Positions 1-64,000 of a stretch of 64,000 nt of DNA are shown here, piece after piece. The stretch is from an uncultured Clostridium sp. (GTDB taxonomy: Bacteria; Bacillota; Clostridia; TANB77; CAG-508): assembly GCA_946565805.1 (NCBI GenBank), contig CAMNWO010000012.1, positions 1 to 64,000 of the forward strand, written 5' to 3'. Positions within the stretch are counted from its first letter, which is position 1. Every line of letters starts with the position of its first letter. Position numbers and translations under genes: made by a program. The notes below the pieces were generated by a model, which had not been told where the DNA came from, searched no databases, and saw only the letters and a program-made list of their open reading frames with translations.

Positions 1-89
1 AAAAATGAACCCTCCTTATTAAACAAATTTGTCTAACAATTTGGGTTCACTTCATAATGAAACATGGCTTTTTACTATTTTTTTTATAA

Positions 90-136
90 GATGTGTCCCT
101 AATTGCTCCAAAAGGAGCAAAAAGAAACGTCCCCAT
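90..136 (-). repeat. Family A repeat copy 1
   Basis: gatgtgtccctaattgctccaaaaggagcaaaaagaaacgtcccc. Confidence 0.85.
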
Positions 137-150
137 TGCACCCATTGCAC

Positions 151-2277
151 CTATAAGTGCATTACTCTTTGTTTGATTTCTTTTGTTTTTCCTACATTCC
201 AGAAGTTTTCTCCTAAGTAGCCACAAGTTCTTCTTACTACTGTCATTTTGCTATGGTCTTTGTTTCCACAGTTTGGACATTCCCATTCATTGTCTTTGTT
301 TATTATGATTTCTCCATCAAATCCACATTCATGGCAGAAGTCTGATTTTGTGTTAAATTCTGCATATTGGATATTGTCATAGATGAATTTTACGACAGCT
401 TCTAAGGCTTCTATGTTTTTGCCCATGTTTGGTATTTCGATGTAAGAGATGGAACCTCCTGATGATATTTTTTGGAATTCACTTTCAAAAGTTAGTTTAT
501 CAAAGGCATCGATTTTTTCTCTTACGTCTACATGATAAGAGTTGGTATAATATCCTTTGTCTGTTATGTCTTTGATGGTTCCAAATTTTTCTTTGTCAAT
601 TCTTGCAAATTTGTAACATAAGCTTTCTGCTGGTGTTCCATAAAGTGCAAATCCTATGTTTGTCTCTTTTTTCCATTGATCCGTTGTTTCTCTTAAATAT
701 TTCATTAGTTTCGTAGCAAAAGTATGTCCTTTTTCTGTTGTTTGGGATTCTCCTGTTACTAATTTTGTTACTTCGTACAGACCGATATAACCTAATGACA
801 TGGTTGAATATCCTCCAAATAGCAATTTGTCAATGGTTTCTCCTTTTTTTAGACGAGCAATTGCTCCATATTGCCAATGGATTGGGCTGATATCAGATTT
901 GGTTCCTAATAACGCATAATGTCTACACATCAACGCTTCTTTACATAGCTCTAGTCTTTCGTCTAATTCTTTCCAGAATTTTTCTTCGTCACCATCTGCT
1001 ACAATTCCTATTTGCGGTAAATTGATACTTACGACTCCTTGATTAAATCTTCCTTCAAATTGATAGTTTCCCTTTTCGTCTTTCCATGGTGATAAGAAAC
1101 TTCTACATCCCATTGGGCTAAATACATTTCCTTCATAGTTTTCACGCATTTTTTTAGCAGATATATAGTCTGGATACATTCTTTTGCTAGAGCATTTTAC
1201 GGCTAGTTTTGTTAAATAGTCATATTCTCCTCCTGTTAAGTTATTGCATTCATCTAATACATAAACTAGTTTTGGAAATGCTGGTGTTACATAAACACCT
1301 TTTTCATTTTTAATTCCTTCCATTCTTTGTCTTAATACTTCTTCAATTATCATCGCATTTTCTTTGATATATGGATCATTTTCTTCTAAATGTAAGAACA
1401 ATGTTACAAATGGAGATTGACCATTTGTGGTCATTAAGGTATTAATTTGATATTGGATGGTTTGTACTCCTGCTTTTAATTCTGCTTTTAATCTGTCTTG
1501 AATGATTTCTTCTAAAGCTTCTTCTGGTATTTTTCCTTCATATTTTTCTTTCATTTCTTTTTTGAATTTATCATAAGTCTTTCTTAAGTATTTTCCTAGA
1601 TGGATTAAATCAACAGATTGTCCTCCATATTGGTTACTTGCTACTGCTGCAATGATTTGAGTTGTTACTGTACAAGCCACTTGGAAACTTTTTGGGCTTT
1701 CAATTAATTTCCCATTCATAACAGTTCCATTATCTAACATATCTGCTATGTTAATCAAACAACAGTTAAAAATAGGTTGCACAAAGTAATCTGCATCATG
1801 AAAGTGTAACACACCTTCGTTGTCTGCTTTTACAATTTTTTCTGGCAATAATAATCTTTTTGTTAAATCTCTTGAAACCTCTCCTGCCATATAATCTCTT
1901 TGGGTGGAAGCCAATAATGTATTTTTGTTAGAGTTTTCTTCTGCTAGTTCTTTATTTTCATTTCTAATTAATCCTAAGATTGATTCGTCTGTTGTATTTT
2001 GCTTTCTAACCAATGCTCTGGTATAACGATATACAATATATTTTTTAGATAATTCATATCTACCAATTTCCATTAATTGTTCTTCAATGATATCTTGAAT
2101 ATCTTCTACTAACATTCTTTTTTTACCAAGTTCTTCAATATAATTAATAATTCCTTTGATTTCTTCTTTGGTAGCTCTTTCTTTTGGTCTTACCTCTTTA
2201 TTCGCTTTTTCAATTGCTATCATTATTTTTTCTCTATCGTAATCTACTGCTCGTCCATCTCTTTTGATTATCTTCAT
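151..2277 (-). CDS. nrdD: Anaerobic ribonucleoside-triphosphate reductase
   Basis: 708 aa, N-terminal ATP-cone, C-terminal zinc cysteines and glycyl-radical motif RRTCGYLGENFWNVGKTKEIKQRV. Confidence 0.97.
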   Translation of the reverse strand: MKIIKRDGRAVDYDREKIMIAIEKANKEVRPKERATKEEIKGIINYIEELGKKRMLVEDIQDIIEEQLMEIGRYELSKKYIVYRYTRALVRKQNTTDESILGLIRNENKELAEENSNKNTLLASTQRDYMAGEVSRDLTKRLLLPEKIVKADNEGVLHFHDADYFVQPIFNCCLINIADMLDNGTVMNGKLIESPKSFQVACTVTTQIIAAVASNQYGGQSVDLIHLGKYLRKTYDKFKKEMKEKYEGKIPEEALEEIIQDRLKAELKAGVQTIQYQINTLMTTNGQSPFVTLFLHLEENDPYIKENAMIIEEVLRQRMEGIKNEKGVYVTPAFPKLVYVLDECNNLTGGEYDYLTKLAVKCSSKRMYPDYISAKKMRENYEGNVFSPMGCRSFLSPWKDEKGNYQFEGRFNQGVVSINLPQIGIVADGDEEKFWKELDERLELCKEALMCRHYALLGTKSDISPIHWQYGAIARLKKGETIDKLLFGGYSTMSLGYIGLYEVTKLVTGESQTTEKGHTFATKLMKYLRETTDQWKKETNIGFALYGTPAESLCYKFARIDKEKFGTIKDITDKGYYTNSYHVDVREKIDAFDKLTFESEFQKISSGGSISYIEIPNMGKNIEALEAVVKFIYDNIQYAEFNTKSDFCHECGFDGEIIINKDNEWECPNCGNKDHSKMTVVRRTCGYLGENFWNVGKTKEIKQRVMHL

Positions 2278-2456
2278 TTTAGCTCCATCCCCCTTATTAT
2301 TTTTATTACTACGTTCCTATTATATAGCAAGTTTTTTCTTTTTCTGTTGCAAAAGCAACTCCCATATTTTTACACTTTTCGAGCTAGCCTTTTGGTAGGA
2401 TTTTGTCGATTGTTACATTTATGTTACAATTGTGTTACGATCGCATTATTTATTTT

Positions 2457-2537
2457 GCCATAATAGTCATATTTGCTGTCAAAGACCCATAGGTAGACCC
2501 CAGCTATGTTTTTGACAAAAAATATTACTATTATGGC
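2457..2537. other. 81-nt near-palindromic hairpin between nrdD and crp-like gene
   Basis: GCCATAATAGT...ACTATTATGGC 11-bp outer stem, TGTCAAA/TTTGACA inner stem, CATAG/CTATG inner hairpin. Confidence 0.7.
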
Positions 2538-2607
2538 TAAAAATCACTACATCTGTTGCATTTGCAACCATTTTTTAGTATAATAATTGGCATAGGAGAA
2601 AATCAAA

Positions 2608-3240
2608 ATGGATATTAATTTTAATATAGAAGAATTTATTACTAACTTCGAAAATAGTTGTCATAGAATTCAAAAGAAAAGCTTTTCAAAAAACGAAGTC
2701 ATAACCAGCTATATCAAAAAAAGAAACCAATTTTGTATCTTAGCAAATGGAAACGCTGACTTAGTCCGTTATGACTTAAATGGAAATCGAACCATTGTAG
2801 AACACTTTTCTAAAAATGACGTATTTGGAGAAGTATTTTATACCATCACAACCAATAACGAACTACTAGTAGAAGCCCGTGAAAAATGTGATGTACTCTT
2901 TTACAGTTACAACGATATCCACAACAAATGTAGAAACAACTGTAAATTTCACCAGAAGTTATCAGAAGACTTGCCTGAACTAATCCTAAGCAAAGTCACT
3001 GACCTAAATATGAGAATTGAACTACTAACCAAAAGATCTACCCGAGATAAACTAATCGGCTACTTTACCATGTTATCCACTCGAACCTTAAGCAAAACTT
3101 TTTCCTTACCTTTTTCTTTAACCGACTTAGCAGATTATTTAAGTGTTGATAGAAGTGCTATGATGCGAGAATTAAAACTATTAAAAGAAGAAGGCTTTAT
3201 TGAAAAAAATGGAAATAAAATTACCTTACTTTACAAATAG
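2608..3240 (+). CDS. Crp/Fnr-family transcriptional regulator
   Basis: cNMP-binding-like N-terminus and C-terminal HTH (LADYLSVDRSAMMRELKLLKEEGFIE). Confidence 0.88.
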   Translation: MDINFNIEEFITNFENSCHRIQKKSFSKNEVITSYIKKRNQFCILANGNADLVRYDLNGNRTIVEHFSKNDVFGEVFYTITTNNELLVEAREKCDVLFYSYNDIHNKCRNNCKFHQKLSEDLPELILSKVTDLNMRIELLTKRSTRDKLIGYFTMLSTRTLSKTFSLPFSLTDLADYLSVDRSAMMRELKLLKEEGFIEKNGNKITLLYK

Positions 3241-3244
3241 GAGC

Positions 3245-3293
3245 ATTGGGGACGTTTCCTTTTGCTCCTTTTGGTGCAATTAGGGACACATCT
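3245..3293 (+). repeat. Family A repeat copy 2
   Basis: attggggacgtttccttttgctccttttggtgcaattagggacacatctt. Confidence 0.85.
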
Positions 3294-3355
3294 TTTATAA
3301 ATATTCCAAAACAAAAAACAGTGAAAATTGCTTTCACTGTTTTTTGTTTTTAATC

Positions 3356-3607
3356 TTATGGAATGTAATGATCCTCTTCACAGATTGCTTTAATATGGTC
3401 ATCTTCAAATTTCCATCCCCACTCTTCTAGCCATAGCCTTGTTGCTGGAGATACCCCATAACCTGGCGTAAATGGTGAAACGATTCCTTGCGCATCCCAA
3501 AGCTCTTCAGAATCAGATTCGGAAGCCTTTTCTATTTGTTCTTCCAAATACTCTTTTTCCGTTCTAAATAGTGCTTTCTTTTTACATAATTCTGATGGTG
3601 TTAACAT
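3356..3607 (-). CDS. Hypothetical protein
   Basis: 83 aa ORF with upstream AG-rich RBS (ccaaatcctcctttt on + strand). Confidence 0.5.
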   Translation of the reverse strand: MLTPSELCKKKALFRTEKEYLEEQIEKASESDSEELWDAQGIVSPFTPGYGVSPATRLWLEEWGWKFEDDHIKAICEEDHYIP

Positions 3608-3746
3608 TCCAAATCCTCCTTTTGCATAGCCACTTTTGTTTTATGTTACTTAAGTATTATAGCATCATTTTAAGAATTATGCAACTTTTTCTCACAAAAA
3701 TAAAATGCTAAGCCCTTTTCGACTTAGCATTTTATTTTTGCTTACT

Positions 3747-4184
3747 TTACCGTGTAGGCAATTCGCTCCACCATTTGCAGACTTCATCTGGAACAGAAGT
3801 ATATCCCCAAAAATCGCCGTCTTCATCTGGACAAGCTGGCACCATAGATGTTCTTCCTGAAGAACAACTCTTAAAGTCTCTTGACAAATCTATCAAAAGC
3901 TGATCTGTCATACTCTCTGGCTCTCCTTTTGGACCAGGTCCGAATGCCGAAGGAATCTTCCCTTTTTTATCGACCTTCCATTTGGGTAAAGAAATTTTTT
4001 CGTCTGTAACTTTTCCTACATGTTGTCCATTTTCTTTTCTCCAAATAACTTTATCGCATTCTCTTGGTACCTGTCTTTTTTCTGCACATTCTGCACAAAT
4101 CAATGGTCTTGTGCTCATATAAGGCCGCCAAAGTTTTACTCCTTTTCTTCCACAAATGGAACACACACAATTGTTATTATTCAT
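3747..4184 (-). CDS. Hypothetical protein with CxxC zinc-ribbon-like N-terminus
   Basis: CSICGRKG...CAECAEKR; ends ACA CGG TAA (see findings). Confidence 0.6.
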   Translation of the reverse strand: MNNNNCVCSICGRKGVKLWRPYMSTRPLICAECAEKRQVPRECDKVIWRKENGQHVGKVTDEKISLPKWKVDKKGKIPSAFGPGPKGEPESMTDQLLIDLSRDFKSCSSGRTSMVPACPDEDGDFWGYTSVPDEVCKWWSELPTR

Positions 4185-4307
4185 TTTTTCTCCTCCTGCT
4201 AATTAGCTTTGAATCTAGTGTGTTAATAGTTACTTATGCCGAAGCATTATGTAGATTATAACATACTTCCCCCCTGATTTAGCAAGATATTTATAACTAT
4301 TTAATAA

Positions 4308-4355
4308 GATGTGTCCCTATTTGCACCAAAAGGAGCAAAAGGAAACGTCCCCAAT
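4308..4355 (-). repeat. Family A repeat copy 3, overlaps hisS 3' end
   Basis: gatgtgtccctatttgcaccaaaaggagcaaaaggaaacgtccccaatt. Confidence 0.85.
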
Positions 4356-5642
4356 TGTACATTCTGTTTCTTCTCCTGTTTCCATGTTCTTTACTTTAAC
4401 CGTATTGGTTGCTATTTCATCTTCGCCTATTACAATTACATATGGAATTTTTAGTTTGTCAGCATATTTAAATTTAGCTTTTAGCTTTTTGTTATTTAAG
4501 TAAATTTCAGTTTTTACACCTTGATTTCTTAATTCTGTCGCTAACTGGATTGGCTTTTCTAAATCTTCTAGCATAGGAATGATTAAAACTTGTGCAATTG
4601 ATTTTTGTTCTGCTTTAATCAAATTTAATTCATTTAGTTTATAGAATAATCTGGTTAGACCTATGGATATTCCAACTCCTGGTAATTTTTTATCTGTATA
4701 ATATTCTGCTAAGTTTTCGTATCTTCCACCTGAACATACACTTCCTAATTCTCTGTATTCATTTAAAAAGGTTTCATAAACGGTTCCTGTATAATAATCC
4801 AATCCTCTTGCAATGGTTAAGTCTACTTTAAAGTTGTTTTCTGGTATGCCGAATAGTCGAATGTTTTTAACTACTTGTTTTAATTCTTCTACTCCTTTGT
4901 TGTAAGTTTCGTTTTCAATTCCTAAATTTTCTAATTTTATAATTTTCTCATCAGATGTTCCATCAATTTCGATAAAGTTCATTATCTTTTCAATCGCTAT
5001 TTCTTCTACTTGTAACTTGTTTAATTCTTCGATAACAGCTTGTTTTCCTATTTTCTCAATCTTATCAATAATTCTTAGTATCTCTACTGCATTTTCTTTT
5101 TGATTTAAACTTTCAAATAGTCCATTTAATATTTTACGATTGTTAATACAAATCGTAAAATCATCAAATCCCAATTCTTTGAAAATAGTGTAGATAATAC
5201 TTGGAAGTTCTGCATCGTTTATGATATCTAATTCGCCATCTCCTATGATATCAATATCACATTGATAAAATTCTCGAAAACGTCCTCTTTGTGTTCTTTC
5301 ACCACGATATACTTTTCCAATTTGATATCTTCGAAATGGAAAGCTTAAATTTCCATAGTTTTTAGCTACATATTTAGAAAGAGGAACGGTCAAATCAAAT
5401 CGTAAAGATAGGTCAGTTTCTCCTTTATTAAATCGATAGATTTGTTTTTCGGTTTCTCCTCCTGCTTTTGCTAATAATACTTCTGATAACTCTATAATAG
5501 GAGTATCTAATGGTAAAAATCCAAATTTTTGATAAGTGTTTTCTATTGTAGCCTTCATTTGATTAAACAATATTTGTTCATTTGGCAATAATTCCATAAA
5601 TCCCGATAATGTTCTTGGTTCTGTTTTACTCAATTTTATCAC
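4317..5642 (-). CDS. hisS: Histidyl-tRNA synthetase
   Basis: Class II aaRS motifs (FRRYQIGKVYRGERTQRGRFREFYQCDID; GLDYYTGTVYE); C-terminal GDVSFCSFWCK is encoded by a repeat copy. Confidence 0.95.
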   Translation of the reverse strand: MIKLSKTEPRTLSGFMELLPNEQILFNQMKATIENTYQKFGFLPLDTPIIELSEVLLAKAGGETEKQIYRFNKGETDLSLRFDLTVPLSKYVAKNYGNLSFPFRRYQIGKVYRGERTQRGRFREFYQCDIDIIGDGELDIINDAELPSIIYTIFKELGFDDFTICINNRKILNGLFESLNQKENAVEILRIIDKIEKIGKQAVIEELNKLQVEEIAIEKIMNFIEIDGTSDEKIIKLENLGIENETYNKGVEELKQVVKNIRLFGIPENNFKVDLTIARGLDYYTGTVYETFLNEYRELGSVCSGGRYENLAEYYTDKKLPGVGISIGLTRLFYKLNELNLIKAEQKSIAQVLIIPMLEDLEKPIQLATELRNQGVKTEIYLNNKKLKAKFKYADKLKIPYVIVIGEDEIATNTVKVKNMETGEETECTIGDVSFCSFWCK

Positions 5643-5654
5643 TTTCTTTCTTTT

Positions 5655-6326
5655 TTAAAATAATTTGGGCTTCAATTCTAAATAAATTGGTTTTTCATCT
5701 TTTAACATAGCCATCATACCATGTCCTGGATAAACAATCGTTTCATCTGGTAAAATCATTATTTTCTCCTCGATTGACTTCATAATATCTTCTCGACTAG
5801 ATGTTGGTAAATCGGTTCTTCCCCATGTTCCTCGAAAAATAGTATCCCCTGAAAATAGGCACATTTCTTCTTCACAATAAAGACTGGTACTTCCTTTAGT
5901 ATGACCTGGTGTATGAAGAACTTTAAATTGCAAATTTCCCAAATGAATTAAATCTTGGTCATCTATTCTAGAATCAGCTTCTAGTTCAATTTCTCCTACA
6001 CCAATATAAGGTGATAAATTAATCTCTGGATTATTTAGCCCTTCACTATCCTCTCTATGGATTAAAATTTTTCCACCACATCTATTTTTTAAATCTGTCA
6101 CTCCTAATATATGATCTCCATGACAGTGTGTCAAATAAATGTATTTCAATTTTCCTTCCATAATGTTGATTAGTTCTTCTATTTGTTCTACCTCTCCTGC
6201 TGGGTCAATTACCATTGTTTCCTTTGAATCTTCGTCAACAATAATATAGCAATTCGTTGGATCTCCCATCCAGGTATCAATCTTTAGTTCTTTTAGTTTC
6301 ATTTTTTCTTTCCTCCAATATGACAC
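5655..6326 (-). CDS. MBL-fold metallohydrolase (glyoxalase II-like)
   Basis: THCHGDHILG, HTPGHTKGS, SGDTIFRGTWGRTDLP, YPGHG. Confidence 0.9.
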   Translation of the reverse strand: MSYWRKEKMKLKELKIDTWMGDPTNCYIIVDEDSKETMVIDPAGEVEQIEELINIMEGKLKYIYLTHCHGDHILGVTDLKNRCGGKILIHREDSEGLNNPEINLSPYIGVGEIELEADSRIDDQDLIHLGNLQFKVLHTPGHTKGSTSLYCEEEMCLFSGDTIFRGTWGRTDLPTSSREDIMKSIEEKIMILPDETIVYPGHGMMAMLKDEKPIYLELKPKLF

Positions 6327-6327
6327 A

Positions 6328-6891
6328 CTATAATCCTAATTCGTCTGCAATTTCTTTCATGGAATTTAATGCTATTTCTGCAAATTCTTCCATCTCAATC
6401 CCTAATTTTTCAATGGATAACATTGCTTCTCTATTGGCTCCTGCTGCAAATCTTTTTTCTGGTATTCTTTTTAATACTGATTTAATTTTTACACTCGCTA
6501 TTTTTTTATCTGGATAACATAGTGCGATTGCATTACAAAAACCGCTCATTGGATCTGCTGCATAAACAGCTTTTTGTAAGGTTGTTTTTGCTTTCACGCC
6601 AGATGCTGGATTATGAGCACATATAGCATCAAACAGCACTTGGTCTTCAATTCCTTCTTTTTTTAGCATCTCTACCGCTGTTTTCCCATGTACTTCTGGA
6701 TGTTCTTGCCAGTTGCAATGTTCTTCATCTAAATCATGCAATAAACCTACCATTCCCCAATATTCTTCATTTTCTGGTTCTAGTTTTCTTGCTAATCCCT
6801 TCATAATAGCTTCTACTGCTAAGGAATGTTTTAAGTATTTTTCACCTTTCATATATTTTTTTAATATTTCATAAGCTTGTTCTCTGTTCAT
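6328..6891 (-). CDS. HD/HDIG-domain hydrolase
   Basis: KHSLAVEAIM...LLHDLDEEH. Confidence 0.82.
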   Translation of the reverse strand: MNREQAYEILKKYMKGEKYLKHSLAVEAIMKGLARKLEPENEEYWGMVGLLHDLDEEHCNWQEHPEVHGKTAVEMLKKEGIEDQVLFDAICAHNPASGVKAKTTLQKAVYAADPMSGFCNAIALCYPDKKIASVKIKSVLKRIPEKRFAAGANREAMLSIEKLGIEMEEFAEIALNSMKEIADELGL

Positions 6892-6907
6892 TTCTTTTCT
6901 TCCTTTC

Positions 6908-6953
6908 TGGGGACGTTTCCTTTTGCTCCTTTTGGCGCAATTAAGGAAACATC
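6908..6953 (+). repeat. Family A repeat copy 4
   Basis: ctggggacgtttccttttgctccttttggcgcaattaaggaaacatct. Confidence 0.8.
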
Positions 6954-7011
6954 TCCACTTTACTATAAAATTGCAATATATATAATATGATATAATAATT
7001 TACCAATCGAA

Positions 7012-7059
7012 GATGTGTCCCTATTTGCGCCAAAAGGAGCAAAAGGAAACGTCCCCAAT
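7012..7059 (-). repeat. Family A repeat copy 5
   Basis: gatgtgtccctatttgcgccaaaaggagcaaaaggaaacgtccccaat. Confidence 0.85.
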
Positions 7060-7064
7060 CTCCC

Positions 7065-9261
7065 CTATTTCTTTCTTCTTACTTCATATACACTTTCAAC
7101 TTTTCTAATTGCTTTTTGCACTTTGTTTAGTTCTTCTAAGTTTTCGATTTCTAAGGTGATATCCATAATGGCAATTCTTTCTTTGGTTGTTTTGGTATTA
7201 ACTCCCTGTATTTTTGCTTTTGTGGTTCCAATTTCTTTTAAGATGTCCATTAATAATCCGCTTCTATCATTTGAGTATACTTCGATATCTACTTGATAAG
7301 ATGATTGATGCTCATTATACCATTCTACGTCTATCATTCTATTTTCTTCTGTAAATAAGTCTCCAATGTTAACACAGTCTTTTCGATGGACAGATACGCC
7401 TCTTCCTTTTGTGATGTATCCTACTATTTCATCTCCTGGTAGTGGATTACAACATTTTGATAATTTCACTAGACAGTTGTCAATTCCTTTTACAATAACT
7501 CCTGTATTAGATGGTTTTGGTTTTCTCATTCTTGCTTTTGCAAGCTCTTCTATCTTAGCTTCTATGTTTTCTTCTTCATGTTCTTTTCGATATTCTTGTA
7601 GCATTCTAGCAATTATTTTAACAGATGAATTTGCTCCAAATCCAACAGCTGCATACATCTCTTCTGGATTTTTGTATTTGTATTTATCTAACATTGGTTC
7701 TAAATATTGTGGCTTAAATAGGTCTGCATGAGAAAATCCAATTCTTTTTAATTCTTTTTCGATTAACTCTTTTCCTTTTTCGATGTTTTCTGCTTTTTGT
7801 GCTTTTTTAAACCAACTTAAAATCTTATTTTTAGCACTTGTACTTTTTACAAATTTTAGCCAATCTCTACTTGGTCCTTTTGAATTATCAGATGTAATAA
7901 TTTCAACAATGTCTCCACTTTTTAATGGTGTGATAATTGGCATCATTTTACTGTTGATTTTACAACCAGTCATGTGATGACCAATTTCTGCATGAATCGT
8001 ATAAGCAAAGTCAATTGGTGTAGCATCTCTTGGTAATACTTTAATAGCTCCTTTTGGAGTAAATACATATACCTCATCTTCAAATAATTCTGTTTTCAAT
8101 GTATTTAAAAACTCTTGTGGGTCTTGCATTTCTTTTTGCCATTCTAATGTTTCTCGAAGCCATGCTAATTTGTCTTCCTCTACTTTCACTGATGTTTTCT
8201 TTCCAAAATAATTTGCTTCTTTATAGGCCCAATGAGCAGCAATACCAAATTCTGCAATCCTGTGCATATCCCATGTACGAATTTGTACTTCAAATGGTGT
8301 TCCTTTGTCTCCTAACAACGTAGTGTGGATTGATTGGTACATGTTTGGTTTTGGCACTGCTATATAGTCTTTAAATCTACCTGGCATTGGACTATACATT
8401 TCATGTACGACACCTAATGCTGCATAACAATCTTTGATAGAGTGGACTAAAATACGTAAGGCAAATAAATCATAGATTTGGTCTAACGTTTTGTTGTCTC
8501 TTTTCATTTTTCGATAGATACTATATAAATGTTTTGCTCTTCCGTGTGACTTCTGCTTCTATTTTTTGTTTTTTTAGTTGCACACGAATGTCATCCATGA
8601 TTTTTTCAATGAATTTTAGTCTTTCCTCTCTTTTTTTGTCAATTGCTTCTACCAAGTCATGATATTCTTCTGGATTTAAATATTTAAAACCTAAGTCTTC
8701 TAATTCCCATTTGATGGAGTATAATCCTAAACGATTCGCCAATGGAGCATATAGTTCCATAGTTTCTTTGGCATTGGCTATTTGTCTATCTCTTTTTAAA
8801 TATTTTAGAGTTCTCATATTATGAAGTCTATCTGCTAATTTAATTAAGATTACTCTAATATCTTTTCCCATCGCTAAAAACATTTTTCGATAGTCTTCTA
8901 CTTGTTGTTCTTCAATAGAAGCAAATTGTACAGAGCCTAATTTAGTAACACCTTCTACCATTTCCGCAATTTCAACACCAAATTCTTGTCTAATATCACC
9001 ATCCGTTACTTCCGTATCTTCTACTACGTCATGCAAAAGAGCTGCACAAATGGTACTATCATCTAGCCCAATATCTGCTAAGATATACGCAACATTAAGT
9101 GGGTGAATAATGTAAGGTTCTCCAGAACGTCTACATTGGTCACCATGATGCCCTTTTGCATAATTAAATGCTTTCATAATTAATTTAACATCTATTTTTC
9201 TAGCATGCTGTCTTCTCTTATTAATTACATCTTGTATCATTATTTCTTTTACCTCTTGCAC
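7065..9261 (-). CDS. relA: RelA/SpoT (p)ppGpp synthetase/hydrolase, +1 shift at CGG (8542-8544)
   Basis: HD domain in 8521-9261; synthetase/TGS/ACT in 7065-8507; frames join as [35 protein letters not shown]. Confidence 0.93.
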
Positions 9262-9288
9262 AACTTAAGCCTCCTTTTTTATTTAAAA

Positions 9289-10980
9289 TTACAAAGAACG
9301 CATAACATCCTTTATATTAATTTGTAAACTCTCTACTCCATTAAAACTATTAATCTCTAGCACACCAGCCACATCAATTTTATCTCCAATGCGATATTCT
9401 TCTGCTAAATGACCTAAATTAAATCCGATACTATTAATAATGGTGTTATTATCCTTTAATGTCAACTTCAAATGTTTTCCTTCTGACAAAGCACGAATCG
9501 AATCTATTTTCAAATTCTTGAAAGCAAATACTGGCATTCTATTTCCTTCTCCAAAAGGTTCTAATTGTTTTAAACTTTCTACCATATCTTTATTAATATC
9601 TCTTACATCAATTTTGCTATCAACTTGAATAACTGGTATGATTTCATCAATATGTGACTCTTTTGTAATTTTTTCAAATTGTTCTTGAAATTTCGCAAAA
9701 TTTTCTTTTCGTACGGTTATTCCTACTGCCATGCTATGTCCACCAAATTTTTCAATCGTGTCTATACATTGCATTAAAGCATCATGTAAATCAAATCCTG
9801 GAATACTTCTTCCCGAACCTTTTCCGATACCGTCTTCTTCAAAGCTTAACAATATACTTGGTTTAAAATACATTTCTGTAATTTTAGAAGATACAATTCC
9901 AATTACACCATGATGCCAATTTTCTCCTCCCACTATGATGGCATTATGGTCTTCTAAATGTTCTTCTTGTATTTGTTTCACTGCATTTTCAAAAATACTT
10001 TTTTCCGTTTCTTGTCTAATGCGGTTGTGTTCATTTAACTTTTGGGTTAGCTCAGCCGCTTGATTGTAATTTTTACATAACAATAGTTCTAGAGCTTCTT
10101 CTGCTTTTCCCATCCTACCACATGCATTAATTCTAGGTGCTATCCCAAAAGAAATACTATTAGAGTCTATTTTACTATAGCCAGATGACTGGATAATGGA
10201 ACGTAAACCAATATTTTTAGTCTGACGAATTAACATTAATCCTAGTTTTGCAATCACTCTATTTTCATTTACTAATGGTACAATGTCTGATATGGTTCCT
10301 ACACAAACAATATCTAAGTATTTTAAATATTCTTCTTCTTTTAAATTTAATTTCATTCCAATGGCTTGAATTAATTTAAAAACAACACCAACTCCTGCTA
10401 ATTCTCGAAAAGGATACTGGCTGTCTTTTCTTTTGTTGTCAATAACTGCTAAGGCATGTGGTAATTCGTTTCCTGGTTCATGATGGTCTGTTATAATTGT
10501 CTCAATTCCTAATGAATTGGCATAGGCAATTTCATCGATTGCTGATATTCCACAATCAACCGTTATCATCAATTGGCATCCATTATTTACAATTTTCCCA
10601 ATTGCCTCTTTGTTTAATCCATAACCTTCTTCTAATCGATTTGGTATATAACTTTCTACTAATAATCCTCTATCTTGTAAAAAGCTTTTTAATACGGTTA
10701 TACTGGTTATTCCATCTACATCATAATCCCCATAAATAGTAACTTTTTCTTGTTTTTCAATTGCTTGGATAATCCTTTGAACTGCTTTTTCCATATCTGT
10801 GATTAGAAATGGATCATGAAAGTCATTTCTAGTTGGTTCTAAGAATAATCTTATGTCTTCTTTTTCGGTTATGTTTCTGTTGACTAATATGGTTGCTAAT
10901 AATTTATTTACTTGGTATTTTTCTTGTATTTTTTTGATTTTATCTTCATTTGTTTCATATATTTGCCACTTTTTATTCAT
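9289..10980 (-). CDS. recJ: Single-stranded-DNA-specific exonuclease RecJ
   Basis: YGDYDVDGITS, DHHEPG, GRMGKAEEALELL, GKGSGRSIPGFDL. Confidence 0.95.
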   Translation of the reverse strand: MNKKWQIYETNEDKIKKIQEKYQVNKLLATILVNRNITEKEDIRLFLEPTRNDFHDPFLITDMEKAVQRIIQAIEKQEKVTIYGDYDVDGITSITVLKSFLQDRGLLVESYIPNRLEEGYGLNKEAIGKIVNNGCQLMITVDCGISAIDEIAYANSLGIETIITDHHEPGNELPHALAVIDNKRKDSQYPFRELAGVGVVFKLIQAIGMKLNLKEEEYLKYLDIVCVGTISDIVPLVNENRVIAKLGLMLIRQTKNIGLRSIIQSSGYSKIDSNSISFGIAPRINACGRMGKAEEALELLLCKNYNQAAELTQKLNEHNRIRQETEKSIFENAVKQIQEEHLEDHNAIIVGGENWHHGVIGIVSSKITEMYFKPSILLSFEEDGIGKGSGRSIPGFDLHDALMQCIDTIEKFGGHSMAVGITVRKENFAKFQEQFEKITKESHIDEIIPVIQVDSKIDVRDINKDMVESLKQLEPFGEGNRMPVFAFKNLKIDSIRALSEGKHLKLTLKDNNTIINSIGFNLGHLAEEYRIGDKIDVAGVLEINSFNGVESLQINIKDVMRSL

Positions 10981-11115
10981 TTTCCTCTCCTAATTTTTAG
11001 TTTTCCTATATTTTATACTATTTTGTTGTTTTTTGAAACCCTTTTGACGAAATTTAACGAAAAAATACACACTTTACCTTATTTTTGGTAAGTGTGTATT
11101 TGTTGGATAATCTAT

Positions 11116-11538
11116 TTAATACATTTTGTAAGTTCCATCTGCGTTTTTCTCTAATTTGACATTAGAATTTAGACATATTACAGGTCTTAACCCCAAAGGA
11201 TTTCTAATGTAGCTGGGTACAACATCTCCATTGTTTTTAACTGTTCCTATTGTTGTATTATCGTAGCCTATATTTGTAGAAAATGGTGATGCAATCCACA
11301 TTCCATCAGCCTTTTGAGTACTGCTTATTACATATAAACTATCATTTTTATTCAACATTCCTGTGCTACCATTTTCCCATGTACCCCCTCCATTTTTGCT
11401 CACGGTGTATCCTAGTTTACTAGTCGCATTCGTTGAATAATCTACTTTGTATTTCTGGCTATAGGGCTTCATCAACATTTCTATGGTCGACCCACCAATT
11501 GCATAGTCAGCACCGTCTCCTGCGAATCCATGCCACAA
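11116..11538 (-). pseudogene. C-terminal fragment of a pilin-like/cell-surface protein
   Basis: Ends NPLGLRPVICLNSNVKLE, resembling C-terminus of the intact 36975-38474 protein (GAAFRPILYLN); N-terminal pilin part missing. Confidence 0.5.
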
Positions 11539-11629
11539 CGAAGTATCTAATAAAGTGGATACATTTCTTGTATCTTTTTCTTATATAATTTATTTATATA
11601 ACTTTAATTAAGAAAGGAATTACTAAACT

Positions 11630-11905
11630 ATGTATCAAAGTAGCAATTATAATGGTAGACTAAATGTTTCAAGCAATAAAATAAAAGAACTAAGAATGAA
11701 GAATCACTTGTCTTTATCTGGTCTTTCTACTAAATTAGCTCTTATGGGAATTGATATTTCAAAGCCTTCTCTTCACAAATTAGAAACTGGCCAAAGAGTT
11801 TTAAAAGATTATGAATTATATGGTTTATCTCACATTTTTAAAGTTTCTATCGAAGAATTATTAGATGATTTTATTACTGAATTAAAAAATGATGATGTTG
11901 TTTAA
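11630..11905 (+). CDS. XRE-family HTH regulator
   Basis: KIKELRMKNHLSLSGLSTKLALMGIDISKPSLHKLETGQR. Confidence 0.8.
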   Translation: MYQSSNYNGRLNVSSNKIKELRMKNHLSLSGLSTKLALMGIDISKPSLHKLETGQRVLKDYELYGLSHIFKVSIEELLDDFITELKNDDVV

Positions 11906-12085
11906 AATTTAAAATCAAACTATTTTATTTGTTATTTTTATCCCCTCTATTTTACTTCTATTTAAATAAAACCTTCCAAGTTGTATTTTTAACAAATTCA
12001 AAAACTTTGTCAAATTCACTTGAATTTCTTTATTTTTTAGTATAAGATAGTTAAGAAATAATGAGAGTATACATAGGAGGAAAAA

Positions 12086-12913
12086 ATGCCAAGAAAAACA
12101 AAAGAACAAAAAGAACTAGAAAATGAAAACAAAATAGAAAAAAAAGCTATCACCAAGAAAACTTCAAGTGCTAAAAAAACTACCACATCAGCAAAAAAAA
12201 CATCTACTACTAAGAAAAAAGCCCCTGCTAAAACAACTAAAAAAGAGACCACGAAAAAATCTACTGCTAAAAAAGGAACTGCTAGAAAATCTAGCACCCC
12301 AAAAAAGACTAGAAAAAAAGTAGAAATTGTAGAATATTATGACTTACCCTATCGTTATAACCAAACAGTTGTAAAAGTTTTAGCACAAACTCCTACTAAT
12401 TTATTTATTTATTGGGATATTTCAGATAAAGATAGAAAAAACTTTGAAAAACAGTATGGAGATAATTTCTTTGAAACAACCAAGCCTATCCTAATAGTGC
12501 ATAACGATACATTAGGTTATCACTTTGAAGTTGAAATTAATGATTTTGCTAACAGTTGGTATTTACATGTGGTTGATAGTAAATGTGATTATCGAATTGA
12601 ACTTGGCAGACGTCCTATTATAAAAACAGAAAAATTAAATACAGACTACATATATGTTACCAGTTCCAATGAAATTGAAGCACCAAATGATAGAATTTTA
12701 TTGGATAAAAATCAAAAAATGGTTTATTTTAAAAATGTAAAAACAGGTAATCTAACTGAAAAAACAGTTTCCTCTATTTCATTTATTCGAAACATGGGTA
12801 AAGTATATAATATTTATGATCTGTATAAAGCAATGTATCAAGATGAAAACATAGAAGATATCTTTGATTTATCTAATCCATCTTCTGGTAACCCATCTTC
12901 AGGAAAATTTTAA
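12086..12913 (+). CDS. DUF4912 protein with Lys/Ala/Thr-rich N-terminal tail
   Basis: Low-complexity KKTSSAKKTTTSAKK... tail then YRYNQTVVKVLAQTPTNLFIYWDISD. Confidence 0.75.
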   Translation: MPRKTKEQKELENENKIEKKAITKKTSSAKKTTTSAKKTSTTKKKAPAKTTKKETTKKSTAKKGTARKSSTPKKTRKKVEIVEYYDLPYRYNQTVVKVLAQTPTNLFIYWDISDKDRKNFEKQYGDNFFETTKPILIVHNDTLGYHFEVEINDFANSWYLHVVDSKCDYRIELGRRPIIKTEKLNTDYIYVTSSNEIEAPNDRILLDKNQKMVYFKNVKTGNLTEKTVSSISFIRNMGKVYNIYDLYKAMYQDENIEDIFDLSNPSSGNPSSGKF

Positions 12914-13011
12914 TTACAAGGCGATTATTCTTATCAAAATTGAAATAAATTTTAAAGTGGGCTGATAGCTACCTTTTCAGCTCACATTTTTATTAACAAA
13001 GGAGAATTAAA

Positions 13012-14598
13012 ATGCAAGAAAAAAAAGGATATGTAAGTTTTGTACTTCATGCCCACCTTCCCTTTATCCATCATCCAGAAAGCGATGATTATTTAGAAGA
13101 GTCTTGGCTATATGAAGCAATTTCAGAAACCTATATTCCACTATTAACCAATTTTCAAAAATTAGTAGATGAAGGCGTCAACTTTAGAGTGACAATGTCA
13201 ATGACCCCTCCTCTGCTTTCTATGTTAGATAATAAATTATTACAAAGAAAATATATTAAATATTTAAAACAACTAATTGAATTATCCAAAAAAGAAGTCA
13301 AAAGAACAGCTGGTGATGAAAGATTAAATAAGCTTTCTCATTATTACTTAGAAAGATATTCCAATGATTTACATCTATTTAAAGAAGTTTATCAATGCAA
13401 TTTAATTGAAGCTTTTAAGCACTTTCAAGATATTGGTGTATTAGAAATTATTACCTGTGGAGCTACTCATGGTTACTTTCCTATTTTATATGTAAATGAA
13501 AAAACTGTAAAAGCTCAAATTGCAGTTGGTGTTCAAACTTACGAAAGATACTTTGGAAGAAAACCTCGTGGTATCTGGCTTCCAGAATGTGGATATGTTC
13601 CTGAGGCTGATAAATATTTAAAAGAATTTGGCATTGACTATATCATTACTGAATCTCATGGAATTTTATATGCTAATCCAACTCCTATCTATGGTACATT
13701 CGCTCCTATCGTTTCTCCTGAAGGTGTTATTGCCTTTGGACGTGATATAGAATCTTCCAGACAAGTATGGAGCTCTATTAATGGTTATCCTGGAGACTAT
13801 AATTATAGAGAATTTTATCGTGATATTGGTTATGAAGCTGATTATGATTATATTAAGCCTTATATTGCTCATAATGGTGTACGTGTTCACACAGGAATTA
13901 AATATTATCGAATTACTGGTGATACTGATTTTAAAGATTACTATAACCCACAATGGGCTATGGACTCTGCCGAAAAACAAGCAGGTCATTTTTTAGACAG
14001 TAGAACTTCACAAATTGCTAATCTTTCTCAGTACATGGAAACACCGCCTATCATTTTATGCCCTTATGACGCTGAACTTTATGGACATTGGTGGTATGAA
14101 GGACCATATTGGCTTTATATTTTATTTAAAAAGATTTACTATGATGATTGTAACTTTGAACTAATTACACCATCAGAATATATTGATAAATATCCCAACA
14201 TTCAAGTTTCTTCTCCTTGTCGTTCTAGTTGGGGAGCTAATGGCTATAGTGAAGTATGGCTAAATCCAACCAATGACTATGCTCATAGACATCTACATGT
14301 TGCAGGAGATAGAATGTGTGAACTAGCATGGACTTATCCAAATGCAAAAGGATTAAAGAAAAAAGCTTTAAACCAATGTGCTAGAGAATTGTTATTAGCA
14401 CAAAGTAGTGACTGGCTATTCATTATTACAAATGGTACTATGGTGGACTATGCTAAGAAAAGAATTAAAGACCATATTGGTCGTTTTACCAAGTTATATT
14501 ATCAAATAAAAGAAGACAATATCGATGAAGACTTCTTAAAGGCTATTGCTAAAAAAGATTGTGTTTTTCCAGATATTGATTACATGATTTATCACTAG
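13012..14598 (+). CDS. GH57/DUF1957-family glycoside hydrolase (1,4-alpha-glucan branching-like)
   Basis: FVLHAHLPFIHHPE, RGIWLPECGY, PYDAELYGHWWYEGP. Confidence 0.92.
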   Translation: MQEKKGYVSFVLHAHLPFIHHPESDDYLEESWLYEAISETYIPLLTNFQKLVDEGVNFRVTMSMTPPLLSMLDNKLLQRKYIKYLKQLIELSKKEVKRTAGDERLNKLSHYYLERYSNDLHLFKEVYQCNLIEAFKHFQDIGVLEIITCGATHGYFPILYVNEKTVKAQIAVGVQTYERYFGRKPRGIWLPECGYVPEADKYLKEFGIDYIITESHGILYANPTPIYGTFAPIVSPEGVIAFGRDIESSRQVWSSINGYPGDYNYREFYRDIGYEADYDYIKPYIAHNGVRVHTGIKYYRITGDTDFKDYYNPQWAMDSAEKQAGHFLDSRTSQIANLSQYMETPPIILCPYDAELYGHWWYEGPYWLYILFKKIYYDDCNFELITPSEYIDKYPNIQVSSPCRSSWGANGYSEVWLNPTNDYAHRHLHVAGDRMCELAWTYPNAKGLKKKALNQCARELLLAQSSDWLFIITNGTMVDYAKKRIKDHIGRFTKLYYQIKEDNIDEDFLKAIAKKDCVFPDIDYMIYH

Positions 14599-14601
14599 AA
14601 A

Positions 14602-14764
14602 ATGAGACAGTAGGGGACACCTCTTTTTTTGAGACAGGGGGGGACAGGTCTTTTCTGTCTCATTTGATTTTTCATAACTAATATTTTATTAATTTAAAAT
14701 GAGACAGAAAAGACCTGTCCCCCCCTGTCTCAAAAAAAGAGGTGTCCCCAACTGTCTCATTTTC
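14602..14764. repeat. Long inverted-repeat element (family C copy 1)
   Basis: aatgagacagtaggggacacctc...gagacaggggggacaggtcttttctgtctcattt [AT-rich centre] aaatgagacagaaaagacctgtccccccctgtctc...gaggtgtccccaactgtctcatt. Confidence 0.9.
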
Positions 14765-14849
14765 ACCAAATTTTCCAATCCGCATACTATAATGTATAAG
14801 TTTTTGAAATTTAGTAGATACTAGTTTTGTTGGAAAGGGGAATTTTTTT

Positions 14850-15713
14850 ATGAAGTCGCTATGTATTAAGACTAATAACGCTGATTTAATTAATTATCTA
14901 CTAAACGAGTTAAAAGATATCGATTTAAAAAATATGTGTTTTTCAGAAAATGAATTTAAAATTTACAAAAACGTTATCATTCATTATTTTGGTAATGATG
15001 AACCTCTTTTTTTGTCTAAAATCGCTTCTATCTTATCCTTTTTAGTAATAGATGAATTAGAAGAAAATTTATTAAAACGATTGATTTTACAAAATTATTT
15101 TTACTTTGAAGCTGTTGAAAGAAATAAAATCCTAGCTACTTGTTTTGATATTATGGCTGATGATTTCTTCACCCTTTTTGATAAAAAATTTAAATTAATT
15201 TATCAAATTTTCTATGAATATTTAGCCTCTCATAAATCAATTGTGTTAAACGGATTTATTAACTTTCGTCTAAAAAGTTACGTATCTTTTTTAGATGATA
15301 TTCTAAATGAAGCAGTTAACCATTTTGTAATAGAAAAAGAATATTTAGAGTTTGTCTCTCTGCTAAAACTATATATTAATTCTCAAAATTATGGCTGTGA
15401 AATGGTTCATCTTGTCTTTTCCTCTTCCGAATCTATCTTACTAGATGAGAATAAAAATCCAATTGAAGTAGATGATGATATTTTCAAAGCAAAGTATTTA
15501 AGTGATATTACTTTTTCTGCTAATGATTATATTTTAAATTCATTACTTACTCTTCTTCCTAGAAAAATTTATCTTCATTTGGTAGACTCTTACATGGACG
15601 AATTTATTCATACATTACAATTAGTATTTGAAAATAGAGTTCATTTATGCACAGATTGCAATATTTGTCAGTTATATAAAAAAACGAAAATTCCACATTC
15701 AGAACCTTCTTAA
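14850..15713 (+). CDS. Putative sporulation protein (YtxC-like)
   Basis: Overall pattern and C-terminal PRKIYLHL...HLCTDCNICQL; moderate recognition. Confidence 0.55.
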   Translation: MKSLCIKTNNADLINYLLNELKDIDLKNMCFSENEFKIYKNVIIHYFGNDEPLFLSKIASILSFLVIDELEENLLKRLILQNYFYFEAVERNKILATCFDIMADDFFTLFDKKFKLIYQIFYEYLASHKSIVLNGFINFRLKSYVSFLDDILNEAVNHFVIEKEYLEFVSLLKLYINSQNYGCEMVHLVFSSSESILLDENKNPIEVDDDIFKAKYLSDITFSANDYILNSLLTLLPRKIYLHLVDSYMDEFIHTLQLVFENRVHLCTDCNICQLYKKTKIPHSEPS

Positions 15714-15740
15714 AATTCTGATGTGGAATTTTTTATTATT

Positions 15741-16547
15741 CTATTGATTAAATGAATTAACTGCTTCATATAGTCCTGGTAAAACAGCATTTACAAAGTT
15801 GTCTTCTTCTACAATTTCCCATTTTCCATCCTTTTTCTCTAAAGAAATAGAATTTTTATTGGTTACAACTTGTACTTCTTCATTTTTTAATTCTTCCATT
15901 AAATAATTTGTCATTTGTTCTTCATTTATGTTTTGTCCACTAAATGCTGCCTTTAATGCTTTTTGCATATAATTTCCAATAATAGTCTTAAAGTCTTTGT
16001 TTGTAATTTCTACTTCTACTGTTGCTTTATCTGCTTCTTCTTTTTCCTCTAAGATTTTCCATTCTAGTTTTTCAAAAAGCAATTTTTGTGCTTCTGCATT
16101 AAAATTATCTTCTCCTTGTAACAATCCAGATAACATGTTTTGAGCATATGCTCCTGTTTTCAATTCGTTTAATGCATTTTCTACTACCTTTTTTGGCGTT
16201 TCTGGCATCAAGAACATTCCTGCTAATACTATTACTAACGCAATTACTACAATAATAGCTCCAATGATAGCTACTTTATTGTTTTTCTTTCCTTCTTTTT
16301 CTTGTTTTTTGGTTTTGTTTTCCTTTTTATCAGCTGGTTTTTTCTCTTCTTTTTTAGCTTCTGTTGCCTTTTTTTCAACTGGCTTTTTCTCTTCTTTTTT
16401 TACTTCTTTCACCTCTTTTTCAAGTGTTTTTTTGTCTTCTGTTTTGATTTCTTTTTTATTTTCTTCCATTTTTATTCCCCTTCCTTGATTGGCTTTTCTA
16501 TGGTGATTATATCTTAACAAAATATATTTTGCAACATTTTTAGACAA
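15741..16547 (-). CDS. Lys/Glu-rich membrane-anchored protein, DUF4878-like lipoprotein domain
   Basis: KEVKKEEKKPVEKK repeats, one TM helix, extracytoplasmic domain. Confidence 0.55.
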   Translation of the reverse strand: MSKNVAKYILLRYNHHRKANQGRGIKMEENKKEIKTEDKKTLEKEVKEVKKEEKKPVEKKATEAKKEEKKPADKKENKTKKQEKEGKKNNKVAIIGAIIVVIALVIVLAGMFLMPETPKKVVENALNELKTGAYAQNMLSGLLQGEDNFNAEAQKLLFEKLEWKILEEKEEADKATVEVEITNKDFKTIIGNYMQKALKAAFSGQNINEEQMTNYLMEELKNEEVQVVTNKNSISLEKKDGKWEIVEEDNFVNAVLPGLYEAVNSFNQ

Positions 16548-16553
16548 ATTTAT

Positions 16554-16994
16554 CTAAATTCCATCTTTTCCTACTTCTAGCACATTATTACAACTTTCTA
16601 TAAAAAACATAAGGGCTCCAATTAGTGCTATTGTAATAAAAATGTAAAAACCTATATATCCTATTTTTAAAGAAAGTCCTGTGAAATAACAAACCCATTT
16701 TATTAGTGTAGCATGCACAGATGCCATTCCTTCTTGGTAACTGTTGGTTTTTGCCATAACAAAATTATCACTTGGTACAAAATATAATTCTGATAATTTA
16801 TATATTTCATTTATTTCTGGATATTCTAAACCAATTTCCCATTTCTTTACCTTTTTTTCATCTACTGTCAATCCCAGCTTTTGCAACTCTTCTACAATAT
16901 GAATATAAGTCCAATTTTTTTCTTCTCTTAAGTCTTTTAGCAATTGTTCTAATGTTCTTTTTTCTACTTTCAATTCCTCTTTTGCATTTTTCAT
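16554..16994 (-). CDS. HTH-type regulator with C-terminal transmembrane helix
   Basis: LKDLREEKNWTYIHIVEELQKLGL...VKKWEIG then hydrophobic helix. Confidence 0.55.
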   Translation of the reverse strand: MKNAKEELKVEKRTLEQLLKDLREEKNWTYIHIVEELQKLGLTVDEKKVKKWEIGLEYPEINEIYKLSELYFVPSDNFVMAKTNSYQEGMASVHATLIKWVCYFTGLSLKIGYIGFYIFITIALIGALMFFIESCNNVLEVGKDGI

Positions 16995-17068
16995 TTTAAT
17001 TTTCTCCCTTTTTCTTTATTATAGCAATAGAAAAAAAGTATTGCAATATGCACAATACTTTTTCTCTA

Positions 17069-18001
17069 TCACATAGCCCCATTAATTCCACTAGCTACGA
17101 TGTCTTTCATATTCTCGATCAAATCATCAATCTCTTTGGGTGTTACAATTAAATTATAATCTTTTGGTATTAATGCCTCTCGAATTTCCTCATAATTATC
17201 TTCTTCTTTCATTTGATTTAGATAATCATTCGATTTTGCTTCATTTTGTAATTTCTCTATTAGTAAATCCAGGCAATCATTTACTAATACTGCCGTTTCT
17301 ACTACTGTTGGAATTCCAATTGCCACAACAGGAACACCTAACGTCTTTTCACTAATTTCACTCCTTGTATTTCCAACCCCTGCACCTGGTACAATTCCTG
17401 TGTCAGACAATTGAACAGTACTACTAATTCTTTCAATACTGCGAGATGCCAAGGCATCAATTACGATTACTAATTTTGGTTTTGTATTTTCTACAATTCC
17501 TTTTAAAATTTCGACAGTCTCAATTCCTGTTGTTCCTAAAACACCTGGAGATATCGCACTTACCATTCTGGTCCCTTCTTCTACATATTGTGGCAAATAA
17601 TTAATAATATGTCTAGTTACTTCAATTTCATTAATTACCTTTGGTCCCAAAGCATCTGGTGTAACATAGATATTTCCCAGTCCCACTACCAAAATCTCTC
17701 CTTGGCTATCAATATGACTTCCTATTACCGCTTTTAATTCTTTGCTTAATGTTTCTGCAGCTTTTTGAATCTCCTCATCTTGTGCAATTTTTAATTTTTT
17801 AATATCAATGGTGATATAATTTCCCATTGGCTTTCCTATGGCTTTTTCTCCATTTTCGTTGGTTATTTTTACTCTTTCCACTTTTATATTTTCGTCAATT
17901 TCTTCTTGATTGGTTTCGATTCCATCGATTTCTTCTAGTTTATTAGCTTTTTGATATAGCTCCCTTCTTTCAGATGCTAAGTCTGTTCTAAAGTTAAACA
18001 T
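17069..18001 (-). CDS. gpr: GPR endopeptidase (spore protease)
   Basis: FNFRTDLASERRELYQ, VVGLGNIYVTPDALGPKV, VVIDALASRS. Confidence 0.95.
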   Translation of the reverse strand: MFNFRTDLASERRELYQKANKLEEIDGIETNQEEIDENIKVERVKITNENGEKAIGKPMGNYITIDIKKLKIAQDEEIQKAAETLSKELKAVIGSHIDSQGEILVVGLGNIYVTPDALGPKVINEIEVTRHIINYLPQYVEEGTRMVSAISPGVLGTTGIETVEILKGIVENTKPKLVIVIDALASRSIERISSTVQLSDTGIVPGAGVGNTRSEISEKTLGVPVVAIGIPTVVETAVLVNDCLDLLIEKLQNEAKSNDYLNQMKEEDNYEEIREALIPKDYNLIVTPKEIDDLIENMKDIVASGINGAM

Positions 18002-18057
18002 GTTTTTCCTCCTCCTTGTTTTTCTTTAGTATAAACCATTTGGAGGATTTTTATTAC

Positions 18058-18310
18058 GATGTTTTTTGGGACGGGGTCAAAAAACATCGTTTTATCTTTT
18101 ATGGTATAATAAGAAAATTTACTTAAATTCAATTTTATTCCTCTTCAGAAATTGTATAACAAACTCTAAAGCAGAATAATTTAAATTAACTAAAAAGGAA
18201 TTGTTAATAACATTCGTATTAAAACAATTCCTTTTATATCATAGATTTATCTCTATTAAATATTTTTTATACTCACCCGATGTTTTTTAACCCCGTCCCA
18301 AAAAACACCG
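18058..18310. repeat. Inverted pair of GATGTTTTTTGGGACGGGGTC ends around about 200 bp (family B)
   Basis: gatgttttttgggacggggtcaaaaaacatcg and gatgttttttaaccccgtcccaaaaaacacc. Confidence 0.8.
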
Positions 18311-18318
18311 TCCTAAAA

Positions 18319-21152
18319 TCATGACAAATATTTCTTCAAAAATTTTCCTGTATGACTTCTTTCGTTGGTACAAATTTGTTCTGGTGTACCAATTGCAACT
18401 ACTTCTCCGCCATTATCTCCACCTTCTGGTCCTAAGTCAACAATGTGGTCACAGGTTTTGATTAAGTCCAAATTATGTTCAATTACAATAATTGTATTTC
18501 CTGTGTCTACTAATCTTTGTAAGATGTCTACTAATTTATGAACATCAGCTATATGAAGTCCTGTGGTTGGTTCGTCTAAAATGTATAGTGTTTTTCCTGT
18601 TGCTCTTTTGGATAATTCAGTTGCTAGTTTGACTCTCTGTGCTTCTCCCCCTGATAACGTTGTTGATGGTTGTCCTAGTTTGATGTATCCGAAGTCCTAC
18701 GTCATGCAAGGTTTGTATTTTTTGCTTGATTTTTGGTATTTTATCAAAGAATGCTAAAGCTTCTTCTACTGTCATGTCTAAAACATCAGCAATAGTCTTT
18801 CCCTTATATTTTACTTCTAATGTTTCTCTGTTATAACGTTTTCCTTTACATACTTCACATGGTACATAAATATCTGGCAAGAAGTGCATCTCGATTTTGT
18901 GAACACCGTCTCCATTGCAGCTTTCACATCTTCCTCCTGCTACATTGAAACTAAATCTTCCTTTTTGGTATCCTCTTAATTTTGCTTCTTCTGTGCTAGC
19001 GAAAATATCTCGAATCAAATCAAATACTCCTGTATAGGTTGCTGGATTAGAACGTGGTGTTCTTCCAATTGGTGATTGGTCAATGTTGATAATTTTATCA
19101 ATGTTTTGTAAGCCTTTTACTCCTTTGCATTTTCCTGGCTTTTCATTAGAGCCATTTAATGTTTTCGCTACCGTTTTATATAATACTTCGTTGACTAAAG
19201 TTGATTTTCCAGAACCAGATACTCCTGTTACACAATTAAATACTCCTAATGGGAATTTAACGCTAACATTTTTTAAATTGTTTTCACAAGCTTCTTGCAC
19301 TTCAATTACTTTTGTTTTTGTAGCCTTTCTTCGTTTTTTCGGTACTGGAATTTGTTTTCTTCCACTTAAATATTGCCCTGTAACAGAAGCTTCTACTCTT
19401 TTTACTTCTTCTGCTGTTCCGCTGTGCCATAACTTGTCCACCATGCGTTCCTGCGCCTGGTCCAATATCAATGATTTGGTCTGCTGCATACATGGTATCT
19501 TCATCATGTTCTACTACCAAAAGTGTATTCCCTAAATCTCTTAATTTTTTAAGAGTTGCTAATAATCTATCATTATCTCTTTGATGCAGTCCTATACTTG
19601 GTTCATCTAAGATATATAAAACTCCTGTTAAGCCAGAACCAATTTGTGTTGCTAGACGAATTCTTTGTGCTTCTCCTCCTGATAAGCTTCCTGCATTTCT
19701 AGATAATGTCAAATATTCTAATCCAACATCTATTAAGAATTGCAATCTTTGGTCAATCTCTTTTAAAATTAGTTCTGATATCATAGCTTCTGTTTTACTT
19801 AGTTTTAAATGATTCAAATATTCTTTTATTTTTTTGATTGACATTTCTGTTAGTTCATTGATGTTTTTGTCTCCTACTTTGATGGATAGAATTTCTGGTT
19901 TTAATCTGGCTCCATGACATTCGTTACATGGCGAATTACTCATGTACATTTCATAAAAGTCCCTCATGCCTTGTGATTTTGTCTCATTATGACGTCTGTC
20001 TAAGGTTGGCAATACTCCTTCAAATGGTGCTGTAAATTTTCTTGTTCCTGCATAAGAAGAAAATTCGAAATTGATTTGATCTTCTCCTGTTCCATATAAA
20101 ATTTTTTCCAAAAACCATCTTGGTAAGTCTTTTATTTTTTTGTTTTCAATTTCAACTCCATAGTATTTTCCAATGCTTTCAAAATACATTTTTGCCATGG
20201 TATCGCCTTTTTTCATCGTACTTGAACCAAAGGCTTTTACACCATCATACAAAGTTTTATTTTTATCTGGAATAATTAGTTCTTCGTCCATTTTCATTAA
20301 GTATCCTATCCCTGTACAACTTGGGCATGCTCCAAATGGATTGTTGAAAGAGAACATTCTTGGACTTAGTTCTGGAAAGCTAAATCCACAGTCTGGACAA
20401 GCATAATTACAACTATATAGTATTGGGTTTTGTCCTATTACATCAATTAAAACCATTTTGTCAGCATGTTTTAAAGCGATTTCTACTGATTCCGTTAATC
20501 GACTGATGATGTCTGGCTTGATAACTAATCTGTCTACTACTAATTCTACTTCATGTTTTTTCTTTTTATCTAGCGAAATCTCATCTTCTCCTAATTCATA
20601 AATTTCACCATCAATTCTAACTCTAACAAATCCTTCTTTTTGATAACCTTCTAATTGTTTGGTAAATTCTCCTTTTCTTCCTCTTACCACTGGCGCTAAT
20701 ACTTGAATTTTCGTTCCTTCTGGTAAGCTCATGATGTTATCTATAATCTGATCAATACTTTGTTTCTCTATTTTTTTGTGACAATTTGGACAATAAGGAA
20801 CTCCGATTCTCGCATATAGCAAACGAATATAATCATATATTTCTGTTACGGTTCCAACTGTAGAACGTGGATTTTTAGAAGTTGTTTTTTGGTCAATCGA
20901 AATGGCTGGTGATAATCCATCAATACTTTCCACATCAGGTTTTTCCATCAATCCTAAGAATTGTCTCGCATAAGAAGATAAACTTTCTACATATCTTCTT
21001 TGACCTTCTGCATATAACGTATCGAAAGCCAAGCTTGATTTCCCTGACCCTGATAATCCAGTAATAACAACTAACTTGTCCCTTGGAATTTCCAAATTTA
21101 TATTTTTTAAATTATGTTCTTTCGCACCTTTTATCGTAATCTTATCGTTCAT
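18319..21152 (-). CDS. uvrA: Excinuclease ABC subunit A, two +1 shifts at CGG (19419-19421 and 18689-18691)
   Basis: Three ORF segments give contiguous UvrA: GGQVMAQ-C-GTAEEV and [28 protein letters not shown]; ends [12 protein letters not shown]. Confidence 0.95.
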
Positions 21153-21334
21153 ATTTGCCTCCTGTTTAAGAGGGATTTTAAGGAACGTCCCCTAATCCCT
21201 CTTTGCAGATTCTATTATACTATATTTCTTTTTCAAAAACAAGAGTTTGGTGGTTTTTTTAAGATTTAGTTTCATAAGTATCAAAATTTATAAAGCGTAA
21301 ATAGAGTGCTCTTATTAAAAGCACTCTATTCTGG

Positions 21335-22153
21335 TTAATTCAAATTGTATTGCATAATTGTTCTGGGCAGATAGAATATATATTCTTCCCATTTTTCTTC
21401 ATTTTCTATCTTTTCTTTTCCATTATTATGATTTACCCATATTGTTTTGGTGTTATTATATGAGATTTCAACATAAAAAGGTCCCTCTTCGACGAAAACA
21501 ATCTTAGATTTATCTGCCAGAGCAGAATCATAAATCCCTTCACCTGCTTCATTTAAATACCAATATGGAAGGGTATCTGACGTTGTTATCTCTTCTGTTA
21601 TTGAATATCTACTACCTGTTATTGTACCAGTAACTTCTTGAACTGGAATATTACAAAAGTGCGTTAGCTGCCTTTGTTCTTGTCTTTCCATGCTCGTTTT
21701 TTGTACCGTTTCAATGTTATTGTTATATTGGTAGATTGGTATTAACCAACAAATTATCGAAATTAAAAAAGCAATAACCCATACTTTTTCTAGTTTCTCA
21801 TCTAACCTGTGTAACCCCAGAATCCAATATCCTACTACATAAGTAAGTACTATTGATATAATTATAGGAATGCTATCCATTATTATATTAATTTCAGTTC
21901 GCTCTCCTTGCATATAAGTAGGCAGGAACATACCAATAAACTTTGCAACAATTATACCCCCTACGATATTGATACAAATGATTACAAGTATATGTACTAA
22001 AACTCTAGCTTTTTTATTCTTTTCATAAATACTATTTCTACTTATGGTACTATAGTAATCATCATCTTTCAGTTTCCGAGTTAACTTGTCAATAACAATT
22101 TTTGTGACAATCGTTATCGCAATACCAATACACCATACAATCCAAAATTCCAT
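21335..22153 (-). CDS. Multi-TM protein, DUF3592-like
   Basis: Several hydrophobic helices; no firm family. Confidence 0.5.
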   Translation of the reverse strand: MEFWIVWCIGIAITIVTKIVIDKLTRKLKDDDYYSTISRNSIYEKNKKARVLVHILVIICINIVGGIIVAKFIGMFLPTYMQGERTEINIIMDSIPIIISIVLTYVVGYWILGLHRLDEKLEKVWVIAFLISIICWLIPIYQYNNNIETVQKTSMERQEQRQLTHFCNIPVQEVTGTITGSRYSITEEITTSDTLPYWYLNEAGEGIYDSALADKSKIVFVEEGPFYVEISYNNTKTIWVNHNNGKEKIENEEKWEEYIFYLPRTIMQYNLN

Positions 22154-22303
22154 AATTTTCCTCCTTAAAATAATTATTTTATTGATTTGCTTTATATCAA
22201 CCTGAAAAACAGGATACTAAGAATTTTACATAATGATTTTAACATATTCATGGACTTTTTTCAAGTTTTGGATTAAAACTTTGTATTTTTATAGAGATTC
22301 CTT

Positions 22304-23964
22304 TTATTCAACCACCTTCCCTTCTTTCATTTCTACAATCTTATCACAACCTTCAATTGTAGATAATCTATGAGCAATCATAAAAGTAATTCTACCGTTT
22401 CGTAATCTTTTCTATTGCATTTTTAATCATTTCTTCCTTGTCCCAACTTAAATTAGAAGTTACCTCATCTAAAATAACTACATCTGGTGACATTGCCATA
22501 ATTCTGGCAAAACTAATCATTTGTTTTTCTCCTGTTGAAAGGATATCTGGATTTTCATAGATATTGGTTTGATAGCCTTTTGGTAATGACAGGATTTTTT
22601 CATGCATTTTTAAGGTTTTGAATATTTCTACAATTTCGTCTTTTGTTATTTTTGAATTCACATATTTGATATTATCGACAATGGTATTGGGAACAATTTG
22701 AACTTCTTGCATGATATAACCAATTTTGTCTCGGATAGAAGATATACTATATTCTCTATAGTCTTTTTGATTGATTCGTATTTCTCCTTTTTGTGGTTCG
22801 TATAATCGTTCTAGCAAATTGGTTATGGTTGTTTTTCCGTGCTCCTGTTTTACCAATTAAAGCTACTTTTTCATTTTCTGCTACTTTTAAGGAAAAGTTT
22901 TTGATATTTTTTTGTGTATGGTTATAAGAAAAAGATACGTTATCAAATTCTATACTTGTAATTTTATCTATTAACTTTTCTCCCTTATTCAAATCTTCTT
23001 CCTCTTCCTTTTCCAATAATTCTAAAATTTTAGAATAAGCAAAAAAGCATTCATTAAAATCGGTTAAGTGTCTTGTAAACCAACTAAACTCAAATTCAAT
23101 ATAACTCGAATAATCTATCATTAGCATAATTTCTGCATAAGTCATGATACCTTGTATTACATCCATTCCTCCAAAATAAATAATGACAATACTAGTAAAA
23201 GAAGTAATAAAAGAAAATATCGTATTATAGGTGGTAATAGTTTTTTCTAATTTTGAATTTTCAAAATTGTATTCTGTTAATTTTTCTTTTAACTCTTTTA
23301 TCTTTTGATTGATAATCCCTAATGTTTTAATACTTAAGAAACTTTGTATTCCTTCATTAATAGCAGTATAAACACTCATATTAATTTTTCTAATTTGCTC
23401 TATTTTAACCATAGTTTTACGATTAAAAAATAATGTAACAAATAGACCTATCAAATATAATCCTAAAATCATAAGTGCAATTTTTAAATTAACAAACATC
23501 AAAAAAATAGCAACAATCGAAAAACGAAGCATCCCCATTGTAAACATTTCTGTTATCGTAATGGGAAATAACTCTCCTGCTTTTTGTGTATCATCTTGTA
23601 AAAATTGCAAAATTATTCCTGTTTCGTTTTCATCAAAAAATTTTGCTTTTACTTTTTGTAATTTCGTAAAAATATGGTTTCTTAAATCCCTTCTTATCCA
23701 TCGTTCTAAAAAGCATCTCATTTCGCAATGCTTTAATACGAGATAACATTGTGCTAACAAAATACAAATATGGAAAATGACAAAAATCACTAGTCCTTTT
23801 ATATTCTTTTGTGGTATTTCAACATCTAATATTTGTTTTACCAAGTGTGGAACTGTTACAATTTCTAGTAAGGCTGTTACTACAATTAAAAGAAACAAAA
23901 CTATGAATTTTTTATGATATCCTACATCTTGGTACATTGTTTTTAATTGCTTTAACGGTTTCAT
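22304..23964 (-). CDS. ABC transporter permease/ATP-binding protein, two +1 shifts at CGG (22837-22839, 22395-22397)
   Basis: LIGKTGA-C-GKTTITNLLERLY (Walker A) and [34 protein letters not shown]. Confidence 0.9.
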
Positions 23965-25615
23965 ATCTTTGATGTTCCTTCCTCTAATTTAATAATATTA
24001 TCAACATACTCTTCTATCTCTAATTTATGGGTAATAAAAATCATTGTGGTTTCTGGATAGTTGTTTTTCAAATTTTGAAATATCTTATTGGAAGTATTGT
24101 TATCCAATTTACTAAAGGCATTATCAAATATAATAACTGGTTTATTTCGTATCAATGCTCTTGTAATTAAAATTCTTTGTTTTTGTCCACCAGAAAGCTT
24201 AACTCCTTTTTCTCCAATTACGGTTTGATAACCTTCCTCAAATCTTTTAATATCCTGATAAATTTCCGCTTCTTGGCTTGCTTTTATGATTCGTTTTTCT
24301 GTAATCCTACTTCCTAATTCTATATTTTCTAATATCGTTCCTCCAAACAAATCTGCTTCTCCTGAGACAAAGTCTATATATTCTCGTATATTCGATTTAT
24401 CTAATTGCTTGGTATTATGATAATTTAAATAGATATTTCCTTGTATGGGATAAAATCCTAAAATTGCTTTAGCTAACGTACTTTTTCCGCTTCCATTTTC
24501 TCCAAAGATTGCAACCTTTTCTCCTCTCTTTATGGCAAAATTTAAGTTAGACAAGATTGTTTTTTTCGTAAGTCCGATCGAAACATTATGAAATAAAATA
24601 TCACCATTTAAATCATAAGAATGATTTTCATTGGTTTCTTCTTCTAAACTCATTAACTTTTTAATTTTTTGTTTTACGACTAGGAAGGTATTTACTACTT
24701 CCAAATTTTCACCAAATGAATACAGAGTTGTTAGTATTTTGGTGGCAAATAGCAATAAGGCTGTTAAACTTCCGAAGTGTCATATTCCCTTTTATAATAG
24801 AGATACCACCTAATAAACAAATAATGGGGTCACTTAAATAAGTAATGTGTTCACTGATAATTTCATAAAATAGAATTAGTTTGGCAAATCGAATGTCTTC
24901 TTCTGTATAATCTTTATTCAATCTTTTATATTTTTGAATTTCTTCTTTTTGGCGATTATAAATTCTAACAAATTTAAATTGACTTACATTATTTATCGTG
25001 GCTCCTAACATTTTTCTCTTTTTCAAAATTACTTTTTCCAATATTTTTGTCATGTTTTTATAATACCATAAAGCAAAAAGTAGCATAGTTGCTATTGTTA
25101 TTACTAAATAGATTGTAATTGACATACTTAACCCTACGCTATGTGTTACAATAAAAAAGCTTAAAGATAGAATATCTAATATTAAATTAAGTTGTACTTT
25201 ATAAAAATTGGCATATTCCCCGTGCATCTTCATTTACTCTTTGTAGCATTTCTACCTTGCTATAAGATTGATAACTTTCATATTCTAAATTCAATATATG
25301 TGAATACAACTTCTCTTTTAAGTTTGAACTTACTTTTAAAGTAAAAGCTGTTGTCAGTCTTTCTCTTATATAAGTAGCTCCCGCTACCATTAAATTAATC
25401 CCTATCATAATAGCACTAATACATAGTAATCCTTTTAGCGTTCCCATTTCTAATATGCTTTTTAGATATTCTGGCATTTGACTTATGTTATGAAATAAAA
25501 TTCCGTCAATAGCATAGCTAATATATACTGCTATTTGAAGACTAAAATAAGATATGATAAAGCTTAATAAAACTAATCCTATCATATGTTTTTTGATTCC
25601 TTCTAATATTTTCAT
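23961..25615 (-). CDS. ABC transporter permease/ATP-binding protein, two +1 shifts at CGG (25220-25222, 24772-24774)
   Basis: RVNEDA-C-GEYANFYKVQL and GNMTL-C-GSLTALLLFATKILT; Walker A GENGSGKST, signature LSGGQKQR. Confidence 0.9.
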
Positions 25616-25691
25616 ACAAAAAACCCCTATTAGACTATATCGCTAATAGGAGTTTTCTACTTTATTTTTTTGATATCAATTTTATTAAGTT

Positions 25692-26552
25692 TTATTCTAC
25701 TGCTATGCAAATTTCACAATAATCTTCATAATAGATTTCAAGCTCTGGGTATTTAGCAATTAGGTAATATTCGGAATTTGGTAACCATTTTTCATAAATA
25801 TTATCACCTAATTTTAAAATATCCCTTTGCTCGTGATTTGGCAATCGAAAACAAGCCCATTTTGATTTTGGAAGTTTCACTTCTACAAAGTCTTCTCGAG
25901 GTGTTTTTCCCACTACATAGTATTGACCTTTTCCCGTATATCGACTCTTCTCATAGATTGGCTGGTAAATTCCAAAGTATTCTTCTTTTCCTGTATTATG
26001 ATTTACGATAAATTTCATCGTTCCATCTTCTCGAACTTGCTTATATAAATCCTGAATTGCCTTTTTGTCATCATCTGCTATCAATCCTGTTGTTTTTCCA
26101 TAAAAGGTCTGCTCTTCCCTATCTACAATTCGATATTTCATAGCTCTTTTTCCTTTAATTTCCGGATTAAATTCCGTTTTAGGAAAAAAGTTAATTTCCA
26201 TGGAGGTACTTTTTCTAAAATTAGCTGGAGATTGTCCATACATCTTTTTAAAGGCGTTAGAAAAAGAAATTGGCGAATCATATTGATATTTCATGGCTAT
26301 ATCAATAATTTTATGGTCTGTCTTTCTTAGTTCCTCTGCTGCTTTGCTTAGCCTTCTCCTTCTAATGTATTCAGTAACTGTGATTCCTGTTAAAAAGGTA
26401 AAAATTCTTTGCATCGCATAACTAGAAGTTCCCATTACTTTGGCTAATTCATTATAATCTATCTCGTTTTCTAAGTTTATTTCTATCGTATCAATTAGTT
26501 TATTTAAGCTATCATAATAATTCATTTTATTTTTCCTTTTATAAATTGCCAA
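25692..26552 (-). CDS. AraC-family regulator with GyrI-like effector domain
   Basis: AraC HTH (LAKVMGTSSYAMQRIFTFLTG...SPISFSNAFKKMYGQSP) and C-terminal GyrI-like domain. Confidence 0.88.
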   Translation of the reverse strand: MAIYKRKNKMNYYDSLNKLIDTIEINLENEIDYNELAKVMGTSSYAMQRIFTFLTGITVTEYIRRRRLSKAAEELRKTDHKIIDIAMKYQYDSPISFSNAFKKMYGQSPANFRKSTSMEINFFPKTEFNPEIKGKRAMKYRIVDREEQTFYGKTTGLIADDDKKAIQDLYKQVREDGTMKFIVNHNTGKEEYFGIYQPIYEKSRYTGKGQYYVVGKTPREDFVEVKLPKSKWACFRLPNHEQRDILKLGDNIYEKWLPNSEYYLIAKYPELEIYYEDYCEICIAVE

Positions 26553-26579
26553 AAAGGACCCTCCTCTTTGGCAATTCTC

Positions 26580-28274
26580 TTAAAATATTCCTACAATTTC
26601 TCCGTTTTCATCAATATCAATGCTTTCTGCTGATGGCACTTTAGGAAGACCTGGCATAGTCATAATTTTCCCTGCTAAGGCTACCACAAAACCTGCTCCT
26701 GTTTTTAAATTGATGTCTCGAATTCTAATATTGTAATCCCCTTTACATTCTAAATTTTTAGGGTCATCTGAGAAGGAATATTGTGTTTTAGCAATACATA
26801 CTGGGAAATGTCCATATCCTAATTCTTCTATTTTTTTAATTTCTGCTAATGCTTCTTCTGAATATTCCACTCCTTTTGCTCCATATACTTTGGTTGCTAC
26901 TTTTTCAATTTTAGTTTGAATAGAATCTTCTGATTCATAGATGTAGTGGAAGTTTTCTTCTTGTTCTGTTAGTTTTACTAATTTCTCAGCAATGTCAATC
27001 GCTCCTTCTCCACCTTTTGCCCATCCTTCTACTAAGCTTAGTTCAACACCTTTTTCAGACAACTTTTCTTGTAAAAACTCAATTTCTTTTTCGGTGTCTT
27101 GTACATATCGATTTAATGCCACAATTACATTTACACCAAATTTATTTTTTAGGTTATCGATATGACGATATACGTTATCAATTCCTCTTTCAATTCCCTC
27201 AATGTTCTCTTCTTGTATTTTATCTTTTTCCACGCCACCATGGTATTTAATGGCTTTTATGGTTGCTACTAATACAACGGCGTCTGGTTTTATTCCAGCT
27301 TTTCTACATTTGATGTCCATGAATTTTTCTGCTCCTAAGTCAGCTCCAAATCCAGCTTCTGTTATAACATAATCTCCTAATTTTAAAGCTAGTTTTGTTG
27401 CGATAATGCTGTTACATCCATGGGCAATATTGGCAAATGGTCCTCCATGAACAATAGCTGGTGTATGTTCTAAGGTTTGTACTAAATTTGGCTTTAAGGC
27501 ATCTTTTAATAAAACTGTCATAGCACCTTCTGCTTTTAGTTGTTTTGCATAAATTGGTTCTCCTTGTTTGTTATAACCAACTAATATATTTCCTAATTTT
27601 TCTTTTAAATCTTTGATATCTGTTGCTAAGCACATAATTGCCATAATCTCAGAAGCTACTGTGATATCAAATTTATCATGTCTTGGAACAATTCTCTTTT
27701 CTCCTGATAATCCTGTTTCAATTTCTCTTAGTTGTCTATCATTTAAATCTAGACATCTTTTCCATACAACTCTCTCAAATCCTAATTCATTTCCAAAATA
27801 AATGTGATTGTCAATTAAACTTGCTAATAAATTGTTAGCTACTGTCATGGCATGGATATCTCCTGTAAAATGTAAGTTGATATCTTCCATTGGCGCAATT
27901 TGCACTCTTCCTCCACCTGCTGCTCCTCCTTTAATTCCAAATACTGGACCTAAAGATGGCTCTCTTAAGGCTAAAATCGAATTTTTTTCAATTCTTCTTA
28001 ATCCATCTGCTATGGCAATGGACATCGTTGTTTTTCCTTCTCCTAATGGCGTTGGATTGATGGCTGTTACTAAAACTAATTTTCCATCTTTTTTATCTTT
28101 TAATCTCTCGTAAACATCATCTGAAATTTTCGCTTTGTATTTCCCATACTGTTCAATATCCTCTTCCTTAATTTCTACTTTTTTTGCTATGTCTACTATT
28201 TTTTCTAGTTTTGTACTTCTTGCGATTTCGATATCTGTCATAATCCATACCTCCTTTTTTATTAAAGTTGCCAA
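26580..28274 (-). CDS. fhs: Formate-tetrahydrofolate ligase
   Basis: NPTPLGEGKTTMSIAIADGL, EPSLGPVFGIKGGAAGGG, FGADLGAEKFMDIKCR. Confidence 0.97.
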   Translation of the reverse strand: MATLIKKEVWIMTDIEIARSTKLEKIVDIAKKVEIKEEDIEQYGKYKAKISDDVYERLKDKKDGKLVLVTAINPTPLGEGKTTMSIAIADGLRRIEKNSILALREPSLGPVFGIKGGAAGGGRVQIAPMEDINLHFTGDIHAMTVANNLLASLIDNHIYFGNELGFERVVWKRCLDLNDRQLREIETGLSGEKRIVPRHDKFDITVASEIMAIMCLATDIKDLKEKLGNILVGYNKQGEPIYAKQLKAEGAMTVLLKDALKPNLVQTLEHTPAIVHGGPFANIAHGCNSIIATKLALKLGDYVITEAGFGADLGAEKFMDIKCRKAGIKPDAVVLVATIKAIKYHGGVEKDKIQEENIEGIERGIDNVYRHIDNLKNKFGVNVIVALNRYVQDTEKEIEFLQEKLSEKGVELSLVEGWAKGGEGAIDIAEKLVKLTEQEENFHYIYESEDSIQTKIEKVATKVYGAKGVEYSEEALAEIKKIEELGYGHFPVCIAKTQYSFSDDPKNLECKGDYNIRIRDINLKTGAGFVVALAGKIMTMPGLPKVPSAESIDIDENGEIVGIF

Positions 28275-28363
28275 TGGTTCCGGGGTTAAATGGCAACTTT
28301 AATTTTTTATATTTAATTTTAAGCAAAGTTGCCATTTAACCCCGGAACCATTGGCAACTTTTT
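28264..28363. repeat. Inverted pair of AAAGTTGCCAATGGTTCCGGGGTTAAATGGCAACTTT (family E)
   Basis: agttgccaatggttccggggttaaatggcaactt ... aagttgccatttaaccccggaaccattggcaactt. Confidence 0.85.
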
Positions 28364-28367
28364 AGCA

Positions 28368-28808
28368 TTAAGCAATTATTCCTACTAGTACTCCTATCAT
28401 TGCTCCTACAAATACTTGTACTGGTGTATGTCCTAAAACTTCAACTAATCTCTCTGATACTTGCATTCCAGTAAGTCCTGGTGTTTCAATTAATTTATTT
28501 AATAAAGCTGCTTGTTTACCAGCCGCTCTTCTTACTCCACAGGCATCATACATAACAATAAATGCTACAATAAATCCTAAAGCAAAAATTGGACTATCTA
28601 CTCCTTCGTATTTTCCTATCAAGGTAGCTAGCCCTGCTACCACTGCCGAATGAGAACTTGGCATTCCCCCTGCTCCCATAATTCTTTTAAAATTAAATTT
28701 TTTTGTTGTACATAAATCATAAATTAATTTAAATAATTGTATACCAAACCATAAAAAGAATGGTACATATATATATTTGTTTTGTAGAAATGCTATAAAG
28801 TCATTCAT
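28368..28808 (-). CDS. Divergent PAP2-family membrane protein
   Basis: AGGMPSSHSAVVAGLATLIG, YDACGVRRAAGKQA. Confidence 0.9.
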   Translation of the reverse strand: MNDFIAFLQNKYIYVPFFLWFGIQLFKLIYDLCTTKKFNFKRIMGAGGMPSSHSAVVAGLATLIGKYEGVDSPIFALGFIVAFIVMYDACGVRRAAGKQAALLNKLIETPGLTGMQVSERLVEVLGHTPVQVFVGAMIGVLVGIIA

Positions 28809-28851
28809 TTTTTGTTTTCTCCCCTTTATTTAAGTTCTCTTCCGTTTTTTA

Positions 28852-29091
28852 TTAAGCTTCAAATTCCTCTTCTTTTATTTCACCATCTTGTTTTACTAAA
28901 ATAGTAATTTTCTTTTCTGCTTCTTCTAATGTTTTATTACATTCTTTTGAAATTTTAATTCCTTCTTCAAATTTTGAAACAGAATCTTCTAAGCTTAATT
29001 CTCCTTTTTCCAGTTCTGTTACAATTTTTTCTAATTGTTCTATTTGTTCTTCAAAACTTTTACTCAACTTTTTCTTCTCCTTTTCAAACAT
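28852..29091 (-). CDS. xseB: Exodeoxyribonuclease VII small subunit
   Basis: SFEEQIEQLEKIVTELEKGELSLEDSVSKFEEGIK. Confidence 0.95.
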   Translation of the reverse strand: MFEKEKKKLSKSFEEQIEQLEKIVTELEKGELSLEDSVSKFEEGIKISKECNKTLEEAEKKITILVKQDGEIKEEEFEA

Positions 29092-30285
29092 TTATTGTAT
29101 CATTGCCTTTTTGCTTCCATCCACAAATCGAATATCTACTATATCTCCTGGTTCTAACTCTACTTTAGTTTTAATTACTTTCCCTTCTTTTTGTGTAATT
29201 GAATATCCTCTCGCTAATGTTTTTAATGGACTATAGGCATCTAATTTAGCAACTAATTTAGTATACTTTGTTTTCTCTTTTTCTTGCCTTACCTGCATTG
29301 AATTTTCTAAATGTTTTACTAAATTATCAATTCTAATATAATTTTCTTGTATTCTACGAGTTGGTTCTTTAAATACAAAACTTGACATGCTTTTTTCATA
29401 TCTTAGTTTCATAATTTGAACTTTTTTGATTAAGGACATTCTTAGTCGATTTTGATAGGTTATGATTTTTTGTTTTACTTCATACCTATCCGGAACTGCT
29501 AATTCGGCTGCCGCAGATGGTGTTGGTGCTCTCAAATCAGCCACAAAGTCAGCTATGGTAAAATCGGTTTCATGCCCTACCGCTGATATAATTGGAATTT
29601 CCGAATGATAAATACTTTGCGCTACAATTTCTTCATTAAATGGCCACAGGTCTTCTAAAGATCCTCCTCCTCTTGCTAAAATTAATACATCTGCTAGTTT
29701 TTTTCGGTTCATAATTTCAATTCCTTCAGCAATTTTTTCCGCTGCGCCTTCTCCTTGTACTGGTACAGGTAGCAAGCGAATAACTACATTGGGATTTCTT
29801 CTAGTAGATACATTAATGATATCACGAATAACGGAACCAGTTTGCGAAGTTAATACTCCAATTACTTTTGGCATCATTGGGATTGGCATTTTATGTTCTT
29901 CATCAAACAGTCCTTGTTCTTCTAGTCTGTTTTTCATTTCTTGATATTTAGCGTATAAATCTCCTATACCATCTTCTTCCATTGCTTTTACATAGATTTG
30001 ATATACACCATCTCTTTCAAAAACAGATACTCCACCAAAAAGAAATACTTTCATTCCATCTTTCGGTAAAAAATTCAATTTTTGAGCATAAGATTTGAAC
30101 ATAATACATTTTATAAGAGAGTTTTCATCTTTTAGCGTAAAATACATGTGGCCTGTATAATGGTTTTTAAAGTTTGAGATTTCTCCTTTTACCAAAATAT
30201 TGTTTAAATATTCATCTTCTGCTATTTTATTTTTAATATATTGATTTAGAGTTGATACAGTTACTGCCATTTCAGCATATTTCAT
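29092..30285 (-). CDS. xseA: Exodeoxyribonuclease VII large subunit
   Basis: VSTLNQYIK..., GEISNFKNHYTGHMYFTLKDE, ILARGGGSLEDLWPFNEE. Confidence 0.96.
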   Translation of the reverse strand: MKYAEMAVTVSTLNQYIKNKIAEDEYLNNILVKGEISNFKNHYTGHMYFTLKDENSLIKCIMFKSYAQKLNFLPKDGMKVFLFGGVSVFERDGVYQIYVKAMEEDGIGDLYAKYQEMKNRLEEQGLFDEEHKMPIPMMPKVIGVLTSQTGSVIRDIINVSTRRNPNVVIRLLPVPVQGEGAAEKIAEGIEIMNRKKLADVLILARGGGSLEDLWPFNEEIVAQSIYHSEIPIISAVGHETDFTIADFVADLRAPTPSAAAELAVPDRYEVKQKIITYQNRLRMSLIKKVQIMKLRYEKSMSSFVFKEPTRRIQENYIRIDNLVKHLENSMQVRQEKEKTKYTKLVAKLDAYSPLKTLARGYSITQKEGKVIKTKVELEPGDIVDIRFVDGSKKAMIQ

Positions 30286-30297
30286 AGTTTTCTCCCT

Positions 30298-30723
30298 CTA
30301 TTTTTCTTTCACTATACTTGCTAAAATTCCATTTACGAAATTTTTAGAAGAATCTTCTCCATATTTTTTGGCTAATTCTACAGCTTCATTAATGGCTACT
30401 TTAAATGGTATTTCTGTATATTTTAATTCATAAATAGCTAATTTTAAGATCGCTAAATCTATTTTAGAAATTCTTTCTATTTTCCACTCTGCTTTTAAGT
30501 TTTCTTCTATTTGCTTAACAATTACTTCTTTCTTTTCTTGAATTCCTAAGATAGTTTTGCTAATATATTCTTTTGCTTTTTCATCTGTAATCTCATTACT
30601 TTCTTCATATAATTCAATAGCTTCTTCTAGGTTTTCTTGTTTTTGTATTTCTAAACTATAGATTAGTTTGAAGGTTTGTTCTCTTATTGCGGTTCTATTC
30701 ATATTTTTTCCTTTCTTAGTCAT
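30298..30723 (-). CDS. nusB: Transcription antitermination factor NusB
   Basis: [45 protein letters not shown]. Confidence 0.94.
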
Positions 30724-30932
30724 TACATTTTATCAATAAACGATTTTAGTTTTGTTTTGACATCTTCTTTATTTTGTTGTACATAATTTCCTATAAATGC
30801 TCCTAATAGTAGCACTACAATAGCTAAAATCAAATCATGTAATCTTGTTACTAAAACTAATATTGCTATTATAATTCCAATGATAGCTCCTTTGTAATTA
30901 TTCCAAAAATCTTTTAGATTCATTTTTATCAC
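30723..30932 (-). CDS. DUF2273 small membrane protein
   Basis: [12 protein letters not shown]... adjacent to AmaP/Asp23 genes. Confidence 0.75.
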
Positions 30933-30947
30933 TTTCCTTTTTGTTTA

Positions 30948-31502
30948 TTATTTTTCAATTTGTTGTGTTGAAGCAACTTTCTTAACCGTAATATTAACTT
31001 CTTTCACTTCTAAATCAGTTGCTGTTTTTACTTTTTCTTTAATTCTTGCTTGAAGATTTGCTGATAGATCCTTAATAATAGCCTCTTCATTAACAATCAA
31101 ATTAACAAACACATTAACATTATTTTCTTTATCTAGTACTACTCTTGTTGTAACGTCTTCTGCACTTTGGAAATTTAAAGCAACAGAATTTACTAAATTT
31201 TCTATTGTTTCCTTAGAAATCATAAGTTTTCCATTTTCATTTTCTAATAATACTCCTTGCCTTTCTTTAATTTGTTCTCTTGATGTACTATCAAAAAAGA
31301 TGCATTTAATTGATAATAAAATAAATACAACGCTTAGTCCTAATACTATTTTTCCTGATGTTTCTCCCACTACTATTTTAGTTACAATATCTCCTACTAG
31401 TTTTATATCTAACCATCCAAATACTAATAAAGATAAAATAACGGCTAATACTAACATGATATTTGAATAAATAATTAGTGTGATTTTTTCTAAAATTTTC
31501 AT
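30948..31502 (-). CDS. amaP: Alkaline shock response membrane anchor protein AmaP
   Basis: N-terminal TM and Asp23-like C-terminus; conserved neighbourhood. Confidence 0.8.
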   Translation of the reverse strand: MKILEKITLIIYSNIMLVLAVILSLLVFGWLDIKLVGDIVTKIVVGETSGKIVLGLSVVFILLSIKCIFFDSTSREQIKERQGVLLENENGKLMISKETIENLVNSVALNFQSAEDVTTRVVLDKENNVNVFVNLIVNEEAIIKDLSANLQARIKEKVKTATDLEVKEVNITVKKVASTQQIEK

Positions 31503-31682
31503 TTCTATTCCTCCTATTTCTTCTATTTTTTCAGTACTATAAGTATACCAATTTCTTTTCTTTTTTACAACAGTTTCAGGAAAAATTTTACTTAAAATTA
31601 AGAATTCATTGACTTCATTTTTCTTTTATGTTATAATTTTTTATGTAACCTCATGGTTTTATATAATATAGGAGGATTGCTA

Positions 31683-32231
31683 ATGCAACGGATTTTAGAA
31701 AACTTAATATTAAAAGATGAAGATTATTTCTTCGATGGTGATTTAGTAGTTAACGGCAAGGTTGAGCTTATTAATGTCAATCTTCAGGTTTCCGGAAAAT
31801 TGTTTTTTAAAGGTATTGCTGATGATGGTTTTTCTATCAAAGCTGCTTATATTACGAATGCTAGTATTACAGCTTATGCCTTTACATGTCGTATTAACAA
31901 ACTCTTTGTAAAGGGAGATATTTTGGTTAAAACTGACATGGATGCTCGTCACATCTCTTGCGATGGTAATATTGAAGTGGATGGTTTTTGCAATGTCTAC
32001 AATGTTACCTGTAATAATTATTTAATTACTGGAGATAACTATTCTGACGATGTTACAGTCAAAGAAAGCCTTTATATTTTAGGGTCTAATGACTCTGGAG
32101 ATTTAAAGGCTCACGAAATTTTCCTTGGTGGTTATTCTACGTTTTCTCCTTATAGTGAAATATCGATAGAAGCTAAGCATTTTGAAAGTGCTGGACAGAT
32201 ACGGAATTGCCGAAGAATAAAAATTGGATAA
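31683..32231 (+). CDS. Beta-helix/bactofilin-like protein
   Basis: Start at 31683 preceded by ATAGGAGGATTGCTA; repeated short beta-rich units (DGDLVVNGKVEL..., KGDILVKTDMDARHISCDGNIEVDG). Confidence 0.55.
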   Translation: MQRILENLILKDEDYFFDGDLVVNGKVELINVNLQVSGKLFFKGIADDGFSIKAAYITNASITAYAFTCRINKLFVKGDILVKTDMDARHISCDGNIEVDGFCNVYNVTCNNYLITGDNYSDDVTVKESLYILGSNDSGDLKAHEIFLGGYSTFSPYSEISIEAKHFESAGQIRNCRRIKIG

Positions 32232-32275
32232 ATAATCAAAAAAGCGAGTGAATTTCACTCGCTTTTTTGATTATT
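32231..32275. terminator. Bidirectional hairpin terminator
   Basis: AATAATCAAAAAAGCGAGTGAAATTCACTCGCTTTTTTGATTATT. Confidence 0.85.
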
Positions 32276-32284
32276 TTAGAAAAT

Positions 32285-32734
32285 TTACTTTTCTTCGCTT
32301 TCTCCTTCTGTTGCAGAAGTTTCTTCTTGTTTACTTTCTTCTTTGGCAGTATCTGTATTAACACCTTGTACATGTACATTAACTTCTTCTACATTTAACC
32401 CTGTCATGTTTTCTACTGCTTTTTTTACTCTATTTTGAATTTCAAAAGCTACATCTGGAATTCTAGAACCATATTCTACAATAATGTTTACATCAATTTT
32501 AGCTTTGGTTCCATCTACTTCTACTTTTATTCCTTTTGCTAAATTTTTCTTTCCACTTAAAACTTCCGTAATTCCTCCTGCAAATCCGCCTGCCATCCCA
32601 GCAACTCCTGGAACTTCTGATACAGCAACACCTGCAATTACAGCTACTACATCATTCGAAATTTGAATTCCTTCGTTTTCTGTTTTTATTTCTTCTTCTA
32701 ATTCTACTACTTCACCTTGATTTTCCTCATTCAT
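32285..32734 (-). CDS. Asp23/Gls24 family envelope stress protein
   Basis: ISNDVVAVIAGVAVSEVPGVAGM...IIVEYGSRIPDVAFEIQNRVKKAVE. Confidence 0.93.
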   Translation of the reverse strand: MNEENQGEVVELEEEIKTENEGIQISNDVVAVIAGVAVSEVPGVAGMAGGFAGGITEVLSGKKNLAKGIKVEVDGTKAKIDVNIIVEYGSRIPDVAFEIQNRVKKAVENMTGLNVEEVNVHVQGVNTDTAKEESKQEETSATEGESEEK

Positions 32735-32817
32735 AAAAAAGCCTCCTTTTCCTATCTTTCTTGTATCAAGTATATCAATTTTCTTCTTTCTTTACAACTA
32801 GTTTTTTAAACTTTCCT

Positions 32818-32851
32818 CATGATTTTGGGGACGGAGGAAAAAATCATGATT
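32818..32851. repeat. Family D hairpin copy 1
   Basis: catgattttggggacggaggaaaaaatcatg. Confidence 0.8.
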
Positions 32852-33839
32852 GAAATACTTCAAGTTCTTCTATTTTATTCCCTCTTAAAAAATCTTGAAT
32901 TGGCATTTTTCTGGCATTCTCCCCTTGGATTTCTAACACTTTTAAAATGCCTTTCTTCGTTTTAATCCATAAACCATCTCTTGAGTCTGAAACAATAATG
33001 GTTCCATTTTTTAAGAAATCACTATTATCTACCATTATTTCATTTTGTGCTGCAACTGCAACTTTCCAGAATTTTATTTTCTTTCCCTTTAAGTAAGTAT
33101 ATGCTCCCATGATTGGATTTAATCCTCTTACTAAATTCTTTATTTCTTGCGCAGTTTGATTTTCCCAATCGATTTTAGCCATTTCTTTAGAAAGCATAGG
33201 AGCAACTGAAAAATCGTCTCCTTGTTTCTCTCTTGGAGCTGTTCCTTTTTCTACTTGTTCTAAAGTTTCTACTAAAAGTTCTCCTCCTATTTTCGCTAAT
33301 CTATCCCATAATTCTCCAGTAGTTTCGTCTTCTCCTATTTCTACTTCGCTTTTTAAAATCATATCTCCTGTATCCATTCCAACATCCATATACATTGTTG
33401 TAATTCCTGTTGTTTTATCTCCATTTAAAACAGCCCATTGAATTGGCGCTGCTCCTCTATATTTTGGAAGTAGGGAACCATGTACATTAATACATCCATA
33501 TTTTGGAATTTCTAGTACACTTTTGGGAAGAATTTTTCCATAAGCCACTACACAGATTACATCTGGCTTTAGTTTCTCCATTTCTTCTCTAAATTCTTCA
33601 TTCTTTCTTACTTTTTCTGGCTGATATATTTCTAGACCTTTTTCTAAGGCATATTCTTTTACTGCAGATGGTTGTAGTTTCATTCCTCTTCCTTTTGGTT
33701 TATCTACATTTGTCACAACCCCTATAATGTTATGACCTGCTTCATAAATAGCTTTTAAGCTTTCTTTGGCAAAATCAGGTGTTCCCATAAATAGTATATT
33801 CATATTTTCTCCTCTTGATGTTTTTTGGGACGGGGTCAA
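32844..33839 (-). CDS. fmt: Methionyl-tRNA formyltransferase
   Basis: NILFMGTPDFAKESL, INVHGSLLPKYRGAAPIQWAVLNGD. Confidence 0.96.
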   Translation of the reverse strand: MTPSQKTSRGENMNILFMGTPDFAKESLKAIYEAGHNIIGVVTNVDKPKGRGMKLQPSAVKEYALEKGLEIYQPEKVRKNEEFREEMEKLKPDVICVVAYGKILPKSVLEIPKYGCINVHGSLLPKYRGAAPIQWAVLNGDKTTGITTMYMDVGMDTGDMILKSEVEIGEDETTGELWDRLAKIGGELLVETLEQVEKGTAPREKQGDDFSVAPMLSKEMAKIDWENQTAQEIKNLVRGLNPIMGAYTYLKGKKIKFWKVAVAAQNEIMVDNSDFLKNGTIIVSDSRDGLWIKTKKGILKVLEIQGENARKMPIQDFLRGNKIEELEVFQS

Positions 33840-33927
33840 AAAACATCGCTTTAATTTTCTTTCTTCTCAAACTTTTCGGATTTTAGTTTTTAAACGATGT
33901 TTTTTGCCCCCGTCCCAAAAAACATCA
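33817..33927. repeat. Inverted pair of GATGTTTTTTGGGACGGGG ends (family B)
   Basis: gatgttttttgggacggggtcaaaaaacatcg ... cgatgttttttgcccccgtcccaaaaaacatc. Confidence 0.85.
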
Positions 33928-34401
33928 TTTCTCAGGTTCTACATATTCTAGTGTTCCTGGCAAAATTTTATCTACAAATACTTCGCCATTCAAGTGGTCC
34001 ACTTCATGGCAAATAGCTTGTGCTAATAATTCTTTTGCCTTCACCTGCATTCTTTTTCCATCTCTGTCTGTGTATTCTGCTACTACCTCTGCTGGTCTTA
34101 TTACTTTAGCAAACTGATTCGGAAAACTTAAACATCCTTCATCTACTTCTTGTTCTCCTTTTGTCTTGATAATAACTGGATTAATCATTACGATTGGTCC
34201 CTTGTCATCATATAAATCTATAACAATTACTCTTTTCAAGACGCCTACTTGTACTGCTGCAAGTCCTACTCCATTATATTTATGCATCGTTTCTATCATA
34301 TCATCAATTAATATTTGTAATTTTTCATCTATTAGCTCTACTTCTCTTGATTTCTTTTTTAGAATTTCGTCTCCTTCTAATCTTAATTTTCTAATTGCCA
34401 T
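33925..34401 (-). CDS. def: Peptide deformylase
   Basis: GVGLAAVQVGV, EGCLSFPN, AICHEVDHLNGEVFVD. Confidence 0.96.
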   Translation of the reverse strand: MAIRKLRLEGDEILKKKSREVELIDEKLQILIDDMIETMHKYNGVGLAAVQVGVLKRVIVIDLYDDKGPIVMINPVIIKTKGEQEVDEGCLSFPNQFAKVIRPAEVVAEYTDRDGKRMQVKAKELLAQAICHEVDHLNGEVFVDKILPGTLEYVEPEK

Positions 34402-34471
34402 TGTTCTACTCCTTTTCTCGCCTTTTTATTCGTTTACTTTAAGCAAACATTTTCCTCTTTTTTATCTTCTA

Positions 34472-34520
34472 AGATGTGTCCCCGATTGCTCCAAAAGGAG
34501 CAAAAGGAAACGTCCCCAAT
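34472..34520 (-). repeat. Family A repeat copy 6
   Basis: agatgtgtccccgattgctccaaaaggagcaaaaggaaacgtccccaatt. Confidence 0.85.
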
Positions 34521-34527
34521 TATCCCT

Positions 34528-36797
34528 TTACATCATGCTGTTTGGATTGACATCAATAGTAATTCTAGTTGTTTTTAAATTTTTACTGTATATTTCTTTT
34601 AAATACTGATTTAGTATTTGGTTTGCTCCTTCTGTCATATTGCCTTTTATAATGATTCGATAGCGTAGCCTGTTTTGGATTTTGTCGATTGGTGCTGGCA
34701 TTGGTCGAAACACTTTGAATTGTTCTTCGTTTAAGCTAACTTTTAACTTTTCATACATCCATTGGCTTGCTTTTTTTATTTCTTCTTCTGCCATACTATT
34801 GAAGTTCACCACTATTATATCGCAAAATGGTGGATATTTCAACTGTTGTCTTAAGGCAATTTCTGTTTCGTAAAATTTTTCATAGTTTTGTTCTTTGGCA
34901 CATTGAATGGTGAAGTTCTCTGGATTATAGCTTTGTATGATTACTTTTCCTGGTAGTTTTTCTCTTCCTGCTCGTCCGTGCTACTTGTGTTAAGATTTGA
35001 AAGGTTCTTTCATTGGCTCGATAGTCATCTATGTTTAATGAACTGTCTGCTGCAATAACACCTACTAGGGTTACATTTGGAAAATGATGACCCTTTACTA
35101 CCATCTGTGTTCCAATCAAAATATCTAAGTTATCCTTTTTAAACTTATTTAAAATTTCTTCATGTGAGTTCTTTTTAGTTACTGTATCAATATCCATTCG
35201 AATGGTTTTGGCTCCGCGGAAATTGTTTTTGTATTTCCTGTTCTAACTTTTGGGTTCCTGTTCCAAAATATCGTATTTTATCGCTATGGCATTCTGGACA
35301 AGTTGTTACTATATTTTCTTCATAACCACAATAATGACATTTTAGTTTTTTCTCATAACTATGATAAGTCATACTGATATTACAGTTCCTACATTTTACA
35401 GTATACCCACAATTCCTACACATAATAAAGGTAGAATAGCCTCTTCGATTTAAAAACAAAATTGTCTGTGTTTTTTGTTTTAAATTTTCTTCAATCGCTG
35501 TATACAAGTCCATACTTAGCATTGAACGGTTTCCATTTACCAATTCTTGTTTTAAATCTACCACTTGTACTTTTGGTAAAGATGATTGATTAGCTCTTTG
35601 GGTTAATGACAAAATTTGCATTTCTTTGTTTGGTTCTTCTTTTGCCTTAAAATAGCTCTTGATATCTGGTGTTGCGCTTCCCAATAACAGCGGACATTTG
35701 CTTTGTTTCGCAATTCTTTTGGCTACTTCTTTGGCATCATATTTCGGATTTGCTTCTGATTTATAAGAACTATCATGTTCTTCATCAATAATAATAATTC
35801 CTATTTTTTGGATAGGAGCAAAAATAGCTGACCTAGCTCCTATTACAATTTTTGCTTTTCCTTCTCGAATTCTTTCCCATTCATCATGTCTTTCCCCAAT
35901 AGACAACTTGCTATGTAAAACTGCAATTTCTTCTTTTCCAAATCGTGCAATAAATCGGTCTAACATTTGAGGCGTTAACGATATTTCAGGTACTAATAAA
36001 ATTGCTGTTTTGTCATGTTTTAATGCTTCTTCAATAAGTTGCAGATAGATTTCTGTTTTTCCAGAACCAGTTACTCCATATAATAAAAAGGATTGATAGT
36101 CTTCTTGTTTCATTTTTTGTTTTACAGTTTGATAAGCTTTTTCTTGTTCCTTTGTTAATACTAATTTCTCAGTTTTTTCTACCTTTTTAATTGTTTCCAT
36201 ATCTTTTTCATATAATGGATTTCTTTCTACTTTTTGTTCTATGATTTCTAAATAACCATTTTTAACTAACGTATTTACAATGGCTCTAGAAACATCCAAA
36301 AACATTTCTATTTCTGGTATGGTTACTCCTTCATTATCTTTTACAAAGTTAATAATTTTTTTCTGTTTTTCGGTTTTGACTTTTCCTGTTTCAATATCAA
36401 ATTCAATTTCTTCTCTATCTTTTCCTAAATAGATACAATTGATGGTTTTTTCTTGTATTCTTTTTTCTTTATTTTTGGTTCTTGTTCCTGGTGTTAGCAT
36501 TAGTTTTATACAATCTGACACATTACAAAAATATCTTTTGGCCATCCATTTGGCTAATTCAATTTGTTCGTCTTTTAGTTGTTCTTCTAATTTTGCTATT
36601 TTTTTTATTTGATTTGGATAACTTGTTTTTTCCTTTAACTTTACGACAAAGGCTTCTTCTAGTTTTTCTCCTTTTCCAAATGGCACTAAGACTTTGCTTC
36701 CAACCAAAATAAGCCCCTCTAATTCTTCTGGGACATGATAATCAAAAGTTCTATTTAGTTTTTTTGCTGTTCGATTGATGATTACTTCTGCTATCAT
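34528..36797 (-). CDS. priA: Primosomal helicase PriA, two +1 shifts at CGG (35214-35216, 34976-34978)
   Basis: LYGVTGSGKTEIYLQ, IIDEEHDSSYK, zinc cysteines; joins QKQFP-C-GAKTIRMDIDTVTKKNSHEEIL and QVA-C-GRAGREKLPGKVIIQSYNPENF. Confidence 0.95.
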
Positions 36798-36974
36798 TTT
36801 CTTCTCCTTCTTTTTTCGTTTCTTAGTATATCAAATTTTTTTGTTTTTCACAAGAGATTTAATTTATACTTAAGATGTTAAATCTTTAAATTTAAAAAGT
36901 ACCAAGTTTTTATGCTTGATACTTACATATTTTTATTTCTGCACTTTTACGATTTTCATCAATAAATTCACATT

Positions 36975-38474
36975 TTAGTTTAAATAAAGTATAGGACGGA
37001 AAGCAGCCCCTGAACTTACTTTTCCAGAACTACGACCTGCCACATAATTTATAGCACTACCAGAACCACCAGCCCTTATAGTGTATGGTTGATTACCCGC
37101 AGAAGGAGTATAAGATGAAGATTCTGTTGTATGCTCAGCATAGTTTTCTGCCATATCAAATATATTACATCTTACATCTTTATTTCCTCCTATTATTGTC
37201 TTTCCTGTCTTTAGAAATTCCTTTCCATTTTTAGGTTGCCTTGAATAATCAGTATCTCCTGAAAACATTTGAATATATACAATTGCTGTGTCCCATGCAT
37301 AACTATTCATTAAATTACTCGTAACACTTGTTATATCCTTATTTCCTGGATACATTCCTTTGGTTAATGTAACAGCAGTTGGTTGTACTGCAACATATAC
37401 CTCTCGTCCCTCTTTACAAACAATCGTTGTGTCTCCTACTGACGTATCTTGCGACATAGTTTTACCAATCTCATATCTTCCTATATAATATCCCTTATTA
37501 GTTGCTGCACTCGTCTTGAACTTACTTATATCTGTTGTTGTTGACTCTTGATAATAATTTTCAACTAATTTTGTTCCTTGTTTTGTTCGAGTTCCATTTG
37601 TTGCGAATGTATATCGGTCCAATTCTACTGTTTCACTTTTGGTTTTGTTTATATCTTTATAAACTGTTCCTACTGGTATCCATACAAATTGATTTCCTGT
37701 ACTTCTATAATTCTCATCAATAGAATCTGTAATGACTAATCCTCCATTTATTGTATTAATTGTATTAGATTCTCCTACTGCAAATCCTTTTGGTATTTTA
37801 GCCACATTTCCATTTTTATCAGTATATGTTTCTGTTTCCGTATAAATATCAGAGAATATTTCTGTTGATCCAATATTCGTAATTTTTATTTTACACGTCT
37901 CTGTTCCTCCGCCACTTCCTTCTGCAGTTACTGTATATATTCCATTACTTGTAACTGGAAAACTAGTAGTATTGGTATTCATTACAGTTGTTCCATCTGG
38001 TTTGGTTATCTTGGTTATAGTTTCTCCTTCTTCTATAGTTGCTGTAATCGTTATTGTTACTTCTGTCCCTTCTTCTACTTGTTCTTCTGTACTTAAAGTA
38101 TAATTTATAACTGGTTTTGGCGCCTTTTTTGTCACCTTTCCATTACCATCAATTACAAGAGTATAGCCATCTAAATCTACTTCAATCGGAAATTCCCCAT
38201 TCGTATCTCTTATTTCTCCTACATTAGGTATTTTTCTTAATTCTTCTTTTACCTTATCAGCAGTTAATTTTCCTTCATCATTAAAACTTCCTGTTACTGC
38301 AATTTTTACTTGTTCTTCTGCATTTACTTTTTTTGTTTCTGTTTTAGCAGTATTGGCTTTTGTTACTAATCCATTTTCTCCTGTTAAGGTTGCTATGCTT
38401 ATCCCTGCTAAGATTAGTAAAACAATAATCGTAATCACTAGAGCAATTAAAGTAATCCCTTTTTCTCTCTTCAT
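36975..38474 (-). CDS. Type IV pilin-like protein with large C-terminal extracellular domain
   Basis: Prepilin N-terminus MKREKGITLIALVITIIVLLILAGISIATLTGENG. Confidence 0.8.
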   Translation of the reverse strand: MKREKGITLIALVITIIVLLILAGISIATLTGENGLVTKANTAKTETKKVNAEEQVKIAVTGSFNDEGKLTADKVKEELRKIPNVGEIRDTNGEFPIEVDLDGYTLVIDGNGKVTKKAPKPVINYTLSTEEQVEEGTEVTITITATIEEGETITKITKPDGTTVMNTNTTSFPVTSNGIYTVTAEGSGGGTETCKIKITNIGSTEIFSDIYTETETYTDKNGNVAKIPKGFAVGESNTINTINGGLVITDSIDENYRSTGNQFVWIPVGTVYKDINKTKSETVELDRYTFATNGTRTKQGTKLVENYYQESTTTDISKFKTSAATNKGYYIGRYEIGKTMSQDTSVGDTTIVCKEGREVYVAVQPTAVTLTKGMYPGNKDITSVTSNLMNSYAWDTAIVYIQMFSGDTDYSRQPKNGKEFLKTGKTIIGGNKDVRCNIFDMAENYAEHTTESSSYTPSAGNQPYTIRAGGSGSAINYVAGRSSGKVSSGAAFRPILYLN

Positions 38475-38659
38475 TTTTCCTCCTCGTTCTTTATATAGTT
38501 TATCTTTTGTGTGATTTTTTATGCATTTACATATGTATAGCTATATAATACATAAACTTTTATATATTGTCAATGAGTTTTTATCATTTCCAAAAGTTCT
38601 ATCTTAAAATATTAAATCATTATAAAAAAAGATGAAATCCTAAAATTTCATCTTTTTAC

Positions 38660-39613
38660 TTAAAATAAAGCTTGTATCGCTTTTCTATAAATATCTTTTA
38701 TTATTTCATATCCATTATCTACATTCTTTGCAAAAATAGACCCACAAACTCCTGAATTCATCTCCATAACATATAACTCATCATCTGTAGTATGAATAAT
38801 ATCGATGGTTGTAAAATTCATATTCATGGCTTTTCCTGCTTCTTTTGCTAATTTTTCAATCTTATAATATAACTCGCCTTTCTCTAATATAGTAGGAATA
38901 GCACCTCCACTTAGATTATGCTTCCAAGAAATCTCTACTTTCTCTCCTTCTTTTGGTATATGGAATCTATCTAATGTATTTAAACTTTTCTGTATGTCCA
39001 AATTGTCTGAAAAGTGTAATGTTCTTGTTAGTTCTTGTATGGTTGACTTTCCATCTCCTATTACAAAAGGCTTTGTTTTCCCGTAAATTAAAAGCACTTC
39101 TCCATTCAAATAAAAAGTTCGATATTCTGTTTTAATATCATAATAAGGGCAAATACTTACTGCTGTATTATTTTGATTAAATAACTTTTGAATAGCTATT
39201 TCTGTTTCTCTTAGGCTATTACAAAGTTCTATTCCAATTCCTTCACTTTGGTCATTTGGTTTTACTACCAATTTACCTGCGTTTGAAAATTCAGCTACTA
39301 CAGTATTCCAAATTCCTTCTTGAGGAATAAATTCTCCTCTTATAGCAGGATTAAATATCATAGTATGTTCAATGACTGGTATATTTTGTGATTTTAGTAC
39401 TTCATAGGTAGCATATTTATCGGCTACTATTTTACCAGTAGCTTGTGGATTATTATCAAAAAGATTTCTAGTAATATGTCTTACCTTTCCTTCTTTTGAA
39501 AGTTGTAAGATCCAACCATATGATAATGTTTCCACTTTAATATCCATTTCTAAACAAATTTCTTTTATCATGGTGTGGAACATGGTTCTACTCCTTTTCC
39601 ATTCTTTGTTCAT
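38660..39613 (-). CDS. ATP-grasp domain (YheC/D-like) protein
   Basis: VVKPNDQSEGIGIELC..., FTTIDIIHTTDDELYVMEMNSGVCGSIF. Confidence 0.75.
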   Translation of the reverse strand: MNKEWKRSRTMFHTMIKEICLEMDIKVETLSYGWILQLSKEGKVRHITRNLFDNNPQATGKIVADKYATYEVLKSQNIPVIEHTMIFNPAIRGEFIPQEGIWNTVVAEFSNAGKLVVKPNDQSEGIGIELCNSLRETEIAIQKLFNQNNTAVSICPYYDIKTEYRTFYLNGEVLLIYGKTKPFVIGDGKSTIQELTRTLHFSDNLDIQKSLNTLDRFHIPKEGEKVEISWKHNLSGGAIPTILEKGELYYKIEKLAKEAGKAMNMNFTTIDIIHTTDDELYVMEMNSGVCGSIFAKNVDNGYEIIKDIYRKAIQALF

Positions 39614-40157
39614 TTTCTATAATGGTTTCTATAATTTGTACCGTTTTTTCTAAATCATCATTTTTTAATACATAATCATATAAATTAATTCTAGATTCTT
39701 CATAATCAAATCGATTTAGTCTTAAAATCACTTCTGCTGGACTTGGTTGGTCAATTCTTGCTTCTAATCTTTTCTTTAATTCTTCTTTTGGAACTCTTAA
39801 AAAAACAGTTACTACTCTAGTATCTTCTCTTAATAATTCTTTTAAATGCTCGGTTCCATTTACATCAATATCTTTTACAATTACTTTTCCACTTTTTATT
39901 TTTTCATTCAATAGTTTTCTAGAAGTTCCATAATATTGATTGTGGTGAATGTCATATTCATAAAACTCTTCATTTTTTATCATTTCTTCAAATTCTTCAC
40001 GACTTACAAAATTATAGGTTTGTCCTTCTATATCCCCTTCACGCATTGGTCTAGAAGTAAAAGATGGAAGTGACTCCACATTTTCCATCCTCTTAATTAG
40101 TTCTTTTTTGATTGTATCTTTTCCTGCTCCTGCTACACCAGATAATATTACTAACAT
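39588..40157 (-). CDS. gmk: Guanylate kinase
   Basis: LSGVAGAGKDTIKKEL, SFTSRPMREGDIEGQTYNFVSREEF; adjacent rpoZ. Confidence 0.92.
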   Translation of the reverse strand: MLVILSGVAGAGKDTIKKELIKRMENVESLPSFTSRPMREGDIEGQTYNFVSREEFEEMIKNEEFYEYDIHHNQYYGTSRKLLNEKIKSGKVIVKDIDVNGTEHLKELLREDTRVVTVFLRVPKEELKKRLEARIDQPSPAEVILRLNRFDYEESRINLYDYVLKNDDLEKTVQIIETIIENEQRMEKE

Positions 40158-40348
40158 ATAGTTACCTTCCCTTCTGCTATTTCATTCGCAGCTAAAGTTA
40201 CTGGTGATTCTTCTCTTACACTTGTCTTTACTTCATCTCCTGCCGCTATTTGTCTTGCTCTTCTTGCTGTTGCAATAACTAATTCATATCTATTTTGTGC
40301 TTTGGTTAATAATTGACCTACTGTTGGTTTTACTATCATTTTTTTCAA
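40151..40348 (-). CDS. rpoZ: RNA polymerase omega subunit
   Basis: NRYELVIATARRARQI. Confidence 0.92.
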   Translation of the reverse strand: MKKMIVKPTVGQLLTKAQNRYELVIATARRARQIAAGDEVKTSVREESPVTLAANEIAEGKVTIC

Positions 40349-40362
40349 TCCTTTCTTTTCTT

Positions 40363-40665
40363 TTATTTTTCGAATTCTTGGGAAATTGACTTATCAATTC
40401 TCCCTCCAACCGTTTCTGGTTGAACTGCTGATAAAATAATATGTCCTGAATCCATAATTAATACTGCTCTCGTTCTTCTTCCATAGGTTGCATCAACTGC
40501 TGTTTTATTGTCTTTTGCTTCTTGCACCATTCTTTTAATTGGTGCTGATTCAGGGCTTACGATTGCTACAATTCTTTCTGATGAAACAATGTTTCCAAAT
40601 CCAATGTTTACTAATTGCATTACTACTTCCTCCATTTCTTTGCCAAATGGCAATCCTTTTTTCAA
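40363..40665 (-). CDS. remA: RemA-family regulator (DUF370)
   Basis: [35 protein letters not shown]...[22 protein letters not shown]. Confidence 0.94.
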
Positions 40666-40666
40666 A

Positions 40667-41542
40667 TTATTCTATGTTTTGAATTTGTTCTCTAACATTT
40701 TCCAACTCTGTCTTTACATCAATTACATTATTTGTAATTTCTAAATTATTTGCCTTTGAACCAATGGTATTCGTTTCACGGTTCATTTCTTGAATGATAA
40801 AGTCTAATTTTTTTCCAATAGCTTCTTCTGAATCTAAAAGTTTTTGAAATTGTGATATATGACTTTTTAGTCTAGTAACTTCTTCTTCAACAGAGCATTT
40901 ATCTGCATAGATAACAACTTCTTGTGCTAGTCTTGCTGGATCTACTTCTTGATTTTTTAATATTTCCTTTATTCTGCCTTCTAATTTTACTACATATTCC
41001 TCAATAAGTCCAGTAGAAAGTGAAGATATTTCTTTTACTTTTTCTTGAATTGTTTGAATTCTTTCCCTTAAGTCCTCTGCTATCTTTTGTCCTTCTACTT
41101 GTCTCATTTGTACTAGATTCTTAGTCGCTTTTCTAACCGTTTCTATTAATTCATCTTTTATCGTTTCATCTTCTTGATTATTTTGAATACTTAAAACATC
41201 TGGAAATTTAGATATTTCCGTTACTTCAATATTTGCTAAAATTTCTTCTTGTTTTGCTAATCTTTTTAGTTCATCAATATAAATTTTAGCAATTTCTGTA
41301 TTAATTTTTATTTCTTTTCCTTCTGTTGAATTGTTTTGAAAAGTAATAAAAACATCAATTTTTCCTCTTTTTACATAGGTTGCAATTTCCTTTTTTATGG
41401 CTTCTTCTAAATAACTTAATATTCTTGGCATCTTTACCGAAATGTCTAAATATCTATGATTCACACTTTTTATTTCTACCTGATACTCTTTTTCATTTTT
41501 CTCTAGATTGGCTTTACCATATCCTGTCATACTTTTAATCAT
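40667..41542 (-). CDS. yicC: YicC-family endoribonuclease
   Basis: [11 protein letters not shown]... [39 protein letters not shown]. Confidence 0.95.
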
Positions 41543-42131
41543 TTTTTATTACCTCCTTCTTTTGTCTTCCTCTCTTTTTCTTTTCTGGCCCTTTTTTATC
41601 TTCTTCTTTTGTTTTTTCTCTTTTTTTAGCTTCTTTTTTGACTGGCTCTTCTTTCTTAACAATTTCTGAAATGTCGCTTAAACTATTCAAATATTCTTTT
41701 CTTCCCTTTGTATATAATACAATTGATTTCAATACATAGTAAATAGAAAAAACATAAGAAGAAGTTAATAAATAAAATCTAAAGTCATATTGAAACATCG
41801 TAATTACATGCATAATAGATAAGCTATGTAAAGATAGAAATAAAAATTCTACTCCTGTTATTCCCATAGTTCCATTATCTTTTTTATATGCTTTTTCTAA
41901 AAATATAATTCCAACTACTAAAAAAGCTCCTGCAAATACTTTGATATCTCCTATTAATCTTTCTTGTTGCATGGTAACATAGGCTAAATTTAAAATGATA
42001 AAGTAAAACATGATACCTACTGCTCTTAATAAATTACCAAAAATCTTCTTCAAAATTTCTTGTGATATTTCTTTGGGAAGCTTTTTGCTTTTTTCTTGTG
42101 TTTCTTCTTTTTTAATTGTATCTTTTACCAT
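41535..42131 (-). CDS. Hypothetical membrane protein with Lys/Glu-rich tail
   Basis: TM helices plus KKEAKKREKTKEEDKKGPEKKKRGRQKK. Confidence 0.55.
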   Translation of the reverse strand: MVKDTIKKEETQEKSKKLPKEISQEILKKIFGNLLRAVGIMFYFIILNLAYVTMQQERLIGDIKVFAGAFLVVGIIFLEKAYKKDNGTMGITGVEFLFLSLHSLSIMHVITMFQYDFRFYLLTSSYVFSIYYVLKSIVLYTKGRKEYLNSLSDISEIVKKEEPVKKEAKKREKTKEEDKKGPEKKKRGRQKKEVIKND

Positions 42132-42145
42132 CTATTTCAATCCCT

Positions 42146-42895
42146 TCATTTTTCTAATTCATACATGATAATGCTGAGCATACTAAGTGCTACTGTTTCG
42201 GTTCTTAAGATTCGATTTCCTAATGTTACTATCTTAGCTCCACTTTCTTTTAATTCCTCTATCTCTTTTTCCTCAATGCCACCTTCTGGACCAATTAAAA
42301 TAGCAATTTTTAGATGTTCTTCTTGTTTACTCTTTAATTTCTCTAATTCTTGTTTTAATTTATTTTCTTTTTCGTTTTCATAAGCCACAATTACTATATC
42401 ATAACTTTCACATAAATGACAAATATTTTTAATATTTTGTATTCTATTAATCTGTGGAATTCTATCTCTTCCACTTTGCTTAGCTGCTACTTCTGCAATT
42501 TTTTGCCATCGTTCTCTCTTCTTTGCTTTGTCTTTTTCATTTAATCTAACTACACAACGTTTCATTTCTACTGGCGTAATAGCATAAGCACCTAACTCTA
42601 CTGATTTCTGAATCACTAATTCCATTTTATCGGCTTTAGGTAATCCTTGGAAAACGGTTACTTCTATATTAGATTCTACTGTCTCTTCTATTTTTTGTTT
42701 GATTTCACAAATTATTTTTTCATTTTCAATTTTTTCAATGCTAGCTATAAAATTTTCTCCACTTTCACTGTTCCCTATTTGTAGTTCTTCTCCTATTTGT
42801 GCTCTTAATACTTTTTTAATATGATTGATGTCTTGCCCTTTTATGATGATTGTATTATCTTGAATTTGTTCTTGCTTTACAAAGAATTTTGGCAT
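42146..42895 (-). CDS. rsmE: 16S rRNA m3U1498 methyltransferase
   Basis: ILIGPEGGIEEKEIEELKESGAKIVTLGNRILRTETVALSML. Confidence 0.93.
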   Translation of the reverse strand: MPKFFVKQEQIQDNTIIIKGQDINHIKKVLRAQIGEELQIGNSESGENFIASIEKIENEKIICEIKQKIEETVESNIEVTVFQGLPKADKMELVIQKSVELGAYAITPVEMKRCVVRLNEKDKAKKRERWQKIAEVAAKQSGRDRIPQINRIQNIKNICHLCESYDIVIVAYENEKENKLKQELEKLKSKQEEHLKIAILIGPEGGIEEKEIEELKESGAKIVTLGNRILRTETVALSMLSIIMYELEK

Positions 42896-43001
42896 ATGTT
42901 TCTCCTTTAATTTTATATTATGGATTATAACATATTATCTCTGCTTTTTCAAATAAATTTAAACCAAATAAAAAAATTATGTAAATTTTTTATTTTTTCT
43001 A

Positions 43002-43030
43002 TTGACTTATGTAAATTTATATGCTATAAT
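43002..43030 (+). promoter_or_regulatory. Sigma-A-type promoter upstream of tandem structured RNA
   Basis: TTGACT - 17 bp - TATAAT. Confidence 0.8.
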
Positions 43031-43037
43031 AGCTACT

Positions 43038-43364
43038 GTAATTGCTCGAGAGCAATTGTAATTGTCACTGTCATCAGTACACATTTAGTGCTGAATGGCT
43101 AAACCTTTTTTTCAATTTCATAAGGAGGAGATCTCATGAAAAGAGCAGGACCTAGAAAAAAATTATCTAATTTAAATTTGATATTTTCATGATCCGGCAG
43201 CTGCGCAGCGAGCGCAACCTATGAGGTGAAACTATGATAAAAATAAGAAAAGGTAGTTTCCCGGTGGGCTTTGTCCCTCTGGAGTGGTTTCACTAGAAAG
43301 TGAAAAAAGATGCGATTTGTGTGAGTCTAAACATCTTTTATACCACTAAAACAGACTCAAGTGT
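43038..43364 (+). ncRNA. Structured RNA of unassigned family, copy 1
   Basis: Nearly identical to copy 2; hairpins (TTGCTCGAGAGCAA; CAGTAC/GTGCTG; TCATGAAAA/TTTTCATGA; GAAACTA/TAGTTTC; TTTCACT/AGTGAAA) and possible pseudoknot AAAAGATG/CATCTTTT with TGAGTCT/AGACTCA. Confidence 0.75.
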
Positions 43365-43384
43365 AATTTTTTAATAGTTAATAT

Positions 43385-43710
43385 GTAATTGCTCGAGAGC
43401 AATTGCAACAGTCACTGTCATCAGTACACGTTTAGTGCTGAATGGCTAAACCTTTTTTCAATTTCATAAGGAGGAGATCTCATGAAAAGAGCAGGACCTA
43501 GAAAAAAATTATCTAATTTAAATTTGATATTTTCATGATCCGGCAGCTGCGCAGCGAGCGCAACCTATGAGGTGAAACTATGATAAAAATAAGAAAAGGT
43601 AGTTTCCCGGTGGGCTTTGTCCCTCTGGAGTGGTTTCACTAGAAAGTGAAAAAAGATGCGATTTGTGTGAGTCTAAACATCTTTTATACCACTAAAACAG
43701 ACTCAAGTGT
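43385..43710 (+). ncRNA. Structured RNA of unassigned family, copy 2
   Basis: Same sequence as copy 1 apart from a few substitutions near the 5' end and one T deleted in a T-run; no obvious own promoter. Confidence 0.75.
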
Positions 43711-43721
43711 GATTTTTAAAA

Positions 43722-43765
43722 AGAGAGCATCCGTACTAAAGTACACTAATGCTCTCTTTGCTTTT
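43722..43765 (+). terminator. Intrinsic terminator after tandem RNA
   Basis: AGAGAGCAT...ATGCTCTCT followed by TTTGCTTTT. Confidence 0.75.
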
Positions 43766-43784
43766 ACAAAAATCAATATTTTAA

Positions 43785-44324
43785 TTAATAGTTTTCCGCT
43801 TTGATTTCAAAATATGCTCTTGGATGAGCACATACTGGACAGATTTCTGGAGCTTCTTTTCCAATTACAATGTGTCCACAGTTTCTACATTTCCAGATTT
43901 TATCTCCATCACGACTAAATACTAATCCATCTTCTACATTTTCTAATAATTTTTTGTATCTTTCTTCATGTTCTTTTTCTATTTTTCCTACTTCTTCAAA
44001 TAAATATGCAATATGGTCAAATCCTTCTTCTTTTGCTTCTTTTGCCATTCTATCATACATATCTGTCCATTCAAAGTTTTCTCCTTCAGCTGCTGCTTTT
44101 AGATTTTCCTTAGTTGAAGATATTTCACCACCATTTAATAATTTGAACCACATTTTTGCATGTTCTTTTTCATTATCTGCTGTTTCTTGGAAAATAGCTG
44201 CAATTTGTTCATACCCTTCTTTTTTTGCCTTACTTGCAAAATAGGTATATTTGTTTCTTGCTTGTGATTCTCCTGCAAATGCCTCCATTAAATTTTGTTC
44301 TGTTTTACTTCCTTTTAGTTCCAT
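43785..44324 (-). CDS. Rubrerythrin
   Basis: [27 protein letters not shown], rubredoxin-like [20 protein letters not shown]. Confidence 0.96.
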
Positions 44325-44504
44325 TCTCTTTTTTCCTCCTTAATTTTTATTTTACATTTTCTATAAAGAATTATGTACGTTTTTTATCTTTTTATTCCTT
44401 TTGCCTAGATTTCTAAAATGTCTCCATCTTCTAAATAGTACTAATACTGTTAGTTATTTTATACAATTATTTTTGAGTTGTCAAGTAATCTATTCTTATA
44501 TAAC

Positions 44505-44534
44505 AAAAAACTAGCTCTTTTGAGCTAGTTTTTT
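44505..44534. terminator. Bidirectional hairpin terminator
   Basis: aaaaaactagctcttttgagctagtttttt. Confidence 0.65.
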
Positions 44535-44582
44535 GCATCCTGCTTGCACTTGCAATAATTTGGAAATTGCATTACTTTTCTG

Positions 44583-45374
44583 TTATTGGCACGAATCCAC
44601 TTCTTCTCCTACTTGTCTCATGCGATAACTCTTGTTATTCTTCACATCAAAAGTATAGATAATTTCATCATCAAAGTCATTGTCAACAACCTTAAATCCA
44701 AGTGGCCTGTATTCATGGCGATATACTGGTATAATTTTCATTTTTCCGTCAAGTAAAGCCATGAATGTCTTAATCTTATCTTCTTCCTGCATTTCCTCGC
44801 CACAACTTCTAGCATACTCGCAAACATCATAAAAGTATTGGCATATTTTGAGAGGAAATCCCCTGCTACACAACTCATCCCATTCTGTGTTTACTCGATG
44901 TATAACCTTCCACAAATTCTCATAGTTTTGGAAAATCATACCATCGCGCCAATATTCATGTTGTTCATCTAAATCATGCATACCAATACGATTAATACGT
45001 ATAATTTCGCTGATGCATATAAGCTTGTTCATGAGCTCCCCTTTATTCTGAGACTGAGAGTTAAGATTGAGAGCTTCAACATGAAGTGCATCAAATTCTC
45101 TAAAAATCTTTTGGAATACTTTAACCTCTTCCTCACTCATTCTTTCATAGTTTCGTGTGTTCATAGCAAGATATCTTACTGCAGTTTCAATTATACCATC
45201 CCAACTTCTACCATTTCCGTCTTTCCAATTGGCCTTAGCAGACATCGTCTTCTTAAAGAAAGCATTAAACATAGGCTCGGTTTGCTTTGCACAAGATACA
45301 TGATAATTGGTTCTATTCATGTAGTCTGTTATCCGAGAGATAAAATGGTTTTCCTTTTTTCTTTTTCCAAACAT
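44583..45374 (-). CDS. Hypothetical accessory protein
   Basis: 263 aa ORF with RBS; codon usage differs from neighbours. Confidence 0.55.
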   Translation of the reverse strand: MFGKRKKENHFISRITDYMNRTNYHVSCAKQTEPMFNAFFKKTMSAKANWKDGNGRSWDGIIETAVRYLAMNTRNYERMSEEEVKVFQKIFREFDALHVEALNLNSQSQNKGELMNKLICISEIIRINRIGMHDLDEQHEYWRDGMIFQNYENLWKVIHRVNTEWDELCSRGFPLKICQYFYDVCEYARSCGEEMQEEDKIKTFMALLDGKMKIIPVYRHEYRPLGFKVVDNDFDDEIIYTFDVKNNKSYRMRQVGEEVDSCQ

Positions 45375-45487
45375 AGCAGTTCCTCCTTATTTTTTATAAA
45401 ATTGTTTAAATATCTGTATAAGCATAAGGAATAAACAATGCTTATAGCAAGAGTATATCACGCTTTACATAAAAAGTCAATTTCTCA

Positions 45488-45706
45488 ATGTTATTTAATT
45501 TTAAAAAACGGAAACTCGAAAAAGAAGAAACCAGTCGTTCAGAAGTATTTTCAAGGATAGCTGAGGCAAAACGAAATGGGCGCACTGATGTCCACATCGA
45601 TGCCCGAATTTCGACAGAATTATATAACGAATTAAGCTTAATGGGACATTCAGTATATATAAATCCCAGATTTTCAAGCACACATATTTATTGGAAAAAC
45701 TTTTAG
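45488..45706 (+). CDS. Hypothetical small protein
   Basis: 72 aa ORF, charged, starts MLFNFKKRKLEKEETSRSEVF. Confidence 0.4.
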   Translation: MLFNFKKRKLEKEETSRSEVFSRIAEAKRNGRTDVHIDARISTELYNELSLMGHSVYINPRFSSTHIYWKNF

Positions 45707-45885
45707 TCCAGATTGGAAGCATTATTGGTGCTATAAATTAGATAATGCGTATAAAATACAGAATGAAGCAACTGTCAATACTTGCTCCATTCTGTATTTT
45801 TATTTATCAATCTTAGCATTCCATCTTTTCCCATATAATAAAAAATGTCCTCATAGAATGCAGAATTCTATAAAAACACTTAAAC

Positions 45886-45968
45886 TGGTACCGATGGTGG
45901 GACTCGAACCCACATGGTTTCCCGCTGGATTTTGAATCCAGTGCGTCTACCAATTCCGCCACATCGGC
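45886..45968 (-). tRNA. tRNA-Leu (CAA)
   Basis: GCCGATGTGGCGGAATTGGTAGACGC...CTGGATTCAAAATCCAG...GGGTTCGAGTCCC...CATCGGTACCA. Confidence 0.93.
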
Positions 45969-46191
45969 ATATTCTATTTACTAATATATATTAGCACATA
46001 TTTTTTTTCTTGTCTAGATTTTTTTCAATTTTTTTACTAAACCTTAAATTTAAAAGTAACTTCCATTAAAATAAAGAATAAATTTGTAAACTTGTATACA
46101 AATAAATTATATTTTAAGTCGACATAAGCTTGCTATTTATGTTAAATTGTGATATAATAAGTTTGTAACAAAAATTTAGTATTAGTCATGA

Positions 46192-46836
46192 ATGACAGGA
46201 GGAAAACAGATGAACGAAATTTTAAAACTCAAAGGAAACTTACAGTTAATCTCCACATTAGAGGATGTACAGCGGCTACTAAAAAAGAACATCCGGGTTT
46301 CATTTCCTAAAGAAGAATTAGGAGCGTTGGAAAGTAATGAACTTTTTGCAGCAGCTACGAAGGATGGTTTTTCAGTAGAAACTCTGCGGCAGATCTGTGA
46401 GCCTGCCTTAGATTATTTTCTCGAAAAAATCAATTGGGAGAAAATAAAATCTTGCTCTGCGATACAGCTGTTACAGATTTTCGACAACGAAAAAGATTTC
46501 GACTTAGAAGCTGTCAACGGTACATACCTGTTTAATCTTGCACTTTCTCAGGACAACTTTAAGGAATGCCTTTCTCCAGAAGTAAAAAAACAGGATATCT
46601 TTTCCCGGGCTTGCAAACTTGTTGTCGAAAAGAAAAACATTTCTTTCAATACAGCAATCAAAAGAGCTATCGCTCAAACACAGTCTCCGGACTTCATTTC
46701 TTCTGAAATTGAAATCGCAAAAGAACAGATTGATACTTTAATGTCAGTACTCAATCCTTGGCTTGATTTCTATTTCGAAAATGAAAGAGAACTGGTTACT
46801 TCTCTCTTCATACAGAAAATATTCCAACATGACTAA
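46192..46836 (+). CDS. Hypothetical accessory protein
   Basis: 214 aa ORF; several in-frame CGG(Arg), CTG and CAG codons unlike neighbours. Confidence 0.6.
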   Translation: MTGGKQMNEILKLKGNLQLISTLEDVQRLLKKNIRVSFPKEELGALESNELFAAATKDGFSVETLRQICEPALDYFLEKINWEKIKSCSAIQLLQIFDNEKDFDLEAVNGTYLFNLALSQDNFKECLSPEVKKQDIFSRACKLVVEKKNISFNTAIKRAIAQTQSPDFISSEIEIAKEQIDTLMSVLNPWLDFYFENERELVTSLFIQKIFQHD

Positions 46837-46854
46837 AGAGTCTGCTTTCAGGCT

Positions 46855-46902
46855 CTACACACCAAAAGCCAACTCTATAATAGGGGTTGGCTTTTGGTTA
46901 TT
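46855..46902. terminator. Hairpin terminator
   Basis: ccaaaagccaac ... gttggcttttgg. Confidence 0.6.
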
Positions 46903-46921
46903 GTATTTTTAGTAATTTCTA

Positions 46922-48179
46922 TTATGAAACTTTAAGTAATTCACCTGCATAAATTAAATTTGGATTACGGATGCCATTCAAATTCACTAAGTATTGAACA
47001 GTAACCCCATATCTTCTAGCAATTCCAGACAAAGTATCTCCTCTTTGAATGGTATAATAGTTATTTTGCATTACTGGATTCAAATTGGTATTAGAACTTT
47101 CTGTAATTCGTAACTTTTCTCCTGGATAAATCAGATTTGGATTTTGTATGTTATTCATTTGTACAATATGATTAACTGTAACACCGTAAGCACTTGCTAT
47201 TTGTGATAATGTATTTCCTCTTTGTACTGTATAAGTAATACTTCCTGTTCCTCTTGTTTCAGAGCCATGTATGGTTGAATTGGTTGCAACTCTTATCGTT
47301 TCTCCTGGATAAATTAAGTTTGGATTAGCTATATTGTTAATACTTACTAATTCTTGTACAGTTGTTCCATATCGACTAGCAATTTCTGATAATGTATCTC
47401 CTTTTCTTATAGTATAAAAAATAGTTTCAGTATTGTTATTATTGTTTGGATTTTCTGTGTTTGGTATTTCACCTGTATCAGATAAGAAAATATTTTCTGT
47501 ATATAAATCTCTATCTACATTTCCTCGTATTCCTGGCACATATCCTCTATCTGTATATTGTACACCTATCCATCTTTCCCAACTTGTTTCTACATATCTT
47601 AGATTATTATAATCCCCATAATAAGCAATCCATAATTCATAGTTATCTGCAATATTTCGACTAAACCTATCTCTAGCATTTGACAAATTACTATATACAA
47701 TAACTTCTTTGTTGGTTAATCTTTTTACACTTTCCAAAAATACTTGTGCTATATTGTTTGATTCTTCTACACTCACTCCACTGAAAACTTCATAATCCAT
47801 TACTAATTTACAGTCTGGTTGCTTTCCTGCTATTACAGAAGCAAAAAATTGTGCTTCTCTTTCTGCTTCACCGTGTATTAGTTGCCGTTAAGAAATGATA
47901 AAATCCTACTTTTAACCCATTTGCTTTTGCATTTTCATAATTAATATCAAAATAAGCATCTTTGATATTACTTCCCTGACTCGCCTTGATGTATACTACT
48001 TCAATTCCACTGTCTCGTACTTGCCTATAATCTATGTATCCTTGCCAATTGCTAACGTCAATCCCTTGATATCGTGGATTAGAACTAGGTGTTAGTGCAT
48101 ATGTTATATTAATATCTGCAAAAAATAGAAAAGTTAAAGTCATAAAAATAATCAGTATTCGCTTCCTTGCTTTTCTCAC
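46922..48179 (-). CDS. GH25-family lysozyme with three C-terminal LysM repeats, +1 shift at CGG (47871-47873)
   Basis: [16 protein letters not shown]...[40 protein letters not shown]; three YTI-RGDTLS-IA-RYGVTV LysM units. Confidence 0.9.
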
Positions 48180-48233
48180 AATAAAATCAACCTCCTTTGC
48201 TTATTTATTTTACTTTATTATATGCAAACGACA

Positions 48234-48358
48234 CAGTTGCGGACACCTCTTTTTTTGAGACAGGGGGGGACAGGTCTTTCCTGTCTCATTTTAAATTAAT
48301 AAAATATTGGTTATGAAAAATCAAATGAGACAGGAAAGACCTGTCCCCCCTATCTCAA
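48234..48358. repeat. Long inverted-repeat element (family C copy 2)
   Basis: gagacaggggggacaggtctttcctgtctcatttt...aaaatgagacaggaaagacctgtccccc; centre is reverse complement of the 14.6 kb copy. Confidence 0.85.
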
Positions 48359-48362
48359 AATC

Positions 48363-50654
48363 TTATTCGCAATCATATTCAAAAACTTGAATTTCTTTTA
48401 TTTTCCTTTCTGAAAAATCATTTTCTTTGTCTAATTCTACTATTTTAAAGGATGTTCTTCTTTTTAGTACAGTTTCTATTCTAGAAACATCGACTAAAAT
48501 TTTAGTTGATAAATCTTGTCCTACTGGCAAAGTTTTATTTTGATTGTCATAAAAAATACTATTGGTAAAACTAATACAATTAGCGCCTTGTTTTAAACTG
48601 ATTTTGTAAAAATTAATTTTGTCTTCTTCTTGTTCGATTGCTTTTTTAATTTCTTTTTCTGGATTGATATTAAATATATTAATTTCTTTTTCATCTAATA
48701 GTTTGTCTGCCATGGCTTTGTATACTGGTATGTCTTCCGTGATATTTACTTTTTCTAATGCTCCTTTTATGTTTTCGATTACATTTTCTAAAGATAGCTT
48801 ATAACCAATTTGCTTAGTTGTTTTTGTAATGTCTAAAATTGAAAATTTGTCTTTTGCTATTTCTCTATGTGTCTTATTATTAATTTTAGATACTTTTGAC
48901 ATATCATGTGCCATCCCACCAAAGATATCAAATTCTTCTCTTTCTGTTAATGCTTTTTCTTGTATTGCTTCTTTTTTTAATTCATTTAAACTTGCTGTAA
49001 TATCTTTTGGAACAACCTCATTATTTTTTACTTTATTTAGAATTTCAATTAAATTAGTAGAAGTAATGTAAATACTGTCTGTTTCTAATTTTGTCAATAG
49101 CTTTCGTTGCATTTTATCCATAGTTTTTCCAAATTTTCCAATGTCTTCTTCATAATCAAAAACCTTAGTAATTTTCTTTATAATATTAACTTCTTCTTTC
49201 TCTCCTTCTGGTAAAGATGCAACTTCATCTTTATTGCTATATTTCCAAAATTCAAATATACTTTTTTTATGGCTATCAATTTCTTCAATATATAAACTTG
49301 CATTTTCAATCTTTTTCGCCATATTTTTCTTCTTTAACTTTAAACTGTTAATATCTAACATAATATTTTTTAAGGTGTTTTCTAATTTTTCAAATTCTTT
49401 ATATAAATCTACTAGTTCCTCAATCGTATAATTTTTCTTATCTATTATTTTTGTTTTCTTGTTTTTCTTTTTCTCTACTTGTTTCTTTTCTTCTTGTCCT
49501 TCCGCTTCTACTTGGATTTTTTGTTTCATTTCTCCTTTGTTTTTCTTTTTATTATATTTAAAGTAATATTTGAATTTTCCAAAAAATGATTTTTTACATT
49601 CTAAGAAAGTAGAAATTTGTTTCTCTTTTGCTAAATATTCGATTTCTTGCATTGCTACTTCTGCTTTCAAATTTTCCAACTTCTTTTCATTTATTTGTAT
49701 TAATTCTCTTGCTTCTCGAATTCTTTTCGCACCTATTTTATATTCATCATAAATCCAAGTAACAATATTGTCATACTCTATTTGAATTTCTTCATTATAA
49801 AATTTAATTTCTCCATTTTCACCTATATTCGTTTTAAATATAAAATAGTGTGGTAATTCTGTTTGTAAAATAAACATTGCTTTGATTAGCTTATAAAATT
49901 TCTTTGCTTCTTCTTTACTCTCTAATTTTATTTTATAAGGACTTTTTATTTTTTCATATACATTGGTTTCTCCTACAATTTGAATACTTAAGTCTTCATT
50001 TTTTTCATAAACTTCATATATTAATGGCCAATCTTTTGTAAAAAGCCATAAATAATTTTCAATATCTTCAAATTCTGACTTTTTTAAATATTCCCTACTA
50101 TATCCTACATTTCTAATTGGTACAAATATCTTCCCTGTTCTACTTCTTTCTAATTGTTTTTTTAATAGATAGAAAAAGGTTGAATAATCAGAGTCTTCTG
50201 TTGGCACTAACATAAAATATTGATCTGAATTTTCAGAATAATAGATTTGCCACAAGTAATTTCCTTCAAATTTCACTTTAAATGGTATCTTTTTATTTAG
50301 GTTATTTTGTTCTTTTTCTATTTTTTCTATATCTTCTATTTTAACTTGTTTTAGCATATTTAAAAAAGTAGTATGCTTTAAAATATTCTCTTCCTTTTTG
50401 CTATCTAAGTAATCGGCTAATGGACTAGATTTTTTATATTTTTCTTCTATTTCGTCCAATCGATTCGTTGGTGATAACAAAATTTGTATATCTTTAATTG
50501 GCACATAACGATATTGTCTGTATTGTTTTTCATCGTAAAATTTAGGTACTCGAAATTCCAATGGTTCGACTTTTTTAAATTTTGCTGGTATTTTATCTAA
50601 ATTTAATCCTAGATATTGTAATTTTTCTTCTATACTTTCTGTTTTGGTAGACAA
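48363..50654 (-). CDS. Large coiled-coil protein of unknown function
   Basis: 763 aa uninterrupted ORF; no recognised catalytic motif. Confidence 0.6.
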   Translation of the reverse strand: MSTKTESIEEKLQYLGLNLDKIPAKFKKVEPLEFRVPKFYDEKQYRQYRYVPIKDIQILLSPTNRLDEIEEKYKKSSPLADYLDSKKEENILKHTTFLNMLKQVKIEDIEKIEKEQNNLNKKIPFKVKFEGNYLWQIYYSENSDQYFMLVPTEDSDYSTFFYLLKKQLERSRTGKIFVPIRNVGYSREYLKKSEFEDIENYLWLFTKDWPLIYEVYEKNEDLSIQIVGETNVYEKIKSPYKIKLESKEEAKKFYKLIKAMFILQTELPHYFIFKTNIGENGEIKFYNEEIQIEYDNIVTWIYDEYKIGAKRIREARELIQINEKKLENLKAEVAMQEIEYLAKEKQISTFLECKKSFFGKFKYYFKYNKKKNKGEMKQKIQVEAEGQEEKKQVEKKKNKKTKIIDKKNYTIEELVDLYKEFEKLENTLKNIMLDINSLKLKKKNMAKKIENASLYIEEIDSHKKSIFEFWKYSNKDEVASLPEGEKEEVNIIKKITKVFDYEEDIGKFGKTMDKMQRKLLTKLETDSIYITSTNLIEILNKVKNNEVVPKDITASLNELKKEAIQEKALTEREEFDIFGGMAHDMSKVSKINNKTHREIAKDKFSILDITKTTKQIGYKLSLENVIENIKGALEKVNITEDIPVYKAMADKLLDEKEINIFNINPEKEIKKAIEQEEDKINFYKISLKQGANCISFTNSIFYDNQNKTLPVGQDLSTKILVDVSRIETVLKRRTSFKIVELDKENDFSERKIKEIQVFEYDCE

Positions 50655-50669
50655 GATTCTTCTCTCCTT

Positions 50670-51584
50670 CTATTTAATAATTTCGTAAAAATTCTTGAAT
50701 TCATATCCTTTTTCTCTTAAATAAGAAATAAGTTGTGGTAACGCTTCTGCTGTTACTTTTTTAGCTTGGGCATCATGTAGCAAGATAACCACACTACTTT
50801 TATTAGCTACTGTTTCTTGTATTTTTTTTATTTCATATTCTATGGTTGGTTCTTTGGTTTCAGCATCTCCTGTTAAGGCATTCCAGTCAACATTTACAAT
50901 ATCATTTTGTAACAATAGTTCTTTTGCTTCATTTTTAATTTCTGCATATTTTCCTCCTGTTAGTCCTCCTGGATATCGAAATAGATGCGAATGATATTCT
51001 GGTACACCAATAGCATCTCTTACTGCCTCATTGCATTGTTTAAATTCTTCTAATACAGCTTGTGGTGAAGCGTAGATAGATGAATATATATGCGTATAGC
51101 CATGGTTTGCTAGATAATGTCCTTCTTCATAAATTCTTTTTACCATTTCAGGTCTTTGTTTTACATTAGAGCCTAATACAAAAAAAGTAGCTTTTACATT
51201 CTCTTGTTTTAACACTTCTAAAATAGTTGGTGTTACACTAGATGGTCCATCATCAAAAGTTAAAAATGCTCTTTTAGTCTCAGAATGATATATTTTTTCA
51301 ATATTTTTTCTTCCCTCTTCTGTTAGTTTAGGCATTTTTTCTTGTTTTCTTTTTTCTATTTGAGCTAATTTGTCTTCTTCTTGTTTTTTTAATGCTAATA
51401 TTTGTGCTTCATATTGCTCATAAACTTTGTGTTGTTTTATAATTTCTGTTACGTTTTGGACTGTTATAATTAATCCGATTACTGTAAGTATTAGTATAAT
51501 TACTATAATTACTTTTTTTATATTTAATTGCTTTTTAGTTCTTACTAAATAAATATCTTCATAACTACTTTCATCTCTTACCAT
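50670..51584 (-). CDS. Polysaccharide deacetylase family protein
   Basis: AFLTFDDGPSSVTPTILEVLKQENVKATFFVLG, VVILLHDAQ. Confidence 0.93.
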   Translation of the reverse strand: MVRDESSYEDIYLVRTKKQLNIKKVIIVIILILTVIGLIITVQNVTEIIKQHKVYEQYEAQILALKKQEEDKLAQIEKRKQEKMPKLTEEGRKNIEKIYHSETKRAFLTFDDGPSSVTPTILEVLKQENVKATFFVLGSNVKQRPEMVKRIYEEGHYLANHGYTHIYSSIYASPQAVLEEFKQCNEAVRDAIGVPEYHSHLFRYPGGLTGGKYAEIKNEAKELLLQNDIVNVDWNALTGDAETKEPTIEYEIKKIQETVANKSSVVILLHDAQAKKVTAEALPQLISYLREKGYEFKNFYEIIK

Positions 51585-51866
51585 TTTTTACATCCTTTTT
51601 TTATTTTCTTCATTATATACTATTTTTCTTGTTTTTTGTAGTGTATTTATAAAAAAAATGGGTTTTTTGTATAAAAAAAGAGCCTTTACTGCTCTTTCTT
51701 ATTATCTCATTATAATACTAATCCTCTTATATAAAACATATAAGAAATCACAGCTATAAAAAATATAGCTAGTATTATTAAAACTCTAAATATAATATCT
51801 CCAACTGTTGCTTTTGCTTTGTGTTTTCCTCTTTTTACTTTTTTGTTCTCTTTTGTTTCTCCCATT

Positions 51867-53444
51867 TTATTCTCCTTTCATTATATTCTTTAGAAATTCG
51901 ATTTCTTCTTCTGCATTCAATCTCATGAAAATAGGTTCTCCTTTTTCAATTACTTTACTGTTTTCTATTTTATCATATACTTTTAAATTTTTCCAGTTTT
52001 TCATATCATTCTCTTTAATTCCTATTTGTCTAAAAATATTGTCTGCTGTATCTTTCATAAATGGTTGAATTAGAACTGCTATTTTTCTTAAATTTTCTAT
52101 TAAGTGATACATGCATGACTGCAATTTTTCCATTTGTTCTTCTTTTACTAAAGCCCATGGCATAGTTTCGTCAATATATTTATTGGTTCTAGCCACCAAA
52201 TTCCATATTTCTTGAATACTATTAGCAATTTCATAGTTATTCCATTTTTCATCAAATTTCTCGATTTGTACTAATGTATATTCTTCTAACTCTTTATCAA
52301 CTTCATTTGGTGTCCCATTGTATTTTGGTACGTTTCCTTCAAAATATTTATTTACCATAGATACTGTTCGGTTTAAAAGATTACTTAAATCATTGCATAA
52401 ATCAAAATTGTATCTTTCCACAAAAGCTTCTGGTGAAAAAATGCCATCTTGAGAAACTGGCATTTCTCTTAATAAAAAGTATCGAACACTGTCTAATCCA
52501 TAACGTTCTATTAGCGTTTCTGGATAAATCACATTTCCTTTGGATTTTGACATTTTACCATCTTTCATCATAATCCAGTTGTGCACTAAAATTGTTTTGG
52601 GTAATGGCAAGTCTAATGCCATCAAGAAAATAGGCCAATAAATCAAATGAAATCTTGCAATATCTTTTCCTACTATTTGTAAGTCTGCTGGCCAATACTT
52701 TTTAAATAAAGTATCATCTTCTGCTAGATATCCTAACGCAGTAATATAGTTTGTTAAGGCATCTAACCAAACATAAATTACATGTTTTGGGTCTTTTGTT
52801 ACTTTAATTCCCCAATCAAATGAAGTTCTACTTACACATAAATCTTCTAGTCCTGGCTTAATAAAGTTGTTTATCATTTCATTTTTTCGATAATCTGGTT
52901 TAATAAAATCTGGATGTTCTTCATAATATTTTAATAATCTATCTGCATATTTCTTCATGTTGAAGAAGTAAGATTCTTCTTTCATTAGTTCTACTTCTCT
53001 TCCACAATCTGGGCATTTTCCATCTACTAATTGTGTTTCGGTAAAGAATGTCTCACAAGGGATACAATACCATCCTTCGTATTCACCTTTATAAATGTCT
53101 CCTTGTTCCATAAATCTGTCAAATATTTTTTGCACTACTTTTTCATGTCTTTCCTCTGTCGTTTGAATATAATCATCATATTCTATTTCCATCTTTGCCC
53201 ACAATTCTTTTGCCATTTTTGCCATCTCATCTACATATTCTTTTGGCGTTTTGTTAACTTCTTTTGCTTTCTTTTCTATTTTTTGGCCGTGTTCATCTGT
53301 TCCTGTTAACATATAAGCATCTTCGCCTTTTAATTTATGATATTGTTTCATACTATCTGCTAAAACAGTCGTATAGGCTGTTCCAATATGAAATCTTCCA
53401 CTTGGATAATAGATTGGTGTTGTTACATAAAATTTATCTTTCAT
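51867..53444 (-). CDS. metG: Methionyl-tRNA synthetase
   Basis: TTPIYYPSGRFHIGTAYTTVLAD, MSKSKGNVIYPE. Confidence 0.96.
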   Translation of the reverse strand: MKDKFYVTTPIYYPSGRFHIGTAYTTVLADSMKQYHKLKGEDAYMLTGTDEHGQKIEKKAKEVNKTPKEYVDEMAKMAKELWAKMEIEYDDYIQTTEERHEKVVQKIFDRFMEQGDIYKGEYEGWYCIPCETFFTETQLVDGKCPDCGREVELMKEESYFFNMKKYADRLLKYYEEHPDFIKPDYRKNEMINNFIKPGLEDLCVSRTSFDWGIKVTKDPKHVIYVWLDALTNYITALGYLAEDDTLFKKYWPADLQIVGKDIARFHLIYWPIFLMALDLPLPKTILVHNWIMMKDGKMSKSKGNVIYPETLIERYGLDSVRYFLLREMPVSQDGIFSPEAFVERYNFDLCNDLSNLLNRTVSMVNKYFEGNVPKYNGTPNEVDKELEEYTLVQIEKFDEKWNNYEIANSIQEIWNLVARTNKYIDETMPWALVKEEQMEKLQSCMYHLIENLRKIAVLIQPFMKDTADNIFRQIGIKENDMKNWKNLKVYDKIENSKVIEKGEPIFMRLNAEEEIEFLKNIMKGE

Positions 53445-53463
53445 TTATTTTCCTCCTTGGGGT

Positions 53464-53514
53464 AATTGGGGACGTTTCCTTTTGCTCCTTTTGGCGCAAT
53501 TAGGGACACATCTT
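53464..53514 (+). repeat. Family A repeat copy 7
   Basis: aattggggacgtttccttttgctccttttggcgcaattagggacacatctt. Confidence 0.85.
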
Positions 53515-53596
53515 CTTTCATTTTTTCCATTTTATAGAAATATATTACCACATTTACACAAAAATAGCAACAAATTTTGTTGCTATCTTTCAATAA

Positions 53597-56321
53597 CTAT
53601 TCATCTTTTGCGGTATTTATTTTTAATAATTTAAACACTTCTACAATTACTATTGGCGCAAAAACTACAGCAATTAATTCTAGAATATTTTCTGTCGGAA
53701 GCACTGGTATACTAAATATAGTACGTAAAGCTGGTATAGCTAAAATTACAAACATCAAGGTAGCTGACGCAACGATTGCTCCTATTAATTTGGTATTATT
53801 AAACACTTTTGTTTTAAGCAATGATTTCTTGTTATCTCTTACATTAAATACATGTACTAACTCTGATAACGCAAGTGTTACAAATGCCATTGTTTGACCA
53901 ACTTCTATTTTAGATTCATCTAGTGTTAAACCATCAATTGGTGTATTAGTTGTTGCTAACCCTATCATAAAGGCTCCTAATGTTAGAAAACCTATCATAG
54001 CACCTTGATAAATTACACGCCATGTCATTCCTTTTGTAAATACGCCCTTTGTTGGTTTAGCTGGCTTTCGTTTCATAATATCTTGATTAGCTGGATCAAA
54101 AGCTAATGCTAATGCTGGAAGCGAGTCGGTAACCAAATTTATCCATAGAATATGGATTGGCAATAAAATTTCCAAATGAGAAATATCAGTAATGCCAAAC
54201 CAAGTTGCAAATAGTGGTGTGCAAAGTGTTGCTAAAAATAATACCACAATTTCTCCTACATTGCTAGATAACAAAAATTGAATTACTTTTAATATGTTAT
54301 CATAAATTCTTCTACCTTCTTCTACTGCTGAAACAATTGTTGCAAAATTGTCATCTGTTAAAATAACATCGGCTGCCTCTTTGGCTACATCAGTTCCAAC
54401 AATTCCCATGGCACATCCAATATCTGACGTTTTTAAAGCTGGACTATCATTTACCCCATCACCTGTCATAGCAACGATTTCTCCATTTTTTTGCCATGCT
54501 TTTACAATTCTAACTTTGTGCTCTGGTGATACTCTAGCATAAACAGAGTATTGTCTTACCCTTTTTTCTAGTTCTTCATCTGTCATTTTTTCTAATTCTA
54601 GACCTGTAATCGCTTCTTCTTCTTTTTCTAAGATGCCTAATTTCTTAGCAATGGCTGTTGCTGTAATTTTATGATCTCCTGTTATCATAACGGTTTTTAT
54701 TCCTGCTGTTTTACATTTTTCTACAGCTATTTTGGCTTCTTCTCTTGGCGGATCTATCATTCCCACCATTCCAATAAAAATTAAATCTTTTTCCATTTCT
54801 TGCATTTCTTCACTAGATGGTTTATGGTCTAGCTCTTTGTAAGCACATGCCAATACTCTTAATGCCTCTTTTGCCATATCTTCATTGTGCCTACGGATTA
54901 TAGTTGCATAATTTTCTAAATCTTGTTTTACTTCGCCTTCTATTATATAAGCTTTACATCTTTTTAGTAATTCATCTACTCCTCCTTTGGTATAAACGAT
55001 ATATTTTCCATTTTGCTCGTTAACTGTTGTCATTAATTTTCTGTCTGAGTCAAAAGGTACTTCATTTAGACGAGGATTTCTATCATAGATACTTGGATCA
55101 AAATCTAGTTTAAATGCCATATCAACTAAAGCTGTTTCTGTTGGATCTCCTGTTAGTGTTCTATCATTTGAAATTTTAGTATCATTGCATAACATGTTAG
55201 CATACACTAATTTATTAATGTCTTCATTTATTTCTTTTACATTTTGTAAATCTTCTGTTTTTCCGTTAATAAATATTTTTTCTACTGTCATTTTATTTTG
55301 TGTTAATGTTCCTGTCTTGTCTGAACAAATAACAGTTGCACTTCCTAATGTTTCAACTGCTGGTAATCTTTTTACAATGGCATTTTTCTTAACCATTTTT
55401 TGTACGCCTATTGCCAATACAATGGTTGAAACAGCCACTAAGCCTTCTGGAATTGCTGCAACCGCAAGACTAACTGCTGTCATAAACATGTGAATTGCTT
55501 CTTTGCCTTGTAATAATCCAATAACAAAGATAAAAGCACAAATAAAAATAGCTGCCATACCTAAAGTCTTTCCTAGTTTATTTAATTTTTGTTGTAGTGG
55601 GGTTTCTTGTTTTTCTGTGTTATTTATCATTCCAGCAATTTTCCCTACTTCTGTTGTCATTCCTGTTTCTACTACAATTCCTTTTCCTCTACCATAGGTT
55701 ACCAAGCTAGAAGAAAACAACATGTTAACTCTATCGCCAATTCCAATTTCTTCTCCTTCTATTCTGTCTATGCTCTTTTCTACTGGTACTGATTCACCTG
55801 TTAATGAGGCTTCTTGTGATTTCAAGTTGATAGCTTCCGTTATCCTTAAATCAGCTGGGATATAGTCTCCTGTATCTAATACTACAATATCTCCTGGTAC
55901 TAATTCTTTTGCTGGAATAACAGTAACTTCTCCATTTCGAATAACTTTAGATGCATGGTCTGTTAATTTTTGCAAAGCTTCTAATGACTTTTCCGCTTTA
56001 GATTCTTGTGTTACACCGTATAATAGCATTAACTATAACTACAATCATGATAATAATTGTATCGGTTATTCCTTCTCCTTCTGCTATTCCAACTGCTCCT
56101 GATACAATTGCTGCTATGATTAATACGATAATAGAAAAGTCTTTGAACTGGTCAGCAAATCTTTGTATTAATGTTTTCTTTTTAGTTGCTTTTAGTTGAT
56201 TAAGTCCATATTTTTCTTGTCTTTCTTTAACTTGCTCTGTTTGTAATCCTTTCTTTTGATTGGTTTGTAGATCTTTTTCTACTTCCTCGATTTCTTGGTT
56301 AAACCATTTTTTGTTTTCCAA
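53597..56321 (-). CDS. Cation (Ca2+)-transporting P-type ATPase, +1 shift at CGG (56016-56018)
   Basis: CSDKTGTLTQNKMTVEK, MTGDGVNDSPALK; joins VIVNAII-C-GVTQESKAEKSLEAL. Confidence 0.94.
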
Positions 56322-56514
56322 CTTTTAAATCACTCCTTTTTCTTATTTTTTACATTTTTTATAATTTTATAACTAAAAAGACCCTTAAAAAGAATGCATT
56401 TCTCATTCTTTTTAAAAGTCTCGCTTGACTATTGTTAGCCTTACTAACCAGATATTTTTCATATCGCGACTGTTGATTAGTAATGAAAAGCTACTCCCTT
56501 TTAATATTATTTTT

Positions 56515-56589
56515 TGGTGACCCCTACGGGAATCGAACCCATGATTCCACCTTGAGAGGGTGGCGTCTTAACCGCTTGACCAAGGGGCC
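56515..56589 (-). tRNA. tRNA-Glu (CTC)
   Basis: GGCCCCTTGGTCAAGCGGTTAAGACGCCACCCTCTCAAGGTGG...GGGTTCGATTCCCGTAGGGGTCACCA. Confidence 0.9.
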
Positions 56590-56662
56590 TTCTTAATTAC
56601 TTATTATTTATATCATTTTTTTTTAGTTTCGTCAACTAGTAAAATGATATTTTTATAAAACA

Positions 56663-56695
56663 ATGATTTTGGGGACGGAGGAAAAAATCATCGTT
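56663..56695. repeat. Family D hairpin copy 2
   Basis: aatgattttggggacggaggaaaaaatcat. Confidence 0.8.
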
Positions 56696-56714
56696 GAGTA
56701 GTTATTTTATTTAC

Positions 56715-57113
56715 TCATGATTTTTCCTCATTTAAAATCTCTTTTAATCTCTTAAATTGTTTCGTCAAATATAAATAACCTAGCAAAGCTTCAAAAGCTG
56801 TCGCATAACGATATTCTTGAACATTAGCATTTTTAGGTAAATGATGGCTTTCCGCATTTCTTCCACGTCTTACAATATCTTTTTCTTCATCTGTCAATTT
56901 TTCATGTATTTCCTCCAAAAGTTTTGCTTGTGCTTTTGCTTTTACATGTTTAATCGTTTCAATATGTAATTTATGTGGTTTTAAATTGGTTGTATTTACT
57001 AAATTGGTTCTTATATATAGTTCATACACACAATCTCCTACATATGCCCATGTAAGCGGTGATAGTAAATTAATTTCTTCTTCTGGTCGGTTTAAATTAA
57101 TCCATTCTTCCAT
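56715..57113 (-). CDS. mrnC: Mini-ribonuclease III
   Basis: LTWAYVGDCVYELYIR, RRGRNAESHHLPKNANVQEYRYATAFEALLGYLYL. Confidence 0.93.
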   Translation of the reverse strand: MEEWINLNRPEEEINLLSPLTWAYVGDCVYELYIRTNLVNTTNLKPHKLHIETIKHVKAKAQAKLLEEIHEKLTDEEKDIVRRGRNAESHHLPKNANVQEYRYATAFEALLGYLYLTKQFKRLKEILNEEKS

Positions 57114-57144
57114 TTTTTTGCTTCCTTTTTATTTTTTTATTCAT

Positions 57145-57193
57145 AGATGTGTCCCCAATTGCTCCAAAAGGAGCAAAAAGAAACGTCCCTAAT
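57145..57193 (-). repeat. Family A repeat copy 8
   Basis: agatgtgtccccaattgctccaaaaggagcaaaaagaaacgtccctaatt. Confidence 0.85.
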
Positions 57194-58137
57194 TATCCCT
57201 TTGGAAATTCAATTGTTATTTTTCCAATAATTCCATTTTTGAATTCGTCTAATAGTATTCTTGCTGTTTTTTCTTCGTCAATGTTTCCTCCAGAAATAAT
57301 GCACCCTCTTTTTCTTCCTATTTCTAACATGATTTCGTAGATATTTTCGTTTTCTGGTTGTTCTTGTTGTAGTTTTTCTTCTATTAGTGCTTCTGGTATT
57401 TTGTATCTTTGACATAGTTTTTCTTTGTCATTTTCGATTAGAAATTTAGTTAGGTAATAAGCTATGTCTACTCTTTGTAAGATATCTTCTTTTATGGTTC
57501 CTGTGAAAGCTAAGTTTAGTGCTACTTCTTCACTTTCAAATTTTGGCCACAATACTCCTGGGGTGTCTAATAATTCGATTTTGTCGTTAATTCGTATCCA
57601 TTGTTTTTGTTTGGTTACTCCTGGTTTGTTTCCTACTCCTGCTGTTGTTCTTTTAGAGATTCGATTGATAAAGGATGATTTTCCTACATTTGGTATTCCT
57701 AATATCATTGCTCTTATTTTTCTTCCTATTCTTCCTTTATCTGCTTGTGCTTGTATTTCTACATTCATCATGTTTTCTATTTTTCGAATGCATTGGTCGA
57801 TTCCTTTTCCAGAGTTTGAGTCTGTTAGTACAGCTGGTATTCCTTTTTTCTCAAAATGTTTTATCCATAATTGATTTTGTTTTTCATCTGCTAAGTCACA
57901 TTTGTTTAGTACTACTATTTTTTTCTTTCCTTTTATAATATTTGCTATATCTGGATTTTGACTTGAGATTGGTATTCTTGCATCTAATAGTTCGATTACT
58001 ATGTCTACTATTTTTAGGTCTGCTTCTATTTGTCTTCTGGTTTTTGCCATATGCCCTGGATACCAGTTTATATTCATACTATTTCCATTATTCATATATT
58101 TCACCTTCTTTTTTACTCTTTTCCTATTATACCACAA
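57193..58137 (-). CDS. rbgA: Ribosome biogenesis GTPase YlqF/RbgA
   Basis: NINWYPGHMAKTRRQI, LNKCDLAD, GIPNVGKSSFINR. Confidence 0.95.
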   Translation of the reverse strand: MWYNRKRVKKKVKYMNNGNSMNINWYPGHMAKTRRQIEADLKIVDIVIELLDARIPISSQNPDIANIIKGKKKIVVLNKCDLADEKQNQLWIKHFEKKGIPAVLTDSNSGKGIDQCIRKIENMMNVEIQAQADKGRIGRKIRAMILGIPNVGKSSFINRISKRTTAGVGNKPGVTKQKQWIRINDKIELLDTPGVLWPKFESEEVALNLAFTGTIKEDILQRVDIAYYLTKFLIENDKEKLCQRYKIPEALIEEKLQQEQPENENIYEIMLEIGRKRGCIISGGNIDEEKTARILLDEFKNGIIGKITIEFPKG

Positions 58138-58236
58138 ATTTCTTATTTAATAAAGCAAAATTTTATATTCGCAAAGAAAGAGTGCTAATTAAGCACTCCT
58201 TCTGGTAATTTAGGTCCCATATTAGACCTGCCGTTT

Positions 58237-60126
58237 TCAATTAGATACGTCTACTTTTTCAAATAACTCATCAATTTCACTCTTGGATAACATTCCTTTT
58301 TCGATAAGAGCTTCTACCAAAGCATCTAAGTATTTCCGTTTTTCCGTCAGCAGATTCTCTGCATATTCACGGGCCTCTTTTAAGATTTCGTCCATGTATT
58401 TATTGATGTCAGTAACAATTTGCTCATTAAACAAATTATCCTGTCCTTCTTTGATAAATACACGGTCCTGAGACATATCTTCTACCAGACCATATCTCAT
58501 TACCATATCTTTCGCCAGTCGTGTGGCCTTCCGTAAATCTGAAGATGCTCCTGCTGTCAAAGTTTGAGAATACATTTTTTCTGCTACTCTTCCTGCTAAA
58601 ATGGCACCGATGGTTTGAATGTAGTAATTTCTGTTATTAGAAGGTGTTATATCTGGATTAATCTCAAATACATTAACTCCTAAATAGCCATCTGCTGGCA
58701 TAATAGATACAGCAAGCATTTCATGTTCTACTAACTCGTCTGAGAAAACATGAGCAATGTAATGACCTGCTTCGTGATAACTGGTAGCAGTTTTGTTGTT
58801 GTCACTCATCTTATCGAATTTCCTTTGATTCACTTTGAAATTTTCTAATATATCTTGTTCTATAACCTCTTCCCTTTCTTCTAATTCCGCACATACCATG
58901 GTTTTATCTAGTAAATCTAAGGTTCTATCTGGATTTTTGGTCTCAAAGTTAAAACATGCTGCTTTGAAAATTACAGAATCAACCAATTCTCTGGAAATTG
59001 TTGTATGATGAGCCTCTTCCAAAAGCTTAATTTGATTTTTTATCATATCATAAACTTCACAAGCTCTTGGCTCCCTCACTTCAATTTTTTCAAACCTTCT
59101 TTTTAACGCTGAATCTCTAGAAAAATACTGATTGTATTCAGCCTCTGTTGTTGCTCCAATAACTCTAGTTTCTCCACGAGCCAGCAATGGCTTTAGGGCA
59201 TTTGCTAGGTCTAGATCACCTTCACGGCAAGCTCCGGCACCAAGCAAAAGATGGATTTCATCAATAAAGAGTATACATCTTGGATTTTTTTCCAGGAACT
59301 GTATTAACTGTTTAAAACGTTCTTCTGCACTTCCTCTGTACTGGGTTCCCGCGACAATAGCATTGACATCAAGGCTAAGCAGTATGCTATCTTTAAATTG
59401 TTTTGGACAGTTCCCTGTAACAATCATCCAGGTGAATTTTTCAACTAGCGCTGTTTTACCAACACCTGCGTCTCCTACTAATACTGCATTTCGCTTTGTC
59501 TTTTTCATTAAGATTCTAATCAATGCTTTTGTTTCTTCATCTCTGCCACAAATGTGACACTCTTTGCTGTTTTGGGAATATTTACTGTTTAATACCCGTA
59601 AAAAGCTACTTAAAGTTCTCGGCATTTCAAAACTTGTCATCGTATCATCTCCTAATTCATTTAATGTGTTCGGAATTCCCAAAGTAGGAATAAAAGTTCT
59701 CATGACATATTCAAATTCTTCTTCATATAACTCTGCAAATGCCTCAGTCATATGTTTTATTCCTATCCACTCATCCGCATATTTCTTTTCTACAAGCTCT
59801 GCTGCTTTATTAAAGATCTTAATAATATCTCTATCAATATTAAAAACATCCGGTTTTTCTTTGCCTCCTGTTGCAATTTGAAATGGTATTACAAAATATT
59901 CTCTCCCACCTGTAGCCATTTCATTGAAAAGTTGTAGTCTTTTTTCTTCAATTTCTTCTTCTTTTATCCCTTTTGTTAAAAAGTAATTGTAAATCGGTGA
60001 ACTCGGCATTCCAAACAAAACCACAAAGAGCATTTCCTTTAAAACGACTGGAATACCTACTTCTTCTGCTATACTCCGAGCTGAGTTTATAGCAAACAAT
60101 GCTGTTCCATCAAATTTGTAAGACAT
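58237..60126 (-). CDS. AAA+ (ClpB D1-like) protein fused to FtsH-type M41 metallopeptidase
   Basis: VLVGDAGVGKTALVEKF, ILFIDEIHLLLGAGA, then SYHEAGHYIAH zinc motif and GASSDLRKATRLAKDMV. Confidence 0.88.
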   Translation of the reverse strand: MSYKFDGTALFAINSARSIAEEVGIPVVLKEMLFVVLFGMPSSPIYNYFLTKGIKEEEIEEKRLQLFNEMATGGREYFVIPFQIATGGKEKPDVFNIDRDIIKIFNKAAELVEKKYADEWIGIKHMTEAFAELYEEEFEYVMRTFIPTLGIPNTLNELGDDTMTSFEMPRTLSSFLRVLNSKYSQNSKECHICGRDEETKALIRILMKKTKRNAVLVGDAGVGKTALVEKFTWMIVTGNCPKQFKDSILLSLDVNAIVAGTQYRGSAEERFKQLIQFLEKNPRCILFIDEIHLLLGAGACREGDLDLANALKPLLARGETRVIGATTEAEYNQYFSRDSALKRRFEKIEVREPRACEVYDMIKNQIKLLEEAHHTTISRELVDSVIFKAACFNFETKNPDRTLDLLDKTMVCAELEEREEVIEQDILENFKVNQRKFDKMSDNNKTATSYHEAGHYIAHVFSDELVEHEMLAVSIMPADGYLGVNVFEINPDITPSNNRNYYIQTIGAILAGRVAEKMYSQTLTAGASSDLRKATRLAKDMVMRYGLVEDMSQDRVFIKEGQDNLFNEQIVTDINKYMDEILKEAREYAENLLTEKRKYLDALVEALIEKGMLSKSEIDELFEKVDVSN

Positions 60127-60350
60127 CTAATACCTCCTTATGTTGCGAAAAAGTTATTTAGTTACAAATAGTTACATTATCTAATGTTAAACGCCACCTC
60201 CTATAATTTTATGTTTACACAAAATGTTAATATTTGTATTCTATAATCTTTTCTTTGATTTGTCAACAAATATTCAAGATTTTGCATAAAAAAGAAAGTA
60301 AATGTGAACTCTCTCTCAAAAGTAGAGTTCATTTACTTTCTTAACTTTAT

Positions 60351-60383
60351 CATGATTTTTTCCTCCGTCCCCAAAATCATGAT
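60351..60383. repeat. Family D hairpin copy 3
   Basis: atcatgattttttcctccgtccccaaaatcatgat. Confidence 0.8.
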
Positions 60384-60389
60384 TAACTA

Positions 60390-60935
60390 TTACATGGTTC
60401 TATAATTATTTTTATCTGCTCTTTCATCCATTTGCCTATCAAATTGTTCATTTTTGTAAAACCAATCTGTTTTCTTGTCTTTCGGATTTGCTTTTCTGTT
60501 TTTATCCATCAATAAGTCAAATAATACAGCAATTGGTATTACAATTCCAATTAGCGAAAGAAAAGTATTAAAATACATTCCCATACTGTCAACTGTAATT
60601 TCAGATGTAGCATCTAATAGTGTTGTTATTCCTGTCATTAAGTTTGTCCCAAAATACATGCCATAAGCTAGTAAATATAGTAATGCTCCTATCATCTTTC
60701 TTTTTACAATTAACACCATACATAATAATACTACAAATAATAGAATGATTTCCATCGTTTGATTGAATGGTTGGATGCCTCCAAAATCCATTCCTAATTC
60801 ATAGGTGAATGCTACTACAATTCTAAGTAGCCAAAACATGCCCATAAACATAACTAATAAAATTGATGAAAAATTTTTCATTTGTTTTCCTCCTTTGAAC
60901 TCGTTGTTCCCATTTAGACCTGGAACCAATCTCAC
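60390..60935 (-). CDS. Hypothetical multi-TM membrane protein
   Basis: Several hydrophobic segments; RBS ggaggaaaacaaatg before an internal ATG at about 60881. Confidence 0.55.
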   Translation of the reverse strand: MRLVPGLNGNNEFKGGKQMKNFSSILLVMFMGMFWLLRIVVAFTYELGMDFGGIQPFNQTMEIILLFVVLLCMVLIVKRKMIGALLYLLAYGMYFGTNLMTGITTLLDATSEITVDSMGMYFNTFLSLIGIVIPIAVLFDLLMDKNRKANPKDKKTDWFYKNEQFDRQMDERADKNNYRTM

Positions 60936-60984
60936 TTTTTATACCAAAAAAGAGAGAGTTTAAGAAACATCCCTCTAATCTTTG

Positions 60985-61293
60985 TTAGTCTACAAAGTCA
61001 AAATCATCTTTGAATTTTTCTTTAAACATTTCGAATACTTTGTTTAATATTTCTTCATCTTCAATGCTTACATATGATTCTTCTTCTGAGTTTTCGTCAT
61101 CTGTATCTTCTACTTTTAAGATTACTACTTCTCCTTCTTCTTCTTCTCCTTCTTCTGTAATAGGTAATAATACTACATATTCTTCGTCATCTAATTCTAC
61201 TAAATCTAAGAATTCAAATTTTACTTCATTTCCTTCTTCATCATTTAATACTACTATGTTATCTAATTCTTCTCCTTCAAAGTTTTCTTCCAT
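60985..61293 (-). CDS. DUF1292 acidic protein (YrzB-like)
   Basis: VVLNDEEGNEVKFEFLDLVELDDEEYVVLLP. Confidence 0.88.
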   Translation of the reverse strand: MEENFEGEELDNIVVLNDEEGNEVKFEFLDLVELDDEEYVVLLPITEEGEEEEGEVVILKVEDTDDENSEEESYVSIEDEEILNKVFEMFKEKFKDDFDFVD

Positions 61294-61348
61294 TTCTTTT
61301 CTCCTTTCAATTTTTATTCATTATATTTTTTATATTTAATATAATAAC

Positions 61349-61777
61349 CTATTTTGTTTCATTTTGCAATGAATTTAAGTAGATTTCTAAAATATATACT
61401 GCTGATATAGTATCTACTATATTTCTTTTTTTATTCTTGTTAACATCTAAAAAGTTCATGGTTCTATGAGCTTCTACTGTTGTTAATCTTTCATCTACTG
61501 TTTCTATTTTTATTTTATTGTATTTGCATTTTAATTTATGGATAAAGTCCTGTGTTATTTTTGCTCTTTCTGATAAAGTTCCATTCATATGAAATGGCAT
61601 TCCTACTACAATGGTTTCCACTTCATAATTTGCTAAAATTTCATCTAGTCTTCTTAGCACAACTTTATCAGAACCATTTCTTTGTATGGTTTCCAAACCT
61701 TGTGCTGTAATATTTAAAGCATCTGTTATGGCAACGCCAACTCTTGCTTCTCCATAATCAATTCCTAATATTCTCAT
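61349..61777 (-). CDS. ruvX: Holliday junction resolvase-like RuvX/YqgF
   Basis: MRILGIDYGEARVGVAITD, VVGMPFHMNGT, VDERLTTVEA. Confidence 0.95.
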   Translation of the reverse strand: MRILGIDYGEARVGVAITDALNITAQGLETIQRNGSDKVVLRRLDEILANYEVETIVVGMPFHMNGTLSERAKITQDFIHKLKCKYNKIKIETVDERLTTVEAHRTMNFLDVNKNKKRNIVDTISAVYILEIYLNSLQNETK

Positions 61778-61778
61778 T

Positions 61779-62036
61779 TTATTTTTCTTCTAATCCTATA
61801 TAATCTTTTACCATTTTTTCTAATAGCTCATCTCTTTCAATGGCTCTTATTTTGTTTCTAGCATCATTATGGCTCGTAATATAAGTTGGGTCTCCTGATA
61901 AAATATATCCTACAATTTGATTAATTGGATTATATCCTTTTTGCACTAATGCTTCGTATACCTCTTTTAAAATTTCTCTACATCTTAAGTTTTCTTCTCT
62001 TTCTACTTCAAAATGCATTGTTTTGTCAAATTCCAT
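61779..62036 (-). CDS. IreB family regulatory phosphoprotein (UPF0297)
   Basis: [59 protein letters not shown]. Confidence 0.95.
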
Positions 62037-62052
62037 ATTCGTTTCCTCCTTT

Positions 62053-63192
62053 TTAAATATTGGTTATGTCACTTTCTTTGCTGTCAGCATGGTCTAAGTA
62101 TTCTTCTAATTTTTTCAATACTTCTTCTAATGCTGTTCCTTTATAGTAAGAAGATATTACAAAGTTTAGTCTTGGTATGGCTACCTCTTTACATTCAGCT
62201 CCTTTAGATAAGCCACCTAGCAATTTGGCTTCTAAGTTCATTTGTTGTCTTTCTTCTGGTGTTAGTTCAATCGGAGTTGTTTCTATCTTTTCTTTGACTT
62301 CATTTAAAAAATCTGCTACTCCATTTGCTTCTACTCCTGAAAAGGCTATCACAAATTTAGGTCCCATATACCTTACAAATACATATTCTTTTGCTAAGTT
62401 TTGTCCAATGTATTGGCTAATTTGTGTTATAACTTTATTTCCTAATTCTCTACAGTACTTTTTATTAATTTCTTGAATGTTGGTTATTTTAAACATACAG
62501 ATAGTTGATATAGTATATTGGTCAACAATTTTTTTGCCTTCTCCATATAAATACTCTTCTGAATATAGTCCTGTAAATAAGTCTTTTCTTACAATGGATT
62601 CTAATGTTTTTTGATGAACTACCGTTTTTAATACAGAAACAATATTTTCTTTAATTACTTCTAATACCGTAGTATCTACATTGTCAAAATCATGTGGTGT
62701 TCCACTTTCTATAATCCAATATCCTATGTACACATTATCAATGTATAATGGGAAAAAGATTGCTGATTTTGCTCTTCCAAATTCCATTTCTTGATATGGA
62801 AGTCTTTCGTTTTCATTATTTACGGTTACATATTTTGGTGTTGCTGATTGAATACTATCTTTGAACATCTCTACGTTTTGTAGTGCTTTTAATGCATTCC
62901 AATGCTTTGGATCTACATTAGAAGCTTTTACTTGATATTCTGCTCCGTCAAATACTACAATAGTTGAGTATTTAATTTCATATCTTTCAATTAGAATATC
63001 ATTAATTTTCTTTATTTTCTGCTCAACAGTGGAGGTTTCTCCTATGGCATTCATAAAATCTTGAACCACATATAAATTGGTGATTTTTTGGTTCATGTTT
63101 TTAAATTTCTGTATTTTTTTGTGTATGGTTACATTATATACAATTAGTCCTAATACAATTAAAACTAAAATTACTACGACTGCTATTATCAA
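62053..63192 (-). CDS. Membrane GAF/degenerate GGDEF-like protein
   Basis: N-terminal TM, GAF-like middle, [16 protein letters not shown] as in GGDEF domains but no GGDEF motif. Confidence 0.65.
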
Positions 63193-63357
63193 AGCTCGTT
63201 TCCCTCCTTCTGTTATTTATCTTGATTTACTTGAAATTTGGAAAAGAATAGTTATATTGCTAGGCAAATTTAATTCAAAATACCAGAAATGTATGTTTAT
63301 ACATTGAGGATTTTTGAATTAAATTTAACGAAGCAAGATGACTGTTATTTTTCAAAT

Positions 63358-64000
63358 TTAAAAGTCACGCATTCTATCCAAAGTACTATTCATACTAGAA
63401 GAAAAATTTCCTCCTCCATTTTTCTTAGCTGATGGTGGTTGATAATTCCCACTATTTCTAACTCCTCCTGCACTTACAATTGGATATATCATATTTCCTA
63501 ATTCTCTTAACGTTTGTAAAAATACTTTAGAATATCCTTTTAAAGAAATTTCACATTCAATAATTCCTTCTAAATATTTAATATAAGTTTCTTCTTCAAA
63601 TGGAATTGAAACATATTTAATTCTATCTCTGTCAAACAATTCTGTCATAAAAGACATAGCTGGGTCATTATAAAATGCCATTCCACCAATAATAGTTGCA
63701 TCTTTTATACCTCTAATTTTTACTGCTTTATTTAATACGATTCTTAATTTTTTTTCATCTAAAATATTTTTTACTTTTAGTTCTTTCAAAAAGGCTGTTA
63801 GTGGTTGTATCGTTAATATATCCATACTTTGTACTAAGTAAGTTTCTTGTGATTGTTTGAAATATCTTAGTGGTGTGTCAAAGTCAGTATCAATTAAGAT
63901 AAGTGAATGATTTTGTAATAACGTTTCTAATATCTTATCTGCCTGTCCTATTTTATCTTCCTCATTTGGTAAAGAAGTATAAACAGTAAGATTTTTATTA
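63358..64000 (-). CDS. Partial protein, possible CpaE/MinD-like ATPase; 5' end beyond window
   Basis: Frame stays open past the annotated ATG to the window edge (...NHSLILIDTDFDTPLRYFKQSQETYLVQSMDILTIQP). Confidence 0.45.
   Translation of the reverse strand, partial: NKNLTVYTSLPNEEDKIGQADKILETLLQNHSLILIDTDFDTPLRYFKQSQETYLVQSMDILTIQPLTAFLKELKVKNILDEKKLRIVLNKAVKIRGIKDATIIGGMAFYNDPAMSFMTELFDRDRIKYVSIPFEEETYIKYLEGIIECEISLKGYSKVFLQTLRELGNMIYPIVSAGGVRNSGNYQPPSAKKNGGGNFSSSMNSTLDRMRDF

What the first reader, a model, noticed from the sequence alone, without database searches (positions are those of the whole stretch)
43002..43765. Tandem duplicated ~327-nt structured RNA with strong promoter and terminator
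Two nearly identical units (43038-43364, 43385-43710) on the + strand between rsmE and rubrerythrin. A consensus promoter (TTGACT-17-TATAAT) places the start at the 5' hairpin GTAATTGCTCGAGAGCAATTG. Multiple stems are evident, including a perfect 9-bp long-range stem TCATGAAAA/TTTTCATGA and a likely H-type pseudoknot (AAAAGATG..TGAGTCT..CATCTTTT..AGACTCA). The GC-richer core GATCCGGCAGCTGCGCAGCGAGCGCAACC / CCCGGTGGGCTTTGTCCCTCTGGAG stands out in this AT-rich genome. Only copy 1 has a promoter, suggesting one transcript cut into two RNAs. I cannot assign a family from memory; raiA RNA is one candidate to test.
Basis: partly seen in the sequence, partly recalled or inferred. Interest (0 to 1): 0.78.

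Follow-up and report, generated by a model that had tools for sequence, protein, structure and literature searches.

The report
Structured RNA encoding two tiny peptides
A stretch of gut-bacterial DNA, copied twice side by side, makes an RNA of no catalogued family that folds into a conserved shape and also carries the code for two very short conserved peptides; relatives occur patchily in other uncultured gut Clostridia, and what they do is unknown.

Summary
The tandem is real: two units 98% identical (43036-43364, 43384-43710), one consensus promoter (43002-43030), a terminator-like hairpin (43720-43759). It matches no Rfam family, raiA included. Homologues confirm structure: a covarying 5' hairpin, and a 3' domain with covarying helix and H-type pseudoknot. 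The quoted 9-bp 'stem' TCATGAAAA/TTTTCATGA is ORF1's start and stop. Both ORFs recur elsewhere: ORF2 at all 24 loci found (20 genomes, at least four genera of one family), with synonymous codon changes and, in most groups, a conserved end ([FY]x[SAV]GF[VATL], usually followed directly by stop); ORF1 (R-x-(x)-P near its start) at nearly all. The pseudoknot domain is dispensable (absent from eight loci). Tandem amplification recurs (three units behind one promoter, L182). The promoter TTGAYTTATGTAAA-N9-TAHAHT is a shared class in the family (64 hits, 1 control hit), mostly before small ORFan genes. Best reading: an accessory, strongly promoted bicistronic micropeptide RNA whose structure serves translation or stability of the sORFs. 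Function is inferred; expression untested.

The parts
43002..43030 (+). promoter TTGACT-17-TATAAT with TG; contains the family-wide signature TTGACTTATGTAAA
43040..43057 (+). copy 1: 5' hairpin P1 (AATTGC..GCAATT)
   Evidence: same position in homologues; pair counts not made because the alignment is out of register there
43072..43097 (+). copy 1: hairpin P2, strongly covarying
   Evidence: 7 of 8 pairs with double changes
43122..43130 (+). copy 1: Shine-Dalgarno of ORF1 (AAGGAGGAG)
43136..43192 (+). copy 1: ORF1, MKRAGPRKKLSNLNLIFS*
   Evidence: start, SD and R-x-(x)-P motif conserved
43193..43219 (+). copy 1: GC-rich segment directly after the ORF1 stop; GC-rich sequence lies here in most relatives
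43223..43233 (+). copy 1: Shine-Dalgarno region of ORF2 (GAGGTGAAACT)
43234..43296 (+). copy 1: ORF2, MIKIRKGSFPVGFVPLEWFH*
   Evidence: synonymous substitutions, conserved stops
43284..43359 (+). copy 1: 3' domain: Pa GTGGT/ACCAC, Pb hairpin, Pc AAAAGATG/CATCTTTT, pseudoknot TGAGTCT/AGACTCA
43387..43404 (+). copy 2: hairpin P1
43419..43444 (+). copy 2: hairpin P2
43468..43476 (+). copy 2: Shine-Dalgarno of ORF1
43482..43538 (+). copy 2: ORF1, identical peptide
43539..43565 (+). copy 2: GC-rich segment after ORF1
43569..43579 (+). copy 2: Shine-Dalgarno region of ORF2
43580..43642 (+). copy 2: ORF2, identical peptide
43630..43705 (+). copy 2: 3' pseudoknot domain, identical
43720..43759 (+). 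terminator-like hairpin, probably shared with the convergent rubrerythrin gene
   Evidence: stem kept with altered bases in L003

Best explanation
It is a standalone bicistronic micropeptide RNA, amplified here in tandem. One strong promoter serves both units. Each unit is an mRNA-like structured RNA with two short ORFs, each with its own Shine-Dalgarno site: ORF1 (N-terminal R-x-(x)-P motif, variable remainder, a GC-rich segment right after its stop) and ORF2 (conserved [FY]P[SV]GF[VA], in this clade extended by P..W). Shown by sequence comparison: the family, conserved helices and pseudoknot, and coding constraint on the sORFs. Inferred: both sORFs are translated; ORF1 is a leader peptide whose passing or pausing ribosome sets access to ORF2; ORF2 translation is the constant output; in the clade with the 3' pseudoknot domain that domain, which ORF2 overlaps in group A, is opened or protected by the translating ribosome and sets RNA stability or 3' end formation. 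Whether the effector is the ORF2 peptide, the act of translating it, or the RNA remains open; since the structured domains come and go while ORF2 stays, the peptide or its translation is favoured.
For: ORF2 with SD in all 16 distinct units that have the 3' domain and at all 24 loci. Its FPxGF codons in groups A and C differ pairwise 109 synonymous to 83 nonsynonymous; about 22% synonymous expected for random changes. Over 15 distinct six-codon words Gly uses GGT/GGA/GGC/GGG and Pro all four codons. Group C puts TAA or TAG at the same codon in 7 of 7. ORF1 keeps SD, ATG and R-x-(x)-P with synonymous changes while its length runs from 7 to 42 aa. Independent test: a promoter-only search recovered eight further two-sORF loci; an ORF2-like ending with SD occurs in 5e-5 of random 600-nt sequences. 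RNA constraint. The conserved pseudoknot domain is absent from those eight loci; ORF1 is absent from L079 and L004. Tandem amplification also in L182 (269-nt period) and partly in L076. An ORF2 DNA pattern in 342 genomes of the order hits only known members.
Against: No expression or translation data. Peptides of 10-20 aa are too short for database support. Part of the codon conservation could be RNA constraint (the Trp codon lies in helix Pa). Group B ORF2 lacks FPxGF and keeps only VPGKWFS; L076 keeps only GFV*. ORF1 is missing in two loci, so it cannot be essential to the mechanism, and in L182 the first ORF1 lacks the R-x-(x)-P motif. The idea that ORF2's SD is sequestered by its own FP codons was tested and is not above chance. 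Synonymous counts are pairwise and not corrected for phylogeny.
Confidence: 0.5

Rival explanations
1. It is primarily a trans-acting structured noncoding RNA (or dual-function sRNA); the sORFs mainly recruit ribosomes or tune decay.
For: Covarying 5' hairpin and 3' pseudoknot domain; long extra GC-rich sequence in group C; no consistently linked downstream gene.
Against: The pseudoknot domain is absent from eight loci that keep both sORFs; codon-level conservation of ORF2.
Confidence: 0.22
2. The sORFs are ribosome-arrest leader peptides: ORF1's R-A-G-P / R-G-P / R-A-P resembles RAPP-like arrest motifs, so the RNA is a translation sensor that holds or releases ribosomes in response to an unknown signal.
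For: RAGP is the SecM motif and RAPP-like motifs are depleted in bacterial proteomes (PMC12992588), yet an R-x-(x)-P motif is conserved in ORF1 here.
Against: The motif sits within the first several codons, without the upstream nascent chain that RAPP-like arrest needs according to PMC12992588; most members read RGPT or RAPT, not RAPP; no regulated gene follows.
Confidence: 0.15
3. ORF2 is a signalling or antimicrobial peptide precursor whose conserved C-terminal hexapeptide is the mature product, and the tandem raises its dosage.
For: Variable basic N-terminus with conserved C-terminus ending at the stop in groups C and D and three single loci; recurrent tandem amplification; promoter shared with small ORFan genes.
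Against: No signal sequence, transporter or receptor gene evident beside it; group A continues past the motif and group B lacks it.
Confidence: 0.1
4. It is a divergent member of a known RNA class such as raiA or tmRNA.
For: Size, pseudoknot and embedded ORF are superficially similar.
Against: No Rfam match; the genome has its own tmRNA.
Confidence: 0.03

Closest known systems
Dual-function (sORF-bearing) bacterial sRNAs such as SgrS, RNAIII, Spot 42 (from own knowledge)
   Same: Strongly promoted, structured, standalone RNA with a short translated ORF
   Different: Two conserved sORFs per unit, unrelated sequence, tandem amplification, a promoter class shared with small ORFan genes; no target known
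RAPP-like arrest peptides (SecM, ApcA, ApdA, ApdP; PMC12992588, PMC10951233)
   Same: Short conserved Arg-(Ala/Gly)-(Gly)-Pro motif
   Different: Motif near the N-terminus of a 7-42 aa peptide, no upstream nascent chain, no downstream regulated gene
tmRNA
   Same: Structured RNA with pseudoknot and a short reading frame
   Different: No tRNA-like domain found, two ORFs each with its own SD; the genome has a separate tmRNA
Large structured RNAs raiA, OLE, ROOL, GOLLD, HEARO
   Same: Structured intergenic RNA of several hundred nt in Firmicutes
   Different: No covariance-model match; coding sORFs are the most constant part

Membership tests
raiA RNA (Rfam) | match to the Rfam covariance model | tested here: not met
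OLE / ROOL / GOLLD / HEARO / 6S (Rfam) | match to the Rfam covariance models | tested here: not met
   no such match, even at E<=10 on the window region
tmRNA | Rfam / ARAGORN match with tRNA-like domain | tested here: not met
   none in the window; real tmRNA on another contig
dual-function sRNA / sORF RNA | structured RNA under selection | tested here: met
dual-function sRNA / sORF RNA | conserved short ORF with ribosome-binding site | tested here: met
dual-function sRNA / sORF RNA | transcribed and translated; RNA has a regulatory role of its own, such as pairing with targets | not testable with these tools
   no expression data for these uncultured species
RAPP-like arrest peptide | RAPP/RGPP/RAGP near the C-terminus with an upstream nascent chain | tested here: not met
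   RAGP only in group A and within the first several codons; definition from PMC12992588
RAPP-like arrest peptide | ribosome stalling | not testable with these tools
   needs toeprinting or profiling

The most novel reading that the evidence does not exclude
A previously undescribed class of RNA-embedded two-peptide systems: a leader peptide with an arrest-like R-x-(x)-P motif gates a second micropeptide, inside an RNA that can grow a pseudoknot domain and amplify in tandem, controlled by a promoter class shared with small ORFan genes across a family of gut Clostridia.
Probability: 0.2. Interest if true: 0.85.

Novelty: new variant of a known kind. Interest (0 to 1): 0.62.

Why it matters
It is a case where RNA structure and micropeptide coding are both under selection in one small standalone locus, outside Rfam and too small for gene callers. 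Since several structural domains come and go while the sORFs stay, it makes testable whether some orphan structured RNAs in gut bacteria are really peptide genes. The shared promoter signature also gives a handle on a set of small unannotated genes in a large, uncultured gut lineage.

Tried and rejected
Rfam membership including raiA. The 9-bp 'stem' as RNA structure: it is ORF1 start/stop. The alifold long-range pairing of the first alignment: replaced by the three-helix 3' domain once the sister genus was found. Phage or plasmid origin: only chance-level matches in phage and plasmid records, no hit of the 3' core or of the ORF2 pattern in viral contigs, and the 8 promoter hits in viral contigs show none of this anatomy. 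tmRNA replacement: genome has its own. SD sequestration by the FP codons: not above shuffles. Weak hits of model R1 inspected in G172, G134 and G129: noise. Short BLAST matches inspected in three genomes (L009, L011, L014): chance.

Full report
OBSERVATION. The two units were confirmed at 43036-43364 and 43384-43710 with 98% identity. Both ORFs, the GC-rich core and the 3' domain are identical between copies; the differences lie in the 5' part and at the very 3' end. The promoter TTGACT-17-TATAAT (43002-43030) matches 11 of 12 consensus bases with TG before the -10, and no + strand promoter precedes copy 2. A long hairpin followed by a T-rich stretch (43720-43759) lies between copy 2 and the convergent rubrerythrin gene.

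NOT A KNOWN RNA. No Rfam family matches at gathering thresholds, or sensibly at E<=10 for the region; five homologous loci give none either at E<=0.5, apart from a neighbouring tRNA. The genome has an ordinary tmRNA elsewhere.

HOMOLOGUES. DNA search and two covariance models built here found relatives in the same genus (G019, G215, G031; 4 of 214 held genomes counting the window's own) and in a sister genus (10 of 27 genomes). A genome-collection scan gave 15 records, all uncultured Clostridia MAGs, two of them not seen before (L076, L079); L079 is the locus found again as L163 in another genus of the family. A class-wide sample of 392 genomes and an order sample found none outside this family. 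Distribution is patchy; in several relatives that lack the RNA, rubrerythrin and rsmE are separated by only about 100-250 nt. Each clade keeps its own insertion site: rubrerythrin/rsmE, lysS/tRNA, yebC/spoIIIAA, plsC/ribosomal-S1-like, rRNA methyltransferase/asnS (gene names other than those are my reading of the translations).

STRUCTURE. The 3' domain consists of Pa (GTGGT/ACCAC), Pb (hairpin), Pc (AAGATG/CATCTT) and a pseudoknot GAG[T/C]C/G[A/G]CTC. Across 16 distinct sequences 98.3% of cells pair, 8 of 18 pairs show double changes, and no shuffle reaches this covariation score. The alignment was fitted to a model of this structure, which favours it. The pseudoknot stem is kept in all, at loop lengths that vary, with U-A to C-G exchange; in L079 and L087 the script reported an alternative pairing, but the GAGTCT/GACTC pairing is visible in their sequences. 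Hairpin P2 in the 5' part covaries at 7 of 8 pairs. Pa never varies and says nothing either way.

TWO SHORT ORFS. ORF1 (43136-43192) and ORF2 (43234-43296) have good Shine-Dalgarno sites. ORF2 is found with SD in all 16 distinct units. In groups A and C its FPxGF codons differ by 109 synonymous versus 83 nonsynonymous pairwise changes, against about 22% synonymous expected; over 15 distinct words Gly uses all four codons and Pro all four. In group C a stop (TAA or TAG) stands at the same codon in 7 of 7. ORF1 keeps SD, start and R-x-(x)-P while its length varies from 7 to 42 aa. So the finding's TCATGAAAA/TTTTCATGA is ORF1's start and stop, not a helix.

GROUPS AND COUNT. Group A: window (two units), L003, L008, L004, L079. 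Group B: L057, L060, L062, L071. Group C: L058, L059, L061, L063, L064, L070, L076. Group D: L127, L130, L176, L177, L179. Single: L173, L182, L156. That is 24 loci in 20 genomes; four genomes hold both a B and a D locus.

INDEPENDENT TEST. The promoter core TTGACTTATGTAAA occurs once in the window's genome, in front of this RNA. Searching the family for the promoter pattern alone gave 64 hits in 53 of 393 genomes and 14 of 39 genera against 1 for the reversed control. Eight loci with this promoter carry two-sORF elements that the covariance models had not found: five group D loci (ORF1 M[TI]RGPTAT.., ORF2 MKTKM[RW][MI]F[PH]SGFV*), L173 (MRQTRASPI*, MSKVSVRYSSGFT*), L182 (MTILRMFPSGFL*) and L156 in a further genus (MRDGPSTSKKSKKS*, MTNLNVKRFTAGFT*). 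An ORF2-like ending with SD occurs in 5e-5 of random 600-nt sequences. These eight lack the conserved 3' pseudoknot domain (by reading their sequences; the last unit of L182 has a faint resemblance), so the sORFs, not that domain, are the constant part. An ORF2 DNA pattern searched in 342 genomes of the order hits only these elements.

TANDEM. L182 has three ORF2 copies with a 269-nt period behind one promoter, with ORF1-like MINIRYNIRASPN* between; L076 has an internal duplication. The window's tandem is therefore one case of a recurrent event.

MECHANISM. Shown: conserved promoter class, helices, coding constraint. Inferred: translation of both sORFs; ORF1 as leader acting on ORF2; ORF2 translation or peptide as output; the overlapping 3' domain as a translation-sensitive stability or end-formation element. 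ORF1's motif recalls RAPP-like arrest motifs, which are depleted in proteomes (PMC12992588), but its N-terminal place argues against classical arrest. Sequestration of ORF2's SD by its own codons was tested and is not above chance.

LIMITS. No expression data; peptides too short for database homology; MAG-based genomes; pairwise substitution counts not corrected for phylogeny; large human-microbiome RNA surveys (e.g. PMC8040213) may contain it under a number, which could not be checked since supplements were not available.

Noticed in passing
family-wide; e.g. L136-L163 and L164-L184 (promoter at about position 1501 or 201 of the locus, on either strand): Promoter signature TTGAYTTATGTAAA-N9-TAHAHT precedes many single small ORFan genes (also a thymidylate synthase and MYG1-like genes) in 14 of 39 genera; 64 hits versus 1 control hit. 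Looks like a regulon or an operator overlapping the promoter.
   Followed up: partly
L157, L158, L159 (and perhaps L140): Under that promoter, a family of 34-39 aa peptides sharing INPFNSxxNFxYW; no Pfam match for the one tested.
   Followed up: no
L080, L088, L083, L085 downstream of the 3' domain: Group C RNAs carry a further GC-rich, apparently structured stretch beyond the pseudoknot.
   Followed up: no
L178, promoter at base 202 of the reverse strand: A second, degenerate copy: promoter and 5' hairpins only, then a terminator-like hairpin, in the neighbourhood of the intact group B unit of G421.
   Followed up: no
L131:1584-2090: A 168-aa orphan protein (DSNCYSYALG motif) behind the same promoter in G303; no Pfam match.
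   Followed up: no
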